Assembly (NCBI RefSeq): GCF_001808955.1
Contig: NZ_KV795253.1
Span: 76,944-140,943, forward strand
DNA length: 64,000 nt
Source: Rothia sp. HMSC078H08
Lineage (GTDB): Bacteria > Actinomycetota > Actinomycetes > Actinomycetales > Micrococcaceae
Direction of reading: 5' to 3'
The notes below the pieces were generated by a model, which was not told the origin of the DNA, did not search any database, and saw only the letters and a program-made list of their open reading frames with translations. The position numbers and the translations under genes were made by a program. Below are positions 1 to 64,000 of this stretch, in pieces (the stretch's first letter is position 1; every line of letters begins with the position of its first letter).

Positions 1-132
1 GGGGGGGGGGGAAACATTTAATAAATATTTTTTGTATTTAATTGAAATTCAACTCATAGAAGTTTATTTTTACTCAAATGATTCACTAAGTGAAAATATG
101 CTGATACTTGAGTGTGTTATATATGATAATTT

Positions 133-176
133 AACTTGTTTTGGGTAGGGTCCATAGACCCTACCCAAAACAAGTT
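133..176. terminator. Perfect 20-bp hairpin downstream of the lysin gene
   Basis: Arms at 133-152 and 157-176 are exactly complementary around a CATA loop. It lies just past the stop of the minus-strand lysin gene and ends in a short T-rich run on the plus strand, so it probably works as a bidirectional terminator. The preceding 130 bases are AT-rich and I see no gene in them. The window opens with a run of 11 G. Confidence 0.75.
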
Positions 177-208
177 TTGATAGTTATATATCTATGAGGC
201 TCTATGCA

Positions 209-859
209 TTAGAGAGCTCGGATTGCACTCTCCAGCTCCTTCAGACTGGTCTCCAGGCGGATCATAGAAGTATCAAACCAATGGATGACACCGCGCAAGC
301 CGACAGTGGCATTGCCATAGCGAGCCTTAGCGAGGTCGCCCTGGCGAACAAAAGGCTCATCAAAAATTGCATTCATCGCATTCTTAGCCGCGCGGTAGAT
401 AACCTCTTCTTCGTTCACTTCTGCCGGGGGACGATAAATCGTAATTGCCGGACCACCGTTGTACGACCAAATGGTGTCGTGCGGATTAATAGAAATACCA
501 TTATGGCCAGCGTTGCAATGGATAATCGTGTCGTGGTCATCATAGAAAATGCCGGTGTGACCAGCTGCACCGTTGGTGTATCCACGGCGACCCCAGATAA
601 ACACGTCACCACGTCGTGCCGGGTAATTACCCGATGCATCCGGTCGAACCTGAGTCCAGCCGTTACTCTCCAAATCGTGGAAGAGCGTTTCGGTATTACC
701 AATAGCAATATTCTGCGGGAGCAGGCCAGCATCTCGCAGTGCAAAGTAAACCGCAGATGAGCAGTCATAAGAATGCGGGCCAGTTCGATAATTCATCGAA
801 TAGGTCACCTTGCCCTTACGCTGCTCCATCCATGCAATCGCCTGATCAATCTTGGACAT
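209..859 (-). CDS. Phage-type peptidoglycan amidase (Pal/Amidase_5-like lysin)
   Basis: The protein has 216 residues and closely resembles the catalytic domain of the pneumococcal phage Dp-1 lysin Pal, an NlpC/P60-type cysteine amidase that cuts the peptidoglycan stem. Visible motifs are SYDCSS with the probable nucleophile C33, GDVFIWGRRG, GHTGIF with the probable catalytic histidine near residue 100, and IIHCNAGHNGIS. The choline-binding repeats of Pal are absent; the last 65 residues form a predicted helical tail that could bind another wall ligand. There is no signal peptide, so release would need lysis or a holin, and none is encoded nearby. An SD (GAAAGGA) precedes the ATG. The gene is an orphan without other phage genes, so it may be a domesticated lysin or a bacteriocin-like enzyme. 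Confidence 0.85.
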   Translation of the reverse strand: MSKIDQAIAWMEQRKGKVTYSMNYRTGPHSYDCSSAVYFALRDAGLLPQNIAIGNTETLFHDLESNGWTQVRPDASGNYPARRGDVFIWGRRGYTNGAAGHTGIFYDDHDTIIHCNAGHNGISINPHDTIWSYNGGPAITIYRPPAEVNEEEVIYRAAKNAMNAIFDEPFVRQGDLAKARYGNATVGLRGVIHWFDTSMIRLETSLKELESAIRAL

Positions 860-882
860 AATAAAATCCTTTCGGAAAGGCA

Positions 883-930
883 GTAGCCCCGCACTATGAA
901 CCTCCCGGGAAGTCCATAGTGCGGGGCTAC
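883..930 (-). other. 16-bp hairpin in the 5' leader of the lysin gene
   Basis: Perfect arms at 883-898 and 915-930 enclose a 16-base loop that itself contains TCCCGGGA. On the minus strand the structure lies 24 bases before the lysin start and is followed by a small CCTTT/AAAGG hairpin that holds the SD. It could control translation or stabilise the transcript. Confidence 0.6.
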
Positions 931-953
931 CGCAAATGAATTGGACACTAAAA

Positions 954-982
954 ACGCCGACCAGCTTTATCTTGGTCGGCGT
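954..982 (-). terminator. Rho-independent terminator upstream of the lysin gene
   Basis: Read on the minus strand, a 10-bp GC-rich stem (ACGCCGACCA with TGGTCGGCGT) is followed directly by TTTTT, a classic intrinsic terminator. A second hairpin (988-1011, CTCGGCAGG with CCTACCGAG) lies just before it. No minus-strand ORF ends here, so the structure either ends a short untranslated RNA starting between about 1020 and 1190, or acts as an attenuator in a long lysin leader. No gene was found in 1012-1187. Confidence 0.65.
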
Positions 983-1187
983 GACTGCTCGGTAGGCACA
1001 CTCCTGCCGAGGTGATATTCACTTTACGTGGGTTGGGTGCGAAAGTCCTGTCGCGCATTTTTGAAATTACAAATTTCTTTATCGCTTATGAACTGACTGG
1101 GGTTGGTGCTGGAGGTGTCCGTCCGCTATTACTACTTCAAACCTTGGGAACTTAGGTAACCCTATGGAAAACAGGCGGTCCGCTCCC

Positions 1188-1193
1188 TACACT
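1188..1193 (+). promoter_or_regulatory. -10 element (TACACT) of the MHS transporter gene
   Basis: TACACT would place transcription start near 1200, only eight bases before an in-frame ATG at 1208 and about 68 before the ATG at 1268. The later ATG has its own SD, which favours it as the true start. Confidence 0.4.
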
Positions 1194-1267
1194 GGAAGGG
1201 CACATTAATGACCGAGGGGTTGCCCGCCCCGCACCACCCGCCAGGTGTACCACCGAAGGAGCCGCGC

Positions 1268-2560
1268 ATGAGCCGCCGCACCGACGCGCCCGCCCGATCA
1301 CCACGACGAGCTGCCCTCGCCAGCTGGATAGGCTCCGCCCTCGAATACTACGACTTCGCCGTCTACGGCACCGCCGCAGCCATTGTGCTCAACCGCATCT
1401 TTTTCTCCGAGGACACCGCCGCCATCGGCATCCTCAAGTCCATGGTGGTTGTGGGCGTCGCCTACGTTGTGCGCCCCTTCGGCGCCATGATCGTTGGACC
1501 CCTCGGTGACCGTTACGGCCGCCGATTCGTCCTGATGCTCACGCTCTTCCTGATGGGTAGCGCGACCTTTGCCATCGGCTGCCTGCCGACCTATAGCCAG
1601 GCGGGTATTCTTGCACCCATCCTGCTGGTGGCCTGCCGTATGCTTCAGGGCCTTTCCGCCGCCGGCGAGCAGGCAAGCTCCATCTCCATTTCTTTGGAGC
1701 ACGCCCACAAGCACCAGCGCGCCTTCACCACCAGCTGGACCCTGCAGGGCACCCAGTTCGGATCTCTGCTGGCGACCGCCGTGTTCATCCCCTTCGCGGC
1801 CCTGCCGGATGAGCACCTGCTCACCTGGGGCTGGCGCGTGCCCTTCTGGCTCTCCGCATTCGTGGTGATTACCGCCTGGCTGATTCGCCGCACCCTCTCC
1901 GAGCCGCCCGCCTACCTGCAGCGCGAGAAGCTCACCGAGTCCCCGCTCGTGCTGGTCTTCAAGCACCACAAGCGTGCCGTGCTCACCATTGCCGTGTGCG
2001 CCATGGTTAACACCGTGAACATGGTCTTCACGACCTTTGCGCTGTCCTTCGCCACCAAGGGTTACGGCCTTGACCGCAGCACCATGCTGTTGGTGCCGGT
2101 CGCCTCCAACACCCTCGGTCTGATTGCGATTCCGCTCGCCGCCATGCTTGCCGACCGGATCGGTCGTAAGCCCGTGTTCATTACCGGTGCGGTTGCTTCG
2201 TCCCTGGTGATGTTCCCGTACCTCGGCGCGATTACCGAGGGTAACTGGGTGGGTATCTTCACCTACGGCGTGCTCATGCACGGTGCGCTGTACTCCATGG
2301 CGAACGGCGTGTGGCCCGCCTTCTACGCGGAGATGTTCCCGACCCGCGTGCGCGTGACCGGCCTGGCGTTGGGCACCCAGATTGGCTTCGCAATTTCTGG
2401 AGGCGTTGCCCCCGCCGTGGCGACGAGCCTCGCCGGTGCCGACCTGCATAACGCGGTACTACCCGCCGTGTTTACGGTCGCCATGTGCGTGCTCGTGGCG
2501 CTGGGCGCGCTGACCGCTCGCGAGGGTTACAAGAAGTCCCTGACCGAGCTGGATGCATAG
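1268..2560 (+). CDS. MHS-family MFS transporter, probable shikimate/quinate-type permease
   Basis: This is a 12-helix major facilitator of the metabolite:H+ symporter family. The typical N-terminal WIGSALEYYDFAVYG segment and the loop motif GPLGDRYGRR are clear, and a second copy (LADRIGRKP) starts the second half. The ATG at 1268 was chosen because AAGGAG precedes it by six bases; an upstream in-frame ATG at 1208 would add 20 proline-rich residues. The neighbouring convergent gene encodes a shikimate/quinate dehydrogenase, which makes shikimate or quinate a reasonable substrate guess. MHS members also carry proline, betaine, citrate or ketoglutarate, so the substrate is inferred from context only. 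Confidence 0.85.
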   Translation: MSRRTDAPARSPRRAALASWIGSALEYYDFAVYGTAAAIVLNRIFFSEDTAAIGILKSMVVVGVAYVVRPFGAMIVGPLGDRYGRRFVLMLTLFLMGSATFAIGCLPTYSQAGILAPILLVACRMLQGLSAAGEQASSISISLEHAHKHQRAFTTSWTLQGTQFGSLLATAVFIPFAALPDEHLLTWGWRVPFWLSAFVVITAWLIRRTLSEPPAYLQREKLTESPLVLVFKHHKRAVLTIAVCAMVNTVNMVFTTFALSFATKGYGLDRSTMLLVPVASNTLGLIAIPLAAMLADRIGRKPVFITGAVASSLVMFPYLGAITEGNWVGIFTYGVLMHGALYSMANGVWPAFYAEMFPTRVRVTGLALGTQIGFAISGGVAPAVATSLAGADLHNAVLPAVFTVAMCVLVALGALTAREGYKKSLTELDA

Positions 2561-2589
2561 CCCACGCAATATATTCTGTATATAGAATA

Positions 2590-2635
2590 AATACGGGTGG
2601 GGCTGGATAGTTAGCTATCCAGCCCCACCCGTATT
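2590..2635. terminator. Bidirectional terminator between convergent genes
   Basis: Perfect 21-bp arms (2590-2610 and 2615-2635) surround a TTAG loop between the convergent transporter and dehydrogenase genes. Short T-rich stretches follow on both sides. Confidence 0.85.
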
Positions 2636-2650
2636 CTATGTTCTGGCGTT

Positions 2651-3574
2651 TCAGGCGTTAGTTACCCCCTGCTGGGCTGCAATCAGCGCCTCAAAATGCG
2701 CCGCCATACGCTCGGCGTTCGGTTCCAGTCCGGTGAAGAGGCGGAACGCATCCACCGCCTGACCGACCGCCATGTAGCCACCCGTCAGCATCTCGCACCC
2801 GGCGGCACGCGCCACGCGCACCAGCTGCGTCTCTTGCGGCAGGTAGATGACATCCGCGACCCACAGACCTTCGCGCAGCACCCCGGCGCTCAGTGCCGAC
2901 TCGCTCAGCGGCATGCCCGGATGCACGTGCATGCCCACCGGGGTTGCGTTCACCAAACCCTGAGCTTGTAGTAGAGCTTCAATCAAGCGCTCATCGTCGG
3001 TCAGCACCTCGATTTGAGTCTGCGGGAAGAGCCCGCCCAGCTGCTCCGCCAGCCCCTGAGCCTTCGCCGCGTCATGCTCGAAGAGGCTCAGGCGGCGCAC
3101 CCCCAGGCGGCACAGAGCGTACGCCGTGGCGCTACCGGCACCGCCGGCACCCAGCTGCACCACGTGCTCCAGGCGCGCCGGATCCTCCGCCACCTGCGGT
3201 AGGCCGCGCTTCAGCCCCGCAATGAATCCCGAATAGTCCGTGTTGTCCCCGTAGAACGTACCGTCCTCGCGAATCACCACGCAATTGACCGCGCCCAGGG
3301 CGCGCGCCGCATCCGAAAGTTCGTGCAGGTGCTCCATGACGGACTGCTTGCACGGGTGCGTGATGTTGAAAGCGTTAAAGCCGAGCAGTGCCGCCGCATC
3401 CAGAAGCGCCGGTGCGGATGCGCCGTCCAGGTTCAGAGCGTCCAGGTCGACGGGGCGGTACAGGTAGCGCACTCCGTGCGCGTCGGCCTCGGCCTCGTGC
3501 ATGGGCGGGGTGAGGGAAGAGGTGATGCCATCGCCGATGAGGCCCACCAGGAAAGATTCAGTACGTAAACTCAT
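2651..3574 (-). CDS. Shikimate/quinate dehydrogenase, probably NAD-dependent (QsuD/YdiB type)
   Basis: The 307-residue protein has the AroE fold: SSLTPPMH for substrate binding, the catalytic lysine K76 in NITHPCK, D113 in GDNTDYSG, and the Rossmann motif GAGGAG at 142-147. At the end of the second Rossmann strand it has LFEHD (E166, D168) where biosynthetic NADP-dependent AroE proteins carry an N-R-T motif. Acidic residues there are typical of NAD-using quinate/shikimate dehydrogenases. With the convergent MHS permease this suggests uptake and oxidation of shikimate or quinate. A biosynthetic role cannot be excluded if no other aroE exists. Cofactor preference is inferred from the motif alone. 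Confidence 0.8.
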   Translation of the reverse strand: MSLRTESFLVGLIGDGITSSLTPPMHEAEADAHGVRYLYRPVDLDALNLDGASAPALLDAAALLGFNAFNITHPCKQSVMEHLHELSDAARALGAVNCVVIREDGTFYGDNTDYSGFIAGLKRGLPQVAEDPARLEHVVQLGAGGAGSATAYALCRLGVRRLSLFEHDAAKAQGLAEQLGGLFPQTQIEVLTDDERLIEALLQAQGLVNATPVGMHVHPGMPLSESALSAGVLREGLWVADVIYLPQETQLVRVARAAGCEMLTGGYMAVGQAVDAFRLFTGLEPNAERMAAHFEALIAAQQGVTNA

Positions 3575-3629
3575 GGTTTCACTCTACGAGTCGGCGCCGG
3601 GGGAGGGGAACCGGGGGCCGGACAATTTC

Positions 3630-3668
3630 ACGGGTAACCCCGCCGAACAAATTCAACGGGTAACCCCG
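3630..3668. repeat. Two direct 13-bp repeats in the dehydrogenase/GDH intergenic region
   Basis: ACGGGTAACCCCG occurs at 3630-3642 and 3656-3668, each preceded by an AATTTCA/AAATTCA stretch. The 26-bp spacing between repeat starts is compatible with a regulator binding on one helix face upstream of the divergent dehydrogenase and gdh genes. The regulator is unknown. Confidence 0.4.
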
Positions 3669-3892
3669 TCTAGCCGCCCCGTCGAGCCGTCGGGCGAGGG
3701 GGCAGAGGTGCGGAGCGAGTATTTTTCGATAAGATTTTGGGCCCGTCGAGCGAATATGGCGAATATATCTGACATCTTCACCGTAAGGGTATAAGCTGGA
3801 TATAACCCATTTGGGTGGTGCCGTCCGCGCGACCCGCGTGGAGTTGCACAGACACCGTCACAGTGAAGTGATACCTACCTTCGGAGGATAGA

Positions 3893-6800
3893 TTGTCAAC
3901 GACTGACAAGGCTATGGCACGCTTCGCTGGCGCCGATGCATGGATCGAGCAGTATTTTCTGAACAGTCCTGACGATGAGCGTGAAGAATTCACCTCGGCA
4001 GAATTAGAGGATTTGGCTCGCACCCATCGTGCGCTAGCTGAAATCCGCGCCCCCAAGACGTCCGTCGTTGCCGCGCGCAATGATGACTACAACACCACGC
4101 TGTACGTCGCCACGGACGACATGCCCCATATCGTAAGCTCCCTGACCGCCTACCTTTCGGCGCATTTCGGCGGATTCCTCGCGATTTTCCACCCCATCTT
4201 CCTTGCCGAACGCAATACGGATGGCAAGCTCATCAGCCTGCGCGGCACCGGCACCCGAGCCAACCTGGCCAGCGGCGACACCGCCGCCGTCGGTATGCCC
4301 TCCCTGCAGCTTTCCGAGGGCGCTCCCGAGGGGTCCACGGTCACCATTGAATCCTGGATTGCGATTCGCCTGACCCGCTACCTGAACGAAGACGACCTGC
4401 GCCTGCTGGAGCACGATGTGCGTCGCGTGCTCGCCGATGTGCGCGCCTGCTACACCGACCTGGAGGGCATGGTCACCGCGGTCTTCGACATCTCCCAGGC
4501 CATGTACGAGTTGCGCGGCGCCACCCTCGGCCACGGCGAGGAATCCTACGCCGCCAACCCGCGCGGTGTGGAGCCCGCCTCCCGCGTGGAGGTTGCGCAG
4601 GACTTCCTGCGCTGGCTCACCCGAGGCAACTTCGTGTTCATGGGCGTTAAGGAGCGCGTGCTTGACGGCACCTCCGGCGCTATCGCCCTGGTGGACCGCC
4701 CCGGTTCGGCGCTCGGCATCCTGCGTTCGACCGAGGGCAAGAGCCGCATCCCGCTTTCCGGCGACACCCTGGACCGAGCTCTCTTCCCCCGCCCCGTGTA
4801 CATCACGAAGGCTAACTCCCGTTCCACGGTGGCCCGCAACGACTACCTGGACTACATTGGTGTGCGCCGCTTCGATATGAGCGGCCGCGTCATCGGTGAG
4901 TACGTGATTCTGGGCCTGTTTACCCGGCAGGCCTACTCGCTACCCGCTATTGAGACTCCCCTGGTGCGTGAGCGAATCGCCATGGTGCGCCGCCGCCTGG
5001 GTTACCACCCCGGTTCCTACTCGGATAAGGCCCTGCTCGGGGCGCTGGAAGATTACCCGCGCTTGGAGCTGCTGCAGGCCTCGGTCAACGAGCTGACCGA
5101 GACGTTCAGCGGCATCATGGGCCTGGAGGAGCGCCGCAAGACCCGTCTCTTCCTGCGCGCGGATCGATTTAATCGGTTCATTACCGCCGTGGTGTACCTG
5201 CCCCGCGATCACTACAACACTGACGTGCGGTACCGCATCGAGCGGGTGTTCCGACAGGAATTTGATTTGAGTGCCATCGACTACGAGGTGTACCTGTCCT
5301 CCTCGTCGCTGGCCCGCCTATTCTTCCGTATTCGGCTCACCAACCCCAACGATGTGCCGACCACGGATCATCAAGCTCTCGAAAAGCAGATGCAGCAGGT
5401 CACTCGCTCCTGGGTGGAATCCACCGCAGCTGCCATTGAGGCATGGAAACCCGGTGCGGAAGGCCGCCGACTCGCGTCAGCCTGGGCCGACGCAAGCAGC
5501 GCAGCTTACCGAGCCGATTACACAGTAGAACAAGCAATCGAGGATATCGTGATTCTTGAATCTCTCTCGGGCAAGAAGCCCGCCGCAATCAAGGTTGAAG
5601 CCGGCGAAGCCAACACTACCCGACTGAAGACCTACCTGTCCGCACCTCACACTCTCACCGAGCTCCTGCCGGTGATGCAGAACATGGGCCTGGTCGTTGT
5701 GGATCAGAAGCCCTACGAGTTCAAGCCTGAGGACGGCGAAGAGTACGGCTACCTCTACGACTTCGGGGTCGAGTTCCCCGAGGGCGTGGACCCCAACGCC
5801 GTCGCATCCCTCTACGAGGACGCCCTGAACGCCTACCTGCTCGGTGAGCGCGAGTCCGATACTCTGGACCGCCTGATTCTCTCCGAGGGCCTCACCTGGC
5901 AGGATGTACGCCTGTTCCGCGCCCTGAACCACTACCTGATTCAGCTGGGCCTGGGCTACACCCCCTCGTTCATGTCGAACACCCTGCTCGCCAACCCCGG
6001 CATCACCAAGCACCTGGTGGAGTTCTTCAACGTCAGCTTCGACCCGAACAACGGCCTGAACGACGAGCAGCGCAACGCACGCCGCGAAGAGATTGAGGTG
6101 GCCCTGGTTGAGGAACTGAACAAGATTCCCACCCTGGACGCCGACCGCTACCTGCGCTCCCTGAGCAAGGTTATTCGCGCCATCCTGCGCACCAACGCCT
6201 ACCTGGGCCGCGAGGCATTCGCCATCAAGGTTGCACCGCAGCAGATTGATTTCGCACCCCTGCCCCGCCCCAAGTTCGAGATTTTCGTATACTCCCCGCG
6301 CGTCGAGGGTGTCCACCTGCGCTTCGGCGACGTCGCACGAGGCGGCCTGCGCTGGTCCGACCGCCGCGACGACTTCCGCACCGAGGTTCTGGGCCTGGTC
6401 AAGGCTCAGATGGTGAAGAACGCTGTCATCATCCCCACCGGCGCAAAGGGCGGTTTCTACCCCAAGCAGCTGCCCGACCCCGCTGTGGATCGCGACGCCT
6501 GGATCACCGAGGGCCGCGAGTCCTACAAGGTCTTCATCCGCTCCCTGCTGGATGTCACCGATAACCTTGAGGTTGGCACCGACGGCTCCGAGACCGTCGT
6601 TCGCCCCGAGGGCGTCATCGCACGCGACGAGAACGACTACTACCTGGTGGTCGCAGCGGACAAGGGTACCGCCGCATTCTCCGACACCGCGAACGCTATC
6701 AGCCTCGAGCGCGGCTTCTGGCTGGGCGACGCCTTCGCATCCGGCGGCTCCGTCGGTTACGACCACAAGGCAATGGGCATCACCGCACGCGGTGCCTGGG

Positions 6801-8785
6801 AGTCCGTCAAGCGTCACTTCGCCGAGCTCGGCCACGACGCTCAGACCGAAGAGTTCACCGCCGTCGGTATCGGCGACATGTCCGGTGACGTGTTCGGCAA
6901 CGGTCTGCTCCGTTCCAAGGCAACCCGCCTGGTCGCAGCGTTCGACCACCGCGACATCTTCCTGGACCCGAACCCGGACGCAGCCGTCTCCTTCGAGGAG
7001 CGTCAGCGCCTGTACAACCTGCCCCGTTCCTCCTGGCAGGACTACAACCGCGAGCTAATTTCCGCCGGTGGTGGCGTGTACTCCCGCGGCCTGAAGTCCA
7101 TCGAAATCACCCCCGAGGTGCGCGAGGTTCTGGACCTGGACGAGTCCGTCACCGAGCTCGCACCGACCGAGCTGATTGCCGCCATCCTCAAGGCACCGGT
7201 CGACCTGATTTACAACGGCGGTATCGGTACCTACGTGAAGGCCTCCACCGAGACCAACGCACAGGTTGGCGATAAGGCTAACGACGCCCTGCGCGTCAAC
7301 GGCAAGGATTTGCGCGCCAAGATTGTGGGCGAGGGCGGTAACCTCGGCTTCACCCAGCTGGGCCGCATCGAGGCCGCACGTAACGGCGTCATCCTCAACA
7401 CCGACGCTATCGACAACTCCGCAGGTGTGGAGACCAGTGACCGCGAGGTCAACATCAAGATCCTGGTGGACCGCCTCGTGGCTCGCGGTGAGCTCTCCAG
7501 CGAGGAGCGCGCCTCCTTCATCGAGTCCCTGCAGGACGAGGTTGGCGGCAAGGTCCTCGAGACCAACGTCAACCAGAACGTACTGCTGCAGGGCGAGTTC
7601 CACGGTTCCTTCCTGGGCACCAACCTGTACAAGCGCCTCATGCACGACCTGGAGGAGCACGCCGGCCTGAACCGCGCCGTCGAGTTCCTGCCCACCGACG
7701 AGGAGCTGGACGAGCGCCTGGAGACCACCGGTGACCGCCTGACCCGCCCCGAGCTGGCTGTCCTGGCTGCGTACGTGAAGATTTACCTCACCCACGCCCT
7801 GGAGCAGACCGACTTCGCGGACGACCCCTACCTGGAGGGCGTGCTGCGCAGCTACTTCCCGGCAGCACTCGTCGAGCGCTTCGGTCAGCACCTGGACTCG
7901 CACCCGCTGCGTAAGGAAATCATCTGCACCCGCGTGGCCAACGAGCTGGTCAACATTGGTGGCATCACCTTCGCGTACCGCATCATGGAGGAGTTCAACG
8001 TCGGTATCGACTCCGTCGCCCGCGCCTTCATCGTGGCCCGCGAGCTCTTCGAGCTCGGCACCGCCGCTAAGCTGCACAGCGAGCTGTCCCCGAAGACCCC
8101 GCTGGATGCATGGTTCACCGTGCTGCGCGACAACCAGCGCGTTCTGGATCGTGCGGTCCGTTGGTTCATCACCGAGCGTGGCGTGGTTGCCGGCACAACC
8201 ATCTCCGAGCTGCTCGAGAACTTCGGTTCCGTCGTCGAGATGCGTCGCAACCTGCCCGAGTACCTTTCCGGCATCTCTCGCGCTCGCGTCCGTGCAAAGC
8301 GCGACGCAGGCGAGGCATGGGGCCTGCCCGAGGATCTCATTGTCATCTGGATCCGCGGCTTCGAGGGCTACGCCCTGCTGGACGTGATTCGTTCGGCCGC
8401 CGATCACGACTTCGAGGCAACCTCGCTGGCACCGGTCTACTTCGCCACCTACGACCGCTTCAAGGTGGACGAGCTGCTCGGCCTCATCACCGAGTTGCCC
8501 CGTAGCGACCGCTGGGAGATTCTGGCACGCCAGGCAATGCGCGGTGCCCTCTACGAGACCGCCGCAGAGCTGGCACTGTCCGTGGCTGAGGGCGCGAAGG
8601 GTGACTTCTCCACCGTGGACGGTGCACAGCAGGCTCTGGCTGAGTGGATTGAGGAGCACCCGACCCGCGTGGGTAACATCGACCGCATCCTCGACGAGAT
8701 TGCTGAGGCAGCTCCGGATGCAACCGGTCACCCGCGACTGGCTGTGGTCTCCGTGGCCCTGCGCACCCTCGCTAGCGCATCCTAA
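3893..8785 (+). CDS. gdh: NAD-specific glutamate dehydrogenase, large (180-kDa, L_180) class
   Basis: At 1630 residues this matches the L_180 bacterial NAD-GDH family, which oxidatively deaminates glutamate to 2-oxoglutarate and feeds amino-acid carbon into the TCA cycle. The catalytic core is near residues 810-850 (RGGLRWSDRRDDFRTE, KNAVIIPTGAKGGF), followed by the nucleotide-binding part with GIGDMSGDVFGNG and EGGNLGFTQ. The long N-terminal region (about 1-700) is the regulatory/ACT-like extension of the family. The start is a TTG, chosen because CGGAGG lies five bases before it and MSTTDKAM... begins there. It forms a single-gene unit ended by the hairpin at 8852. Confidence 0.95.
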   Translation: MSTTDKAMARFAGADAWIEQYFLNSPDDEREEFTSAELEDLARTHRALAEIRAPKTSVVAARNDDYNTTLYVATDDMPHIVSSLTAYLSAHFGGFLAIFHPIFLAERNTDGKLISLRGTGTRANLASGDTAAVGMPSLQLSEGAPEGSTVTIESWIAIRLTRYLNEDDLRLLEHDVRRVLADVRACYTDLEGMVTAVFDISQAMYELRGATLGHGEESYAANPRGVEPASRVEVAQDFLRWLTRGNFVFMGVKERVLDGTSGAIALVDRPGSALGILRSTEGKSRIPLSGDTLDRALFPRPVYITKANSRSTVARNDYLDYIGVRRFDMSGRVIGEYVILGLFTRQAYSLPAIETPLVRERIAMVRRRLGYHPGSYSDKALLGALEDYPRLELLQASVNELTETFSGIMGLEERRKTRLFLRADRFNRFITAVVYLPRDHYNTDVRYRIERVFRQEFDLSAIDYEVYLSSSSLARLFFRIRLTNPNDVPTTDHQALEKQMQQVTRSWVESTAAAIEAWKPGAEGRRLASAWADASSAAYRADYTVEQAIEDIVILESLSGKKPAAIKVEAGEANTTRLKTYLSAPHTLTELLPVMQNMGLVVVDQKPYEFKPEDGEEYGYLYDFGVEFPEGVDPNAVASLYEDALNAYLLGERESDTLDRLILSEGLTWQDVRLFRALNHYLIQLGLGYTPSFMSNTLLANPGITKHLVEFFNVSFDPNNGLNDEQRNARREEIEVALVEELNKIPTLDADRYLRSLSKVIRAILRTNAYLGREAFAIKVAPQQIDFAPLPRPKFEIFVYSPRVEGVHLRFGDVARGGLRWSDRRDDFRTEVLGLVKAQMVKNAVIIPTGAKGGFYPKQLPDPAVDRDAWITEGRESYKVFIRSLLDVTDNLEVGTDGSETVVRPEGVIARDENDYYLVVAADKGTAAFSDTANAISLERGFWLGDAFASGGSVGYDHKAMGITARGAWESVKRHFAELGHDAQTEEFTAVGIGDMSGDVFGNGLLRSKATRLVAAFDHRDIFLDPNPDAAVSFEERQRLYNLPRSSWQDYNRELISAGGGVYSRGLKSIEITPEVREVLDLDESVTELAPTELIAAILKAPVDLIYNGGIGTYVKASTETNAQVGDKANDALRVNGKDLRAKIVGEGGNLGFTQLGRIEAARNGVILNTDAIDNSAGVETSDREVNIKILVDRLVARGELSSEERASFIESLQDEVGGKVLETNVNQNVLLQGEFHGSFLGTNLYKRLMHDLEEHAGLNRAVEFLPTDEELDERLETTGDRLTRPELAVLAAYVKIYLTHALEQTDFADDPYLEGVLRSYFPAALVERFGQHLDSHPLRKEIICTRVANELVNIGGITFAYRIMEEFNVGIDSVARAFIVARELFELGTAAKLHSELSPKTPLDAWFTVLRDNQRVLDRAVRWFITERGVVAGTTISELLENFGSVVEMRRNLPEYLSGISRARVRAKRDAGEAWGLPEDLIVIWIRGFEGYALLDVIRSAADHDFEATSLAPVYFATYDRFKVDELLGLITELPRSDRWEILARQAMRGALYETAAELALSVAEGAKGDFSTVDGAQQALAEWIEEHPTRVGNIDRILDEIAEAAPDATGHPRLAVVSVALRTLASAS

Positions 8786-8851
8786 ACGCGAGGCGGTAGC
8801 CGCGCCGTACCGTCGCACAGCGGTGAATGCGGTACGGTAACCGTACATTGA

Positions 8852-8888
8852 GCATCCCGGCTTCCTCCTGCTGGAGGGGCCGGGATGC
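8852..8888 (+). terminator. Terminator hairpin after gdh
   Basis: A 10-bp stem (GCATCCCGGC with GCCGGGATGC) contains an inner CCTCC/GGAGG stem. There is no long T-run, so it may be a Rho-dependent or RNA-stabilising hairpin. Confidence 0.6.
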
Positions 8889-9293
8889 CTTGCATATGCA
8901 CCTAACGGCATATGAACATGAGAGCAAAATGTGTTCCAAATCGCCTAAAATTCAAGTTAGGGTTGAATAAAAGTTCAACATTTTGCTTGACGCGTACAGT
9001 ATATTGATGACGGCAGCATCGTTGCGTGCGCAAGCCCCGCGCTATATTAGGCGTAGGGGAGGGGCTCCACACGCGATGTCTTGGATGCTTGCCCGGCCAA
9101 ATAACCCCCTCGGGTGGATGAGGCTGATCCGGCTTGCATTGACGGTACGAATCCGATGGCCCACCTGGCCGCCGCGAGGGGTGCCATCTCTGTACGACAT
9201 AACGCACGACACCATCACTCACTCAACGTTAATCTCCGGCCCGTTTGCGGGCCGGGCCCGCATACTCTCTATTTCGACTGAAAGTCTTCAACG
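8889..9293 (+). promoter_or_regulatory. Long leader/promoter region of the Pel-like locus
   Basis: No convincing gene is present in these 405 bases. The first 120 are AT-rich and contain the dyad GTTGAA-N6-TTCAAC (8962-8979) and a TTGACG element. A GC hairpin (9236-9243 with 9248-9255, TTTG loop) lies 38 bases before the first gene. I compared the stretch with the c-di-GMP-I riboswitch core and did not find it. Confidence 0.4.
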
Positions 9294-10649
9294 TTGTCCA
9301 CCAACCACGGTAGCGAGGAACAGCGCGCTAGCGCGTGGCGCCTCCTCATTAACTTTCTGCTATACGTTTCCCCGGTCGCGCTGCTGACCACTGTCTTCCC
9401 CATCGTCACGCCCACCATCAACAGGTACAACTTGGGTGGCGTGCCCCTGATTCAGGTGATTCTGGCTGCATCCATCACCGTGCCCTGGCTTAGCCAGGCC
9501 GCCTGCCTGCCGCTCTATCGAGCCATTCAGATGGAGCATAAGAAGATTGCGGATGCCCGCGAAACCCTGCGCATCCAGGCTGAGACGCTCGAGAATCAGC
9601 TCAAGCGTGCCGAGGCGAAGGCTACCCGCGAGCGTCTGAACGAACCCCAGTTCCAGGACATTACCGACCTGGCCGCGTTCAGCCGCAACTGGATTTACCT
9701 CTTCTTCGTGACCATGCCGCTGGTGTTGCTTTTCGCAATTCCGGTTGCCCTCGTACTGAAGTGGAACGCGACTGCCGTCGGTGCCTTCTTCGTACTCGGC
9801 GTGCTCAACATTGCCTTCGCGCAGCTGCTGGTCATCCCCAACCTCGCGAAGAACCGCGTTATCTGGTTCATCGCCTGGCTCGGCTACACCCTGGCCCTGT
9901 ACTTCTTCCCCATCATCTGGTTCCTGCCGCCGCTCGTTGGCTCGCTTATCCTGCTGATTGGCCTGGGTAAGAACTTTGTGCACCTCTTCCGCTTTGCGCA
10001 TATTCCGCTCAAGGACGTCGCAAAGGATGCTCTGCGTGGCTTCCTGACCGGCTCCATCATCTGGGCCGATAAGTACATGCTCTTCCTGGCCACCTCCGGT
10101 GAGATTAACGTCGTGGCCATTTACATGAGCCTGATTCCCGCCGTGATCGCTTACAACTACTTCTTCGTGGTAGAGGCCGATCGCGTCAACGACGCAATTC
10201 AGTACCTGTGGACCGTGTTCGAGCGCCTGCCCTACAACCGCGTTCGCGAAGAGGCTCATAAGGCCACCCGTGCCTCCGACCGTTCGATTCGCAACTCGCT
10301 ACTCGTCTACATCGGTAGCGGCATCATTACCGGCATCCTGATGTTTATCTTCATGCCGGATTCCTTCCCGCTGGCGCTGATGGGTCTGGTCGTCGCGTTC
10401 CTCTTCGTGGCCGTCGCCCTGCTTATCTACCAGATTGAGTACATGACCATGTTCAAGACCGTGCAGGTGCTCTCCGCGGCGCACCTCATTCTGCTCATGA
10501 TCTGCTTCGCAATCCTGCCGAACGAGACCGGATACCTGCCCATCATCGTGGGCGAGGCAGTCCTTGCGTACGCCTGCTACCGGGTGTACCGTCAGGCTTG
10601 GCAATCACCCGAATACTCTCTCTTCTGGCGCCGCGCACTCGCCTGGTAA
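9294..10649 (+). CDS. PelG-like polysaccharide export membrane protein
   Basis: The 451-residue protein has about 12 predicted membrane helices, the size and layout of PelG, the MOP-superfamily inner-membrane transporter of the Pel exopolysaccharide system. The WADKYMLFL segment followed by YMSLIPAVIAYNYFFVVEAD resembles the conserved PelG block WVDKW...YLSIIPG...ETDF. A charged stretch, possibly coiled coil, lies at about 80-120 between helices. The TTG start has only a weak SD, so the exact N-terminus is uncertain. The next gene is PelF-like, the usual partner of PelG. No pelA deacetylase, pelB, pelC, pelD or pelE is nearby. The PelG assignment rests on recognition by eye. Confidence 0.7.
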   Translation: MSTNHGSEEQRASAWRLLINFLLYVSPVALLTTVFPIVTPTINRYNLGGVPLIQVILAASITVPWLSQAACLPLYRAIQMEHKKIADARETLRIQAETLENQLKRAEAKATRERLNEPQFQDITDLAAFSRNWIYLFFVTMPLVLLFAIPVALVLKWNATAVGAFFVLGVLNIAFAQLLVIPNLAKNRVIWFIAWLGYTLALYFFPIIWFLPPLVGSLILLIGLGKNFVHLFRFAHIPLKDVAKDALRGFLTGSIIWADKYMLFLATSGEINVVAIYMSLIPAVIAYNYFFVVEADRVNDAIQYLWTVFERLPYNRVREEAHKATRASDRSIRNSLLVYIGSGIITGILMFIFMPDSFPLALMGLVVAFLFVAVALLIYQIEYMTMFKTVQVLSAAHLILLMICFAILPNETGYLPIIVGEAVLAYACYRVYRQAWQSPEYSLFWRRALAW

Positions 10650-10663
10650 CGCCTGCCCGCACA

Positions 10664-10695
10664 CCGGGTCCGCAGACATCGTTCTGCGGGCCCGG
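10664..10695 (+). other. Intercistronic hairpin between the PelG- and PelF-like genes
   Basis: Arms of 13 bp (10664-10676, 10683-10695, one G-U pair) enclose a six-base loop in the 89-base gap. There is no T-run, so it more likely sets relative expression or mRNA stability than stops transcription. Confidence 0.5.
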
Positions 10696-10738
10696 CCAAG
10701 AACACACCACGTAGCACGGCCCGCGAAAGACACAACCA

Positions 10739-12457
10739 ATGACTGAACAGATGTACCGAAACCACTATGCTCCCCTGCAGCTTCCGGAGCCCGGAGAGCA
10801 CTACACCGATCCCGAGTACCCGGATGTCGATGTCGCCATCATCATGGAGTCCACCTACCCCTACCTCAAGGGTGGCGTCTCCGCGGTGGTGCACGATATC
10901 GTCTCTGAGAACCCCGACCTTTCCTTCGGCATTATCCACATCGCGTGGGATAAGAACTCGCCGCACGAGGATCTCTACGGCATGCCCAAGAACGTCAAGT
11001 GGGTTAAGGTGATCTACCTGAGCCTCGACGTCAACCGTGCTGCCTTCGCCGCCGAGTGCGATCCCGACAGCCTGCACATGAAGATGCCGCAGCGTCGAGA
11101 GCTGGCTGATCGACTCATCCAGGGCTTCAACGCGCTCATCGCCGGCGACGTCAACCCCCTCTGGAAGCTCTACGACGAAGGCATCAACCCCGCCACCCGC
11201 ACCTACAACCTCTTTGGGCTCTTCGGTACCCGCGAGTTCATGCAGGTTATCGCCAACCTCGGGTTCTTCAGCGAGGTTCCCTTCGGCGAGCTCTTCTGGA
11301 AGGTGCGCGACTTCGTCTCCATCCTCTTCGCGCTGCTGCACGAGCGGATGCCCCACGCCCGCGTGTACCACGCCCACACCACCGGCTACGCGGCTCTCAT
11401 CGCTGCCGCTGCCGCCCGTGACCACGGCACCAGCTTCCTGCTGACCGAGCACAACCTGTACATTCGCGACACCATCAACACCAAGCTCGAGCGCAACATG
11501 GCGAAGCCGATTACCACCGACTACGCTTTCCTCGCTGAGGAGCGTGAGCACCCGGGCCTGGGCCCCATCACCCTTGACGAGCGAGCCTGGTCCGTCTGGT
11601 TCCTGGAGATGGGTCGCTTCTGCTACCCGAGCGCCGACATGGCCACCTACCTGTACCCCAAGGCACTGGAGGAGGCGCGCGGCATCGGTGCGCCCATCGA
11701 CCAGATGAACGAGGGCGAGAAGGACCGCGCCATCATCCTGCCCAACGGCATGCTCATCGAGTCCGTGGCTGAAGCCTACTACGCCCGCCAGGCGGCGCGT
11801 GCGCGCATCCTCGCCGAGGGACGCGGCCACGTGTGGCGCTTCGTGTTTATCGCCCGCGTGGTGCCCATTAAGGGCCTCACCGACCTGATTCGCTCCCTCG
11901 CGGTGCTGCGCGATCAGGGCCTCGTGAACTTCCACCTGGATGTGCTCGGCCCCAAGGACCACCTGCCCGAGTACTACGAGCTGTGCCTGCGCACCATCGA
12001 AGAGCTCAACATGGGCGAGTACATCACCTTCCACGGAACCGTGAATGTGCGCGCCATGCTGGACCGCTTCGACCTGCTGCTCATGCCCAGCTACAATGAG
12101 GGTCAGCCGATTGTGGCGCTCGAGGCGATGGCTGCGTCCATCCCGCTGGTCAGCACCGACGTGGGCGGTATGTCCCAGCTCATCGACGATGTGCTGGTCG
12201 CCCCCGACGGCCACGAAATCGGTAACTGCGGTATCTTGACCATCCCCGGCGATATTCACGGCTTCGCGGCGGCGCTGCGCACCCTCATGGAGGAGCCCAG
12301 CATCTACGAACGTTACTGCGTGAACGCCTACGACCGTATCGTCAGCTTCTTCCAGCTGCGCCTGGTCATGGACCGCTACAACACGATCTACCGTGAGCTG
12401 GGCAAGCTGCCCCCTCGCGCCCCCGAATTCGACCCGGAGTACGATGGCGACGAGTAA
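10739..12457 (+). CDS. PelF-like family-4 glycosyltransferase
   Basis: This is a GT-B fold transferase of 572 residues. The N-terminal segment AIIMESTYPYLKGGVSAVVHDIV matches the PelF/DUF3492 signature (glycine loop GGV), and the C-terminal half holds the GT4 E-x7-E motif NEGQPIVALEAMA. PelF is the cytosolic polymerising transferase that uses UDP-activated N-acetylhexosamines in Pel systems. Here it follows a PelG-like exporter and overlaps a hydrolase-like gene by 14 bases, so the three are probably one operon. The SD is weak. The sugar donor cannot be read from the sequence. Confidence 0.85.
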   Translation: MTEQMYRNHYAPLQLPEPGEHYTDPEYPDVDVAIIMESTYPYLKGGVSAVVHDIVSENPDLSFGIIHIAWDKNSPHEDLYGMPKNVKWVKVIYLSLDVNRAAFAAECDPDSLHMKMPQRRELADRLIQGFNALIAGDVNPLWKLYDEGINPATRTYNLFGLFGTREFMQVIANLGFFSEVPFGELFWKVRDFVSILFALLHERMPHARVYHAHTTGYAALIAAAAARDHGTSFLLTEHNLYIRDTINTKLERNMAKPITTDYAFLAEEREHPGLGPITLDERAWSVWFLEMGRFCYPSADMATYLYPKALEEARGIGAPIDQMNEGEKDRAIILPNGMLIESVAEAYYARQAARARILAEGRGHVWRFVFIARVVPIKGLTDLIRSLAVLRDQGLVNFHLDVLGPKDHLPEYYELCLRTIEELNMGEYITFHGTVNVRAMLDRFDLLLMPSYNEGQPIVALEAMAASIPLVSTDVGGMSQLIDDVLVAPDGHEIGNCGILTIPGDIHGFAAALRTLMEEPSIYERYCVNAYDRIVSFFQLRLVMDRYNTIYRELGKLPPRAPEFDPEYDGDE

Positions 12458-13640
12458 GTTCGAACGGCTCGGCGGCCCGGGAAAGTTTGGTGCCTGGGTC
12501 CGCTACGGCGGAAAACCCATCACCCAGCAGCAGCTCGACTTTGCGGTCAAGAATTACTCCGTGGCGATTCTGCAGCCCTGGGAGCTGGAGGCTGCCCGCT
12601 ACCTCAAGAAGCACGCCCCGCAGATGGTGGTCCTGGCCTATAAGTGCCTGTCCTCCACCCGCTCCTACGAGCCGGGTCCCATCTACTCCTCGGGTCTGTC
12701 TTTCGCGCAGGCCGTCTCGCTGGCGAATTCCGGTAAGGATTTCTTTGCGCATCGCCTCAACGGCGACCGCATCGAGTGGAAGGGTTATTCCAAGCACTAT
12801 CAGATGCAGGTGTGGAACCCCGGCTACCGCTGGTACTGGGTGGATTCAGTGGTGCGCGAGATGCGCGACTCGCCCTTCGACGGCGTTATGGGTGATAACG
12901 ACGTGGAGAACGACTACTACGGTCTGAATCTGCCCATTCAGGGCGTGCAGTCTATGACCACGATTCGTGAGGGCCTGGACCGCCTGGTGGCTTCTGCCGG
13001 CGCCGAACTAAATGGCATCGGCAAGATTCTGGTGCCCAATATTGCCGAGTCGCGCCTGCGCTGGGGCAAGTGGGAACGCCACAGTGCCTACGGCGGCGGT
13101 TTCGAGGAGGTGTGGCTTGGCTGGGGCCCGAACGATTACCTGGCTTCGCCCTACGCCGTGATGCAAGGCCGCGATATTGCGCGCGGTTCCGGTGGCGACG
13201 TGTCGCTCGGGGTGTACCTCACCGGCCTGAAGCGCGGTGCCTCCACGCAGAAGAAGGTGACGATTCTGCGCACCCCCCTGAGCGGCCGGAAGTCGCCTCT
13301 GACCGGTACGGACGAGAACTTCCTCTACGGCCTGGCCGGCTTCTGGGTCTTTGGCGGGGGAAACTTCACCGGCATTAGCGCGACCCACCATGACGCCTAC
13401 GATGAGATTCCGCACGCCCCCGAGCTCACCTTTGATCTGGGGGACGCCGCGGGTGGCATCGTGGTTCAGGGAACGGTTCAGACCCGCACCTTTACGCGCG
13501 GCTGGGCGGCGCTGAATACCGGCTCGAAGGATGTGACCGTGAAGGTTCCCTCTAATCTGGTGGATGCGGCAAACCGCCCGGTGCCTTCGAGCTTCACGCT
13601 GCGGGCGCATCAGGGTGTGGTGTACCGCCGTAAGGCGTAA
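12444..13640 (+). CDS. Glycoside-hydrolase-like protein of the Pel-like locus (GHL15-like)
   Basis: The ATG at 12444 (GGAG four bases upstream) overlaps the end of the PelF-like gene by 14 bases, so the two are translationally coupled. The 398-residue product looks like a TIM-barrel hydrolase of the putative GHL15 group. Acidic clusters such as FDGVMGDNDVEND near 145-160 could carry catalytic residues, and the last 80 residues look like a beta-sandwich. There is no signal peptide or membrane anchor, which is odd for an enzyme trimming an exported polymer. Its position recalls the hydrolase part of PelA, but I see no deacetylase domain. The last 89 bases of the gene region recur downstream of the next gene. 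Confidence 0.65.
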   Translation: MATSKFERLGGPGKFGAWVRYGGKPITQQQLDFAVKNYSVAILQPWELEAARYLKKHAPQMVVLAYKCLSSTRSYEPGPIYSSGLSFAQAVSLANSGKDFFAHRLNGDRIEWKGYSKHYQMQVWNPGYRWYWVDSVVREMRDSPFDGVMGDNDVENDYYGLNLPIQGVQSMTTIREGLDRLVASAGAELNGIGKILVPNIAESRLRWGKWERHSAYGGGFEEVWLGWGPNDYLASPYAVMQGRDIARGSGGDVSLGVYLTGLKRGASTQKKVTILRTPLSGRKSPLTGTDENFLYGLAGFWVFGGGNFTGISATHHDAYDEIPHAPELTFDLGDAAGGIVVQGTVQTRTFTRGWAALNTGSKDVTVKVPSNLVDAANRPVPSSFTLRAHQGVVYRRKA

Positions 13641-13647
13641 TTTACCG
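13559..13647 (+). repeat. 89-bp direct repeat, copy 1 (3' end of the hydrolase gene)
   Basis: This copy covers the last 27 codons of the hydrolase gene plus seven bases after its stop. It matches 14382-14470 with three mismatches and no gaps; the copies are 823 bp apart. Confidence 0.95.
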
Positions 13648-13759
13648 TAAGCGGTAATTTTAAGGGCTGATTCACAGCGTAGTAGCCCTGTACTATGAAA
13701 CAAGCGGCTGGAATATAGCCAACCGTTCTCGCGGTGTTGAGTTTAAGGAGTGAACTACA

Positions 13760-14344
13760 GTGAATATTCTTTTGATTGACGGCGGTAAAGCATTCGCCCA
13801 CTCGGCGGGTCGCCTGAACCACACCCTGCATCAAGTAGCCCGTGATACGTTATCGGCGCTCGGTCATCATGTGCGAGAAACTGTGATTGACGACGGGTAC
13901 GATATTCACCAGGAAGTAGAAAAATTCCAGTGGATGGATGCGGTCATCTGGCAGATGCCCGGTTGGTGGATGCACGAGCCGTGGACCGTGAAAAAATATA
14001 TGGACGAGGTGTTTACCGCGGGCGCGGGTACCCTGTACGCTAATGATGGTCGCCACAGGGTCAGCCCCACTGAAGGATACGGCACGGGCGGTCTTCTTCA
14101 GGGTCGTCGGCATATGCTGTCGCTGACGTGGAACGCGCCTCGCGAAGCTTTTACCCGGGAGGGCGACTTCTTTGAGGGACTCGGGGTAGATGCCCTCTAT
14201 ATGCACTTTCATAAGGCCCATGAGTTCATGGGTACTACCCAGTTGCCCACCTTTATTTGCTATGACGTGATTAAAAATCCGCAGGTCGAACAGTATCTCG
14301 CTGACTATACTGCCCGCCTCAACGAGGTCTTCGGTCAGGCGTAA
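13760..14344 (+). CDS. mdaB: NADPH:quinone oxidoreductase MdaB
   Basis: The 194-residue flavodoxin-fold protein is strikingly similar to proteobacterial MdaB, with IWQMPGWWM, PWTVKKYMDEVFT, GTLYANDGR and MLSLTWNAPREAF all matching. MdaB reduces quinones by two electrons and protects against oxidative stress. The GTG start has a good SD (AAGGAG, nine bases away). Base composition is visibly less GC-rich than that of the neighbours. The gene sits exactly between two copies of the 3' end of the preceding hydrolase gene, which indicates insertion of a cassette, probably by horizontal transfer. No integrase or transposase accompanies it. Confidence 0.93.
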   Translation: MNILLIDGGKAFAHSAGRLNHTLHQVARDTLSALGHHVRETVIDDGYDIHQEVEKFQWMDAVIWQMPGWWMHEPWTVKKYMDEVFTAGAGTLYANDGRHRVSPTEGYGTGGLLQGRRHMLSLTWNAPREAFTREGDFFEGLGVDALYMHFHKAHEFMGTTQLPTFICYDVIKNPQVEQYLADYTARLNEVFGQA

Positions 14345-14381
14345 GGGTTTTAAGCCTGCATGCCTTCATAAGCATGTCTGA

Positions 14382-14470
14382 GGTGGATGCGGCAAACCGC
14401 CTGGTGCCCTCGAGCTTCACGCTGCGGGCGCATCAGGGTGTGGTGTACCGCCGTAAGGCGTAATTCACCG
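14382..14470 (+). repeat. 89-bp direct repeat, copy 2 (truncated hydrolase-gene 3' end)
   Basis: This fragment keeps the same reading frame and TAA (14461-14463) as the hydrolase gene but lacks the rest of the gene, so it is a non-coding remnant. It starts about 37 bases after the mdaB stop. Confidence 0.95.
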
Positions 14471-14531
14471 CTCGCGTAGCTCTTCTGAGCTTCTGTGCGA
14501 CACCCCTTATTTGCGCATATAACCTCATAAA

Positions 14532-14580
14532 CAAACCCACCGGCAATATAACCAAATGGCTATATGTACCGGTGGGTTTG
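14532..14580. terminator. Bidirectional terminator between mdaB and gapB
   Basis: A 12-bp stem (14532-14543 with 14569-14580) continues inward through an ATATA/TATAT stem. It serves the convergent mdaB module and gapB. Confidence 0.8.
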
Positions 14581-14610
14581 TTATATGCGTGCTAGATGAG
14601 CTGGGGTAGC

Positions 14611-16047
14611 TTACTTAGCGGGGTAGGAGGGCACGTCGTAGCCGCCCATACGCTCCAGAACGCGAATCACCTGGCAGGAGTAACCGAACTCGTTGTCGTA
14701 CCAGACGTAGACAATTGCGGAGTCATCGGTCACCACGGTAGCCAGCGAGTCCACAACACCTGCGGTGCGGGAACCCACGAAGTCGGTGGAAACAGCCTCG
14801 GGGGAATCCGAGTAGCCCACCTGGCGGCGCAGCTCGCCATCAATGGACTCGCGGCGGAACAGCTCGTTCAGCTCCTCAGCGGAACCTGCGGGCTTGGTCA
14901 GCTTCACGTTCAGGATCGCCATGGAGACATCCGGGGTGGGAACGCGGATCGCGTTACCGGTCAGCTTGCCCTCCAGCTGCGGCAGAGCCTTCGAAACAGC
15001 CTTAGCGGCACCGGTCTCGGTGATGACCATGTTCAGCACAGCGGAGCGGCCGCGGCGGTCACCCTTGTGGAAGTTGTCGATCAGGTTCTGATCGTTGGTG
15101 AACGCGTGAACGGTCTCAACGTGGCCACGCTCAACACCGTAGGCGTCATCCAGAACCTTCAGCGCCGGAGTAATCGCGTTGGTGGTGCAGGAAGCGGCGG
15201 AGAGAATCTTGTCCTCATCGGTGATGACGTCGTCGTTTACGCCGAACACGATGTTCTTCATGTCGCCCTTGCCGGGAGCGGTCAGCAGAACACGAGAGAT
15301 ACCGGGGCGGTTCAGGTGCTGCTCCAGGCCCGGAACGTCGCGCCAACGGCCGGTGTTGTCCACCAGCAGGGCGTCCTTAATGCCGTACTCGGTGTAGTCG
15401 ACAGTGTTCGGGTCCGAGGAGTAAATGAAGCGGACCGGAACACCGTTAGCGATGATGGTGCTGTTCTCCTCATCCACCTCAATAACGCCCTTGAAGGGGC
15501 CGTGAACCGAGTCGCGCTCCAGCAGGGAGGCGCGCTTAACCAGATCCTTATCACCGTTCTTACGCACCACCACGGCGCGCAGGTTCAGGCCGGAACCCAG
15601 CGGCGAGGAGGAACGCTCCAGCAGGATGCGGGCCAGCAGGCGGCCAATACGACCGAAGCCGTACAGCACAACGTCCTGCTCCTTCGGCTGGTCACCCTGG
15701 TGGTTCACGGAGGAACCCAGCTGCTCGGGCAGCCACATGGACAGCTCGGGGGAGCCAGCCTCACGGTGTGCCTTGTGCAGGGCAGCGATGTTAATCGAGC
15801 AAGCGCCCAGGTTCAGCTCGGTCAGAGCACGAACCAGCTCGAGGGAGTGCGCGGGGTTCAGGGGCGCACCATCAATGTGGGATACGAAATCGTGCAGCTT
15901 CAGCAGCTCAATGACGGACTTGTTGACCAGGCTGCGGCCGTGAATGCTCAGCACCACGCCGTTCTCGCGGTGCAGCTTACCGATGAGGGGGATCAGCTCC
16001 TCTGCGGTAGCCTCACGGTTAACCCAGGTAGCGGTTGCAGTCGTCAC
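14611..16047 (-). CDS. gapB: Glyceraldehyde-3-phosphate dehydrogenase, long GapB type
   Basis: The core has the GAPDH cofactor motif GFGRIGRLLARI and the catalytic SCTTN cysteine, followed by TVHAFTNDQN. The protein is about 478 residues, some 140 longer than glycolytic GAPDH, because of an N-terminal extension of about 125 residues. That matches the GapB of Corynebacterium glutamicum (480 aa), which works mainly in gluconeogenesis. The GTG at 16047 was chosen (AAGAAGG seven bases upstream); upstream frame extension to 16335 gives no plausible protein. It is a single-gene unit. Cofactor use (NADP versus NAD) is inferred from the family. Confidence 0.92.
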   Translation of the reverse strand: MTTATATWVNREATAEELIPLIGKLHRENGVVLSIHGRSLVNKSVIELLKLHDFVSHIDGAPLNPAHSLELVRALTELNLGACSINIAALHKAHREAGSPELSMWLPEQLGSSVNHQGDQPKEQDVVLYGFGRIGRLLARILLERSSSPLGSGLNLRAVVVRKNGDKDLVKRASLLERDSVHGPFKGVIEVDEENSTIIANGVPVRFIYSSDPNTVDYTEYGIKDALLVDNTGRWRDVPGLEQHLNRPGISRVLLTAPGKGDMKNIVFGVNDDVITDEDKILSAASCTTNAITPALKVLDDAYGVERGHVETVHAFTNDQNLIDNFHKGDRRGRSAVLNMVITETGAAKAVSKALPQLEGKLTGNAIRVPTPDVSMAILNVKLTKPAGSAEELNELFRRESIDGELRRQVGYSDSPEAVSTDFVGSRTAGVVDSLATVVTDDSAIVYVWYDNEFGYSCQVIRVLERMGGYDVPSYPAK

Positions 16048-16320
16048 GTATGACCTTCTTCCTAACTTCGTTGTCGGAGGGTAGGCGCGACGATGCTGTC
16101 GCGTCAATACCGGGCCGGGCGTAAGACCCGGCGTCGGTTTAAGTCTAACCCGTACAAACCCTTCCAGAGCCTCAAAATCAGCGATATTGAGGCTAAAAGT
16201 CAGAAGAGACCGAAGGCAGTTTGTGAACCCACACGGCAAGCCAACAGAACCCGTCAGAAGGGAAAGCAAAACCACTTTAAATCCCCACAAAAACGCACTC
16301 TCCCGAACGGGCTGGCCGAG

Positions 16321-16326
16321 TAGAAT
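16321..16326 (+). promoter_or_regulatory. -10 element of a leaderless sugar-kinase transcript
   Basis: TAGAAT ends seven bases before the ATG at 16334 and no SD is present, so transcription and translation probably begin at the same place. I do not see a good -35. The rest of 16048-16320 holds no gene. Confidence 0.5.
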
Positions 16327-16333
16327 TGAAACC

Positions 16334-17269
16334 ATGTTGACTGTAATCGGTGAAGCACTCGTAGACGTCGTCCACCAGCACGGCGGAGAAACCCACGCCT
16401 ACCCCGGCGGATCCCCCATGAACGTCGCCGTTGGCGCATGCCGCCTCGGCCACCCCACCAACTTTGTCGGCCACTACGGCCCGGACGCCTACGGTGAAAG
16501 CATCAACGCGCACCTGAACGCCTCCTCGGTGCAGCTGCCCTTCGAACCCACCGCGGAGCGAACCTCCGTCGCCCAGGCCACCATTGGCGCCGACGGTGCG
16601 GCGGAATACGAATTCGATATCGAGTGGGCCCTGGACGCTATCGCCGAGGAGCTGGCTGAACTGGCCCGCACCTCCGACGCGGTGCACACCGGTTCTATCG
16701 CCGCCATGCTTGAGCCCGGCGCACACGTTGTCGCGGCCGCCTTCGAGGCCGCCCGCGACAGCGCCCTGCTCAGCTACGATCCCAACTGCCGCCCCACCCT
16801 CATTCACGACGTGGAGCAGGCACGACAGTGGGCCGAAAAGTTCGTCTCCCTCTCCAGCGTGGTCAAGGCCTCCGACGAGGATCTGCAGTGGCTCTACCCC
16901 GAGCGTTCCCTCGAAGACACCGCCCGCGCTTGGCTGGACCTCGGTGCCGAGCTGATGGTCATTACCCGTGGTGAGGACGGCCCCATCGCCTACAGCAAGA
17001 AGTACCCCGAGGGTATTTCCCAGCCCGCCTACCGCGTTGAGGTTGCGGACACCGTCGGTGCCGGTGACTCCCTCATGGCGGCACTCATCGCGGGCCTGCT
17101 CGACCGCGGTATCGTCGGTGCTGAGGCGCGTGCCAAGGTCGCTGCACTGACCGCCGAAGACATCGCCGACCTGCTGCGTTTCTCCGCAACCGCAGCCGGC
17201 ATCACCGTCTCCCGCGCGGGCGCTAACCCGCCCACCCGCGAAGAACTTGACGCCGTACTCGACGGCTAA
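16334..17269 (+). CDS. PfkB-family carbohydrate kinase (fructokinase-like)
   Basis: This ribokinase-fold kinase of 311 residues has the N-terminal PGGSPMNVAVGACRLG glycine motif and the C-terminal catalytic motif DTVGAGDSLMAALIAGL with the base aspartate in GAGD. Such enzymes phosphorylate fructose or related sugars at a hydroxymethyl group using ATP. The start coincides with the predicted leaderless transcription start. The divergent neighbour is gapB and the next gene is a PEBP protein; no sugar transporter is adjacent, so the substrate is undetermined. Confidence 0.85.
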   Translation: MLTVIGEALVDVVHQHGGETHAYPGGSPMNVAVGACRLGHPTNFVGHYGPDAYGESINAHLNASSVQLPFEPTAERTSVAQATIGADGAAEYEFDIEWALDAIAEELAELARTSDAVHTGSIAAMLEPGAHVVAAAFEAARDSALLSYDPNCRPTLIHDVEQARQWAEKFVSLSSVVKASDEDLQWLYPERSLEDTARAWLDLGAELMVITRGEDGPIAYSKKYPEGISQPAYRVEVADTVGAGDSLMAALIAGLLDRGIVGAEARAKVAALTAEDIADLLRFSATAAGITVSRAGANPPTREELDAVLDG

Positions 17270-17352
17270 ATAATCTACGCCTCGCCGGCGGATAGCTCAC
17301 TCTGTCCGCCGGCGTCGCCATATCCACCCGAACCCCACCATTGAGGAACATC

Positions 17353-17898
17353 ATGACCAACATCGGCACCGCACCCCTGCCCCGCGAACCCTACGCGGGC
17401 CTGCCCGACCTGCCCGAATTCACCCTGACCTCCACCGACATTCAGGACGGCGGCACCGCCCCCGAATGGATGCTCTCCGCCCTTTTCGGCGTGGCGGGCG
17501 GTCAGGACCGCTCCCCGCAGCTGTCCTGGAGCGGCTTCCCCGAGGGCACCAAGTCCTTCGTGCTGACCTGCTTCGACCCGGACGCACCGGTCCCTAGCGG
17601 CTTCTGGCACTGGACTGTCTCCAACATTCCCGCCAACGTGACCAGCATTGACACTGGCGCGGATGCACCCGCCGGCGCTCTGACGCACCGCAACGACGCC
17701 GGTGTGGCGGGCTTCCTGGGTGCTGCCCCTCCGGCTGGTCACGGCCCGCATCGCTACATCTTCTGCGTCACCGCCGTGGACGTGGAGAAGCTCGATATTG
17801 ACGAGAACGCCAGCCCCGCCGTCGTGAACTTTAACCTGCTCGGCCACGGTCTGGGTCGCGCGTTCCTGACCGTCACCTACGCGGAACCGGCGGCATAG
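17353..17898 (+). CDS. YbhB/YbcL-family PEBP protein
   Basis: The 181-residue protein belongs to the phosphatidylethanolamine-binding / Raf-kinase-inhibitor-like family. The ligand-pocket signatures are CFDPDAP (with SGFWHW following) and HRYIFCVTAVD. There is no signal peptide. The ATG at 17353 is preceded by TGAGGAA. The function of bacterial members is not established; some bind small anions or affect stress tolerance. It lies 83 bases after the kinase gene and may be cotranscribed. Confidence 0.85.
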   Translation: MTNIGTAPLPREPYAGLPDLPEFTLTSTDIQDGGTAPEWMLSALFGVAGGQDRSPQLSWSGFPEGTKSFVLTCFDPDAPVPSGFWHWTVSNIPANVTSIDTGADAPAGALTHRNDAGVAGFLGAAPPAGHGPHRYIFCVTAVDVEKLDIDENASPAVVNFNLLGHGLGRAFLTVTYAEPAA

Positions 17899-18010
17899 CG
17901 GCACACCGGCACAGTCTCACCAGGACCCGCACCCTAACCAGCCCTATACCCTGACCAGCACCGTACACTGCCCAGCACCGATACACCCCACCACTGAAGG
18001 CAAACACTGC

Positions 18011-18823
18011 ATGATTAAACTCATCGCCAGCGACCTGGATGGCACCCTCATCGGGCACGATTTCCGGTTCCGTCCGCGGACCCTGCGCGCCCTTGAGGCT
18101 GCCCGCGCCGCCGGGATCGATATCGTCTTCGTTACCGGCCGCCCGAGCCGCTGGCTCACGCCCCTGCGCGAGCAGACCGACTTCGACTCCTACGCCATCT
18201 GCTCCAACGGTGCCGTGGTGTACCACCTGGGCGCGAACGAGGTAGAAGAGATCAACGGCGCAGATCCCGCGGTGATTGCCCGCACCCACGAACTCCTAGA
18301 ACCCATGTTCCCCGACGCCACCTACACCCTGGAAACCGTAGACACCGTCTATATTCAGGGGCCTCACGACGGCGGTGAGGTGCTTGAGGGCGCCCGCGTT
18401 ATTGAGTCGAGTATTGCTGATTCCCTGGAACGAATTGGCTCAACCCCGGTCATTAAGTACCTGATCCGTGTGCCCGGCATGGACCCGGATATTCTGCAGG
18501 CGCGCGTGCATCAGGCGGTGGGTTCGCTGGTGTCGGTGACCCGCGGCGTAGTTGGTGAACCGCTCGTTGAGATGGGCTCTAAGACCGTGAATAAGGGACG
18601 GATCCTGGAGAAGTTCGCGGCACGCCACGGCATTGAGGCGCACGAGGTGATGGCGTTCGGTGACATGCCGAACGATGCTGAGATGCTCTGCTGGGCGGGG
18701 GAAGGCTTCGCTATGGCCTCGGGTCAGCCGGCGCTCATTGCGAAGGTGGGGCGCACCTGCCCGGCCTTCCATGAGGACGGTGTGGCGCAGACGATTGAGG
18801 CGATGCTCGCCGAACGGTCCTAG
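18011..18823 (+). CDS. HAD-superfamily (Cof-type) phosphatase
   Basis: The 270-residue protein has motif I DLDGT (residues 8-12, nucleophile D8), motif II FVTGRP, a lysine in NKGRILEKF, and motif IV FGDMPNDAEML. The cap between motifs II and III is typical of the Cof/IIB subclass, which dephosphorylates sugar phosphates and cofactors such as FMN or pyridoxal phosphate. The substrate cannot be read from the sequence. The SD (GAAGG) is rather distant from the ATG. Confidence 0.88.
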   Translation: MIKLIASDLDGTLIGHDFRFRPRTLRALEAARAAGIDIVFVTGRPSRWLTPLREQTDFDSYAICSNGAVVYHLGANEVEEINGADPAVIARTHELLEPMFPDATYTLETVDTVYIQGPHDGGEVLEGARVIESSIADSLERIGSTPVIKYLIRVPGMDPDILQARVHQAVGSLVSVTRGVVGEPLVEMGSKTVNKGRILEKFAARHGIEAHEVMAFGDMPNDAEMLCWAGEGFAMASGQPALIAKVGRTCPAFHEDGVAQTIEAMLAERS

Positions 18824-18868
18824 CCGCCTAGCACTGCTATCCAGCACTAGCGGCTGGGTCAGCCTCCG

Positions 18869-18955
18869 CAGACATAACTCAGACATAAACTTTTATGTCT
18901 ACACATAAAAAATTTGAGTCTAGACATAAAAATTTATGTCTAGACTCAAATTTTT
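18869..18955. promoter_or_regulatory. Cluster of palindromic operators upstream of the AlbA/ATPase gene
   Basis: A 48-base palindrome has two perfect 23-bp arms (18908-18930, 18933-18955) around AA. A second one at 18881-18900 is AGACATAAA-CT-TTTATGTCT. The half-site AGACATAA also occurs at 18870-18877, and TCTAGACTAAAATTTTTG at 18981-18998 is a further copy of one arm. The shared unit is AGACATAAA or TCTAGACT. This looks like cooperative binding of one repressor, probably the product of the adjacent gene. Confidence 0.75.
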
Positions 18956-18963
18956 GTGTCTGA

Positions 18964-18993
18964 TTTACATCTGATTTGTGTCTAGACTAAAAT
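18964..18993 (+). promoter_or_regulatory. Leaderless promoter of the AlbA/ATPase gene
   Basis: TTTACA (18964-18969), an 18-base spacer and TAAAAT (18988-18993) put the transcription start on the A of the ATG at 19000. No SD precedes the start. The -10 lies inside an operator-like repeat, so repressor binding would block RNA polymerase. Confidence 0.7.
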
Positions 18994-18999
18994 TTTTGT

Positions 19000-20517
19000 A
19001 TGAACAACGTGGAATGGACCCCCGAATGGCTTACTGAAACCATCAAACTACTGCGTACTCACGGTAGCGATACGCAGTTTATCGAGGTTAAAAAAGCCCA
19101 CGGAGGCTACCCCGGAAGCCTAGACGCAACCCTTAGTAGCTTCTCCAATAGTTCCACGGGCGGAATCATTATCTGTGGACTCGATGAGAATAATGACTTT
19201 GCACCTGTAGGCGTATACGACCCTGCAGACCTAGAAAAAACCCTCGGTAACAAGCTCCGCAGGGGCCTCAAGCCTCCGAACACCATGGAATCTGGCACTA
19301 TCCTCTATGAAGGCACCAAAATCTTTGTTGCCACAATTCCTCCGCTGCCTCCCTACGAACGACCCGCCTACATTGGCGGTAAAGCGTACGTGCGTTCCGG
19401 CGACGGTGACCACGAAATGAGCCGCCACGAAACCGACCTGATGGTGGCTCAGCGGACACGCACCGGATTCGATGAGGAGCCGGTGGAATACACCTCCATA
19501 GCTGACCTAGACGAAGGCCTCAAAACTGCTTATCTGCGAGACGTACGCGCTAAATCACGCCGCCTTGCTGGAAGCTCCGATGAAGAAGTGCTCCGCCGCA
19601 AGGGAATTATTGCCCTCGGAACCGACAACCTTTCCCTTGCCGGCCTGTACGCCTTGGGTTCTTACCCCCAAGAGTTCAGGCCCTCGCTCAAAGTCACTGG
19701 AGTCGTCATCGACCCAAACGGTAAAGCTCGCAACCTCGACAAATTCGAGGCGGACGGCCCCATCCCCGCCATGCTCGAAGAGACTCTGGCATGGATCAAT
19801 CGGAACCTGGCACACCCGGTTGTCGAGCTGTCCAATGGGCATCTCATCAACGGGCAGGAAGTACCCGATATTGCCCTTCGTGAGATTCTGTCGAATGCAC
19901 TCGTACACCGCAGCCTCAACCCCAAAGCAGATACCGAAGAGGTGCGCGTCAGGATTTTCCCCGACCGAATCTCTGTAGAGAACCCTGGTGGTCTATACGG
20001 AATCACTCTCCAGCGCCTGCAAGAGTATGGAGAACGTTCCCGCGTGAACGACCGCCTGTATGACGTCTGCACGCACGTAACAACCCCCGACGACGGATAC
20101 CGAGTCATCGAGGGCGAGGGTAGCGGCATCTACACTGCCCAGGAGGCGGTGCGTCAGGCAGGGCTGAAACCCATCCAATTCATTGATGGGGTCATTCGTT
20201 TTACCGCGATTATTAGCCGGGAGCCTCTGGTTGGTGCTCGTGCCGCCGACGTCGGTTCACCGAAGCAGAAGTCGGAAGCAGGCCCGCGCCAATCGTCACC
20301 TACGGTTCCCAGCAGCCGTCAGGAGGCGGTGCTCCTCGCTCTGCGCTCGCTACGTCACCCCGCCGGTATCGACGACATCATGGGTGCTCTTCCCGGGCCT
20401 TTTGCTGAGCTGCGGAAGCCGCAGGTCCGGTACGTTCTGACAAAGCTTCTTCAAGAGGGCGTAATCGTGCGTGAAGGTGGTCGAGGCAACCGCAATACGA
20501 CATACCGCCTGGCCTAA
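19000..20517 (+). CDS. AlbA_2 / GHKL-ATPase / winged-helix regulator-like protein
   Basis: The 505-residue protein has three parts. Residues about 10-140 form an AlbA_2 (Schlafen-like) domain with TQFIEVKKAHGGYP and GGIIICGLDE. Residues about 280-400 form a GHKL-type ATP-binding domain with the N-box LREILSNALVHRSL and a G-rich IEGEGSGI loop. Residues about 435-505 form a winged helix. Relatives are annotated as ATP-binding or RecG-related regulators, and a few sit in defence or stress islands. The operator cluster covering its own promoter suggests autorepression. Composition is less GC-biased than in the flanking genes, consistent with acquisition. Its cellular target is unknown. Confidence 0.8.
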   Translation: MNNVEWTPEWLTETIKLLRTHGSDTQFIEVKKAHGGYPGSLDATLSSFSNSSTGGIIICGLDENNDFAPVGVYDPADLEKTLGNKLRRGLKPPNTMESGTILYEGTKIFVATIPPLPPYERPAYIGGKAYVRSGDGDHEMSRHETDLMVAQRTRTGFDEEPVEYTSIADLDEGLKTAYLRDVRAKSRRLAGSSDEEVLRRKGIIALGTDNLSLAGLYALGSYPQEFRPSLKVTGVVIDPNGKARNLDKFEADGPIPAMLEETLAWINRNLAHPVVELSNGHLINGQEVPDIALREILSNALVHRSLNPKADTEEVRVRIFPDRISVENPGGLYGITLQRLQEYGERSRVNDRLYDVCTHVTTPDDGYRVIEGEGSGIYTAQEAVRQAGLKPIQFIDGVIRFTAIISREPLVGARAADVGSPKQKSEAGPRQSSPTVPSSRQEAVLLALRSLRHPAGIDDIMGALPGPFAELRKPQVRYVLTKLLQEGVIVREGGRGNRNTTYRLA

Positions 20518-20537
20518 TCGAACATCGGGCTAACAAC

Positions 20538-20579
20538 AAAAGCGGCCCGGATGGATTGGTTTCCATCCGGGCCGCTTTT
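20538..20579. terminator. Bidirectional terminator
   Basis: An 18-bp stem (20538-20555 with 20562-20579) has A-runs before it and T-runs after it, the ideal form for two convergent genes. Confidence 0.9.
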
Positions 20580-20626
20580 CTGCAGCCTACGCCTCAGGAG
20601 TATTACTCCAACGGGCGGTCAGGCGC

Positions 20627-21961
20627 CTAGTGCACCTCAGTGCTCTTCTCAGGATCGAAGGGTTCCAACGGGTCGCCAGCAGCCTTCGTGTACTTCGCGA
20701 TGAAGGTCATCAGGTGGAAGATAATCAGGGTCGCAGCGGTACCCAGAGCAATACCGGCGAAGGACAGCTCACCGAAGGTCCAGGTGTAGTCCGCGATACC
20801 CACGATCAGCGCCACAGCGGCGGTGGTCAGGTTGATCTGGTTCGAGAAGTTCACGCGGTTCTCGCTCCAAATACGAACGCCGAGCATACCAATCATGCCG
20901 TACAGTACGGTTGCGGCACCGCCCAGAACACCCGCGGGAACGGATGCAATAGCCGCGCCGAAGCCCGGGAAGAGAGACAGGACAATCGCGAAGATAGCCG
21001 CCACCCAGTACGCCGCGGTGGAGTACACCTTGGTCGCAGCCATCACGCCGATGTTCTCAGCGTAGGTGGTGGTACCCGAACCGCCACCCATGCCTGCGAT
21101 GGTGGTTGCCAGGCCGTCCGCCATGAGGGCGCGGCCGGAGTAGTCGTCCAGGTTTTCGCCGCTCATCTGAGCCACCGACTTCACGTGACCGATGTTCTCA
21201 GCCACGAGCACCAGAATCACGGGGATAAACAGGCCGGCGAGCTCCCAGTGGAACTCGGGGGTCTGGAACTGCGGCAGGCCAATGAAGCCCTGAGCCTGTA
21301 CGGTCTCTTGAATCTTCTCGAATTTCACCTCGCCGCGAATCACAGCGGTGATGTAGCCGATACCCACACCCAGCAGAATGGACAGACGACCAATGATGCC
21401 CTTGAAAAGCACCGAAATCAGGATGATGGAGCACAGGGTCACCAGCGCGGTCACCGGTGCCACCATGAAGTTGTCCTTAGCGCTCTTTGCCAGGTTGAAA
21501 CCAATCAGCGCCACAATCGAGCCGGTGACAACCGGCGGCATGAGCTTGGTGAGCCAGCCGGTGCCAGCAAACTGAACGATCAAGCCGACCAGGAACAGGG
21601 CGATACCCGCCATAACGATGCCGCCGAGGGCGCCAGCGGGGCCGTGCGAGTTCATGGCAGCCGCCAGAGGCGCAATGAACGCAAACGAAGAACCCAAGTA
21701 GGAGGGGACGCGTCCGCGAGTAATGAGCAGGAACAGGACCGTGCCGAGACCCGAGAAGAACAGGGTGGTTGCCGGCGGGAAGCCGGTAATAATCGGCACG
21801 AGGAAGGTTGCGCCGAACATTGCAACCACGTGCTGCGCGCCAATGCCGATAGTAATCGGCCAGGCGAGGCGCTCGTTCGGGGCGACGAAGGAACCGGGCT
21901 GAATGCTTCGACCGTCGCCGTGAATCGACCAGTCAAAGCCGAGAAGTTTAGAGATGCTCAA
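20627..21961 (-). CDS. uraA: Uracil/xanthine permease (NCS2 family, UraA-like)
   Basis: This NCS2 nucleobase:H+ symporter has 12-14 membrane segments. The substrate-site motifs are LVAENIGHVKSVA and GGGSGTTTYAENIGVM, the latter close to the UraA signature. I prefer the TTG at 21961 because AGGAG lies six bases before it. An in-frame ATG at 22003 sits directly after a TAGAAT -10-like element with no SD and would add 14 residues. The minus-strand promoter is near 22010. Uracil is the likeliest substrate, with xanthine possible. Confidence 0.9.
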   Translation of the reverse strand: MSISKLLGFDWSIHGDGRSIQPGSFVAPNERLAWPITIGIGAQHVVAMFGATFLVPIITGFPPATTLFFSGLGTVLFLLITRGRVPSYLGSSFAFIAPLAAAMNSHGPAGALGGIVMAGIALFLVGLIVQFAGTGWLTKLMPPVVTGSIVALIGFNLAKSAKDNFMVAPVTALVTLCSIILISVLFKGIIGRLSILLGVGIGYITAVIRGEVKFEKIQETVQAQGFIGLPQFQTPEFHWELAGLFIPVILVLVAENIGHVKSVAQMSGENLDDYSGRALMADGLATTIAGMGGGSGTTTYAENIGVMAATKVYSTAAYWVAAIFAIVLSLFPGFGAAIASVPAGVLGGAATVLYGMIGMLGVRIWSENRVNFSNQINLTTAAVALIVGIADYTWTFGELSFAGIALGTAATLIIFHLMTFIAKYTKAAGDPLEPFDPEKSTEVH

Positions 21962-22125
21962 AGGGAGCTCCTGAGGTGAATGTGGTGGTGTATAAAATTC
22001 CACATAATTCTACGCGCATATGGGTGTAGGTCACAGCTAAACGCCTATAAATATGAGCAGAGATACGTTAATTAGGGCATAGTCTTCTTTTATTGTGGGC
22101 TCCATATCCCGTATATAGCCCAGAA

Positions 22126-22177
22126 TGCATCAATACCCCGTATATGCAATTCAAAGCACATACGGGGTATTGATGCA
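22126..22177. terminator. Terminator between the uraA promoter and the acyl-CoA dehydrogenase-like gene
   Basis: An 18-bp stem (22126-22143 with 22160-22177) is extended by TGC/GCA in the loop. It follows the minus-strand gene ending at 22218. Confidence 0.75.
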
Positions 22178-22217
22178 AAGAGCGAATAAAAACACTCGCT
22201 ATACGTAGCTCATTAGC

Positions 22218-23303
22218 TTAGAGAGCGTCACGCAGGTTCTCCAGGTGATCGTAACGCGCCAACTCATATCGCAGGTGACCTTCGGTCGGCGACTGAACCG
22301 GCAGGAACGACGCCTCACGCAGGCGACGAGCAGTCGGGGAAGTAGCCACGTAACCGGCGCCTCCAACAACCTGCAGCTCAAAGTGAGTAGCAATGGTCGC
22401 AAAGTGCGAAACACCCAAACGCAAGCTCAGCAGGTCACGACGCTCAGCACGCTCCGGCTCAGACGCCAGACGAATCAGTTCCTCACGCAGGCTCTGGTAC
22501 TCGGTCAGAATCAGCGGGAACTCAGGGCGGAACACGCCCTGAGAGACGTCCAGGTGCTTAGCAGCCTCCTGCAGGGCGCCAGCGGCAAGACCCAGGCAGA
22601 ACGACGACTGAACCAGCAGGAACGGCGCGGTCACATCGTGCAGGAACGCCTCAATATTGTCGCTCAGAATGTCCTCGCTCGGAACGAAAACGTCCTCGAA
22701 CTTCAGAGTGCCAGACTCGGTGCCGTTCAGTGCCAGCAGGTTGCGGTGGTAGTCAACGCTCAGACCCTCAACGTTCTGGCGAACCGTCACGATGTAGCGG
22801 TTCGGGTGGCTCTCCGGGGCGTTCTGCACAGCCACCGGAAGAACAATCACGCCGCCCGGGTACAGGTTCGACGCCCACGACACGGAACCGTTCAGCTTCA
22901 GACCGCCCTCAACGAGAGTGCCCTCAACCTTAATCGGTGCCAGGCCCGAAGCCTCCTTGTACGCTGCCGCCATCGCGGTGGTGCCGCTGACGGTTGCATC
23001 CGCCAGACCCTCGGGCAGCTCGCGGCCCACAGCGTCAAAGAACGCGATGGTGGAGCGGTGAGCCCACAGGGAGAACGCCGTGGAGGCATCCTCGGTGGCA
23101 AGGTCGAACGCTACCGAAACCTGGGGGACCAGGGAGCCGCCGTCACGGCCCAGGGTAATCAGGCCGTCCTTAGCGATTTCGCGCAGGTTCTCGAAGGGGG
23201 AACGCTCGCCACGGTCAACCGCGCTAGCGTGGGTTCGGGCGAGTGCGAGCACCTGCTCGCGCTGGGGGTAGTCGTAGAGGGGTTCGAGAGTGAACTCGGA
23301 CAT
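22218..23303 (-). CDS. Acyl-CoA dehydrogenase-like flavoprotein
   Basis: The 361-residue protein matches the acyl-CoA dehydrogenase fold: an N-terminal helical part, a central beta domain (VEGTLVEGGLKLNGSVSWASN) and a C-terminal helical domain. The family's catalytic glutamate is not obvious, and a group including flavin monooxygenases and sulfone or desulfurisation enzymes has the same layout. It is probably cotranscribed with the DUF4242 gene 30 bases upstream (SD AGGAG). The reaction is unknown. Confidence 0.75.
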   Translation of the reverse strand: MSEFTLEPLYDYPQREQVLALARTHASAVDRGERSPFENLREIAKDGLITLGRDGGSLVPQVSVAFDLATEDASTAFSLWAHRSTIAFFDAVGRELPEGLADATVSGTTAMAAAYKEASGLAPIKVEGTLVEGGLKLNGSVSWASNLYPGGVIVLPVAVQNAPESHPNRYIVTVRQNVEGLSVDYHRNLLALNGTESGTLKFEDVFVPSEDILSDNIEAFLHDVTAPFLLVQSSFCLGLAAGALQEAAKHLDVSQGVFRPEFPLILTEYQSLREELIRLASEPERAERRDLLSLRLGVSHFATIATHFELQVVGGAGYVATSPTARRLREASFLPVQSPTEGHLRYELARYDHLENLRDAL

Positions 23304-23333
23304 GGGGTTTCTCCTAAGCGGGGAGTGTCACAT

Positions 23334-23858
23334 CTATGCGTGCAGCTTGAACAGTCGGTCAATGGGGGTGCTGACGGCCTTACGGGCGCGAACAACAGCT
23401 TCTTCGTCGGGTGCGTCGTAGAAGCAGAGGCACTTTGCGGTGTCTTCGCGAACGTAGGTGCGCAGGAAGGAAACCTCGGGTACTTCAGCGTACTTGGGGG
23501 CGTTTGCCTTCTTGCGGGTCAGGTACTGTTCCATGGTGATTTCTGCGGGGATGTCCCACTCAACCAGGTAGTCTGCGTCCTTCTTGAGCTTCTTGATGTC
23601 TTCGAGCTCTGCGCCGACCAGGCGGACTGCGTCGGGGCCTGCGACGGCTGCGCGCTCACCGATGGCTGCGGTGAGGTCGGGGCCGAATGCGGTGCTCTCA
23701 GCTTCGACGATGACGAAGACAATCTTGTGGTCTGCGGAGACCTGGGTTTCGATGAGCTCTGCGCCGTGGCTCAGGGACGAGTTGACGGTCTCGATGAGTG
23801 CGGTTGCTTCGTCCTTGGACGGCTGCGCGGGGGTCAGTTCTACCAGGTAAAGTGCCAT
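23334..23858 (-). CDS. DUF4242-like ferredoxin-fold protein
   Basis: The 174-residue protein appears to be a duplication of a ferredoxin-like alpha/beta unit. The second half (VSFLRTYVREDTAKCLCFYDAPDEEAV) carries the DUF4242 signature seen in the nickel-binding SCO4226 of Streptomyces; the first half is a degenerate copy (MALYLVEL...KIVFVIVEAES). The two cysteines in KCLCFY could bind metal. It is the first gene of a two-gene unit with the acyl-CoA dehydrogenase-like gene (SD GAGGAG). A CCGGAAGG/CCTTCCGG hairpin at 23893-23910 lies in its leader. Confidence 0.65.
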   Translation of the reverse strand: MALYLVELTPAQPSKDEATALIETVNSSLSHGAELIETQVSADHKIVFVIVEAESTAFGPDLTAAIGERAAVAGPDAVRLVGAELEDIKKLKKDADYLVEWDIPAEITMEQYLTRKKANAPKYAEVPEVSFLRTYVREDTAKCLCFYDAPDEEAVVRARKAVSTPIDRLFKLHA

Positions 23859-24105
23859 GATGTTCTCCTCGGCTTAGGGTTGAAGGGTTGTTCCGGAAGG
23901 GGCCTTCCGGTTTGTTATGGATTCACCTTAGACCCGTGGTTGAGGGCTGTCTAGTAGATTTCTGTTCGTGGCTTAATACGTCCTTTTTGACTCTAATGTT
24001 CGTCATGTGTGTTCATGCGGAGACATAAATCGTCACAGTTCCGTGCATGGGAACCCGCCTACAGCCGCAGAATTTTCGCGTGGGTTATCGAACCCGGAGG
24101 CGCAT

Positions 24106-25296
24106 CTATCCGCGCCGTCCCGCTCGTGCTGCAAAGTCGTCGAGGGCGCGGTTGAGAGCGGGGACAGTCCACACTTTTTGCCCCTGAATTTTGACGCGTT
24201 CTTCACGCAGAATTTGCAACTCCACCATGCGGTTGAGGAGGCGATACACACTAGCCCGGGACCCCCGCGTGTGTTCCTCCACCATGCGTGCGGTGAAGGC
24301 GGGCTCGGTACAGCACAGGTCGGTGAGGGAACGCAGGAGAGGGGTTTTACGCTGGGCAATGGACAGCACCTCATCGCGCAGGGTTTCAATGTCTTGCGCC
24401 AGGATTTCTGCGTTGGTAATTGCCTTCTGTGTGGCGTCGATGAAGAGCTCGATGATGGGCTCGGCATCGCCTGCACGGTAGTCGGTGAGCGCCTGAATGT
24501 ACCCATCGGTATCGTGCAACAGCCCGGAGGAGACGGGCAGAATCACGTGGCGGGTGACGCCGCAGGCGAGCAGGAGCGCGGAGATGAGGGCTCGCCCGGT
24601 TCTGCCGTTGCCGTCAGTGAAAGGGTGAATCGTTTCAAATTGGGCGTGCGCGATAGCCGCCTGCGCGAGGGGGTCAATATCGCGGCGGTTCATGAAGGCT
24701 ACAAGGTCTTCGAGGGCGGCAGGAACCCTCTCGTGATGCGGCGCCACATAGTCGGCGGTTACCGGCGAATCGCCCTTAATCCACACCCACTGGGTGCGGA
24801 GTACGCCGGAGTCCTGCTGTAGGCCGCGGGTCAGTTCGCGGTGCATCGCGAGGATGTTATCGACGCTAATGTTTTCTGCGGTGTTCAAGGCTGCACGCAT
24901 GGCGTGAACGTTGCGTGCCACCAGCTCGGCGTTAACGCCAACTTTCGACCCGCTTGCACCCAGGACAGCCAGTGAGAGCTTGCGGGCACTAACGGTGAGG
25001 TTTTCGATCTGCGAGCTGGAGGCGGATTCGCCACGCAGAAGAACCGCAGAGAAGGGGATGCCGCCGATGTGGTGGAGCCGCTCATCGAAGCGGGTCATTG
25101 CGGTGGCGTTCTCCTGGAGGCGCGCTCGCAGTGCGGGGCTGAGTTCGACGTTGAGTGCGGCAATGGAAGCGGGTACGGCGCTGGAGAAGGTGCCGGAGTT
25201 GCGGCGCGTTGCGCGTCGGGAGGCGAGGGCGTCCCGGTGAACCCAGGGGGTTTGCGGCTCCCATGTGAGGGCGGGCCAGGTGGTGGCTGAGGGCAT
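24106..25296 (-). CDS. Fic-family protein with C-terminal winged helix
   Basis: The 396-residue protein has the complete Fic active-site motif HPFTDGNGRTGR (H224-R235), which AMPylates target proteins. An intramolecular class II inhibitory motif is present (S94-SQI-E98-N99), so activity is probably self-restrained. Residues about 320-390 form a winged-helix DNA-binding domain (RASVYRLLNRMVELQIL). The ATG has a strong SD (GGAGGAGG). The promoter region holds palindromes that this domain could bind. Targets are unknown. The gene stands alone, with no antitoxin-like partner. Confidence 0.9.
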   Translation of the reverse strand: MPSATTWPALTWEPQTPWVHRDALASRRATRRNSGTFSSAVPASIAALNVELSPALRARLQENATAMTRFDERLHHIGGIPFSAVLLRGESASSSQIENLTVSARKLSLAVLGASGSKVGVNAELVARNVHAMRAALNTAENISVDNILAMHRELTRGLQQDSGVLRTQWVWIKGDSPVTADYVAPHHERVPAALEDLVAFMNRRDIDPLAQAAIAHAQFETIHPFTDGNGRTGRALISALLLACGVTRHVILPVSSGLLHDTDGYIQALTDYRAGDAEPIIELFIDATQKAITNAEILAQDIETLRDEVLSIAQRKTPLLRSLTDLCCTEPAFTARMVEEHTRGSRASVYRLLNRMVELQILREERVKIQGQKVWTVPALNRALDDFAARAGRRG

Positions 25297-25340
25297 GGTT
25301 CCTCCTCCTGGGTGTCGTTAATGCTGGTCGTGCTTGAGGG

Positions 25341-25418
25341 GTCTTAATAAGACAATACACTTCAATTTTCTTATTAAGGCGCTTAATAAGAAAATCTGCG
25401 CGGATTGTCTCATTAAGG
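25341..25418. promoter_or_regulatory. Palindromic operator array upstream of the Fic gene
   Basis: Three related sites are visible. GTCTTAATAAGAC (25341-25353) is a perfect palindrome. A 31-base site has 14-bp perfect arms ATTTTCTTATTAAG / CTTAATAAGAAAAT (25365-25378, 25382-25395) around GCG. A weaker GTCTCATTAAGG lies near 25407. The common half-site is CTTA(A/T)TAAG in otherwise GC-rich DNA, which suggests autoregulation by the Fic winged-helix domain. Confidence 0.65.
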
Positions 25419-25477
25419 AACATGCTCCGAACGCCCCTCCTGAACCCCCCTCGACATTCCGGGGCTCCGACTGCCGG

Positions 25478-25522
25478 GAGCATACACCGGGGCATACACT
25501 GGAGCATGTACCAGGGCGTACA
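25478..25522. repeat. Short degenerate tandem repeat
   Basis: Four imperfect units of about 13 bases, of the type GCATACACCGGG, run in tandem. A similar CACCGGG-type triplet occurs at 33837-33872. No function is apparent. Confidence 0.45.
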
Positions 25523-25568
25523 GCAAGGGCCCCGAACCCTTGGTAATTCAAGGATTCTGGGCCCTCAC

Positions 25569-25614
25569 ATCTACACGCTCACGCTGCCCGAAGCAGCGAG
25601 TTGGCAGTGTAGAT
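25569..25614 (-). terminator. Terminator of the peptide transporter gene
   Basis: ATCTACAC (25569-25576) pairs with GTGTAGAT (25607-25614) around an inner GCTGC/GCAGC stem, 14 bases beyond the minus-strand stop. Confidence 0.65.
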
Positions 25615-25628
25615 AAGCAACTTTGTGG

Positions 25629-27089
25629 CTACTTCACGCCGCGCATCATCTTCTGAACCGGCTTGTGCACCAGGAACAGCAGCACACCGGTCGCGATGGT
25701 GATAATACCCATCCAGGTGAAGTAGGGAACTTCAGTTTCCATGCTGTAGAACTGAGCCAACCAACCCGACAGCACGGTACCCATTGCCACGGAGGTGAAG
25801 TACAGCGCCATCATGTTCACGCGGTGCGCCTTCGGTGCGAGCTTGGTCGCCAGCGAAATGCCCACCGGGGAAATAATCAGCTCAGCGATGGTGCAGACGA
25901 ATAGAATCAGCACAATCCAGCCGACGTTCACGCTCTGAACACCCGCCTGAGCGAGGAAGATCCAGAACGCCAGGCCGATGATAATCAGCGCTGCGGAGAA
26001 CTTCAGGGTGGTGACCGGCTGGCGGTCACCCCATTTGGTCCACAGGGCGGAGAACATCATGCCGAAGACGATGATGAAGATCGGGTTGATGGAGTTGACC
26101 AGGTTCGGGCTCAGCTCCATGCCCAGAATGTTCCAGTTAAGACGCTCATCCGAGTACACCGCCATGACGGTGAACTGCTGCTGGTACAGTGCCCAGAACA
26201 CGGCGTTTGCAATCCACAGGGGAATGAATGCGGTGACGCGGGAACGCTCATCCGCGGTGACGTCCTTAGCGGTCAGCAGCTGAGCGAACAGGGCGATAGC
26301 GCCGATGAAGATGAAGCCCATGACCCAGTTCTTGAGGTTGTCTGCGGTCATCAGGCCGGTTGCCAGCAGGATACCGAGAACGACCACGATACCGACCAGT
26401 GCCAGGAAGAAGTTACGCTTCTGAGCGCTGGTGAAGGGGGTGCCCACGTGGTGTACGGAGGCGGGCAGGTTCTTGCGGGTCAGCGAGTACTGAATCAGGC
26501 CGGCAGCCATACCGATAGCAGCCAGGCCAAATCCGAGGTGGAAACCGCCGGTGCTCCAGCCCCAACCGGTCAGAATCGGGCCGATGAGTGCACCGGTGTT
26601 CACGCCGATGTAGAAGATGGTGAAGCCCGCGTCGCGGCGGTGGTCGTTGTCCGAGTAGAGGGAGCCGACCAGCACGGATGCGTTACTCTTCAGACCGCCG
26701 GAGCCGATAGCGACCAGCAGCAGACCAATCACCACGCCGGGGACGCCGGGGATGAGGGAGAGGGAGACGTGACCCGCCATGATGCCTATGGCGGAGTAGA
26801 ATAGGGTACGCTCGGGGCCGAGGATGCGGTCACCGAGGATACCGCCGAGGATTGCCATGAGGTACACGACTGCACCGTACGCGCCGATAACGCCGGTGGC
26901 GAGGTCCTTGTCGAGGCCCAGGCCGCCCTTGTCGGCGGTGTAGTACAGGTAGTAGATCATGATGCCCTGCATGCCGTAGAAGGAGAAGCGCTCCCACATT
27001 TCTACGGTGAACAGGTTCGCGAGCATGCTCGGGTGGCCGAAGAAGGTCTTGGTGTCCTTGGGTTCGGCACCTGTGATGGTGTTGGACAT
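25629..27089 (-). CDS. POT-family di-/tripeptide:H+ symporter
   Basis: This proton-coupled oligopeptide transporter is about 486 residues long with 12-14 helices. The family signature EMWERFSFYGMQGIM matches ExxERFxYYG, and GSGGLKSN and FYIGVNTGALIGP follow. The ATG at 27089 (MSNTITGAE) was chosen because the upstream extension to 27191 is not membrane-protein-like; the SD there is poor. It imports small peptides, a major nutrient in protein-rich oral niches. It is a single-gene unit. Confidence 0.92.
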   Translation of the reverse strand: MSNTITGAEPKDTKTFFGHPSMLANLFTVEMWERFSFYGMQGIMIYYLYYTADKGGLGLDKDLATGVIGAYGAVVYLMAILGGILGDRILGPERTLFYSAIGIMAGHVSLSLIPGVPGVVIGLLLVAIGSGGLKSNASVLVGSLYSDNDHRRDAGFTIFYIGVNTGALIGPILTGWGWSTGGFHLGFGLAAIGMAAGLIQYSLTRKNLPASVHHVGTPFTSAQKRNFFLALVGIVVVLGILLATGLMTADNLKNWVMGFIFIGAIALFAQLLTAKDVTADERSRVTAFIPLWIANAVFWALYQQQFTVMAVYSDERLNWNILGMELSPNLVNSINPIFIIVFGMMFSALWTKWGDRQPVTTLKFSAALIIIGLAFWIFLAQAGVQSVNVGWIVLILFVCTIAELIISPVGISLATKLAPKAHRVNMMALYFTSVAMGTVLSGWLAQFYSMETEVPYFTWMGIITIATGVLLFLVHKPVQKMMRGVK

Positions 27090-27399
27090 GGTGGTAATTC
27101 TTTTCTGTGCAAGCCCGGGGTTCTGTGTGACCCGGGCAATATGTGTATAAGTGTATACCCTTGCCCATGCATATGTATACATGGCACGCACCTATATTTC
27201 ACAGAATAAACTCTTATTCAGTGCATGAAAAACCATTTCGATTTTTTCGTATGCACTGCTTCCGAATCTCGCAAACCCCCAAATACCGGGCTAGATGCGC
27301 CACGCACCCCCAAAGCGCTAGAGTGGAACCATAACTATGCCCACCCGGCACCCCGCCGTGCCGACCGGCTCATTTTTAACCATTTCAAAGGAGAACCCC
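27090..27399. promoter_or_regulatory. Divergent promoter region of the peptide transporter and rhodanese genes
   Basis: No gene is seen. An AT-rich part (27140-27190) contains the dyad CCATGCATATGTATACATGG (27165-27184) and GTATAAGTGTATAC, both of which could be operators of the transporter. A TAGAGT element near 27320 may be the rhodanese -10. Confidence 0.35.
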
Positions 27400-27732
27400 A
27401 TGACCGCTGTACCCCAGGTTGACCCCCGCGACGTTCCCGAAGGCGCAACCATCATCGACGTGCGTGAAGACTACGAGTGGGAGGGTGGCCACGCGACCGG
27501 CGCCAAGCACATCACCCTCGGCACCATCGCTGAGCGTCTGGCTGAGCTGCCCGCACCCGGTGAGGACTTCTACGTCATCTGCCACGGTGGCGGCCGTTCG
27601 AACCGCGCGGCAACCTTCCTGCGTGAGCACGGCTACGCCGCACACAACATTGCAGGCGGCACCAGTGCGTGGTTTGCTGCCGGCCTGCCGATGACCAGCG
27701 AAAACGGCGAAGCACCCGCAGTCGTTCACTAA
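27400..27732 (+). CDS. Single-domain rhodanese-like sulfurtransferase
   Basis: The 110-residue protein is one rhodanese domain with DVREDYEWEGGHATGAKHI and the active-site loop CHGGGRS (C61-S67), which carries a persulfide on the cysteine. The ATG has a strong SD (AAAGGAG). Such GlpE/PspE-like proteins move sulfur to cofactor, thiosulfate or cyanide acceptors. The next gene, pabB, starts 37 bases on and seems to have its own promoter. Confidence 0.9.
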   Translation: MTAVPQVDPRDVPEGATIIDVREDYEWEGGHATGAKHITLGTIAERLAELPAPGEDFYVICHGGGRSNRAATFLREHGYAAHNIAGGTSAWFAAGLPMTSENGEAPAVVH

Positions 27733-27768
27733 ACCGCCAATTCGTCTGCACGCCATACAATGGAGTCC

Positions 27769-29364
27769 GTGACTAAAACTTCCGCGGACCGTATTTTTTC
27801 TACCCCGAACGCTCCCGCATCTGCCTCCCCGAATGCCCTGCCGAGTACTCTGCAGAGCATCCCGTGGGATGCGCAGACGCGGGAGCTTATCGTGCGCCCG
27901 CTTCCTTTCGCGGCGAACTGCGAGGAGGCGTACCCGCTGCTGAGCGGTGGCGCTGAGTATTCCTTCTGGCTGGATTCCGCGCGCGAGGAGTCGCCCATGT
28001 CGGTTGCCTCGTATGTGGGTGTGGTTCCGGCGCAGCTGTCGCCCCTGCGCGTGGATTCGGCGCGTGCGGCGGCTGAGTCCGGCGGGGAAGACCCCTTCGC
28101 CCAGCTGGAGGCGGCGCTCGCCTGCGCACCGCGCGTGCACCCGGATGCCGCGGCGGCGACCGGTCTGCCCGCGGGTTTGCGTGGCGGTTACGTGGGCTAT
28201 TTCGGCTATGAGGCGCGTGCCGCCATGGGTCTGGAGCACGGTTACCCGGTGCCCGGCTACCTGCCGGCGCATGAGGCGCCGACCCCGGATTCTCTGTGGT
28301 TGCCGGCGGTCCGCTACCTGGTGCACGAGCATGCGCGCCCGGGTCGTGCGGCGCGTAGCTGGCTGGTGGGCGATGAGCCGTGGTGTGAGGCGGCGGAGCG
28401 GCTGCTGAGTGCGGCGCTGACCCCGGTGCTGAATGCGGTACTGAATACGGCGGGGGAGTGCGCCTCCGAAAATGCTCCCGTCAACGCCCCCGTCAATGCC
28501 CCTGAGCTTGCCGAGCTCCTGCTCTTCCCGGCACCCGCCGCGGAAGCCTACATGGACTCCGTTCGTGCTAGTCAGCACGAAATCTACGAGGGTAACAGCT
28601 ATGAGGTGTGCCTGACCGCGCAGACGAACGCGCGCATCCCCAACCCGAGCCCGGAGCTTTTCTTTGAGCTGTACCGCCGCCAGCGCGCCCACAATTCGGC
28701 GCCGTATGCGGCGTATTTGCGGTGCGGTGATTTTTCGGTGCTTTCTTCCTCGCCGGAGCGTTTTTTGAGCGTGGATGAGCAGCGTAATGCCCAGACGAAG
28801 CCGATTAAGGGCACGGTGCCGCGCGGGGCCACCCCGGAGGAAGACGCCGCGGCCGCAGCTTGGTTGCGTACCGATGAGAAGACCCGCGCCGAGAACCTCA
28901 TGATCGTGGATTTGCTGCGTAATGACCTGTCCACGGTGTCTGACCCGGCGTCCGTGCGCGTGCCGGTACTCATGGGCGTGGAGAGCTATTCGACGGTGCA
29001 CCAGCTGGTGTCTACGGTCAGCTCGCGTCTGCGTGAGGGTGTGAGCGCGGTGGCTGCCGCGCGGGCGTGCTTCCCGGGTGGTTCGATGACTGGCGCGCCG
29101 AAGCCCTCAACCATGCAGATCATTGAGCGCCTGGAGGGTCGCGCTCGCGGCGTGTATTCGGGTGCTCTAGGCTTTGTGTCGGCGGATGGTTCGGCGAACC
29201 TGTCGATTGTGATTCGCACGCTTGTGGCGCACGATGACGGCGCGGTGACTCTTGCCGCGGGTGGCGCTATCGTGGCTGATTCCGACCCGACCGCCGAGTA
29301 TGAGGAGATGCTGACGAAGCTGCGCGCCGCGTTGCCGCCGTCGGTGGGTCGTGTGGTGGAATAA
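27769..29364 (+). CDS. pabB: Aminodeoxychorismate synthase component I
   Basis: This chorismate-utilising enzyme of about 531 residues makes 4-amino-4-deoxychorismate for folate. The motif PIKGTVPRG, with lysine instead of alanine, distinguishes PabB from anthranilate synthase TrpE. DLLRNDLS, GGSMTGAPK and the C-terminal DSDPTAEYEEM are also present. I favour the GTG at 27769 as a leaderless start, because TACAAT (27756-27761) is seven bases upstream; an in-frame ATG at 27760 overlaps that element. Residues about 150-270 include a low-complexity alanine-rich linker. No glutaminase (pabA) or lyase (pabC) is adjacent. Confidence 0.88.
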   Translation: MTKTSADRIFSTPNAPASASPNALPSTLQSIPWDAQTRELIVRPLPFAANCEEAYPLLSGGAEYSFWLDSAREESPMSVASYVGVVPAQLSPLRVDSARAAAESGGEDPFAQLEAALACAPRVHPDAAAATGLPAGLRGGYVGYFGYEARAAMGLEHGYPVPGYLPAHEAPTPDSLWLPAVRYLVHEHARPGRAARSWLVGDEPWCEAAERLLSAALTPVLNAVLNTAGECASENAPVNAPVNAPELAELLLFPAPAAEAYMDSVRASQHEIYEGNSYEVCLTAQTNARIPNPSPELFFELYRRQRAHNSAPYAAYLRCGDFSVLSSSPERFLSVDEQRNAQTKPIKGTVPRGATPEEDAAAAAWLRTDEKTRAENLMIVDLLRNDLSTVSDPASVRVPVLMGVESYSTVHQLVSTVSSRLREGVSAVAAARACFPGGSMTGAPKPSTMQIIERLEGRARGVYSGALGFVSADGSANLSIVIRTLVAHDDGAVTLAAGGAIVADSDPTAEYEEMLTKLRAALPPSVGRVVE

Positions 29365-29417
29365 CCTAGCGCTGGAATAGCACAGGGAATAGCCTGCGCC
29401 GCCTGCACGTGAGCCGC

Positions 29418-29423
29418 TACACT
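29418..29423 (+). promoter_or_regulatory. -10 element of a leaderless pyrE transcript
   Basis: TACACT is followed by six bases and the pyrE ATG, with no SD. The transcript should begin at the start codon. Confidence 0.6.
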
Positions 29424-29429
29424 GGAACT

Positions 29430-30011
29430 ATGACTAAGCTTTCTGAAAACCTCCCCATTGAAGAAGCCCGTGAACGCCTGCGCCAGCTGATTATGGAGCT
29501 GGCTGTGGTGCGCGGGCACGTGGTCCTCGCCTCCGGCAAGGAAGCCGACTACTACGTTGACCTGCGCCGCATTACCCTGCACCACGAGGCTTCTCGCCTG
29601 GTCGGTCAGGTCATGCTGGACCTGCTGGATAAGAACGGCATCGAATTTGAGGCTGCTGGCGGCCTGACCATGGGTGCTGACCCGGTGGGTACCGCGATTA
29701 TGCGTGCTGCTGGTGATCAGGACCGTGCGATTGACGCGTTTGTGGTGCGTAAGGCTCAGAAGTCTTACGGCATGGGCCGTCAGGTGGAGGGCCCGAGCGT
29801 TGAGGGTCGCCGCGTGGTTGCTGTGGAGGACACCTCCACTACCGGTGGTTCTGCGCTGACTGCTGTTGAGGCGCTGCGTAAGGCTGGCGCTGAGGTTGTG
29901 GCGGTTGCTGTGATTGTTGACCGTGCGACCGGCGCTAAGGAGCATGTGGAAGAGGTTGCGGGCGTTCCGTGCCTGTACGCGTACTCGAAGGATGAGCTGG
30001 GCCTGGACTAG
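29430..30011 (+). CDS. pyrE: Orotate phosphoribosyltransferase
   Basis: The 193-residue enzyme joins orotate to PRPP to give OMP in pyrimidine synthesis. The PRPP-binding loop VVAVEDTSTTGGSAL (about 128-142) and the catalytic flexible loop (RKAQKSYGMGRQVEG) are complete. The start is set by the leaderless promoter. It is separated from other pyr genes and flanked by pabB and a SpoU methylase. Confidence 0.95.
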   Translation: MTKLSENLPIEEARERLRQLIMELAVVRGHVVLASGKEADYYVDLRRITLHHEASRLVGQVMLDLLDKNGIEFEAAGGLTMGADPVGTAIMRAAGDQDRAIDAFVVRKAQKSYGMGRQVEGPSVEGRRVVAVEDTSTTGGSALTAVEALRKAGAEVVAVAVIVDRATGAKEHVEEVAGVPCLYAYSKDELGLD

Positions 30012-30134
30012 TCTCTACTGGCTTGGACTAGGATCTCGTGAATTTTTAAGACGTTCCCGTTGCGGCGGGTGAACCCGTGCCGCTGGCTACTGTGTGTGGC
30101 TGGTGGTGCGGGTTTTTGTCTGTAAGATGGCTCT

Positions 30135-30896
30135 GTGGGCGCCGGAGTGGCGCTGGTTGTTGGCGTGAAGGTGGTTGTGATGGTTGAGAATCGTGATGCG
30201 GCTGAGGCTGTACCTGCTGAGGCTGTGCCTGCGGAGGCGGCTGTAGCTGAGGCTGTTGAGGGTACTGAGCAGGGTACTGCCCGTTTTGAGGTGGGTGTGG
30301 GCCCGTGGGAGGGCCCGTGGCCTGAGGGTGACCATTGGGATGAGGAGCTGCTGCGTGAGGGTGACCGCCGTAACGTGGTGGATAAGTACCGTTACTGGTC
30401 GATGGACGCGATTATTGCTGACCTGGATACGCGCCGCCATGATTTTCATGTGGCGATTGAGAATTGGCAGCATGATTTGAATATTGGCACGGTGGTACGC
30501 ACGGCGAATGCGATGTTGGCGAAGGAGGTCCATATTATTGGGCGTCGCCGCTGGAATCGTCGTGGTGCGATGGTAACGGATCGTTATCAGCATGTGCGTC
30601 ATCATCCGACGATTGAGGATTTTGTGGCGTGGGCGCAGGCTGAGGGTCTGGAGATTATTGGTATTGATATTTTTCCGGATTCGGTGCCCCTGGAGACCTA
30701 TGACCTGCCGAAGAAGTGTGTGCTGGTCTTTGGTCAGGAGGGCCCGGGCTTGTCGGAGGAGTTGCATGCAGCGGCTAGGGATACTCTGTCGATTGAGCAG
30801 TTTGGGTCAACGCGTTCGATGAATGCGGCGACGGCTGCGGGTATTGCGATGCATGCGTGGGTTCGCCGCCATGTGTTTGGCCAGATTCCGTCGTAG
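30135..30896 (+). CDS. SpoU/TrmH-family RNA 2'-O-ribose methyltransferase
   Basis: A SPOUT domain occupies the C-terminal 160 residues: NWQHDLNIGTVVRTANAM (motif 1), VLVFGQEGPGLS (motif 2) and STRSMNAATAAGIAMHAW (motif 3), which form the AdoMet-binding knot. The acidic, alanine-rich N-terminus contains short AEAVP repeats. TAAGAT lies six bases before the GTG at 30135, making a leaderless start plausible; an ATG at 30180 with AAGGTGG upstream is the alternative. The substrate may be tRNA or rRNA. The gene ends at a strong terminator. Confidence 0.87.
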   Translation: MGAGVALVVGVKVVVMVENRDAAEAVPAEAVPAEAAVAEAVEGTEQGTARFEVGVGPWEGPWPEGDHWDEELLREGDRRNVVDKYRYWSMDAIIADLDTRRHDFHVAIENWQHDLNIGTVVRTANAMLAKEVHIIGRRRWNRRGAMVTDRYQHVRHHPTIEDFVAWAQAEGLEIIGIDIFPDSVPLETYDLPKKCVLVFGQEGPGLSEELHAAARDTLSIEQFGSTRSMNAATAAGIAMHAWVRRHVFGQIPS

Positions 30897-30921
30897 CCTG
30901 GCGGCTGTTTATGAGGTGTTT

Positions 30922-30962
30922 AAAGGTTCCGATGCGTTGTGTGCGCGTCGGAACCTTTTTTG
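30922..30962 (+). terminator. Rho-independent terminator after the SpoU gene
   Basis: AAAGGTTCCGA (30922-30932) pairs with TCGGAACCTTT (30948-30958) and runs into further T residues. Confidence 0.9.
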
Positions 30963-31162
30963 TTGGGGGTTGGGGTGGCTTAAACCACGCATGGAATTAC
31001 CTAGGCGTGTTAGTGTTAACGCAAATCACAGGAGATGTGAGAATCGCACTCTCAATTTCGGTTTAGGGTATGCGATGGATTTCCTGGCTTCGGCTCGCCA
31101 ATGGTTGCGGGTTGTGCATATGAATGACCGCGACGTCATTCCCCTGAAAGGAGTCGGTAACA

Positions 31163-31978
31163 ATGAAGAAATCTTCTGCCCTACTCGCCTGCTTTGCTTT
31201 AGCTTTAAGTTCCTGTGCCGCTGCGCCTAAAGATACTAGCCTCAAAGCCCAGCTGGATTTTGAAAATAACTATATTACTCTTCCGCTCGATGAATATGAC
31301 ATGAGTGACCAGGCCCAAGATATAACATATAGGGCGCATTTGTTGATTCGTAAAGAGTGCTATGCGAAAAAAGGATACGATTTTGAAATTCTAGAAAACG
31401 GCTGGGTTTCTGGCAAGGCCGCCCAGTATGGCCTCTGGAATGTGAAGCATGTGGCGAATCATTTTACGTTCCTCAAAGTCGGAGAAGAGCAGGATAGGAT
31501 TTATAAGAGCATCCCTGAAGACGTCAGGGCCAGCTGCCGCGAAGAGCATCGGGAAGAACTGGATATGCTCTATTTTGATGTGGCTGATGAGGAAAAGTAC
31601 CGCCCTGTCGGTCGTATCCGTAGTGAAGCATACCTGCGTGCGCAGGGTGACCCTGAATGGAAGAAAGCCCGCTCAGAATGGTGGGACTGCCAGCGTGAGA
31701 AAGGGTTGACGCCTCGCACCGGGGACGGTGAATGGACGAGTAAAGAATTGGCCAGTCTGAATGCTGATGATCCCAAAGTGTTGGAGGAGGTTATCCGCCT
31801 GGCAACCATTGAAGCTCAATGTAGCGAGAAGGTGAGGCTGGCTCAGCGCCTGGGTGATATTGAGGCGTCCTATCAGGGGCCTTTGATTGAGAAGAATCAG
31901 GCGTTGCTGAATGAGTTGAAGGCCTATCGTGACGCGAAGGTAGCGAAGGCGCGCGAAATTATTGCCACCCGCCAGTAG
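31163..31978 (+). CDS. Four-cysteine lipoprotein, family member 1
   Basis: I do not recognise a named family. The 271-residue protein has a lipoprotein signal peptide with lipobox ALSSC (lipidated C18) and a good SD (AAAGGAG). It is a paralogue of the minus-strand gene at 46706-47533. Both share a start ENxxIxLPLDxY, RKxC, YGxWNV, WxxCxxxKGLTP, a fourth cysteine in an AQC motif, and a long helical tail with YQxPLxxKNQAxL. Four cysteines after the lipobox align between the two, suggesting two disulfides outside the membrane. The C-terminal 60 residues look coiled-coil. A peptidoglycan- or surface-associated role is only a guess. Confidence 0.75.
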   Translation: MKKSSALLACFALALSSCAAAPKDTSLKAQLDFENNYITLPLDEYDMSDQAQDITYRAHLLIRKECYAKKGYDFEILENGWVSGKAAQYGLWNVKHVANHFTFLKVGEEQDRIYKSIPEDVRASCREEHREELDMLYFDVADEEKYRPVGRIRSEAYLRAQGDPEWKKARSEWWDCQREKGLTPRTGDGEWTSKELASLNADDPKVLEEVIRLATIEAQCSEKVRLAQRLGDIEASYQGPLIEKNQALLNELKAYRDAKVAKAREIIATRQ

Positions 31979-32001
31979 ATGAGGTCAATGGCTATAAATG
32001 T

Positions 32002-32037
32002 AAAGCCTGGAAATGGATAATTCCATTTCCAGGCTTT
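32002..32037 (+). terminator. Terminator after lipoprotein 1
   Basis: Perfect 16-bp arms (32002-32017, 32022-32037) surround TAAT, 24 bases after the stop. Confidence 0.85.
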
Positions 32038-32345
32038 GTATTAGATATCTGGTAAAAATAGGTTCCTTCCAGCATAACCGACGCGGATATGGAATTTAGA
32101 ACATTGAACATATAGGTTACAATTACCAAGAATGTAAATTTTCCAATTTTGTGGGTAGTATGTTTATCCTTCATAGAATCACCATCCATCATATATACAT
32201 ATAGGATATTGAAAAATACAGCGATAACCACAATCCATATCCTCGGGGGAGTTGAACCCCCGCTGGAGAACCCAAAAATATTAGAAACTCTGGAAGAAAT
32301 CTAAAATTACCAAATAACTGCCTTAATTATACCAGCATAAGTGAG
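32038..32345 (-). pseudogene. AT-rich island with possible remnant of a small membrane protein
   Basis: This stretch is far more AT-rich than its surroundings. On the minus strand an ORF (31992-32231, extendable upstream in frame without an ATG) encodes two hydrophobic segments, IAVFFNILYVYM and FLVIVTYMFNVLNS, separated by a lysine-rich loop. It has no clear SD and runs into the terminator at 32002-32037. A small hairpin with the loop TTCAACT (32244-32262) looks like a tRNA T-arm, but no tRNA can be built. It may be a decayed or foreign fragment. Confidence 0.3.
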
Positions 32346-32428
32346 AGGTGTATATCGTGTCTGGATATGCGGTGAGGTTGGTGTTCCTAATGGGACCCGC
32401 AGCATCTACTTATGTCTTTAATAAAGGA

Positions 32429-32454
32429 GCCGGGGAGTATCACCACTCCCCGGC
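32429..32454 (-). terminator. Terminator of the ornithine cyclodeaminase gene
   Basis: GCCGGGGAGT pairs with ACTCCCCGGC around ATCACC. On the minus strand it is followed by a T-containing tail. Confidence 0.8.
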
Positions 32455-32547
32455 CCTCACTTTATTCACTCTCAACCTCGCAGCCCATGCTGGCGCACCT
32501 ACAGGCCCGCCAGCTCAAGGCCACTCAGCGTCAGGCTGCTTAGTCCT

Positions 32548-33600
32548 TTAGCCCACCGGAACGTTAACGTTCACCAGCGAGTACAGATCCTTCGGATCAT
32601 CCGGGCTAGCAACCAGGTCAATGAACTGCTGCAGGTCGGTGTCCTGCGTGGCCGCACGGGCATAACGCAGACCCGAGAAGTCAGCAATCGCGAAGCCCAC
32701 CGAATCAAACAGGGTAATCTGCTCATCCGACACGCGGCCCGGCTCCTCACCGGTCAGAACCTTCCAGAACTCCACCACCGGGAAGTCCGGGTCCTTCTGC
32801 TGAATCTCGCCCTCAATGCGGGTCTGCGGCGGGAACTCAACAAACACGGTGGAGCGGTCCAGAATTTCGCTTTCCAGCTCAGTCTTGCCGGGGCAGTCGC
32901 CACCAATAGCGTTCAGGTGCACGCCGGGCTTCACCTGGCGGTCCAGCAGAACCTTCGCCTGCTGCTTATCGGCGGTGCAGGTGGTAATAATGTCTGCACC
33001 CTCAACAGCCTCGTCCACGTCCTTAGCCAGGTGGATGCGGAAGCCCAGCGGCTCCAGGTTACGGCGGAACTTCTCCATCGCGTGCGGATCAACGTCGTAG
33101 ACGGACAGGTCCTCAATGCCGAGCACAGCGCGCATACCCAGCGCCTGGAACTCAGACTGCGAGCCGGTACCAATCATTGCCATCTTCTTCGAATCCTTGC
33201 GTGCCAGGTGCTTAGCAACCATGGCGGACACGCCAGCGGTACGCAGCGCGGTCAGCAGGGTCATCTCAGCCAGGAACACCGGGTAGCCGTTGTCCACGTC
33301 AGCGAGCAGACCGAATGCGGTCACGGTCTGGAAGCCGCGTGCCGGGTTCGACGGGTGGCCGTTCACGTACTTGAAGGAGTAGGTGATGTTGTCGGAGGTG
33401 GGCATCAGCTCAATCACACCGAAGGGGGTGTGGGAGGCGACGCGCGGAATCTTGTCGAAGCTCTGCCACTTCTTGAAGTCTTCTTCGAGGAAGTCGACCA
33501 TGCCGGCAATGATGTTGCCTACGCCGTCCTTCTGAATCCACTTCGCCATCGAGGCGACGTCAACAAATTCCACCGCGTGTGCGCTAGGACGTTCAGTCAT
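32548..33600 (-). CDS. Ornithine cyclodeaminase
   Basis: The 350-residue enzyme belongs to the ornithine cyclodeaminase / mu-crystallin family, which turns ornithine into proline and ammonia using bound NAD. The Rossmann motif is MIGTGSQSEFQALG, followed by VYDVD, and the C-terminal VNVNVPVG tail is also seen. DFSGLRYARAA is near the end. The ATG at 33600 has an AAAGGAG SD. The amino-acid permease gene 285 bases upstream on the same strand may supply the substrate. An alanine-dehydrogenase-like activity cannot be excluded, but overall size and motifs fit ornithine cyclodeaminase best. Confidence 0.85.
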   Translation of the reverse strand: MTERPSAHAVEFVDVASMAKWIQKDGVGNIIAGMVDFLEEDFKKWQSFDKIPRVASHTPFGVIELMPTSDNITYSFKYVNGHPSNPARGFQTVTAFGLLADVDNGYPVFLAEMTLLTALRTAGVSAMVAKHLARKDSKKMAMIGTGSQSEFQALGMRAVLGIEDLSVYDVDPHAMEKFRRNLEPLGFRIHLAKDVDEAVEGADIITTCTADKQQAKVLLDRQVKPGVHLNAIGGDCPGKTELESEILDRSTVFVEFPPQTRIEGEIQQKDPDFPVVEFWKVLTGEEPGRVSDEQITLFDSVGFAIADFSGLRYARAATQDTDLQQFIDLVASPDDPKDLYSLVNVNVPVG

Positions 33601-33885
33601 GATTTTCTCCTTTGAATATCTGCACAAAACTTCTTTGTGCATCTGGTGGTCACTGCGGATATCTATTATCTCAAAATATATTGCAGGACACACCGTATTA
33701 GAAATGCTGTAGATATGTACTTTGCTTTATGTATTACACGGATGTAATACGGAACGAACACGAAAAGACGTGCAGGGAGGGGGCCCTAGAGCTCCTGGAA
33801 CCTACGGGCTAGGGTCTAGAACCCCCTCATCGCCTTCACCGGGATTCCACCGGGGTATCACCGGGACTGGAAGCAACCGGTCGGG

Positions 33886-35487
33886 TTAGTTGCCCTTCGG
33901 CTTGTCCTCGTCCTCAGCGTCCAGTTCACCCAGGTCAATGTGGGTACGAGGCTCCGACACGAGCTTCTTCACCACGGGGCGGGCAGCAATCACAGGCACG
34001 GAACCGGTGTAGCCTTCACGGACGCGAGCAATCTCGTTGACGCGGTCACGAACCGTGTACCAGCCGATAATCAGCAGCGGGATAACCAGCAACAGCGATG
34101 CCAGGGTGTAGGTGCCGACCGGGTAATCCAGTGCCATCAGCACCAGCACAACAGCGAGGAACACCATCACAGCCCAGTCGCTGAAGCGACCGCCGGGTGC
34201 GCGGTAGTTGGGGCGCTTGTACTTGCCCTCGCCGACCAGCTTCAGGTACTTCTGGTGCGACATTGCGATAGCCGCCCAGCTAGCCATGGTGCCCACGGAT
34301 GCGATGTTCAGCACGACCTCGAACGCCTGCTCGGGAACGAAGAAGTTCAGCACAACGCCGAAGAGGCCAATCACACCGGTCAGCAGAATACCTGCCACCG
34401 GAACGCCGGAGCGGGACACCTTGGTGGTGAACTTCGGTGCCGAACCTGCAACACCCATCGAGTGGAGGATACGGCCGGTGGAGTACAGGCCAGCGTTCAG
34501 CGAGGAAGCAGCCGCGGTAATAACGACCAGCTGCATAATCGGTGCGGTACCGTCAATGCCGATAGCGTCGAAGAAGGTCACGAACGGCGACTCTGCGTCC
34601 TTGTATGCGGTGTAGGGCATGAGCAGGCAGAGCAGAACCACGGAGCCAACGTAGAAGATCGCGATACGCCAGATCACGGTGTTGATAGCGCGAGGGATAA
34701 CCTTCTCAACGTTCTTGGTTTCACCACTGGTGGTGCCGACCAGCTCAATACCGGCGTAGGCGAACACAACGCCCTGAACCACGATAAGAGCGGGAAGAAT
34801 GCCGTTGGGGAAGAAGCCGTCATTGGCTGCAATAAGGCTCAGGCCGGGGGTGACGCCGTTGATGGGCTCACCGAAGACCAGGTACCAGATACCTACCGCC
34901 ATGAAGGACAGCAGGGCAAGAATCTTAATGAGTGCGAACCAGAATTCCAGCTCACCGAAGAGCTTCACGGAGATGAGGTTTAGAGCCACGGTGATGATAA
35001 CGACGATGAATGCGCTAAGCCACTGGGGAATGTCTGCGAAGAACTGGTTGTATCGACCGAACCAGCTGATGTAGATGGCGATAGCGGTGGCGTCTGCAAC
35101 GGCGGTCATTGCCCAGTTCAGCCAGTACAGCCATCCGGATACGAATGCGGCCTTTTCGCCGTAGAATTCGCGGGTGTAGGAGACGAAGGAGCCCGAGGAG
35201 GGGCGGTGAAGGATCAGCTCGCCGAGGGCTCGAAGGATCAGGTAGCCGAAGAAGCCGATGACGGCGTAGATGACGGCGAGCATGGGGCCTGCGTCCTGCA
35301 GGCGGCTACCGGTGCCCAGGAACAGGCCGGTACCAATAGCGGAACCGATGGCAATCATCTGGAGCTGACGTGCGCCAAGCCCCTTGTGGAAGCCTTCCTG
35401 TTCGTGTGCGAACGGGTCGTCTGTGGGGGGCTTAGTGTATTGATCCGCTGCAGAAGTCTGCGGGTTCTTGTTCGGTGAGGTGCTCAC
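33886..35487 (-). CDS. AAT-family amino-acid permease (AnsP/CycA-like)
   Basis: This APC-superfamily permease of 533 residues has 12 helices. The first helix carries MIAIGSAIGTGLFLGTG, and GSFVSYTREFYG and AGIELVGTTSGETKN are family motifs. The closest relatives by eye are asparagine, GABA or D-serine/glycine carriers. It starts with GTG behind AAGGAGG. The stop is followed by short CACCGGG-type repeats (33837-33872). It lies upstream of the ornithine cyclodeaminase gene, so ornithine or another basic or neutral amino acid is possible. The substrate is undetermined. Confidence 0.88.
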   Translation of the reverse strand: MSTSPNKNPQTSAADQYTKPPTDDPFAHEQEGFHKGLGARQLQMIAIGSAIGTGLFLGTGSRLQDAGPMLAVIYAVIGFFGYLILRALGELILHRPSSGSFVSYTREFYGEKAAFVSGWLYWLNWAMTAVADATAIAIYISWFGRYNQFFADIPQWLSAFIVVIITVALNLISVKLFGELEFWFALIKILALLSFMAVGIWYLVFGEPINGVTPGLSLIAANDGFFPNGILPALIVVQGVVFAYAGIELVGTTSGETKNVEKVIPRAINTVIWRIAIFYVGSVVLLCLLMPYTAYKDAESPFVTFFDAIGIDGTAPIMQLVVITAAASSLNAGLYSTGRILHSMGVAGSAPKFTTKVSRSGVPVAGILLTGVIGLFGVVLNFFVPEQAFEVVLNIASVGTMASWAAIAMSHQKYLKLVGEGKYKRPNYRAPGGRFSDWAVMVFLAVVLVLMALDYPVGTYTLASLLLVIPLLIIGWYTVRDRVNEIARVREGYTGSVPVIAARPVVKKLVSEPRTHIDLGELDAEDEDKPKGN

Positions 35488-35746
35488 GCTATGCCTCCTT
35501 GGATAGTTACGTCTAAAGCACGTGCTACACGAAATGTGGTTGGGAACACGTCTGCGGGTTGTAACGACTATAGCACGGTAATTTAGGTAAATATAACCCG
35601 CATCACGTAATAATTTATATACATATAATGCATATCTTATGAATATATTTGGTTCATGTTGTATTGTGTGGTTTTCATTGTTGTGTGAAATAGATTAATT
35701 GAACTCTGAGTCCAAAAAATCAATTCCTCCACCAGTACACAGCACA
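35488..35746. other. AT-rich permease promoter region
   Basis: I see no gene. The stretch 35575-35700 is very AT-rich with several TATA-like words, and probably contains the minus-strand permease promoter. Confidence 0.35.
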
Positions 35747-35770
35747 AGAGCACCCACAACGGGGTGCTCT
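35747..35770 (-). terminator. Terminator of the small basic protein gene
   Basis: AGAGCACCC (35747-35755) pairs with GGGTGCTCT (35762-35770) just beyond the minus-strand stop. Confidence 0.65.
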
Positions 35771-35793
35771 CACAACCTATTCAAAACGGGGGC

Positions 35794-36180
35794 TTAGCCC
35801 TCCATCAGGCGATCAATCTTCGCCCGCAATGCACGCTCGCGACGATTCAACCACCACCAGCTCGGCCAACGCATCAACGACTTACGGCCCACCTGCACGA
35901 CCGAGGGGAGCTTCGCCTCCGCAAGCGCCACATCAATCTCGTGGTCACTCGCGCCCTCATCACGCATTTTCTCCATCAACTCAAGGGATTTCGCCATATC
36001 GCCGTGCCCCAAAACATGCCGACTCTTACGCTCCAGAACCTCATCCAACTGCGCGCGCACCGGGGCAATAGCCGCCGCATTCGGATGCTCACGCTCAGCA
36101 CGACGCTGCGCCTGGCGGGCACGCTTCTCACGTTTCGCGTCGAGCTGTTTTGGATTATTTTTAGCGCTCGCCTTGCTCAT
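35794..36180 (-). CDS. Small basic protein of unknown function
   Basis: I do not recognise this 128-residue protein. It starts with a lysine/arginine-rich stretch (KREKRARQAQRRAERE), has an acidic middle helix (GASDHEIDVALAEAK) and ends with a tryptophan-rich patch (MRWPSWWWLNRRERALR). No signal peptide or membrane helix is seen. The charged termini suggest nucleic-acid or ribosome contact. The SD GAAAGGAAC and codon use support a real gene. Confidence 0.7.
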   Translation of the reverse strand: MSKASAKNNPKQLDAKREKRARQAQRRAEREHPNAAAIAPVRAQLDEVLERKSRHVLGHGDMAKSLELMEKMRDEGASDHEIDVALAEAKLPSVVQVGRKSLMRWPSWWWLNRRERALRAKIDRLMEG

Positions 36181-36443
36181 GGGAGGTTCCTTTCATCGCG
36201 TCCGGGTGATGTGTACGCTGCCCTGCACGCACAGAAGACATCAAGTCATTAACACCTCTACTTTACCGCGGTAATTCGCGGAAATTTCGCTGCAGTAAAC
36301 CCAAAAAAACCCACAAAAAATTAACGATAAATAAGTCGTATCTTGGTAAAATAGTGCGAGTAGGAGGCGTCTCGCGCGCCAACAAAATATGGTGAACCGG
36401 CCCAGCATCGGTAACCGGTCGCATCTATCCAAGGAGTCAGCAT

Positions 36444-37469
<1,026 letters not shown>

Positions 37470-37536
37470 GGTGCTGTTCGCCCGCCGCAGCTCCCGTAGG
37501 TGCTGCCGGGTGTGAACCTAAGCTTCGTTAAGCGAA

Positions 37537-37577
37537 AGCGGTGCCCGCTTCCTCATCACGAGGAGGCGGGCACCGCT
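37537..37577 (+). terminator. Terminator after fba
   Basis: An 18-bp stem (37537-37554 with 37560-37577, one G-U pair) is followed by CTTTGCTT. Confidence 0.85.
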
Positions 37578-37652
37578 CTTTGCTTATGTAGTTTTAGAAC
37601 CGGGCGAGTTAGAACCGGGTGAGCCAGGCGCTCGTTGCCGACAGGGGCGGGT

Positions 37653-38234
37653 TTACTTGCCGCCGCAGCCGCAACCACCGCATCCGCAGCCGCCGGACTT
37701 CACAGCCACCGAACCGGAGGTGGGGATACCGTCGCCGGTGTCGCCACCCATGAGGTTCACGCGGTTGCCAATCTCGGGGCCGCCGACCGGCTGGGGTGCC
37801 TTACCCGCCAGGGTTGCCGCGAAACCGGCGGGTTCGCCGCTCAGGTTCGGGATCATCGACGCCGCCGGGGAACCGGACGGGCCGCACGCAGCAGCTGCCG
37901 CGTTAGCCTTCGGCTGGGCGACCAGGTGGGCGCGCGCAAAACGCATAATCTGCTCGGCGGTCGGGTAGGAGAAGGACACCTTCACCTCACCGTTGACGAG
38001 CATGAGCGGCAGAACCTCGCGGCCGTTCATCTCAATCTGCTCCGCCACGGGGGCGCACTCTTCAAATGCGGAAGGGTAGGAGTCGGTGGAGTACACCTCA
38101 ATGTCCACGCCCGAATCCAGCGCCTCCTGCGCGGCACCCAGGAACTCGGAGCGCTCCATATCCTGCGGATCCTCCGGGTTCTCGCCGGGACCCGGAATAA
38201 ATACTTCAAGAACGGTCTCAGCCGCTTCAGTCAT
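37653..38234 (-). CDS. ArsD-like protein with glycine-cysteine C-terminus
   Basis: The 193-residue product starts with an ArsD-like thioredoxin-type fold: LEVFIPGP, then VDIEVYSTDSYPSAFEE and EVLPLMLVNGEVKVSFSYPTAEQI. The N-terminal Cys-Cys pair of real ArsD is missing; a lone C66-like residue (EECAPVA) remains. The C-terminus ends in GGCGCGGCGCGG, four cysteines that look like a metal or metalloid site. The ATG at 38234 was chosen (AAAAGG upstream). No ars operon is adjacent. A metal-binding role is inferred from the tail only. Confidence 0.6.
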   Translation of the reverse strand: MTEAAETVLEVFIPGPGENPEDPQDMERSEFLGAAQEALDSGVDIEVYSTDSYPSAFEECAPVAEQIEMNGREVLPLMLVNGEVKVSFSYPTAEQIMRFARAHLVAQPKANAAAAACGPSGSPAASMIPNLSGEPAGFAATLAGKAPQPVGGPEIGNRVNLMGGDTGDGIPTSGSVAVKSGGCGCGGCGCGGK

Positions 38235-38573
38235 CAGTTTCAGCCTTTTCTCTCTTATGGGCACCGGCTCGGGGGGAGGGGTGCCAGTCCTTCACTAAGT
38301 GTACTCGCGACCTCAAGAGTGCAGAAGTGTGAGTTGAAGTTCCAGATTTGCGGAATATTTGCAGAATTCGAGTCGAATGACCCTCAGCTCGTGAGCTACG
38401 GGTTTAGGTGTTGTATTCTGAGTGCATATGCACCGGAGTGTGCGAACCCTGCAATTCAGGCAGGCGCCGCCCGGTGTGAGACCAAGAAGGCAACGACGCC
38501 CGCATCCGACGCGGACGCATCAGCGCTACAAATACACGCTATTCATAGCGCAACACGACCAGAAGGAGCATAC
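38235..38573. promoter_or_regulatory. Divergent promoter region of the ArsD-like gene and crr
   Basis: No gene is supported here. An AGCTCGTGAGCT palindrome lies near 38387, and TATTCT near 38415 may be the crr -10. A strong SD (AGAAGGAG) precedes crr. Confidence 0.35.
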
Positions 38574-39086
38574 ATGTTCGGTTTCGGCAAGAAGAAGAAG
38601 GAAGCTGCCGCACAGGAAGCATCGTCCGCAGACGTCTACGTCGCACCTGCTACCGGCGAGTACCTGCCGCTGAGCGAAGTCTCCGACCCCGTTTTCTCTC
38701 AGGGCGTTATGGGCGACGGCTACGCAGTGAACCCCACCGCAGGCACCATCGTCGCACCCGTTGCAGGCACCATTGCACTGATTCAGGACACCCTGCACGC
38801 ATTCATGCTCCGCACTGAAAACGGCGGTGAGGTACTGGTCCACATCGGTATCGACACCGTTGAGCTCGGCGGCGACGGCTTCACCAAGCTCGCTAACGTA
38901 GGTGACAAGGTTGAGGCAGGCGCACCCATTATCGAGGTCGACTGGGCAGCTATCGAGGGTCGCATCCCCTCCAAGGAAACCATGGTGATGATTACCAACA
39001 CCGCAAAGTTCAACATCTCCAAGGACTCTGAGTCCCGCCGCCCCGTTGCAGCCGGTGACCGCGTCGCTCAGGCATCCAAGAAGTAA
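38574..39086 (+). CDS. crr: PTS glucose-type EIIA component
   Basis: The 170-residue protein is a stand-alone EIIA-Glc domain that passes phosphate from HPr to an EIIBC permease. The active-site pair is H75 (DTLHAFML) and phosphoryl-accepting H90 (VLVHIGIDTVELGGDGF). A lysine-rich leader (FGFGKKKKE) may be membrane-associating, as in the E. coli protein. No EIIBC gene is nearby. An upstream frame extension is an artefact. The gene ends at a T-rich terminator. Confidence 0.93.
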   Translation: MFGFGKKKKEAAAQEASSADVYVAPATGEYLPLSEVSDPVFSQGVMGDGYAVNPTAGTIVAPVAGTIALIQDTLHAFMLRTENGGEVLVHIGIDTVELGGDGFTKLANVGDKVEAGAPIIEVDWAAIEGRIPSKETMVMITNTAKFNISKDSESRRPVAAGDRVAQASKK

Positions 39087-39156
39087 GCTGAACCAGCGAA
39101 AATAGCTCAGCTTCAACAGCGGTGAAAACCCGCGAAAATACTTAACGCAAAAGGTC

Positions 39157-39197
39157 GCGTCCTGCAGGCTCAATCGGGCTACAGGCGCGGCTTTTTT
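39157..39197 (+). terminator. Terminator after crr
   Basis: CGCG-T-CCTG pairs with CAGG-CGCG with a one-base bulge and a 17-base loop, followed by six T. A smaller GCCGCT/AGCGGC hairpin lies at 39233-39250; the remaining intergenic bases hold no gene. Confidence 0.75.
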
Positions 39198-39476
39198 CGT
39201 TACACGAGAAATTTTTTAACGCCGCATGAAATGCCGCTATTAAAAGCGGCGGAAAAGGAGGAACACATTCACCCGCATTGCACAGCGGGTAAGAATGAGG
39301 CGCACATAATACCCTATTTGCTTGTGAACGCAGTGAATCACCGATAAAAAATCGTTATCCTACATAGAAGTTGCAGTTTGAGTTGAGAGAATCCGGACCC
39401 TCAGCTATAAACCAAAACTTCAATGACCAACCACACACATTACGCTCAACTCATAAACGAAAAAAGGACCACTACG

Positions 39477-41081
39477 GTGACTGCATTCCCGAAGATCTCC
39501 AAGAATCTGAGCCGCCGCGGCTTCATTGGCGCCTCCACTCTGGCGCCCGCCGCCCTCATGCTCCAGGCAGGCGAAGCCCACGCCGCAGCCAACACCCGCG
39601 CACAGCTCGCGGCAGTACACAGCGGCTCCCCCGCACATCAGCTGCTCTACAAGACCGATGAATTCTTCATCGCCCACCGCGGTGCCGGCAACATCAGCCC
39701 CGAGCACACCGCCTACGCCTACGCAGAGTCCGTACGCCGCGGCGCCCTCGCCGTCGAAATTTCCGTACGCACCACCAGCGACGGCCAGTTCGTCTGCATG
39801 CACGACACCAACATCAAGCGCACCACCGGCGCATCCATGGACGTGCGCGGCCACACCCTCGCCGAACTGCGCCAGCACAAGGTCAACATGCGCAAGAACC
39901 TGGGCGAAAAGACCGACCTGTACAACATCCCCACCCTCGAAGAAGCCATCGCAGCCGTTGACGCCGTACCCGCAGGCGGCGAATATGCCTCCGTCGGCGG
40001 CAAGAAGGTCGTACTGTTCCTCGAAGCGAAGGACGGCCCCGCACAGGCAGGCCTCGTCAAGTTCATCACCGAACGCGGCCTGCAGCGCCGCACCGTCATC
40101 AAGATGTACCGTGACGGCAGCGGCGGCTTCAAGCCCACCTCCCGCTACCTGAAGCTTGCCAACTCCGCAGGCTGTGCCACCTGGTGCTACTTCGACGGCG
40201 GCGACCCCATCGATAAGATTTCCGCAATGGCACGCCACGAAAACGTGGACGCCATCGGCGTACCCTACTACGAGAAGCCGACCGGCGCTTCCCAGGGCTC
40301 CATGAGCGAAGAGAACGTACGCGCCCTCACCGGCCTCGGCAAGGCAGTCATCGTCTGGGAAATCCACCGCCGCTCCGCCTACGAAAAGTACAAGGCACTG
40401 GGCGTGAAGGGCTTCATGTGCCCCGACCCCTACTGGGTAATCGGTGACCCCTTCGACTCCAGCGTCAAGATCAAGACCGGCAAGCGTCCCCACGGCATGC
40501 TGCCCGCCGACCCCTCCGTCGCAGCGGACATGCCCGACCTGACCGGCGTAGCCATCGTGCACAACCAGCGCTACGACGAATCCGTACTGCTCGGCCCGCT
40601 GGCGAACTACACCACCCGCGAAAAGTACACCCTCGACTTCTCCATGAAGTGGACCGGTGCACTGCCGCAGCAGGACGGCCACTACGGCTACGTCGCTTTC
40701 GGTCGCGAACACGACGGCCCCTTCGGCATCGGCAAGAAGTTCGCCGCAAACCAGGAAGACGGCACCTACGTGCTCGCCATCCGCCCCAACTACCGCGGCG
40801 GCTCCGTAGCGCAGATTCTCTGCTTCGAACCCAACCAGGCAAGCCCGCGCGTGCTGCACACCATGAAGCTGCGCCAGAAGGTCACCACCGGCCAGGCACT
40901 GAACTGCAAGATTGTGGTGAACAAGAACAGCTTCTACTACACGGTCAACGGCCAATACTCCAGCCCCATCAACCACAGCGCCTACCGCGGCCCGTACGTA
41001 CACTTCGGCCGCTTCCACGGCACCAACGATGGCGGTCCTCTGGAGCTGACTCGAATCGAGGCACGTCAGTCCTGGATTTGA
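39477..41081 (+). CDS. Tat-exported glycerophosphodiester phosphodiesterase with C-terminal lectin-like domain
   Basis: I place the start at the GTG at 39477 (AAAAGGA upstream), giving 534 residues that begin with a Tat signal (SRRGFIGAS...AGEAHA). Residues about 55-320 are a GDPD TIM-barrel with HRGAGNISPEHT, AVEISVRTTSDGQFVCMHD and LEAKD, which hydrolyses glycerophosphodiesters. Residues about 350-530 form a beta-rich, concanavalin/laminin-G-like domain that may bind surface glycans. An exported enzyme of this type could release glycerol phosphate from teichoic acid or phospholipid headgroups. It stands alone. Confidence 0.85.
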   Translation: MTAFPKISKNLSRRGFIGASTLAPAALMLQAGEAHAAANTRAQLAAVHSGSPAHQLLYKTDEFFIAHRGAGNISPEHTAYAYAESVRRGALAVEISVRTTSDGQFVCMHDTNIKRTTGASMDVRGHTLAELRQHKVNMRKNLGEKTDLYNIPTLEEAIAAVDAVPAGGEYASVGGKKVVLFLEAKDGPAQAGLVKFITERGLQRRTVIKMYRDGSGGFKPTSRYLKLANSAGCATWCYFDGGDPIDKISAMARHENVDAIGVPYYEKPTGASQGSMSEENVRALTGLGKAVIVWEIHRRSAYEKYKALGVKGFMCPDPYWVIGDPFDSSVKIKTGKRPHGMLPADPSVAADMPDLTGVAIVHNQRYDESVLLGPLANYTTREKYTLDFSMKWTGALPQQDGHYGYVAFGREHDGPFGIGKKFAANQEDGTYVLAIRPNYRGGSVAQILCFEPNQASPRVLHTMKLRQKVTTGQALNCKIVVNKNSFYYTVNGQYSSPINHSAYRGPYVHFGRFHGTNDGGPLELTRIEARQSWI

Positions 41082-41547
41082 GAGGACCGGTGGGCCTAGT
41101 CCACCTAGGGGCCCGCCTCACCGCCGCTCAGCGGTGAGAACACGGGTACCGGGCAGAGCGGATGCAACACCGAGCATCCCTTCCGGGCAACGCTTTCCAT
41201 AATCCCCAGCTCCATAATTCTCAGATAGGCGCTCGCACACCGAGTGAGAATCAACCTGAAGAATCCACCCGAAGGGGGTCGTATCCACAGCGGATGCGGC
41301 CCCCTTCGGCGTGCCCGCGGCCTTTTCAGGGTCGGGCGAGGGGGAAAGGTGGGGGAGGGCGGACTGGGACGTGTAGGTGGGGGACGTGTAGGCGCGCGGG
41401 GCAGGGGAGAGAACCGCAGGGTTGGTTCGAGGCGCGCAAGGACGTATAGGCGCGCGGGGCAGGTTCGAGGGGTAGGGGAGCGTGCAGGACTAGAATTAAA
41501 AGCGTCAGAGTCGACCGCACCGGCCGCCCCAACCCGAAAGGCACGCC
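41082..41547. other. Gene-free G-rich intergenic region
   Basis: The stretch has a CTCACCGC/GCGGTGAG hairpin (41117-41138) after the GDPD gene and a direct 22-base repeat (ACGTGTAGGCGCGCGGGGCA at 41384 and the same with TATAGG near 41441). TAGAAT near 41490 could be the gabD -10. I see no protein-coding signal. Confidence 0.45.
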
Positions 41548-43227
41548 ATGACCACCTCGCCCGAAAACCCCGCCGCAAACACGGCACCAGAGAGCCCCAC
41601 TTCCGAAAAGCCCGCCGCAAAGTCCGCCGAACTGCGGGGGCGCACCGAACCGCACATGCAAAGCATCAACATGCCGCAGCGCGAACCCATCGACCCCTAC
41701 GAACGGCCCTCCTACCCCTTCTTCTACGTGCCCACCGACCTGCTCATCGGCGGCACCTGGGTCACCGGTGACAACGGCTCCTTCCCCGTGCACAACCCCT
41801 CCTGTGGCCAAATCCTCGCGCACGTCGCCGACGCCAGCATCGAACAGGGCATCGAAGCACTCGACGCCGCCTGCGACGCCCGCACCTCATGGGCGGCAAC
41901 CAGCCCCCGCGAACGCGCCGACATCCTCAACCGCGCCTACACGCTCATGACGCAGCGCACCGAGGTCATCGCCCGGCTCATGACCCTCGAAATGGGCAAG
42001 CCCCTCGACCAGTCCCGCGGCGAGGTCGCCTACGCCGCGAACTACCTGCGCTGGTACGCCGAAGAAGCCGCCCGTAGCTTCGGCCGCACCGCGGTCGCCC
42101 CCGAATCCGGCCTGCAGATCACCACCGTGCGCCGCCCCGTGGGCCCCTGCCTGCTCATCACCCCCTGGAACTTCCCGCTCGCCATGGCGGCACGCAAGGT
42201 CGCCCCGGCGCTCGCGGCGGGTTGCACCGCGGTGCTCAAGCCCGCCTCCCTGACTCCGCTCAGCTCCCTGTACTTCGCGTCCCTGATGCGTGAGGCGGGC
42301 CTGCCGGACGGCGTGCTGAACGTGGTGACCACCTCCCGCACCAGCGAGGTTGTCTCCGCGCTGATGGCTGATGAGCGCCTGCGGAAGGTCTCGTTCACCG
42401 GCTCCACCGCCGTGGGCCGCACCCTGCTCGCGCAGGCCTCGCAGAACGTTCTGCGCACCTCCATGGAGCTGGGTGGCAACGCCCCGTTCATCGTCTTTGA
42501 GGACGCGGACATCCCCGCCGCTGTGGAGGGTGCCTACGCGGCGAAGATGAGGAATATGGGCGAGGCCTGCACCGCCGCCAACCGATTCATTGTGCACGAG
42601 GACGTGGCAGAAGAGTTCACGCGCGCCTTCGTGGAACGTATGGAGGCGACCGTCGTGGGTGACGGAGCTATCGACGGAACCGAATGTGGGCCGCTAATTC
42701 AACCTTCAGCGGTTGAATCCATGCTTTTTATGGTGGAAGACGCCCTGGGCAAGGGCGCGCTCCTCGCCTGCGGCGGAGACATTCCCGAGCTGGAGGAGAA
42801 CGTTCCGAGCGATACCGGCGGCATGCCCAAGAACCTGAACAAGGGCAACTTCGTGACACCCACCGTGCTGACCGGCGTGACCGATTCGATGCGCGTGTGG
42901 CGTGAAGAAATCTTCGGCCCCGTCGCCCCGATTGCCACGTTCGGCGGCTACGGCGAGGAAGGCGAACGCACCGCCCTGAAGCTCGCCAACGACACTGAGT
43001 ACGGCCTGGCGGCGTACGTGTACACGAGCAACCACCCGCGCTTTACGCGCATGGCGGCTGGTCTGGAGTTCGGCCTGATCGGTTACAACTCCGGCGTTAT
43101 CTCGAACGCGGCGGCACCCTTTGGCGGTGTGAAGCAGTCCGGCATGGGCCGCGAGGGCGGCCCGGAGGGCCTGGAAGAGTACACCGAGCTGCAGTACATC
43201 GGCGCACCGAACCCGTTCGCCGGGTAG
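41548..43227 (+). CDS. gabD: Succinate-semialdehyde dehydrogenase (aldehyde dehydrogenase family)
   Basis: The 559-residue enzyme has the aldehyde-dehydrogenase signatures WNFPLAMAARKVAPALAAG, FTGSTAVGR, the general-base glutamate in MELGGNAP and the catalytic cysteine in MGEACTAANRF. Overall similarity is to the GabD type that oxidises succinic semialdehyde with NAD(P). The N-terminal 65 residues are extra, proline- and alanine-rich and possibly disordered. The ATG has a GAAAGG SD. No gabT is adjacent; with gdh it may join amino-acid carbon to the TCA cycle. Substrate is inferred from the family. Confidence 0.88.
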   Translation: MTTSPENPAANTAPESPTSEKPAAKSAELRGRTEPHMQSINMPQREPIDPYERPSYPFFYVPTDLLIGGTWVTGDNGSFPVHNPSCGQILAHVADASIEQGIEALDAACDARTSWAATSPRERADILNRAYTLMTQRTEVIARLMTLEMGKPLDQSRGEVAYAANYLRWYAEEAARSFGRTAVAPESGLQITTVRRPVGPCLLITPWNFPLAMAARKVAPALAAGCTAVLKPASLTPLSSLYFASLMREAGLPDGVLNVVTTSRTSEVVSALMADERLRKVSFTGSTAVGRTLLAQASQNVLRTSMELGGNAPFIVFEDADIPAAVEGAYAAKMRNMGEACTAANRFIVHEDVAEEFTRAFVERMEATVVGDGAIDGTECGPLIQPSAVESMLFMVEDALGKGALLACGGDIPELEENVPSDTGGMPKNLNKGNFVTPTVLTGVTDSMRVWREEIFGPVAPIATFGGYGEEGERTALKLANDTEYGLAAYVYTSNHPRFTRMAAGLEFGLIGYNSGVISNAAAPFGGVKQSGMGREGGPEGLEEYTELQYIGAPNPFAG

Positions 43228-43296
43228 GCGAGCGGCCGTCGGGTTGGTGGTTAGCTATATCCGGCGTGTAGCTGGGCGCAGAGAGTCCTGAATACG

Positions 43297-43342
43297 GCGA
43301 AGCCCCGGTGGGTACCCGAGAAGGTGCCCGCCGGGGCTTCGC
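43297..43342. terminator. Terminator between gabD and the sucrase/ferredoxin-like gene
   Basis: A long stem (12 bp, 43297-43308 with 43331-43342, then GGTGGGTACC inside) separates the convergent genes. Confidence 0.85.
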
Positions 43343-43397
43343 GCTGTCTACATCATGCGCGGGTGCTAGAGCTGGCGCTGCCTAGCACTGACTCTGC

Positions 43398-44507
43398 CTA
43401 GAGCTGACGCAGCGCGAGCAGCTCGCGGCTGAAAGCATCTGCGGGACCCTTGCCGCACGAGTTGGGGCGCGGCTCAAGGGTGACCCGCTCGAAGAAGGTG
43501 ACCCAGGTGCGTCCGTCGGTGTGGGAGGTGAGTGCCGCCTCCAGGGTGAGGTGTTCGGCGGTGTCTACCGCGGGGTCGATGCCCGCCTCGAGGAGTGTAC
43601 TCATTGCCTCCGTTACCGATGTTTCACGTGAAACCAAACCTCCAGAGGTTACTTCTTCACCCTTTTTCTCCAGCTCGAGGCGTACGGCAACCTCCGCCGC
43701 CTGCTCCACCGGGGTATCCGTGCTGCGGCCTCGCAGGCCGTGCAGCGACGGAATGGCACGGCCCGCCAGCGACAGGTACGCCGCCAGCGCCGAAGGCTCC
43801 GAGAGGCGACCGTAGGTGTAGCCGGTGGGCAGCATAATGCCGACCGGGGCAAAGCGGTGACCGCCCGTATGCGAGCACTCCCAGACCGCATTACCCGGCA
43901 GGATATCCGCCAGGTGCGCCGCAATGGGGCGACCGCGCAGGGCGCAGCAGCGGTCACGCTTGGAGTGGGTGCACACGAGAATAACGGGGGAGTCCATGAG
44001 CTCCGCGCCGGTCGCCTGAATCAACTCCTGGGGGTTGCCCAGGGGTAGGTCGAGGAGCTGTTCGGGGGTGCTCACACTGAACGAGTAGAGCTTCTCCTCA
44101 CCCGGGGTGCAGAGCGCGTAGAGCACCCGGTGGGTCGGATTGCCGGATGCATCCGGTGCGCCGTGCAGTACACGCCCCGCCCTGCCCACCTGGCGGATCA
44201 GCAGGAACTTCAAACCCGCCTGCGAGACTGCCTCGCCCAACGCCTCCGAAAGCTCCTCGCCGAGGGCGGTGCCGTCCAGCACGTCGCGGCCCCAGTGACC
44301 CACGTGCTCGAGCGCCAGCCATGCGGTGGCGCGTCCGGCGGTGCCGCCGAGAGCCTCGTCGTCGTAGAGGGAGCAGGAGTCTGCGGGAATCGTGGTGGCG
44401 CGGGTACGCGAGGAGAGTTCGTCGGCGTGTGCGGCACGCAGATTGTTCAGCTCGGCGGGGTTGGTGGCGCGCGGCTCGGGGGTTGCGGGGGTGCAGGATT
44501 CAGTCAT
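43398..44507 (-). CDS. Sucrase/ferredoxin-like (Suc_Fer) protein
   Basis: The 369-residue protein belongs to the Suc_Fer-like family with a thioredoxin-like ferredoxin domain. The cluster-ligand motifs VCTHSKRDRCCALRG and VWECSHTGGHRFAP are intact, so a [2Fe-2S] cluster is likely. The rest lacks recognisable enzyme motifs; family functions are poorly known. A perfect parS core overlaps the codons for VSRET. The neighbouring minus-strand gene, 113 bases upstream, is an unrelated TetR regulator. Confidence 0.82.
   Translation of the reverse strand: MTESCTPATPEPRATNPAELNNLRAAHADELSSRTRATTIPADSCSLYDDEALGGTAGRATAWLALEHVGHWGRDVLDGTALGEELSEALGEAVSQAGLKFLLIRQVGRAGRVLHGAPDASGNPTHRVLYALCTPGEEKLYSFSVSTPEQLLDLPLGNPQELIQATGAELMDSPVILVCTHSKRDRCCALRGRPIAAHLADILPGNAVWECSHTGGHRFAPVGIMLPTGYTYGRLSEPSALAAYLSLAGRAIPSLHGLRGRSTDTPVEQAAEVAVRLELEKKGEEVTSGGLVSRETSVTEAMSTLLEAGIDPAVDTAEHLTLEAALTSHTDGRTWVTFFERVTLEPRPNSCGKGPADAFSRELLALRQL
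43621..43634. other. parS site (ParB-binding, chromosome segregation)
   Basis: GTTTCACGTGAAAC is the perfect palindromic core of the bacterial parS consensus, flanked by T on the left as in the consensus and C instead of A on the right. ParB loads here and spreads, which organises the origin region. It lies inside the sucrase/ferredoxin-like gene. I did not find a second copy by eye. Confidence 0.85.
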
Positions 44508-44620
44508 GGTTTCTCGATTCTACGCCTGCAGGATGTGAATGACCTATGTTGCCCCTGTATGGTCTAAATGCTGAAAAACAACCGATCAAGGGTGATTTTT
44601 GGGGACTATCGGGCGGTCAA

Positions 44621-45244
44621 CTACTCAGGAAGAAGTGCTGAGGCGACGCGGTAGAGGCGGTCCTTTTCCTTGGGGGTGCCGAAGAAGGAGCGGAGCATGT
44701 ACCCCTGGAAGACCATCATGAAGGCGTCTGCAGTGTCGCGGGCGTAGTCGGCGATGAGCGCCTCCTGTTCGGGGGTGCGCTGCGCTGAATTGGGGTTGAT
44801 TTCGTGTAGAACGCTGAGCTGTTCGGCTGCCCAGGGGGTGAGGGTCTTTACGATGATGCCCTGCAATAGAGGCATGGTGTCTGCGGTTGCCCTGGCGATT
44901 TCGGGTGCGTGGAGCGATCCGGCGCGGATGCGCAGCATGGCGGAGAAATTGTCGTTTACCAGCTGGTTCGTGTGGATGGTTTCGAGAATATCCTGGGGGC
45001 CTGCGCCTTCGGGGAGTGTTTCGTAGAGCTCCTTGACGTTGTTGAGGCGCTCGTTGATGGCGGTGATGAGGATGTCTTCTTTGCCGGAGAAGTGCGAGTA
45101 GATGGACCCGGAGGACAGTCCGGAGGCTTTGATGATGTCGCTCATGGAGGTGTTGGTGTAGCCGCGCTCGAGGAAGCAGTCGATGGCGGCTTCGATGATT
45201 TGGGCTCGGCGTGCGGCTTTGGTGGCGTCTGTTAGTCGGGGCAT
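44621..45244 (-). CDS. TetR-family repressor
   Basis: The 207-residue protein has an N-terminal TetR helix-turn-helix (IIEAAIDCFLERGYTNTSMSDI, SSGSIYSHFSGKEDIL) and an all-helical ligand domain. It is divergent from the membrane-protein gene at 45402, and two matching palindromes fill the 157-base gap, so it very likely represses that gene and itself. The inducer is unknown. Confidence 0.92.
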   Translation of the reverse strand: MPRLTDATKAARRAQIIEAAIDCFLERGYTNTSMSDIIKASGLSSGSIYSHFSGKEDILITAINERLNNVKELYETLPEGAGPQDILETIHTNQLVNDNFSAMLRIRAGSLHAPEIARATADTMPLLQGIIVKTLTPWAAEQLSVLHEINPNSAQRTPEQEALIADYARDTADAFMMVFQGYMLRSFFGTPKEKDRLYRVASALLPE

Positions 45245-45309
45245 GGTTCCAGTCTAGGGGTTTGGGGCTCAGAAGGTATAAACACAATGCTGATTCTTTT
45301 TGTGACCTT

Positions 45310-45393
45310 GCAAACAAAATAGCTATTTCGTTTGCGCGTGCCAAAAATCGGAGTAGAGTTCTAGCTCGTAAACGAAATAAGCATTTTGTTTGG
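45310..45393. promoter_or_regulatory. Two TetR operators in the divergent promoter region
   Basis: Site 1 (45310-45335) and site 2 (45368-45393) share the dyad CAAAC(A/G)AAATA-N2/4-TATTT(C/T)GTTTG, with one or two mismatches per arm. Their centres are 58 bp apart. Site 2 overlaps the SD of the membrane-protein gene, so repression could act on transcription and translation start. Confidence 0.8.
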
Positions 45394-45401
45394 AGATTGC
45401 C

Positions 45402-46568
45402 GTGAACAACGAAACCACCACCGCAGTCACCGCAGAATCGGTGACCGCAGCAGAAACCAGCGCCGCAAGCCCTGAGCGCTCCTCCTGGATCAAGGTCATC
45501 AGCACCTCCCTGCTGGCATCCCTGATTGTCGCGGTCGTCATCCTCGCCTTCACCTGGCCCACCAAGACCATGGAAGCAAAGAACCTGCCCGTCTCTATCG
45601 CAGGCCCCGAGGTGACCGTCAGTCAGTTTGAACAGTCCCTCAAAGACCAAGGTATTGAAACCTTCGACTTGAAGCAGGCATCCTCCCGCAAAGAGGCTGA
45701 ACAGCAAATCAAGCAGCGCGAAACCTACGGCGCAATCATCTTCACCGAAGGCGCCGCCCCCGAAGTGCTGACCGCACCAGCCGCAAACGCCGCAGCAACC
45801 CAGATGCTCAACGGTGTTGCCACCCAGCTGAACGCGCAGATTCAGCAGAAGGCACTCGCCGCTAAGACGGAAGCCCTCACCCAGGCGGTGCAGACGGGCG
45901 GTGAACAGGGTGCGCAGGCCGCCGCCCAGCTGGAGCAGATGAAGGTGCAGGCCGAGCAGGCATCCGCAATGGCGGTGAAGACCACCGTCGTGGTACCCCT
46001 GAGTGAGAATGACTCCTCCGGTTCCGGTATCGCTATCTCCGCATTTCCGCTGGTCATTGGCGGTATTCTCGGCGGTTCCTTCTCCGTACTGCGCGTGAAC
46101 GGCACCTGGCGCCGCTTCGCCACCGCAACCCTGTACTCCGTCATCGGTGGTGCACTGACCGCCCTGATTCTGAACGTCTGGTTCGGCATCATCCCCGGCG
46201 ACTTCGCAACCCTGTGGGCTGCGTTCGGCGCTACCTACCTGGCGACCGCCTTCTTCATTGTGGGTGTGGGTGCACTGTCTTCGCCGCTGATTGGTCTCGC
46301 AGTAGGCGCGGTCATCACCATGTTCATTGGTAACCCGATTTCGGGCGCAAGTATGCCGAGCGTGTTCCTGCCCGGTGTGTGGGGGCAGATTGGTCAGATG
46401 TTGGTGCCGGGTGCCTCCTCGACTCTGCTGCGTTCGATTGCGTACTTCCCGGAGGTTGCAACGAGTGACCAGTGGCTGGTGCTTGGTTCCTGGATTGCGT
46501 TCGGTCTGCTGACCGGCGTGATTGGCTGGGGTCTCAAGGAGCGCCGCACCGCAACGGTGGAGGCATAA
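45402..46568 (+). CDS. YhgE/ABC-2-like membrane protein, TetR-controlled
   Basis: I chose the GTG at 45402 (GGAG six bases upstream). The 388-residue protein has one N-terminal helix (VISTSLLASLIVAVVILAF), an extracellular region of about 150 residues with an alanine/glutamine-rich coiled coil (about 120-180), and five or six C-terminal helices. This layout is that of the YhgE/Pip or ABC-2 permease-like exporters often paired with TetR regulators. No ATPase gene is adjacent. A role in export of a toxic hydrophobic compound is inferred from the pairing. Confidence 0.7.
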   Translation: MNNETTTAVTAESVTAAETSAASPERSSWIKVISTSLLASLIVAVVILAFTWPTKTMEAKNLPVSIAGPEVTVSQFEQSLKDQGIETFDLKQASSRKEAEQQIKQRETYGAIIFTEGAAPEVLTAPAANAAATQMLNGVATQLNAQIQQKALAAKTEALTQAVQTGGEQGAQAAAQLEQMKVQAEQASAMAVKTTVVVPLSENDSSGSGIAISAFPLVIGGILGGSFSVLRVNGTWRRFATATLYSVIGGALTALILNVWFGIIPGDFATLWAAFGATYLATAFFIVGVGALSSPLIGLAVGAVITMFIGNPISGASMPSVFLPGVWGQIGQMLVPGASSTLLRSIAYFPEVATSDQWLVLGSWIAFGLLTGVIGWGLKERRTATVEA

Positions 46569-46629
46569 CCACCGCGGGTTGGATAACCGGCGCAACGTAG
46601 CCGGCACAATATGGCCGGTACAAGGTAAG

Positions 46630-46670
46630 AAGGGTGTGCGCCGCGTTCACTGAACACGGCACACACCCTT
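46630..46670. terminator. Bidirectional terminator
   Basis: AAGGGTGTG pairs with CACACCCTT, with an inner CCG-GTTCA stem, between two convergent genes. T residues follow on the plus side. Confidence 0.85.
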
Positions 46671-46705
46671 TCGGCACACCGACTATTACCGGCTGTTATT
46701 CGCTG

Positions 46706-47533
46706 TTACTGGTTGTCGAGCACGTACTGCTTGAACTGCTCGTCCCGGCGCTTGAATTCTTTGAGCTCATTCTCCAGGGCTGCCTGGTTCTTGGCGACGA
46801 GCGGCTTCTGGTACTGCGCCTCCAGGTCGTAGAGCTTCTGCGAACGGCCTACATCCTGATTGCATTGCGCCTGGATGACGGCGATTCGAATTTCCTCTTC
46901 TGAGGGGGTGGTGCTATGAGGAATGTTCTTTTCTTCCTTGACGGTCATCTCACTATCGGGGGTGAGGCCCTTGTCCTTGACGCATCGCTTCCACTCGTCG
47001 TCGAGGGATTTTTTGAGCTGCCTATCGCCAGCGGCGTTTCGAGCATCGGTCTCCACACGCCTATACGTGGCGGAGCCGAATGGTGACTCTCCAATTTGCT
47101 TCATCTCATTGTGGGCGCGCTGATAGCATTCGGTGCTGACATCCTTCCCGGGGTCGGAGGAGGGTGCAGGGGCGGAGAGGTCCAGCGTATTCGATTCATT
47201 GGGCTCGTGGAGGCCGTATTTTTGGGCGCGCTCAACATTCCAGATTCCGTAGGTCCTACCGAAGTTCCTTCCGGATCCCTCGGCGCGGACAAACATCTTG
47301 TAGTGCTGCCCGTGTTCGACAAAGCACTTTTTGCGGGCGAGCTCAAGGGCTTTGGTGTAGTATTCGTCCTTGCCGTCGGTGTTGTAAGCGTCCAGGGGTA
47401 GGATTACCTGGTCATTTTCTACGTCGAAAATCGCGCGGGCACTTTCGTCCTTCTCCAGAGAAGGGCCGAAGGAGCAAGAGGACAGCGCAGTGCTGATGAG
47501 GGCAGCCGCCATAAGCTTTTTCAAAGCTGACAT
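46706..47533 (-). CDS. Four-cysteine lipoprotein, family member 2
   Basis: The ATG at 47533 gives a lipoprotein signal with lipobox ALSSC (lipidated C20). The mature part parallels the gene at 31163: FDVENDQVILPLDAY, RKKC, GRTYGIWNV, WKRCVKDKGLTP, QAQC and YQKPLVAKNQAALE. Four cysteines align across both proteins. The C-terminus is again helical and charged. Upstream in-frame extension to 47581 gives a poor signal peptide, so the shorter start is preferred. I know no function for this family. It stands alone between a terminator and a divergent S4 gene. Confidence 0.75.
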   Translation of the reverse strand: MSALKKLMAAALISTALSSCSFGPSLEKDESARAIFDVENDQVILPLDAYNTDGKDEYYTKALELARKKCFVEHGQHYKMFVRAEGSGRNFGRTYGIWNVERAQKYGLHEPNESNTLDLSAPAPSSDPGKDVSTECYQRAHNEMKQIGESPFGSATYRRVETDARNAAGDRQLKKSLDDEWKRCVKDKGLTPDSEMTVKEEKNIPHSTTPSEEEIRIAVIQAQCNQDVGRSQKLYDLEAQYQKPLVAKNQAALENELKEFKRRDEQFKQYVLDNQ

Positions 47534-47813
47534 GGTGTATATCCAATCTGTTACGGGGAGCCCGTGGCGTCGCGGCCACAACCCCCCCGTAGACCACGCG
47601 AACGATGTGGCCTTGAGAACACTTCTTGAGAAGGTGACTTAACAATACCCCTAGTGGAGGCTAGTTTGCCCCCAATAGGCTGGTGCGTGCAATAGAAAAT
47701 TTTCTGCCGCGTGGCGGGTTCGGTGTCGGTTGCGGATTTGCCCGGTGAGATTGCGCAGGATAGGTGGGCGCACCTGATTTGGTGCCCCGCCCGCCTCGCG
47801 CCACAATGAACAC

Positions 47814-48206
47814 ATGACCGCAGAAGACACCAACACACTAACCAGCGCCAGGCTCGACCTCTGGCTCTGGTCGGTGCGCATCTTTAAAACCCGCTCCCTC
47901 GCCGCCGACGAATGTAAAGGCGGCCACGTGCGCGTCAACGACGCCCCCGCCAAACCCTCCCAAAAACTCAAAAAAGGCGACGTGGTGCGTGTGCGCTACC
48001 CCGGCTGGGAACGCGTCTTCAAAGTTGAAAAACTCCTCGTCAAACGCGTAGGCGCCCCCATCGCCGTCACCTGCTACGAAGACCTTTCCGGCCCGCGCCC
48101 CGCCTACCTCTCCATGCCCCCGGTCGCCAAACGCGAACGAGGCAGCGGCCGCCCCACCAAGAAGGAACGCCGCGCCCTCGACGAACTACGCGGCCGAGGC
48201 GCCTAA
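47814..48206 (+). CDS. S4-domain RNA-binding protein (Hsp15/YrfH-like)
   Basis: The 130-residue protein has an S4 domain: RLDLWLWSVRIFKTRSLAADECKGGHVRVND, then KPSQKLKKGDVVRV. Hsp15 proteins bind free 50S subunits with attached nascent chains and help rescue stalled ribosomes. The C-terminal tail is basic (GRPTKKERRALDELRG). CACAAT lies six bases before the ATG and no SD is present, so the transcript is probably leaderless. Confidence 0.85.
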   Translation: MTAEDTNTLTSARLDLWLWSVRIFKTRSLAADECKGGHVRVNDAPAKPSQKLKKGDVVRVRYPGWERVFKVEKLLVKRVGAPIAVTCYEDLSGPRPAYLSMPPVAKRERGSGRPTKKERRALDELRGRGA

Positions 48207-48292
48207 CCGCGCATCTCGCGCGCCTATCTCGCAGAGTGCACCCCGCCCCGCGCGCAGGCACCCGCCGCCGCGGCGGGGAGTAGCCTAGAAGG

Positions 48293-49753
48293 ATGAGCAC
48301 ACAGAAGCACCCTATTGCTGAACCCAGCGGCACCGAACCCGGCGCGCCCGCTAAAAATGCCGCGAATACCGCCGCGAGCCCCAGCACCAATGCCGGTACC
48401 AACACCGCCGAGTCTTCGCTGAACCGGCGCATCCTCGCGCTCGCCGTACCCGCCTTCGGCGCGCTCATCGCCGAACCCATCTTCGTGCTCACCGACTCCG
48501 CCCTCATCGGCCAACTCGGCAAGGCAGAACTCGCGGGCATGAGCATCGCCGCCACGCTCGTCACCACGGTCGTGGGCCTCATGAACTTCCTCGCCTACTC
48601 CGTCACGCCCGCCGTGGCGCGCGCCTTCGGCGAGAAGAACCTGCGCCGCTCCTGGCAGATTGGCGTGGACGGCGTGTGGGTCGCCTTCGGCCTCGGCATG
48701 CTTCTCATGATCGCCGGATACGCCTTCGCAGACCCGCTGCTGCGCGGCCTCGGCGCGACCGACGAAACCATGAGCTACGCCCTGGACTACCTGCACCATT
48801 CGCTGTGGGGTATTCCGCCGATGATGATTATCCTCGCGCAGGTCGGCACGCTCCGCGGGCTCCAAGACACCGTCACCCCGCTCAAAGTCGCCACGGTCGG
48901 CACGCTCGTAAACATTGTGCTGAACTGGCTGCTCATCTACCCGGTCGGCTGGGGCGTTGCCGGTTCGGCGACCGGCACCTCCCTCACCCAGTGGGGCATG
49001 GCTGCCGCGCTCGGTGTGGTCATGATGCGCGGCACCCGCGAACACGCCGTCCCCTGGGCACCTGACGTCGCCGGCATGCGCTCTGTGCTCTCGCTCGGCT
49101 CCTGGCTTATGCTGCGCACCCTGTCCATGCGTATCGCCTCCCTGCTGACCGTGTTCGTCGTGGCACGATTCGGCACCGAACACACCGCCGCCTACCAGCT
49201 CGGTATGGGCGTATTTAACCTCTTCCTCTACGCCCTGGACTCCCTCGCCATCGCCGCCCAGGCGCTACTCGGCAAGGAACTCGGCGAACGCGACCTCAAC
49301 GTAGAATCCGAACGTGCAAAGGTGCGCCAGCTGAAAAACCGGCTGCTCCGCATGAGCCTCATCTACGGCGTCATCACCGGCCTGATCTGCCCGCTCATCG
49401 GCTTCTTCGGCTCCTGGATTTTCACGCAGGACGCGCAGGTGGCGTTCCTCTTCACCATCGCCACCGTCATCATTGCCCTCGGCCAGCCCATCGCCGCGTA
49501 CGTGTTCGCCCTGGACGGCATCCTCATGGGTGCGCAGGACGTGAAATACCTGGCAATCGGCTGCTTCATCATGCTGGTTATGTACGTACCGGTCATGCTC
49601 GGCCTGCACTGGGCGGTCGGCGCCGGTGCCATGGATGCGCTCGCCGGGTATTGCGGCTTGTGGGCCGCGTATATTCTGTACTTCCAGGGAATCCGCGCGG
49701 TCATTTTCGGTCGCCGCGCCCGCTCGGATGTGTGGATGAAAGCCGGTGCCTAA
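48293..49753 (+). CDS. MATE-family efflux transporter (DinF-like)
   Basis: The 486-residue protein has 12 helices and the MATE repeat architecture (LALAVPAFGALIAEPIFVLTDSALIGQLG; TLRGLQDTVTPLKVATVGT). MATE pumps expel cationic drugs or small metabolites by Na+ or H+ antiport. The leaderless start is indicated by TAGCCT six bases before the ATG. The N-terminal 40 residues are an alanine/threonine-rich cytosolic tail. The substrate is unknown. Confidence 0.88.
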   Translation: MSTQKHPIAEPSGTEPGAPAKNAANTAASPSTNAGTNTAESSLNRRILALAVPAFGALIAEPIFVLTDSALIGQLGKAELAGMSIAATLVTTVVGLMNFLAYSVTPAVARAFGEKNLRRSWQIGVDGVWVAFGLGMLLMIAGYAFADPLLRGLGATDETMSYALDYLHHSLWGIPPMMIILAQVGTLRGLQDTVTPLKVATVGTLVNIVLNWLLIYPVGWGVAGSATGTSLTQWGMAAALGVVMMRGTREHAVPWAPDVAGMRSVLSLGSWLMLRTLSMRIASLLTVFVVARFGTEHTAAYQLGMGVFNLFLYALDSLAIAAQALLGKELGERDLNVESERAKVRQLKNRLLRMSLIYGVITGLICPLIGFFGSWIFTQDAQVAFLFTIATVIIALGQPIAAYVFALDGILMGAQDVKYLAIGCFIMLVMYVPVMLGLHWAVGAGAMDALAGYCGLWAAYILYFQGIRAVIFGRRARSDVWMKAGA

Positions 49754-49879
49754 ACCCCTCGAGCCTGACTGCTTCGAACATACGTGCTTTGGGCGTAACT
49801 CGCCACATTTCGTACCGCCGGCACCCTCCGCAGGTGTAGCATGACAGGATATTGAAACCCTCATGCAAAGGATGAAACC

Positions 49880-50536
49880 GTGACCGTAACCCGCGAAGAA
49901 GCCCTCGAAATTTTCGCCCGCCGCCGCGCAACCCGCGCCTACGACCCCGACCGCCGCATCAGCGACGAAGACTTTGCCGCAATCCTCGAATTTGCGCGCC
50001 TGTCGCCCAGCTCCGTCGGCACCGAGCCGTGGAAGTTCCTGGTCATCCAGGACCCCGAACTGCGCGAAAAGCTCAAGCCGATCGCCTGGGGCATGGCGGG
50101 CGCCCTCGACGACGCAAGCCACCTGGTTGTTCTGCTGGCGAAGAAGGGCCTGCGCTACGACACCCCGTGGATGCGCCGCACCCTCGAAAGCCGCAACCTC
50201 ACCGAGGAGCAGATGGAGGCCGCACTCGAACGCTACGGTAACTTCCAGAAGAACGACATGAAGGTCCTGGAAAGCGACCGCGCGCTCTTCGACTGGGCAT
50301 CCAAGCAGACCTACATCGCCCTGGGCAACATGATGACCGGCGCCGCAATGCTCGGCATCGACTCCTGCCCCATTGAGGGTATGAACTACGAGGCAGTGAA
50401 CGAGCTGCTCACTTCTGCCGGCCTGTTCGACCCGGAGGAGTACGGCGTGTCCGTGGCTGTGACCTTCGGTTACCGTGCCCGCGAGATTGCCCCGAAGAGC
50501 CGCCGCTCCATCGAGGACCTGGTCACCTGGGCGTAA
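49880..50536 (+). CDS. NAD(P)H nitroreductase family protein
   Basis: The 218-residue flavoprotein shows the family pattern FARRRATRAYDPDR near the N-terminus, ARLSPSSVGTEPWKFLVI for FMN binding, and GIDSCPIEGMN. It reduces nitroaromatics, quinones or other oxidants with bound FMN. The GTG start has an AAAGGA SD. It has its own strong terminator. Confidence 0.87.
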   Translation: MTVTREEALEIFARRRATRAYDPDRRISDEDFAAILEFARLSPSSVGTEPWKFLVIQDPELREKLKPIAWGMAGALDDASHLVVLLAKKGLRYDTPWMRRTLESRNLTEEQMEAALERYGNFQKNDMKVLESDRALFDWASKQTYIALGNMMTGAAMLGIDSCPIEGMNYEAVNELLTSAGLFDPEEYGVSVAVTFGYRAREIAPKSRRSIEDLVTWA

Positions 50537-50590
50537 GGTTCTGCCGGGCTGTCGGCGAGATGTTCAAGCCGCCGCCCGTGAAAACTGAAT

Positions 50591-50634
50591 ATAAAGAAAT
50601 GCACCGCCCTTACACAGGCGGTGCATTTCTTTAT
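50591..50634 (+). terminator. Terminator after the nitroreductase gene
   Basis: An 18-bp perfect stem (50591-50608 with 50617-50634) ends in TTTCTTTAT. A weaker GCCGG/CCGGC structure near 50725 lies just past the stop of copA on the minus strand. Confidence 0.9.
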
Positions 50635-50756
50635 ATCTTTACCGCGCGAAAGCACGGTGAGATGCGCTTTTGAATTTTTCGTTTGAAATCGCGCGGGGCG
50701 ATTCGACCCGTATAACGGCGCCGGCCTGTGTGACCGGCCCGTATAGCGGCGGAACG

Positions 50757-53264
50757 CTACTTCCTAAACGCCGTCAGACGCATAGAATTCAGCACCACAA
50801 ACACCGAACTGAACGCCATTGCCGCACCCGCAATCATCGGGTTCAGCAGGCCCGCCACGGCGACCGGAACGGCCACCGAATTGTAGGCGAACGCCCAGAA
50901 CAGGTTCGACTTGATGGTGCGCAGCGTAGCCCGGGAGAGGCGCAGCGCCGTGACCACCGAGGCGACATCCGAGCGGGTCAGCACGATATCGGCGGCCTCC
51001 GCGGCAACGTCCGTGCCCGAACCCATCGCAATGCCCAGCTCAGCAAGAGCCAGCGCCGGGGCGTCATTCACGCCGTCGCCGACCATCGCCACGCGGTGAC
51101 CGGCCTCCTGCAACTGGCGCACCACCTGCGACTTACCCTCGGGGGTCACGCCGGCGTACACGTTCTCAGCCGAAATGCCGACCTGCGAGGCAACCGCCTG
51201 CGCAACCTGCGGGGCGTCGCCGGTGAGCAGGATGGGCTCCAGACCGAGCTCGCGCAGCTGCGCCATGGTCTCGGCGGCCTCCGGCTTGGGGGTGTCGGCC
51301 ACCGAAATCATGCCGACCGGCTGCGGGGCGGGAGCGTTTTCTGCGGCCTCGTTATTCGGGGCCTCGCCGCGGGCGACAACCACCGTCGTCAGACCCGCCC
51401 GGCGAGCCTGATCCAGCAGGGCCAACTGGGCCTCGCTCAGCTGCGCGCCGGCTGCCTGCAGGTACTCGGGAGTACCCACCACAACCAGCTGGGAGGCGCC
51501 ACTCTCAGCACCTTCACCCGCGCCGCTCAGCACGCCGCGCACGCCTCCGGGAACACCCTCGAAGTCGCTCACGTTCGGCGCCGAAACGCCCTCCGCCAGC
51601 ACGCCCTGTTCGCGGGCGAAACCGGCAATCGCGCGGGCAATCGGGTGCTCGCTCAGCGCCTCCACGGCGGCGGCATCACGCAGAACAGACAGAGAACGCT
51701 CGTTCTTGGAATCTGCGGATTCCGGCGAAATACCGGCCAGGTCACCCGCCGACTCGTAGTCACCGAAGGTGCCGTAGAACGCCACAGACATCTCACCGGT
51801 CGTCACCGTACCGGTCTTATCCAGCACCACGCGATCAACCGTGCTCGTCGCCTCCAGCACCTGAGCATTACGAATCAAAATGCCCAGCTGCCAGCCGCGG
51901 CCCGTACCCGCCAGCAGAGCCGTCGGGGTCGCCAGGCCCAGGGCGCACGGGCAGGCCACCACCAGCACCGACACCGCTGCGTTAAACGCCGCCGCACCGT
52001 CACCGGACACCAGCCACCAGCCGATCAGAGTCAGCGCCGAAATCGTCAAAATCACCGGCACAAACACCGCAGAAACACGGTCCGCCAGGCGGGCAATCGG
52101 AGCCTTCGTCTCCTGGGCGCTCGCCACCAGCTCACCCATTTTCGCCAGGGTCGTCTCGGTGCCCACGCGGGTGGCGCGCACCGTCAACGAACCCGAAGTG
52201 TTCACCGTGGCACCCGTGACCGTATCGCCCGGATGCACCTCCACCGGCACAGACTCGCCGGTCAGCAGGGACGCATCCACCGCGGAGGTACCCTCGACCA
52301 CCACGCCGTCCGTGGCAATCTTCTCGCCCGGGCGCACCAGGAACAGGTCATCCGGCATGAGGTCCTCCACCGGAACCTGCACCTGCTTGGTCACGCCCTG
52401 CTTATCGGTGCGCAGCAGGGTCGCCTCCTTCGCGCCCATGCTCAGCAGGGTGCGCAGCGCATCCGAGGAGCGGTGGCGGGTGCGGTGCTCAATTGCGCGG
52501 CCAATCAGCAGGAACAGCGTCACCATGGACGCCGAATCGAAGTACAGCGGCGCATGGTGGCCGGTAAACATCGACCAGAAGCTGCCGCCCGCATGGTGCA
52601 CGTGCGCCGTCAACGCCGGGTTCATGAGCAGCTGCGCCAGCGAATAGAAGTACGCCACGACCACGCCGAGGGACACGAGCGTATCCATCGTGGAGGAGCC
52701 GTGACGGGCATTGATGAGCGCGGCGCGGTGGAACGGCGCGGCGCACCAGAACGCGACCGGCGCGGTCAGAATCGCCACGACCCAGCCCCAGTTCGGGAAC
52801 TGGAACGCCGGGAACATGGAAATCAGGAAGATGGGCACACCCAGAATCGTCGCGTAGATAATGCGGTCGGTGAAGCCGCCCTTCATGCTCGGGGTGGTGT
52901 GCTGACCGCCGCCGTCGGATGCGCTCGCATCAGTCGCGGCGCCCACGCGCGGGCCGTTTTTGAGGTGCGCCTTGTAGCCGGCGTTGTTGATGGTCTCAAC
53001 AATCTGCTCGTCGCTCACGCCCTCGGGTACGATGACGCGCGCGGACTCCAGCGGCAGGTTCACCGCCGGGTCAACACCGGGGATTTTGCGGAGCTTACGC
53101 TCCACGCGACCCACGCAGGATGCGCAGGTCATACCCTGAATATCCACGTGGATGATTCGGGTTGACTCCGTTGATTTTACGGTCGTTCCGGCGGAATTAA
53201 AAAGAGAGCGCTCACTCTGTAACGAGGGCTCACGGGTGGTTAGTGAAGGCTGTGTAGAAGACAC
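50757..53264 (-). CDS. copA: Copper-exporting P1B-type ATPase
   Basis: The 835-residue P-type ATPase has one N-terminal heavy-metal domain (GMTCASC, about 44-50), eight membrane helices with the copper-site motif CPC (ACPCALG, near 440), the phosphorylation motif DKTGT (near 481), the SEHPIARA nucleotide-site motif and the hinge [10 protein letters not shown]. It pumps Cu+ out of the cell. The GTG start has GAGGAAG upstream. It is the last gene of a csoR-copZ-hypothetical-copA series, separated by 207 bases from the preceding gene. The CPC and adjacent motifs favour Cu+ over other metals. Confidence 0.95.
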
Positions 53265-53471
53265 AATACTTCCTCAAAACTCAAAAACGGGAGGGTAGAA
53301 AAAGGTACACACCAAGCCGGGGGAGGGGCCTCGAAGGACCCCGCCCCGGACGGTGTATGGTGCAGTATCAGGGCGCACCGTCGAGGGTGCGCGAGGGCGA
53401 AAGCTGCGAGTAAAACCGCGAGGCTGTAAACGCGGCGGCGGGAGTATGGTTGCGGCTGTGAAAGCGGCGGC

Positions 53472-53858
53472 TCAGTGGTCGCCGGGCAGCCCATCCGGCC
53501 TGCTCGTATGCGGGCGAATACCGGTCACCTTCGCGCCACGATCAGACACACCGTAGGCACGCTTCACGGCAGCCCGCGGGAACGGCGAAGCGTTCGCCTT
53601 CTCACGCGCCTTCACGCCCTGCTCGTGCTCGGCGGAACGCTTATTCGCGCTCGTGCCGCTACGTCGCGCGGCGCCGGGCGCATCCTCACGCGCCGTATAT
53701 TCGGGGCTCTGCTTCACCCACGAATCGACCAGTGCTGCATCCAGATTCATCTGCCTGGCCACGCGGGTGATCGCGTCGCGCAGGTGCATGTTTTCGGTGC
53801 CGACAAGGGTGCGGACCGCGCCAACAACCATCGCAATGTACTGCGGAGGGTAAGCCAT
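53472..53858 (-). CDS. Hypothetical protein of the copper operon
   Basis: I do not recognise this 128-residue protein. Residues 1-50 look like a small helical domain (VGAVRTLVGTENMHLRDAITRVARQM), and the remainder is a disordered, basic, serine/arginine-rich tail. It has no cysteines and few histidines, so it is probably not a metal carrier. Its AGGAG SD and place between copZ and copA support translation. It could be an assembly or stability factor for copA; that is a guess. Confidence 0.6.
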   Translation of the reverse strand: MAYPPQYIAMVVGAVRTLVGTENMHLRDAITRVARQMNLDAALVDSWVKQSPEYTAREDAPGAARRSGTSANKRSAEHEQGVKAREKANASPFPRAAVKRAYGVSDRGAKVTGIRPHTSRPDGLPGDH

Positions 53859-53887
53859 GATGACTCCTAATCGAGCCGGCTGCCGTG

Positions 53888-54103
53888 CTAGACGGCGGGG
53901 GTGAAGCCAGCCTCTACGATAGCGTCTGCGACAGCCTGGGTGTTGAGGGTGCCCTCGTGCTCGATGGTCACGGTGGAGACGCCGTCCTTGACGACGTCCA
54001 CGTTCACGCCGGTCACGCCGGGAACTTCGCTGACCTCTTCGCTGACGCTCATAGCGCAGTGGTTGCAGGTCAGGCCGGTTGCCTTAACGGTGGTGGTGCT
54101 CAT
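53888..54103 (-). CDS. copZ: Copper chaperone CopZ
   Basis: The 71-residue protein is a single heavy-metal-associated domain with the CxxC site GLTCNHC (C13, C16) and the usual beta-alpha-beta pattern. It hands Cu+ to CopA and CsoR. The SD is AAAGGAAA. It lies 63 bases after csoR. Confidence 0.95.
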   Translation of the reverse strand: MSTTTVKATGLTCNHCAMSVSEEVSEVPGVTGVNVDVVKDGVSTVTIEHEGTLNTQAVADAIVEAGFTPAV

Positions 54104-54166
54104 GATGATTTCCTTTCGGTAATGGGTTGAAAACTTGGGTCCGCCCGGTGTTTAGATGCAGCGCGT

Positions 54167-54580
54167 TTAGCTACGCATGAGGCGGGAGATCGCGGCGGTT
54201 GCCTCTTTAACCTTGGCCTCTGCGATGGTCGGGTCGCCGGTGCGTTCGGATTCGACGGCAGCGCCGGTCACGCAGTGGCCGATGTGCTCTTCGAGCAGGT
54301 TCAGGGAGACGGCGTGGAGCGCCTTGGAGACCGCAGCAACCTGGGTGAGGATGTCGATGCAGTATTTATCTTCGTCGACCATGCGGGCGATGCCGCGGAC
54401 CTGCCCTTCGATGCGGCGCAGGCGCTTGAGGTGCGCCTCTTTGTTGGAGGTGTAGCCGTGCTGGGTTTCGGGTGCCTCGCCGCTGCAGCATGCGCCGGTG
54501 TGCGCCTCGGTGGGTGTGCCGGAGGCGGTGCTGACCTGGTTGGATGTGCTGTGGCAGCACTGGTTGCTAGTGGTTTCCAT
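54167..54580 (-). CDS. csoR: Copper-sensing repressor CsoR
   Basis: The 137-residue repressor has C74, H99 and C103, whose spacing (25 and 4) equals that of the Cu+ ligands in mycobacterial CsoR. The RRIEGQVRGIARM helix is the family DNA-contact region. The first 40 residues are an unusual extension with two CC pairs (NQCCH, GACCSG) that may bind copper as well. Copper binding releases the operator and induces the operon. The start is leaderless: TATACT lies six bases upstream. Confidence 0.92.
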   Translation of the reverse strand: METTSNQCCHSTSNQVSTASGTPTEAHTGACCSGEAPETQHGYTSNKEAHLKRLRRIEGQVRGIARMVDEDKYCIDILTQVAAVSKALHAVSLNLLEEHIGHCVTGAAVESERTGDPTIAEAKVKEATAAISRLMRS

Positions 54581-54586
54581 GACTCC

Positions 54587-54609
54587 AGTATATACCCTAG
54601 GGGGGTATC
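54587..54609 (-). promoter_or_regulatory. CsoR operator overlapping the csoR -10
   Basis: TATACCCTAGGGGGGTATC (54591-54609) is a CsoR-type GC-centred dyad (ATACCC-N3-GGGGTAT pattern). On the minus strand it overlaps the -10 TATACT (54592-54587), so CsoR would block its own promoter and the copper genes downstream. Confidence 0.8.
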
Positions 54610-54702
54610 ACGCAAGGGGGTGTTACGGGTTGTGACGCGGTATGGGTTTTCATGCCGAGACTTTTTACGCCGAGAATTTTCGCTATGGGGCTGTAACCCG
54701 TA

Positions 54703-54778
54703 CAGAATTTGTGCCATGGTTTAGTATCTTCTGCCATGGCTTTTAGCTACGACCAAAGACGCTAACCTATGGCACAAA
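54703..54778. repeat. Hairpin repeat copy A (75-bp family)
   Basis: Outer arms (TTGTGCCATGGTTTAGTATC with the matching GCTAACC-TATGGCACAA) form an imperfect 22-bp stem around 25 bases. It aligns without gaps to 57164-57238 with four mismatches in 75. Confidence 0.9.
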
Positions 54779-54855
54779 TCCGTAAACCCATGACCGGATC
54801 TCCGGCTGCGCCAGGTAGGTGAGAGCCGGTTATTGGTTATGACTTAGCCTTTTCG

Positions 54856-54916
54856 TCGATAGGTTAGTGTCTTCACTGCGGGTTAAAGACCCACGGCGAA
54901 GGCACTAACCTATCGA
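54856..54916. repeat. Hairpin repeat copy B (related, divergent)
   Basis: Arms TCGATAGGTTAGTGTCTTC (54856-54874) and the 54898-54916 complement enclose a 23-base loop with its own GGGT/ACCC pair. It shares the core AGGTTAGTGTCTT with the outer arms of copies A and C, but has other sequence in the loop. Confidence 0.8.
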
Positions 54917-54937
54917 AAACCTCTGTCTAAAAAGCAA

Positions 54938-54969
54938 GCGGCCCCGAACACTTGCGCATCCGGGGCCGC
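54938..54969 (-). terminator. Terminator of the secreted-protein gene (module 1)
   Basis: GCGGCCCCG (54938-54946) pairs with CGGGGCCGC (54961-54969). The same 45-base block, ending in CCTGCTGCGGTTATT, occurs at 57268-57310 after the helicase gene. Confidence 0.8.
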
Positions 54970-55005
54970 CTGCTGCGGTTATTTATATGTTGGGTTAGAA
55001 GTGGT

Positions 55006-56178
55006 TTACATGTCGGGCCAGTCACGGTGCAGTGAATACTCCGTGTCCCCGTCACCGTTATCGTTCAGGTGCCAACGCTGACCGGTGCGAATATCGGCCT
55101 TGCGCAGGCGCGGGTTCGGGTTATCTTTTTTACCCATGGTGGGGTCGTTCTTGCAGCCCCAACGGGTGTCGTCTTCATCGCAGGTGCCGCCGACGCGTCC
55201 CACATCAACCCACCACACACGCACCAGCAACGGATCACTGGTCGCCTGCGGAGTCACCTCCATCATTTGCCAGGGGCCGCCGTCCACACGGAAACGAGCC
55301 GTGTAATGCACGGTCGCATACGCATGGAAATTACCGGAACGCTGGTAAGCGTAGCTGGTATCCGTCTGCCGCGGACGCTCACGAGGGTAGGTGGTGACCG
55401 GTTTGCCCGCAGTGTAGTTGGTATCTGTATCGCCGTTGCCGTACTCGATGACATAGGAGGAGGGCATGAGCTCAATTTCGACGTGTCCGGCGAGCATGTC
55501 TGCTTCGAGGCGGTAGGGGCCTCCGTCGTCGACGTAGAAGTTGATCTGGTCGCCCTTGTAGACGTTGGGGTCGCCTTCTGCTCGGCCGGTTCCTGCGGGG
55601 TTGTTGTAGGACTGGTGCAGGGTCGGCTTGCCCGGCTCTAGGGACTCTGCAGCATGGCGGATTTCCTCCATGACTTCTTCGTAGGTCGGACCGGTGGGAC
55701 CCGGACTGTCGGCACTGGTGAAGGTGCGGGTATCCTCGGGAACACAGGTTTCTGAGGTGCGGCTATACTTGCCAAAGCCACCATCAATGTAGGTCCCATC
55801 GTCACGAACAATAAGATTGTTGAGTTTTACGTTTCCAATCTTTCCGCCCTTACCTACGCAGCCAAGGATACGAGAGTCACTCTTGGAGCGAATTACGGTC
55901 ATGCCGTTAGCGCCTTTGGAGGCGTAGGTGTTAGGTTCTGAATTTGATGACTGAGATGGGTAATTTCCGTCATTTATATTTTCTGAGGTATGACCTGTGT
56001 TTCTATTGCCTCCGCTTTTGTCTTTATATTTTGTATTCTTAGTGGTTTGACATACTTTGGCGCTATTTTCAGATGAACATTCTTTTGTCGAGTCGCTACC
56101 TAATGCCGGAGCGATTGATGAGCATACAATATTTATTCCAATAATTATCAATGAAATATTTTTAATATTCTGTCTCAT
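55006..56178 (-). CDS. Secreted protein of unknown function
   Basis: The 390-residue protein has an N-terminal signal segment (NISLIIIGINIVCSSIAPALG). Residues about 25-90 are serine/asparagine-rich and disordered. The C-terminal half (about 210-350) looks like a beta-sandwich (VIEYGNGDTDTNYTAGKPV, HAYATVHYTARFRVDGGPW), possibly PKD-like. Two cysteines near the end (GTCDEDDTRWGC) may form a disulfide. It overlaps functionally with the lipoprotein gene two bases upstream (SD GAGGA inside that gene's end), so the two are one operon. I know no named family for it. Confidence 0.65.
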   Translation of the reverse strand: MRQNIKNISLIIIGINIVCSSIAPALGSDSTKECSSENSAKVCQTTKNTKYKDKSGGNRNTGHTSENINDGNYPSQSSNSEPNTYASKGANGMTVIRSKSDSRILGCVGKGGKIGNVKLNNLIVRDDGTYIDGGFGKYSRTSETCVPEDTRTFTSADSPGPTGPTYEEVMEEIRHAAESLEPGKPTLHQSYNNPAGTGRAEGDPNVYKGDQINFYVDDGGPYRLEADMLAGHVEIELMPSSYVIEYGNGDTDTNYTAGKPVTTYPRERPRQTDTSYAYQRSGNFHAYATVHYTARFRVDGGPWQMMEVTPQATSDPLLVRVWWVDVGRVGGTCDEDDTRWGCKNDPTMGKKDNPNPRLRKADIRTGQRWHLNDNGDGDTEYSLHRDWPDM

Positions 56179-56180
56179 GT

Positions 56181-56891
56181 TTAGTCCTCAACACTTACAT
56201 AATCAATGATTTCCCATTTTTGACCGTTGTGCTTCAGTTCAAATTTGAAGGTATCATCAGTTTTGTCATCATTGGTCCAGCTAACCCAGCTCCCATCAGA
56301 CTCAACAAAGATCTCACGATCCCATTCGCGATAGGCTTTCCAGAAGTAGGTTTCACCGTCTTCGGACCAAGGGTTTCCATCGGCTAGAAAATGGTCGATT
56401 CCACCAATAATCCATCCACCGCTTTGATAAAGCTCTTCTGCATTTTTATACTCTTCCAATTCACGTTTGAAATTTGGCGAGATGAACTTGCGAGCCATCG
56501 AGTAATCGCCAGTTTGAGTGCCGTAATTTGCCCACAAAATCCAGGCATCCATTGTCTTGCGCATGCCCTCCAAAGACTTTTCGTTGTAGCCGTCCTCCGG
56601 AACGTTAGGCTTCGGTACATTCTGTGCCGGACCGTACTTATCAGCAGGGCGGTATTCCCCATCCGGCGCCTTGGAACCGCCAGAGTAGCCTCGGACAGTA
56701 GAGGGGGTTGCTGAAGCTGATGCAGATTCAGATGCCGCAGCAGAAGTAGATGCCGATTCGCTTGGTGCGGCAGTTGCGGTGGCTGCCGCCTCGTTATTTG
56801 CCTGCTGGCCGCATGCCGCAAGCAGGGCCCCCAGGCCCGCAAGTGCGCCGCCGCCCAGCAAGGTACGGCGGTTGAAAATGGTCGAATCCAT
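56181..56891 (-). CDS. Tat-exported lipoprotein, DUF6318-like
   Basis: The ATG at 56891 gives 236 residues beginning with a twin-arginine lipoprotein signal (NRRTLLGGGALAGLGALLAAC, lipidated C27). A serine/alanine-rich linker (about 35-65) is followed by the DUF6318-type domain (PEDGYNEKSLEGMRKTMDAWILWANYGTQTGDYSMARKFIS). Such proteins are common in Rothia and Arthrobacter and have no known activity. The stop is two bases from the start of the secreted-protein gene. Confidence 0.75.
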   Translation of the reverse strand: MDSTIFNRRTLLGGGALAGLGALLAACGQQANNEAAATATAAPSESASTSAAASESASASATPSTVRGYSGGSKAPDGEYRPADKYGPAQNVPKPNVPEDGYNEKSLEGMRKTMDAWILWANYGTQTGDYSMARKFISPNFKRELEEYKNAEELYQSGGWIIGGIDHFLADGNPWSEDGETYFWKAYREWDREIFVESDGSWVSWTNDDKTDDTFKFELKHNGQKWEIIDYVSVED

Positions 56892-57163
56892 AGAAGATAC
56901 GCTCCTATCGTCGGTGATGGTGTGTTGTTTAGTTACTAGTCGGACCGTTTTTCGCAGGTCAAACTGACCACCGGAAGGAAAACAGCCCCGTAGCTCGCCC
57001 AACAATCGCATCAATGCGCTATTGAGTACTACAGTTACCACCCTACCGCATGTTTGCCGTCGTTTGCATTCTTTTGAGGATGATGACGGTGGTTGGTCAT
57101 TATTCGAGCTTCTCAATGCTTTATGCATCAAATATCTCTGCACCCGCGGTGGCGCCGTCTCTG
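56892..57163. promoter_or_regulatory. Promoter region of the exported-protein operon
   Basis: No gene is seen in these 272 bases. The DNA is less GC-rich near 56910-56960 and probably contains the minus-strand promoter. Confidence 0.3.
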
Positions 57164-57238
57164 CAGAATTTGTGCCATGGTTTAGTGTCTTCTGCCATGG
57201 TTTTTAACTACGACCAAAGACACTAACCTATGGCACAA
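57164..57238. repeat. Hairpin repeat copy C (75-bp family)
   Basis: This copy matches 54703-54777 with four mismatches. Its arms, TTGTGCCATGGTTTAGTGTC and the complement ending at 57238, form a 22-bp stem. Confidence 0.9.
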
Positions 57239-57267
57239 TTTTTCGGCACGGCACGGTAAAACAAAAA

Positions 57268-57295
57268 CGGCCCCGGACACACGCATCTGGGGCCG
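57268..57295 (-). terminator. Terminator of the helicase gene (module 2)
   Basis: CGGCCCC (57268-57274) pairs with GGGGCCG (57289-57295). It is 22 bases past the helicase stop and repeats the block found at 54939-54983. Confidence 0.8.
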
Positions 57296-57316
57296 CCTGC
57301 TGCGGTTATTCACTCC

Positions 57317-60300
57317 CTACGAAGCAATCTTCGCGATCTGGAATATGGACGCCGGCATCGGCCGGTCCAACGACCAGCGAATATGCATCGGCTTAGAGCC
57401 CTCGTGAGAAATGTATTTCACGGTGCCCAGGCACATGTATGGACTGGTGCCTAGATCGTCTGTCTTGACGTGGCGAACAAAAAGAACGATGCGGCGCCCC
57501 AACTCTTCATGATGTTGGAGGACCTGCCCTATCTCAGTATTAGCAGAGGTCTTGTTATCCGAGTCCCATGCGAATTCAGACCTGCTGATGGCATAGTCCT
57601 TGTACATGGTGGCCGGTGAAAAGTGCTTCTCGGATTTCTCCAACGTCACCAGTAGTGCTGTAGTGCTTGACGAGCTGAAGGTCCTGACACCCTGCTGGAA
57701 ACCGGCTGGTACACCAAAACTTCCCTCTTGACCACCCAGACCAGCAAATAGTTCCTCACGGGAGTAGTAGGCGTGAGTGCGCAGAGGAACGCCTTCGCCC
57801 TCAAAAAGCGGCAGGGTGGAGACGGTATCCGTAGCGGCATTGAAGTTCCAGACGCTCTCCAACTCCTGCAGCATACCGCGGTTCTTGCGCAGGGTTGCCA
57901 GGCCCTCGTCGAGGGTGAACTTCTTGGTGGAGCCGTCCCACTTGGCCTTCGGCCAGATGGAGAACAGTAGCATCCATGCATGGCGGCGTTGTTCATCGGT
58001 CATGTCCTGCTCCAGGATATCCGTGTTCAGCAGCTCCAGGTAGGCGTTAATGCGGAACGTGTCGTGCACGTGCGTGAGTGCCTTGACACGCTTATTCGTC
58101 TCGACGGCCACGTTGTCATGGAAGGGAACCACCAGGTCGGGGTACAGCCCAGTTGCAGCCTGGAGGCTGGTCCAGGTCGTTGCGACGGGCTTAGTGACAC
58201 CGGGCAGGGGCACCTTGCTGCTACGGCCGTAAATCTGCGGCAGTCCCAATCCGTAGTGGTTGATGAAGTCAATGACGGTGGGACGAATATCGAGGTCCGT
58301 GGAGTTTCGGCGCATATCTTCCAGGTAGCTCTTTGCGGTGTCGATGAGGGCGCTCTGATTCATGCGCAGGGACTCGCGAATCTTCTGGATGACCTGCTTC
58401 TGAGTCAGCTCGTCCAGGTGGAAGTGACAGCCAGCCGGTAGTTCAGGGCTCTTAATATCATCCACAGTCAGGGCACCTTGTCGTGCAAAAGCGCGGTACT
58501 TGCTGTGAATCATGAAGTTCTTGTTCTGATGTCCCACAAAGTCGAGGACCGTCAGAACAGACTTCAACGGCGCACGGCGCAGGCCGCGGCCCAGCTGTTG
58601 CAGGAAGAGGGTGAGCGACTGGGTGGGGCGCAACATCAGGAGCGTGTCGATGTTCGGAATATCGACGCCCTCGTTGAACAGGTCCACGGTGAAGATGGTC
58701 GTCAGCTCGTGGTTGTCATCCGCAAGATTCCCCATAACCTCGGCACGACGCTCGGCGGAATCCGTACCCACCAAGCAGTCTGCCGGGAGTCCTATTTCGT
58801 TGAATTTCTGGGCCATGTATTTGGCGTGCTTGACGCTCACGCAGAAGCCGAGCGCCTTCATGCGCAGGGGGTTGTCGACCTTCTTGCGTAGCTCCTCCAC
58901 AATGATGCGCAGGCGGCGTTCAGCATCCTTGTGGTCGGTGTACCGCTTTTCCAGGTCGGTTTCGTCGTACCGGCCACCCCGAACGTTGACGCGGCGCAGG
59001 TCGGTGCCGTCGGCAATACCGAAGTACTGGAAGGGCACGAGGAGGTGGTCTTCGAGTGCGTCCCACAGGCGGATGGAGGTTGCCACGTAGCCGCCAAAGT
59101 ACTTGTCGGCGATGTTCACTCCGTCTTCTCGCTCCGGGGTCGCGGTCAGGCCAATGAATTCGCGGGGTTCAAAATAGTTAAAAACTTTATCCCAGCTGGC
59201 GGCCTCAATGTGGTGACATTCATCCATGATGATGACGTCGAAATAGTCCGGCGCGTAACTTTCGAGGGCGGCACCTGACAACGTTTGAACGGTCGCAAAA
59301 ACAGCCTCATTATATTCAGGCTTTTTGCCGCCGGTCAGGAGCTCACCGAAATTACCTTTAAGCATGACGTCGCCGAAAGTGCGGCGCGCCTGGTCTAGGA
59401 TTTCTTTTCGGTGTGCAATGAAAAGCAACTTTAGCTTTTTGCCGTACTGCTCGCAGAGGCGCTTGTAATCGAGAGCCGAGAACACGGTTTTGCCGGTGCC
59501 GGTTGCGGCCACGGCGAGGTTACGGTGGCGGCCCTTAGAACGAGCGTTCTGCATCTCTTCGAGCATGCGCACCTGATGCGGGAACGGGTGCACATCCAGC
59601 AGGGACGAGTCGATATCGTACTCCAGGCCCTTGCTTTTACGGCCGGTAATATCCGCCTTGGCCAGGGCAGTATCCAACTCCTGTTTCTCCTGGTCAGAGG
59701 CGGTGTAAAGGGTAAAATCGCCGCTCTTCCAGTAGCTTTCAAACAGGCCTTCAAACTGGCGGATCAGGCCGGGTGTAATCGGGTTAGAGATGCGAACATT
59801 CCACTCCAGGCCGTCAGTGAGTGCGGCACTGGACAGGTTCGAGCTGCCCACATAGCCGGTGGACATGCCGGTATTGCGGTGGAACAGCCAGGCCTTCGCG
59901 TGCAGTCGGGTGCTGTCGCCCTGGTAACTGATTTTTACCTCGGCACCGTACTCTTCAACGAGGCGGTCGATAGCCTTGCGGTCGGTTGCGCCCATGTAGG
60001 TGGTGGTAATAATGCGGAAAGGGATACCGCGATTTTTAATAGCTTTAAGCTGCTCACTCAAACTATTAACGCCGGACATTTTAAGAAATGAGCAGAGCAA
60101 ATCTACGCGGTCTGCACTTTCTAATTCTTTCTGAATTTCAGTATTGAGATTCAGGTCTTTAGAAGTATTCGTCATCAGAGCAACGTCACTCAGAGGAATA
60201 TCGGGGCGCGTAGTTTTTGCGTCAGTGAGGGCGAGCTCGCGCATCTGAATTACGTTGCTGTCGTCATCGGTCAGCAACGAATCGTTCTGCTCTTCGGCAT

Positions 60301-60547
60301 CCTGCGGCAGGAGCTCCATCATGCGGTTGATGAGTTCCACCTGGTCTGCGGGGGTCTTGAGGCTTTCGAGGGCGGGGGTCAGCTGGGTGGCGAAGAACTG
60401 GGTGAGCAGTTCGGGGATGTTGTAGTCGTCCTTTTCGAGGATTTCTTCCTGCCATTGCGCGCCTTCAGGGATGGTGCGGCTCATGAGCGATGCGCTCTTG
60501 AGGTGTTCGTAGAGCCCCAGGGGGAGAGTTTCGTCAGTTGTGGTCAT
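57317..60547 (-). CDS. PLD-nuclease / SF2 helicase / DUF3427 protein
   Basis: The 1076-residue protein starts with a helical part, then a phospholipase-D-type nuclease domain (about 150-280) with HAKAWLFHRN and GSSNLS. An SF2 helicase follows: AATGTGKT (about 348-355), DECHH (box II), GLTATPER and QQLGRGLRRAP (box VI). The C-terminal about 400 residues match DUF3427. This architecture is widespread and sometimes found in anti-phage or restriction islands. No methylase or partner gene is adjacent, and no genetic link shows its target. The start ATG is preceded by a 300-base region with strong inverted repeats. Confidence 0.9.
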   Translation of the reverse strand: MTTTDETLPLGLYEHLKSASLMSRTIPEGAQWQEEILEKDDYNIPELLTQFFATQLTPALESLKTPADQVELINRMMELLPQDAEEQNDSLLTDDDSNVIQMRELALTDAKTTRPDIPLSDVALMTNTSKDLNLNTEIQKELESADRVDLLCSFLKMSGVNSLSEQLKAIKNRGIPFRIITTTYMGATDRKAIDRLVEEYGAEVKISYQGDSTRLHAKAWLFHRNTGMSTGYVGSSNLSSAALTDGLEWNVRISNPITPGLIRQFEGLFESYWKSGDFTLYTASDQEKQELDTALAKADITGRKSKGLEYDIDSSLLDVHPFPHQVRMLEEMQNARSKGRHRNLAVAATGTGKTVFSALDYKRLCEQYGKKLKLLFIAHRKEILDQARRTFGDVMLKGNFGELLTGGKKPEYNEAVFATVQTLSGAALESYAPDYFDVIIMDECHHIEAASWDKVFNYFEPREFIGLTATPEREDGVNIADKYFGGYVATSIRLWDALEDHLLVPFQYFGIADGTDLRRVNVRGGRYDETDLEKRYTDHKDAERRLRIIVEELRKKVDNPLRMKALGFCVSVKHAKYMAQKFNEIGLPADCLVGTDSAERRAEVMGNLADDNHELTTIFTVDLFNEGVDIPNIDTLLMLRPTQSLTLFLQQLGRGLRRAPLKSVLTVLDFVGHQNKNFMIHSKYRAFARQGALTVDDIKSPELPAGCHFHLDELTQKQVIQKIRESLRMNQSALIDTAKSYLEDMRRNSTDLDIRPTVIDFINHYGLGLPQIYGRSSKVPLPGVTKPVATTWTSLQAATGLYPDLVVPFHDNVAVETNKRVKALTHVHDTFRINAYLELLNTDILEQDMTDEQRRHAWMLLFSIWPKAKWDGSTKKFTLDEGLATLRKNRGMLQELESVWNFNAATDTVSTLPLFEGEGVPLRTHAYYSREELFAGLGGQEGSFGVPAGFQQGVRTFSSSSTTALLVTLEKSEKHFSPATMYKDYAISRSEFAWDSDNKTSANTEIGQVLQHHEELGRRIVLFVRHVKTDDLGTSPYMCLGTVKYISHEGSKPMHIRWSLDRPMPASIFQIAKIAS

Positions 60548-60624
60548 AGCAGCAGCCTAGCAGCCCGGGCGGTTTGCCGCTGCTTGGGTGGTCACCGGCT
60601 CACGGGGTAGGGGTGGCGGAATCC

Positions 60625-60634
60625 TGTAATTACA
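60625..60634. repeat. TGTAATTACA palindrome, copy 1
   Basis: The decamer palindrome in CCTGTAATTACAAAAA recurs at 61325-61334 in the same context, so the two copies flank the small membrane-protein gene. It could be an operator or part of a promoter. Confidence 0.4.
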
Positions 60635-60661
60635 AAAATTCTGCCCCGCATCCTCCTCGAA

Positions 60662-60720
60662 AAGCCACATGTGTTTCGAGAAGCCACATAATATGTTGCT
60701 TTTCGAAACACATGTGGCTT
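60662..60720. repeat. 18-bp inverted repeat upstream of the helicase gene
   Basis: Arms AAGCCACATGTGTTTCGA (60662-60679) and its complement (60703-60720) form a strong hairpin. A third AAGCCACAT unit starts at 60682. It sits between the divergent helicase and membrane-protein genes. Confidence 0.8.
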
Positions 60721-60860
60721 CTCGGTGCAATAAAAACAGCGCCCCGCACGCAGAACACACCAGCCCAAACGCTATTGATTCGCATCACACTCCGGCATTC
60801 TTGGGTATCCTTGGGGTAACACTCAGACAGAAGCCTGCCCTCCACCTCGAAAGGGGCCGC

Positions 60861-61298
60861 ATGAAAACCTTCTGGACCAACCTACCCCTCACCATCCGCG
60901 CCGCAGCTATCTTCTGCTACGCCTACACCGGGGTGCGCATCCTCAACCTCTTCTCGGAGGTAGGCACCGCACCGCTGACCCCGCGCACGCTCCTTGACGG
61001 TGCCCTCACCGCGGCTGTCGTCGTCGGTGCCCTCGCCCTGTACCTGGGTAACGCCCTGGGTGCCGCTCTGCGCGCCCGACGAGAAGGCTACGAGCCCCGC
61101 CCGGTCGGCATCATCGTCGCCTACGCGCTTTTCGTGGCGGTGTGCACCTACCTTGCCTACCGCCTCATCGCTTACACCGTGGAGGCGGGGCTCACCTGGC
61201 TCTTCCCACCCGCCCTCGGCCCGGTTCTGACCGCCGTGGGCATGGCTGGTCTTGGCGTGATTAACTATGTGCGCCTCCGCCGCACCCGCAAGGACTAA
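60861..61298 (+). CDS. Small integral membrane protein of unknown function
   Basis: The 145-residue protein has four predicted helices (about 10-30, 45-70, 80-105, 115-135) and a basic cytoplasmic loop (ALRARREGYEPRP). The ATG has a GAAAGGGG SD. I do not recognise the family; codon use and topology support a real gene. It may be regulated from the repeat-rich region it shares with the helicase gene. Confidence 0.65.
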   Translation: MKTFWTNLPLTIRAAAIFCYAYTGVRILNLFSEVGTAPLTPRTLLDGALTAAVVVGALALYLGNALGAALRARREGYEPRPVGIIVAYALFVAVCTYLAYRLIAYTVEAGLTWLFPPALGPVLTAVGMAGLGVINYVRLRRTRKD

Positions 61299-61336
61299 CC
61301 GGGGAATGGCACTACAAGAAACCCTGTAATTACAAA

Positions 61337-61397
61337 AAATCTCCCGCACCGGGTGGAGCACACCTCTAAGGCATGCCCCGCCCAGTGCGGGAGATTT
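61337..61397. terminator. Bidirectional terminator before pta
   Basis: AAATCTCCCGCAC (61337-61349) pairs with GTGCGGGAGATTT (61385-61397). The second TGTAATTACA palindrome lies directly in front of it. Confidence 0.8.
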
Positions 61398-61446
61398 CTA
61401 TATCAACGGAACACTGCAGCCTTCACGCTACAGCGCCGCGTGCACC

Positions 61447-63537
61447 TTACAGGCTCTGTGCCTGAATTGCGGTAATCGCAACGGTGTTGATGATGTCCTC
61501 AACGGTGGTACCGCGCGACAGGTCGTTCACGGGCTTACGCAGACCCTGCAGAACCGGGCCCACAGCGGCAGCACCCGAAGACTGCTGAACAGCCTTGTAG
61601 GTGTTGTTACCGGTGTTCAGGTCGGGGAAGATGAACACGGTAGCCTGACCAGCGACCTCGCTACCGGGCAGCTTGGTCGACGCAATGGACATGTTCGAAG
61701 CAGCGTCGTACTGGATCGGGCCCTCGACCGCGAAGTCGGGGTTCGAAGCGCGCACGAGCTCGGTTGCCTCGCGCACAACGTCCACGTCTGCGCCAGCGCC
61801 GGAGGTGCCGGTCGAGTAGGACAGCATAGCAACCTTGGGGGTGACGCCGAACTGGCGTGCAGTCTCTGCGGATGCCTTCGCGATGTCGGCGAGCTGCTCT
61901 GCGTTGGGGTTCGGGTTCACTGCGCAGTCGCCGTAGACCAGAACGCGGTCTTCCATCAGCATCAGGAAGACGGAGGAGACGATCTTGGTGCCGGGGCGGG
62001 TCTTGATGAACTCGAGCGAGGGGCGGATGGTGTTCGCGGTGGTGTTCACTGCACCGGAAACCATGCCGTCGGCGATGCCCTTGTAAACGAGCATGGTGCC
62101 GAAGTACGAGGGGTCGGTCATGCGCTCGCGAGCAGCCTCAATGGTGACGCCCTTGTGTGCACGCAGCTCAGCGTAGGTTGCTGCGAAGTCCTCGGTGTAC
62201 TCGTTGTTTTCGATGTCGATGATACGAACGGTGCTGGGCAGTTCGATACCTTCGGCCTGGCAGATCTCTGCAATCTTGGTGGGGTTGCCGAGCAGGATCA
62301 GGTCGCAGAAGTCGCGGCGTGCAATGATTTCGGATGCACGCAGGATTCGCACGTCGTAACCCTCGGGCAGGACCACGGAGCGGCGGTTTGCGCGTGCGGT
62401 CTCGATGAGGTTGTGCAGGAAGCGCAGCGGGGTCATGGATGCGGGGCGCTCAATTTCGAGGCGTGCCAGCAGTTCGTCCTTGTTGACGTGCTCGTCCCAA
62501 CCGCCCATTGCCGCTGCGAGCTTGCGCTGGTGGCCGCTTTCGAGGGTGCCGCGGACGCGGGAGACTGCGCGTGCAGACTTGAAGGTGTCCTTGGTGGTGG
62601 ACAGCACGGGGAACGGCGCGTTGTCGATGAGGGAGCCGACTGCGGTGTTCTTGCCGGGCAGCGCGTCCAGGCCGCCGGTGAGCAGCACGCCGGAGGGTGC
62701 GGGGAAGGTCGGTGCCAGTGCGGATGCGAGGGTTGCTGCGACGATGTCTGCACGGTCGCCGGGGACGATGACGAAGTCGCCGTCGACGAACTGGTTGAGG
62801 AAGTTGGAGACGTTCATTGCTGCGACCTTGATGCCGTGGATGTCGCGGCTGAGGTCTTCTGCCTTGATGCCTTCGGTGTCGAGCTTGAGGGCTTCGGCAA
62901 CTTCACCGACGGTGGGTGCGTTCAGTTCGGGGATTTCGGGCAGTACGTAGACGGGCAGGTTTGCGTCGCCGCGCTTGACGGACTTTTCGATTTCGTCGCG
63001 CAGTTCGGGTTCTGCCCGGCTGACGATGATTGCGAGCAGGTCTACCTTGGAGGCGAGCAGTTCGGTGCGTGCCACGTCGACTGCGGTGACTGCTTCTTCG
63101 ACGGTTTCTTCCTGTGCGCCGACGATTGCGACGACGGGCAGGCCAAGGTCACGTGCAATCTGGACGTTCAGGTCGAATTCGACTGAGAGCGCGTTGGCGG
63201 GCAGGTAGACGCCGTCGACGATTACGACGTCGCTGTGTGCTGCGACCTTCTCGTATGCGGAGACTGCGCGTGCGGAGATCTCTTCGGTGTCGCCTTCTGC
63301 GATGAGTGCGAGTGCGTCGGTCATGGAGACTGCGCCGCCTACCTGCTCTTCGGTCAGGCCGAAGTGTTCACGGATGAGGCGTGCCATGGGGTCGTCGGCG
63401 ATGGTTGCGCCGTCGAATACGGGGCGGAAGAAGCCGACGCGGTCTGCGCGCTTGATGAGGGAGTCTGCTAGACCCAGGGCTACGAGGGACTTGCCCGAGT
63501 TCTGGGACATAGCGGAGAGGTAAAGACCGGTGGTCAT
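61447..63537 (-). CDS. pta: Phosphate acetyltransferase, long form
   Basis: The 696-residue enzyme has an N-terminal BioD-like P-loop domain (GLYLSAMSQNSGKSLVALGL), a DRTGG-type middle domain (about 220-330) and a C-terminal catalytic PTA domain (about 370-690) with MLSYSTGTSGAGADVDVVREA and FPDLNTGNNTYKAVQQ. It interconverts acetyl-CoA and acetyl phosphate in acetate overflow or assimilation. The gene starts at an ATG whose leader is GC-rich. The usual partner ackA does not follow the stop here; a terminator does. Confidence 0.95.
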   Translation of the reverse strand: MTTGLYLSAMSQNSGKSLVALGLADSLIKRADRVGFFRPVFDGATIADDPMARLIREHFGLTEEQVGGAVSMTDALALIAEGDTEEISARAVSAYEKVAAHSDVVIVDGVYLPANALSVEFDLNVQIARDLGLPVVAIVGAQEETVEEAVTAVDVARTELLASKVDLLAIIVSRAEPELRDEIEKSVKRGDANLPVYVLPEIPELNAPTVGEVAEALKLDTEGIKAEDLSRDIHGIKVAAMNVSNFLNQFVDGDFVIVPGDRADIVAATLASALAPTFPAPSGVLLTGGLDALPGKNTAVGSLIDNAPFPVLSTTKDTFKSARAVSRVRGTLESGHQRKLAAAMGGWDEHVNKDELLARLEIERPASMTPLRFLHNLIETARANRRSVVLPEGYDVRILRASEIIARRDFCDLILLGNPTKIAEICQAEGIELPSTVRIIDIENNEYTEDFAATYAELRAHKGVTIEAARERMTDPSYFGTMLVYKGIADGMVSGAVNTTANTIRPSLEFIKTRPGTKIVSSVFLMLMEDRVLVYGDCAVNPNPNAEQLADIAKASAETARQFGVTPKVAMLSYSTGTSGAGADVDVVREATELVRASNPDFAVEGPIQYDAASNMSIASTKLPGSEVAGQATVFIFPDLNTGNNTYKAVQQSSGAAAVGPVLQGLRKPVNDLSRGTTVEDIINTVAITAIQAQSL

Positions 63538-63776
63538 TGTTTTACTGTCCTTCTATGCGATGTTCGGCGCTGGGTCCCGCGGTTGTGCAGGGGTGTATGT
63601 GCTCCTGTGCGCGGGTGCGTCGAGCTTATAGGTCATCTTCTATCTTAAGGCGTTGTGGGGGTGGCGCCTAACAGGGAGTGCGGTGCGCTGCGTCATGTGT
63701 TGCGTCATGTGGGGCGGATGCGCAGCTTGTTAGGGCTGGGGTGTTTTGCGTGCCGCCTCCTGGTGTGGTGTGCCGT

Positions 63777-64000
63777 TTAGGGGTTGAGGATGCGGGTGTA
63801 TCGTACGCTGCATCCGGGGGCCCAGGAGCCGCGCGCTTGGAAGTACACGCCTTCGTTACGGTAGCCGAGGCGCTCGTAGAAGGAGAGCGCTCGTTCGTTT
63901 TCTGCCATGACCCACAGGTAGGAGTTTTCGTCCGGGTAGATGACGGATTCGTAGAGTGCCTGTCCGAGCCCGGTTCCGTGCGTGTGGTTGAGGGTGTACA
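63777..64000 (-). CDS. GNAT-family N-acetyltransferase, C-terminal part
   Basis: The minus-strand frame from the window edge to the TAA at 63777-63779 gives 73 residues with the GNAT acetyl-CoA site HTHGTGLGQALYESV and the C-terminal strand pattern LWVMAENERALSFYERLGY. The N-terminal half lies beyond the window. The acceptor substrate is unknown. Confidence 0.85.
   Translation of the reverse strand, partial: YTLNHTHGTGLGQALYESVIYPDENSYLWVMAENERALSFYERLGYRNEGVYFQARGSWAPGCSVRYTRILNP

Follow-up and report, generated by a model that had tools for sequence, protein, structure and literature searches.

What kind of polysaccharide machine, if any, is encoded where a Pel-type glycosyltransferase, a flippase-like membrane protein and a hydrolase-like protein lie side by side, and the partners that accompany such proteins in known Pel systems are not recognised around them? 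The question is raised by three consecutive plus-strand genes at positions 9294-13640 of a 64-kb stretch of Rothia DNA, the whole of which is referred to here as the window. The features on which the argument draws are as follows.

2651-3574, flank of the trio: AroE-like gene (Pfam)
3893-8785, flank of the trio: NAD-glutamate dehydrogenase (Pfam)
9294..10649, plus strand: exporter gene encoding a MOP-fold membrane protein, probably a remote PelG relative; TTG start, 451 aa
9522..9689, plus strand: enlarged exporter loop, residues 77-132, predicted helices
10739..12457, plus strand: PelF-family GT4 glycosyltransferase (DUF3492 and GT4 domains), 572 aa
12444..12457, plus strand: overlap of the PelF and GHL15 genes, 14 bases, read from the sequence
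12444..13640, plus strand: GHL15 protein of 398 aa, glycoside-hydrolase-like with a TIM barrel; no signal peptide apparent
12894..12896, plus strand: codon of D151, predicted catalytic nucleophile (DGVMGDND), invariant in 29/29 aligned rows
13104..13109, plus strand: codons of E221/E222, one of which is the predicted acid/base (GGGFEE), invariant in 29/29 rows
13760-14344, flank of the trio: flavodoxin-like oxidoreductase (Pfam)

The original prediction of a three-gene locus at this position was borne out by three plus-strand open reading frames, all of which display a gene-like codon-position composition. The mechanical reading frame of the hydrolase gene begins at an earlier GTG (12393); its start was placed at the ATG at 12444 because many aligned relatives start around that point, and with this start the last two genes overlap by the 14 bases that had been predicted, which likely couples their translation. 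The genes around the trio are housekeeping genes, and the expectation that Pel partners would be missing nearby also held, as Pfam searches of 25 of the 47 candidate window ORFs recognised no PelD, PelE or PelA near the trio. An Rfam scan of the entire window returned no match at the gathering threshold. Rothia mucilaginosa 141_RMUC encodes an exporter with 100% identity to the window's, although no more than 31% of the 31-letter words in the window recur in the nearest genome compared. Further along, the window encodes an AlbA_2/Schlafen plus RecG-C-like protein (19000-20517), a Fic-domain protein (24106-25296) and a helicase-type protein with PLD, ResIII and DUF3427 domains (57317-60547). 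We propose that the trio is a self-contained, c-di-GMP-independent cassette for the synthesis and export of a Pel-derived polysaccharide, with the intracellular hydrolase as a core part, a proposal that we consider about evenly poised between right and wrong.

The assignment of the second gene to a PelF-like GT4 transferase, made in the original prediction, is confirmed by the NCBI equivalog model for PelF (NF038011), which the protein matched at 205.1 bits against a curated cut-off of 100 over model positions 1-489; its DUF3492 and GT4 domains were also recognised (PF11997, 8e-40; PF13692, 4e-24). The PelFs of five relatives scored 211-243 bits with the same model, and a canonical actinobacterial PelF scored 486.8. 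Given this difference (205 versus 487 bits) and identities of 27-29% to three canonical actinobacterial PelFs, the window protein is a divergent member of the family. It retains the E-x7-E motif of retaining GT4 enzymes (NEGQPIVALE), a motif shared by every one of the 45 PelF ORFs longer than 440 aa, 43 being recognised by pattern and two among the exceptions to the pattern. In a midpoint-rooted tree of 48 rows (45 trio rows including the window, and three canonical rows, one of them long and atypical in composition), the trio PelFs group as a single clade, and the branches between it and the canonical rows are very long, at 7.3 and 2.7 changes per column. Ten Rothia PelFs cluster within it (92/84; nine without R. 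kristinae, 99/96), which fits descent within the genus.

The exporter, by contrast with the transferase, is outside its Pfam family as judged by profile: the PelG model PF16933 did not match the window protein (E up to 1), 20 aligned exporter relatives (E up to 10) or any of 35 Rothia genomes, and did match its Thermotoga control. The modelled structure of the exporter has the MOP flippase fold and its closest structural matches are WzxE and MurJ; the fold matches listed include no PelG structure, which makes the structural contest between WzxE/MurJ and PelG an unfair one. A sequence search of the PDB with the exporter profile returned nothing up to E 10. Profile-profile comparison with canonical PelG gave probabilities of 57-83% that varied with the alignment, falling to 15.4% at 68 and 113 rows, and the comparison run alongside controls gave 77.1-83.0% (E 2e-5 to 9e-6), absolute percentages that depend on the set-up since control values shift with the column rule. 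Indeed, canonical PelG against MurJ scored 6.2% under a 50% column rule and 30.7% under a first-row rule, and the positive check of MurJ against Wzx scored 98.3% and only 0.8%, respectively; after an ORF-length filter these control profiles comprised 21 MurJ rows from 34 loci and 18 Wzx rows from 30. The exporter profile itself reached no more than 1.1% against MurJ and Wzx, no more than 0.7% when reversed and 0.9-9.9% in eight shuffles. With a score above its own controls, the exporter appears to be a remote homologue of PelG.

It could be argued that the trio belongs to a Wzx-type lipid-linked pathway, in which the GT4 enzyme attaches sugars to a lipid carrier, the resulting lipid-linked glycan is flipped by the MOP protein, and the hydrolase serves to trim or recycle it; the likeness to PelF would then reflect common descent and not a common polymer. 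WzxE and MurJ, the exporter's best structural matches in a set of listed matches that held no PelG structure, are flippases of lipid-linked glycans. However, the ORFs scanned around the locus included no recognisable priming transferase, polymerase or ligase, the glycosyltransferase satisfies the PelF equivalog model, and by profile the exporter is closer to PelG than to Wzx or MurJ, its tie to the WzxE/MurJ/MATE members of the MOP superfamily being the weaker one. We therefore regard the lipid-linked pathway as unlikely, although it has a real chance of being correct. An iterated search with a 27-row exporter profile, in which 7999 candidates were scored per round, uncovered no bridge to canonical PelG: PF16933 matched none of the 35 proteins found, seven of which (P0153-P0159, three of them short) were new relative to the first round. 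The original prediction of a PelG-like exporter thus stands as a remote profile tie and a MOP fold, but not as membership of PF16933, the lack of which it had named as part of what would count against it. The exporter of the window also differs from most of its relatives in one segment. The spacing from R76 to W133 is 57-58 residues in 4 of 27 aligned exporters and 21-25 in the other 23; the enlarged loop occurs in the window protein and the three rows that are at least 54% identical to it, and the model places helices at 52-101 and 105-114 in this region.

The third gene had been described as hydrolase-like and without a signal peptide. Both points hold: the protein matched PF14885 (GHL15) at 205.5 bits against a Pfam cut-off of 27, and none of 29 aligned GHL15 rows, the window's included in its lack of such a stretch, has a hydrophobic N-terminus. 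The hydrolase at the trio thus looks probably intracellular, unlike the secreted PelA. Its predicted fold is nearest to GH168, followed by the alpha-galactosaminidases GH191 and GH114 and the PelA hydrolase; of the families named originally, GHL15 is the one that the protein matches by profile, and in fold GH168 is closer to it than PelA. GHL15 matches GH168 both in fold and in a putative catalytic Asp/Glu pair. D151 aligns with the DGxxxD segment of a GH168 protein, and its spacing to E221/E222 (70-71 residues) resembles that of Asp167/Glu237 in MeGH168; E202 is likewise invariant and is an alternative acid/base candidate. The GH168/PF14885 proteins compared (9nhf, 9jom, 8rg3, 8ya6) are known or putative fucan-degrading enzymes, from which the window protein differs in having no signal peptide and with which it shares only 12-18% identity, a level at which specificity is not readable. 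The GH166 hydrolase of PelA and the GH191, GH114 and GH135 endo-alpha-galactosaminidases act on secreted polymers and are less like GHL15 than is GH168.

The likeness to GH168 admits a reading in which the machine is the same but the sugar is not GalNAc, with GHL15, like the GH168 enzymes, cleaving a deoxyhexose chain or another alpha-linked one. It should be emphasized, however, that the identity to these enzymes is too low to carry a specificity, and that gene neighbours in some relatives suggest a hexosamine; we view a different sugar as rather improbable.

Is the trio a chance grouping, or a relic? Scanning genome contigs with the exporter alignment and two peptide patterns yielded at least 49 loci, a lower bound, distributed over Rothia, Kocuria, Arthrobacter, Pseudarthrobacter, Geodermatophilus, Kineococcus, Virgisporangium, Piscicoccus, Arsenicicoccus, Pengzhenrongella and others, with a Corynebacterium and an Acidimicrobiaceae MAG as further hosts. 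In all 45 loci on a long enough contig, GHL15 is found no more than 2.5 kb away from PelF or the exporter; in the four of 49 from which it is absent, the contig stops no more than 31 bases past the last match. Of these 45 hydrolase genes, 35 follow PelF on its own strand at a distance of less than 400 bp, four share the strand but are farther away, and six lie upstream or on the opposite strand. Among 33 same-strand PelF/GHL15 pairs, including the window, 21 overlap by exactly 4 bases, five by another length and seven not at all (both ORFs longer than 300 aa, mechanical starts; 12 loci were dropped for a short or missing ORF and five for another arrangement). Within Rothia the exporter was found in 11 of 25 genomes and GHL15 in 15 of 35, and GHL15 accompanies the exporter in 10 of 11 genomes, the exception being a 65%-complete genome. 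The trio is rare across the phylum, as only two of 396 genomes drawn evenly over it (at most four candidates scored per genome) gave a match, the nearest genome (G001) and one weak partial match.

The recurrence of exporter, PelF and GHL15 elsewhere places the grouping beyond chance. The description of the locus as a 'reduced' Pel is misleading, since the trio is a recurrent actinobacterial arrangement whose PelFs cluster in a single clade at a great distance from the three canonical rows; nor is it peculiar to R. mucilaginosa, being found in Arthrobacter, Kocuria and others. The originally suggested link to the sticky capsular material of R. mucilaginosa is thus a conjecture, given this wider distribution and the presence of GHL15 in only 15 of 35 Rothia genomes. 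That the trio is a decaying Pel remnant could be claimed from two Rothia genomes, G002/L030 (Rothia aeria AP017895.1) and G021 (C11), in which the reading frames of exporter and GHL15 are interrupted or survive as fragments. Intact relatives exist, however, none of the three frames is broken in the window, the 29 aligned rows show no change at the putative catalytic residues and the trio recurs across families, and we find decay scarcely credible. One contig in the set (L076, WNZI01000020.1) bears the title Vibrio cholerae strain 35D; the tree places its PelF among those of Arthrobacter, and the contig is thus very probably assembly contamination.

If the cassette reading is correct, the canonical partners should not be hidden elsewhere in the genome, and the original prediction had likewise turned on whether a complete pelDEA set lies at another site. 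The GGDEF model PF00990 matched none of 35 Rothia genomes (G001-G025, G040-G049) and 8 of 14 controls, and does detect the PelD-like gene in a canonical pel locus from Actinomycetota. The Agd3-type deacetylase (PF25115) was found in 0/35 Rothia versus two of three canonical pel genomes, with the 14 standing controls silent. The PelD-specific PF16963 also matched 0/35 Rothia, a null result that proves little because its controls were silent as well. Thus, canonical PelD and PelA partners did not turn up elsewhere in the Rothia genomes, and on this point the original prediction stands for the scope covered, a GGDEF-type PelD and an Agd3-type deacetylase. The absence of GGDEF in 35 genomes indicates that Rothia may lack c-di-GMP synthesis.

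A canonical Pel system with PelD, PelE and PelA unlinked on the chromosome would be consistent with the two CE4 deacetylases found elsewhere in R. mucilaginosa-type genomes, and with the PelD of Streptococcus intermedius, which reportedly has no GGDEF and would escape a GGDEF search. Against such unlinked partners are the GGDEF and Agd3-type results above, together with the finding that CE4 does not follow the distribution of the trio; we judge them very unlikely. CE4 enzymes occur in 20 of 35 Rothia genomes, 10 of the 15 with GHL15 and 10 of the 20 without, and CE4 was rejected as the missing deacetylase on these counts. In the nearest genome two CE4 genes face each other (L093:7419-8594, plus strand; L093:10545-11516, minus strand) and have lipoprotein-like N-termini as judged by eye; G002, G010, G011, G021 and G023 each contain two strong CE4 matches.

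How, then, might a self-contained cassette operate? PelF would polymerise a nucleotide-activated amino sugar in the cytosol, most likely UDP-GalNAc, and the PelG-related MOP-fold exporter would move the chain across the single membrane. GHL15 would act inside the cell, coupled to PelF, in chain trimming or the clearance of stalled chains. The cassette in Rothia seems to work without a PelD/c-di-GMP switch and, as an Agd3-type Pel deacetylase also seems to be lacking, the polymer made would probably be neutral and acetylated and stay attached to the surface. The sugar, its linkage and export, and the location and role of the hydrolase are inferred. Given the invariant putative catalytic residues and the overlap in 26 of 33 pairs, we prefer to see GHL15 as catalytically active alongside PelF and not as an inactive scaffold. 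The PelF model, the E-x7-E motif, the MOP fold, a PelG tie above controls, linkage to GHL15 in 45/45 loci and a hydrolase fold group that includes alpha-galactosaminidases and the PelA hydrolase all argue for the cassette. Against it are the failure of the PelG HMM, the 15.4% obtained with larger alignments, the lack of a bridging protein, a hydrolase structurally nearest to GH168 fucanases with galactosaminidases further away, and the report that pelD and pelE are each required in known Gram-positive Pel, neither being recognised here.

The Gram-positive Pel operon pelDEADAFG has been studied in Bacillus cereus and S. intermedius, where pelD and pelE are each reported to be required (PMC7112168, PMC12345266). 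In S. intermedius c-di-GMP is reported to be dispensable and PelD, PelE and PelADA are still needed (PMC12345266), and bacillar pel operons have an epimerase and a hydrolase as neighbours (PMC7112168). The trio resembles these systems in its PelF-type transferase, PelG-related translocase and hydrolase, with a GalE-type epimerase lying beside the bacillar loci, and resembles that of S. intermedius in c-di-GMP independence, here suggested by the absence of GGDEF. It differs in that PelD, PelE and PelADA are not recognised, in an exporter outside PF16933, in the order exporter-transferase-hydrolase and in a hydrolase that lacks a signal peptide and is present in 45/45 testable loci. Canonical pel loci of the same phylum (G090/L159, L078) also have adjacent PelF and PelG, but in the order GAF-GGDEF PelD-like gene, unassigned gene, PelF, PelG and Agd3-type deacetylase, their closest named protein being the PelG of Rubrobacter xylanophilus. 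Gram-positive loci with pelF and pelG alone have already been mentioned, in the S3 Fig legend of PMC7112194. No description of the trio with an intracellular GHL15 was found among the matches listed in the literature searched, which mostly excludes subscription journals.

More tentatively, the trio may represent a distinct branch of synthase-type export, in which PelF and a PelG-related translocase are the minimum machine without PelD, PelE or c-di-GMP, an obligate GH168-like intracellular hydrolase is a third subunit that sets nascent-chain length before or during export and, in R. mucilaginosa and its closest kin, the enlarged exporter loop docks the polymerase; taken as a whole this is doubtful, if worth entertaining. 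Were the cassette reading true, a Pel-type exporter would need neither c-di-GMP control nor PelD/PelE, the PelF/PelG mechanism would be testable in a two- or three-protein system, and a candidate surface polymer would be named for oral Rothia and other Micrococcaceae. It also raises the question of why an intracellular hydrolase should be paired, and translationally coupled, with a polysaccharide polymerase.

Clues to the product come from the neighbours of the trio in relatives. An NAD-dependent epimerase-family gene, which we read as GalE-like, is present in 11 of 49 loci, in 10 of them directly after GHL15, and a twelfth match (L050) is weaker. In an actinomycete MAG a Spherulin4-family gene, a family that we take to be GH135, lies between PelF and GHL15 (L060:4667-5908), and upstream of the exporter in Pengzhenrongella frigida lie genes for four GGDEF proteins, of which one also has EAL and two have GAF (L064:201-9422). 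These epimerase, Spherulin4 and GGDEF neighbours occur in a minority of loci and none is in the window; taken together, the neighbour genes point to a GalNAc-type polymer. In five loci (L038:14146-15666, L043, L059, L066 and L076) a protein of about 500 aa with a DGIFLDD segment is encoded right after GHL15. This fourth Arthrobacter gene gave no Pfam or PDB match and a GHL15 profile probability of only 11.9%; its signal-like N-terminus and the segment, both judged by eye, make a secreted TIM-barrel hydrolase possible. In the Corynebacterium MAG a short ORF after GHL15 (L075:13820-14476) shows a weak match to the C-terminal half of GT4 and is possibly a partial second transferase.
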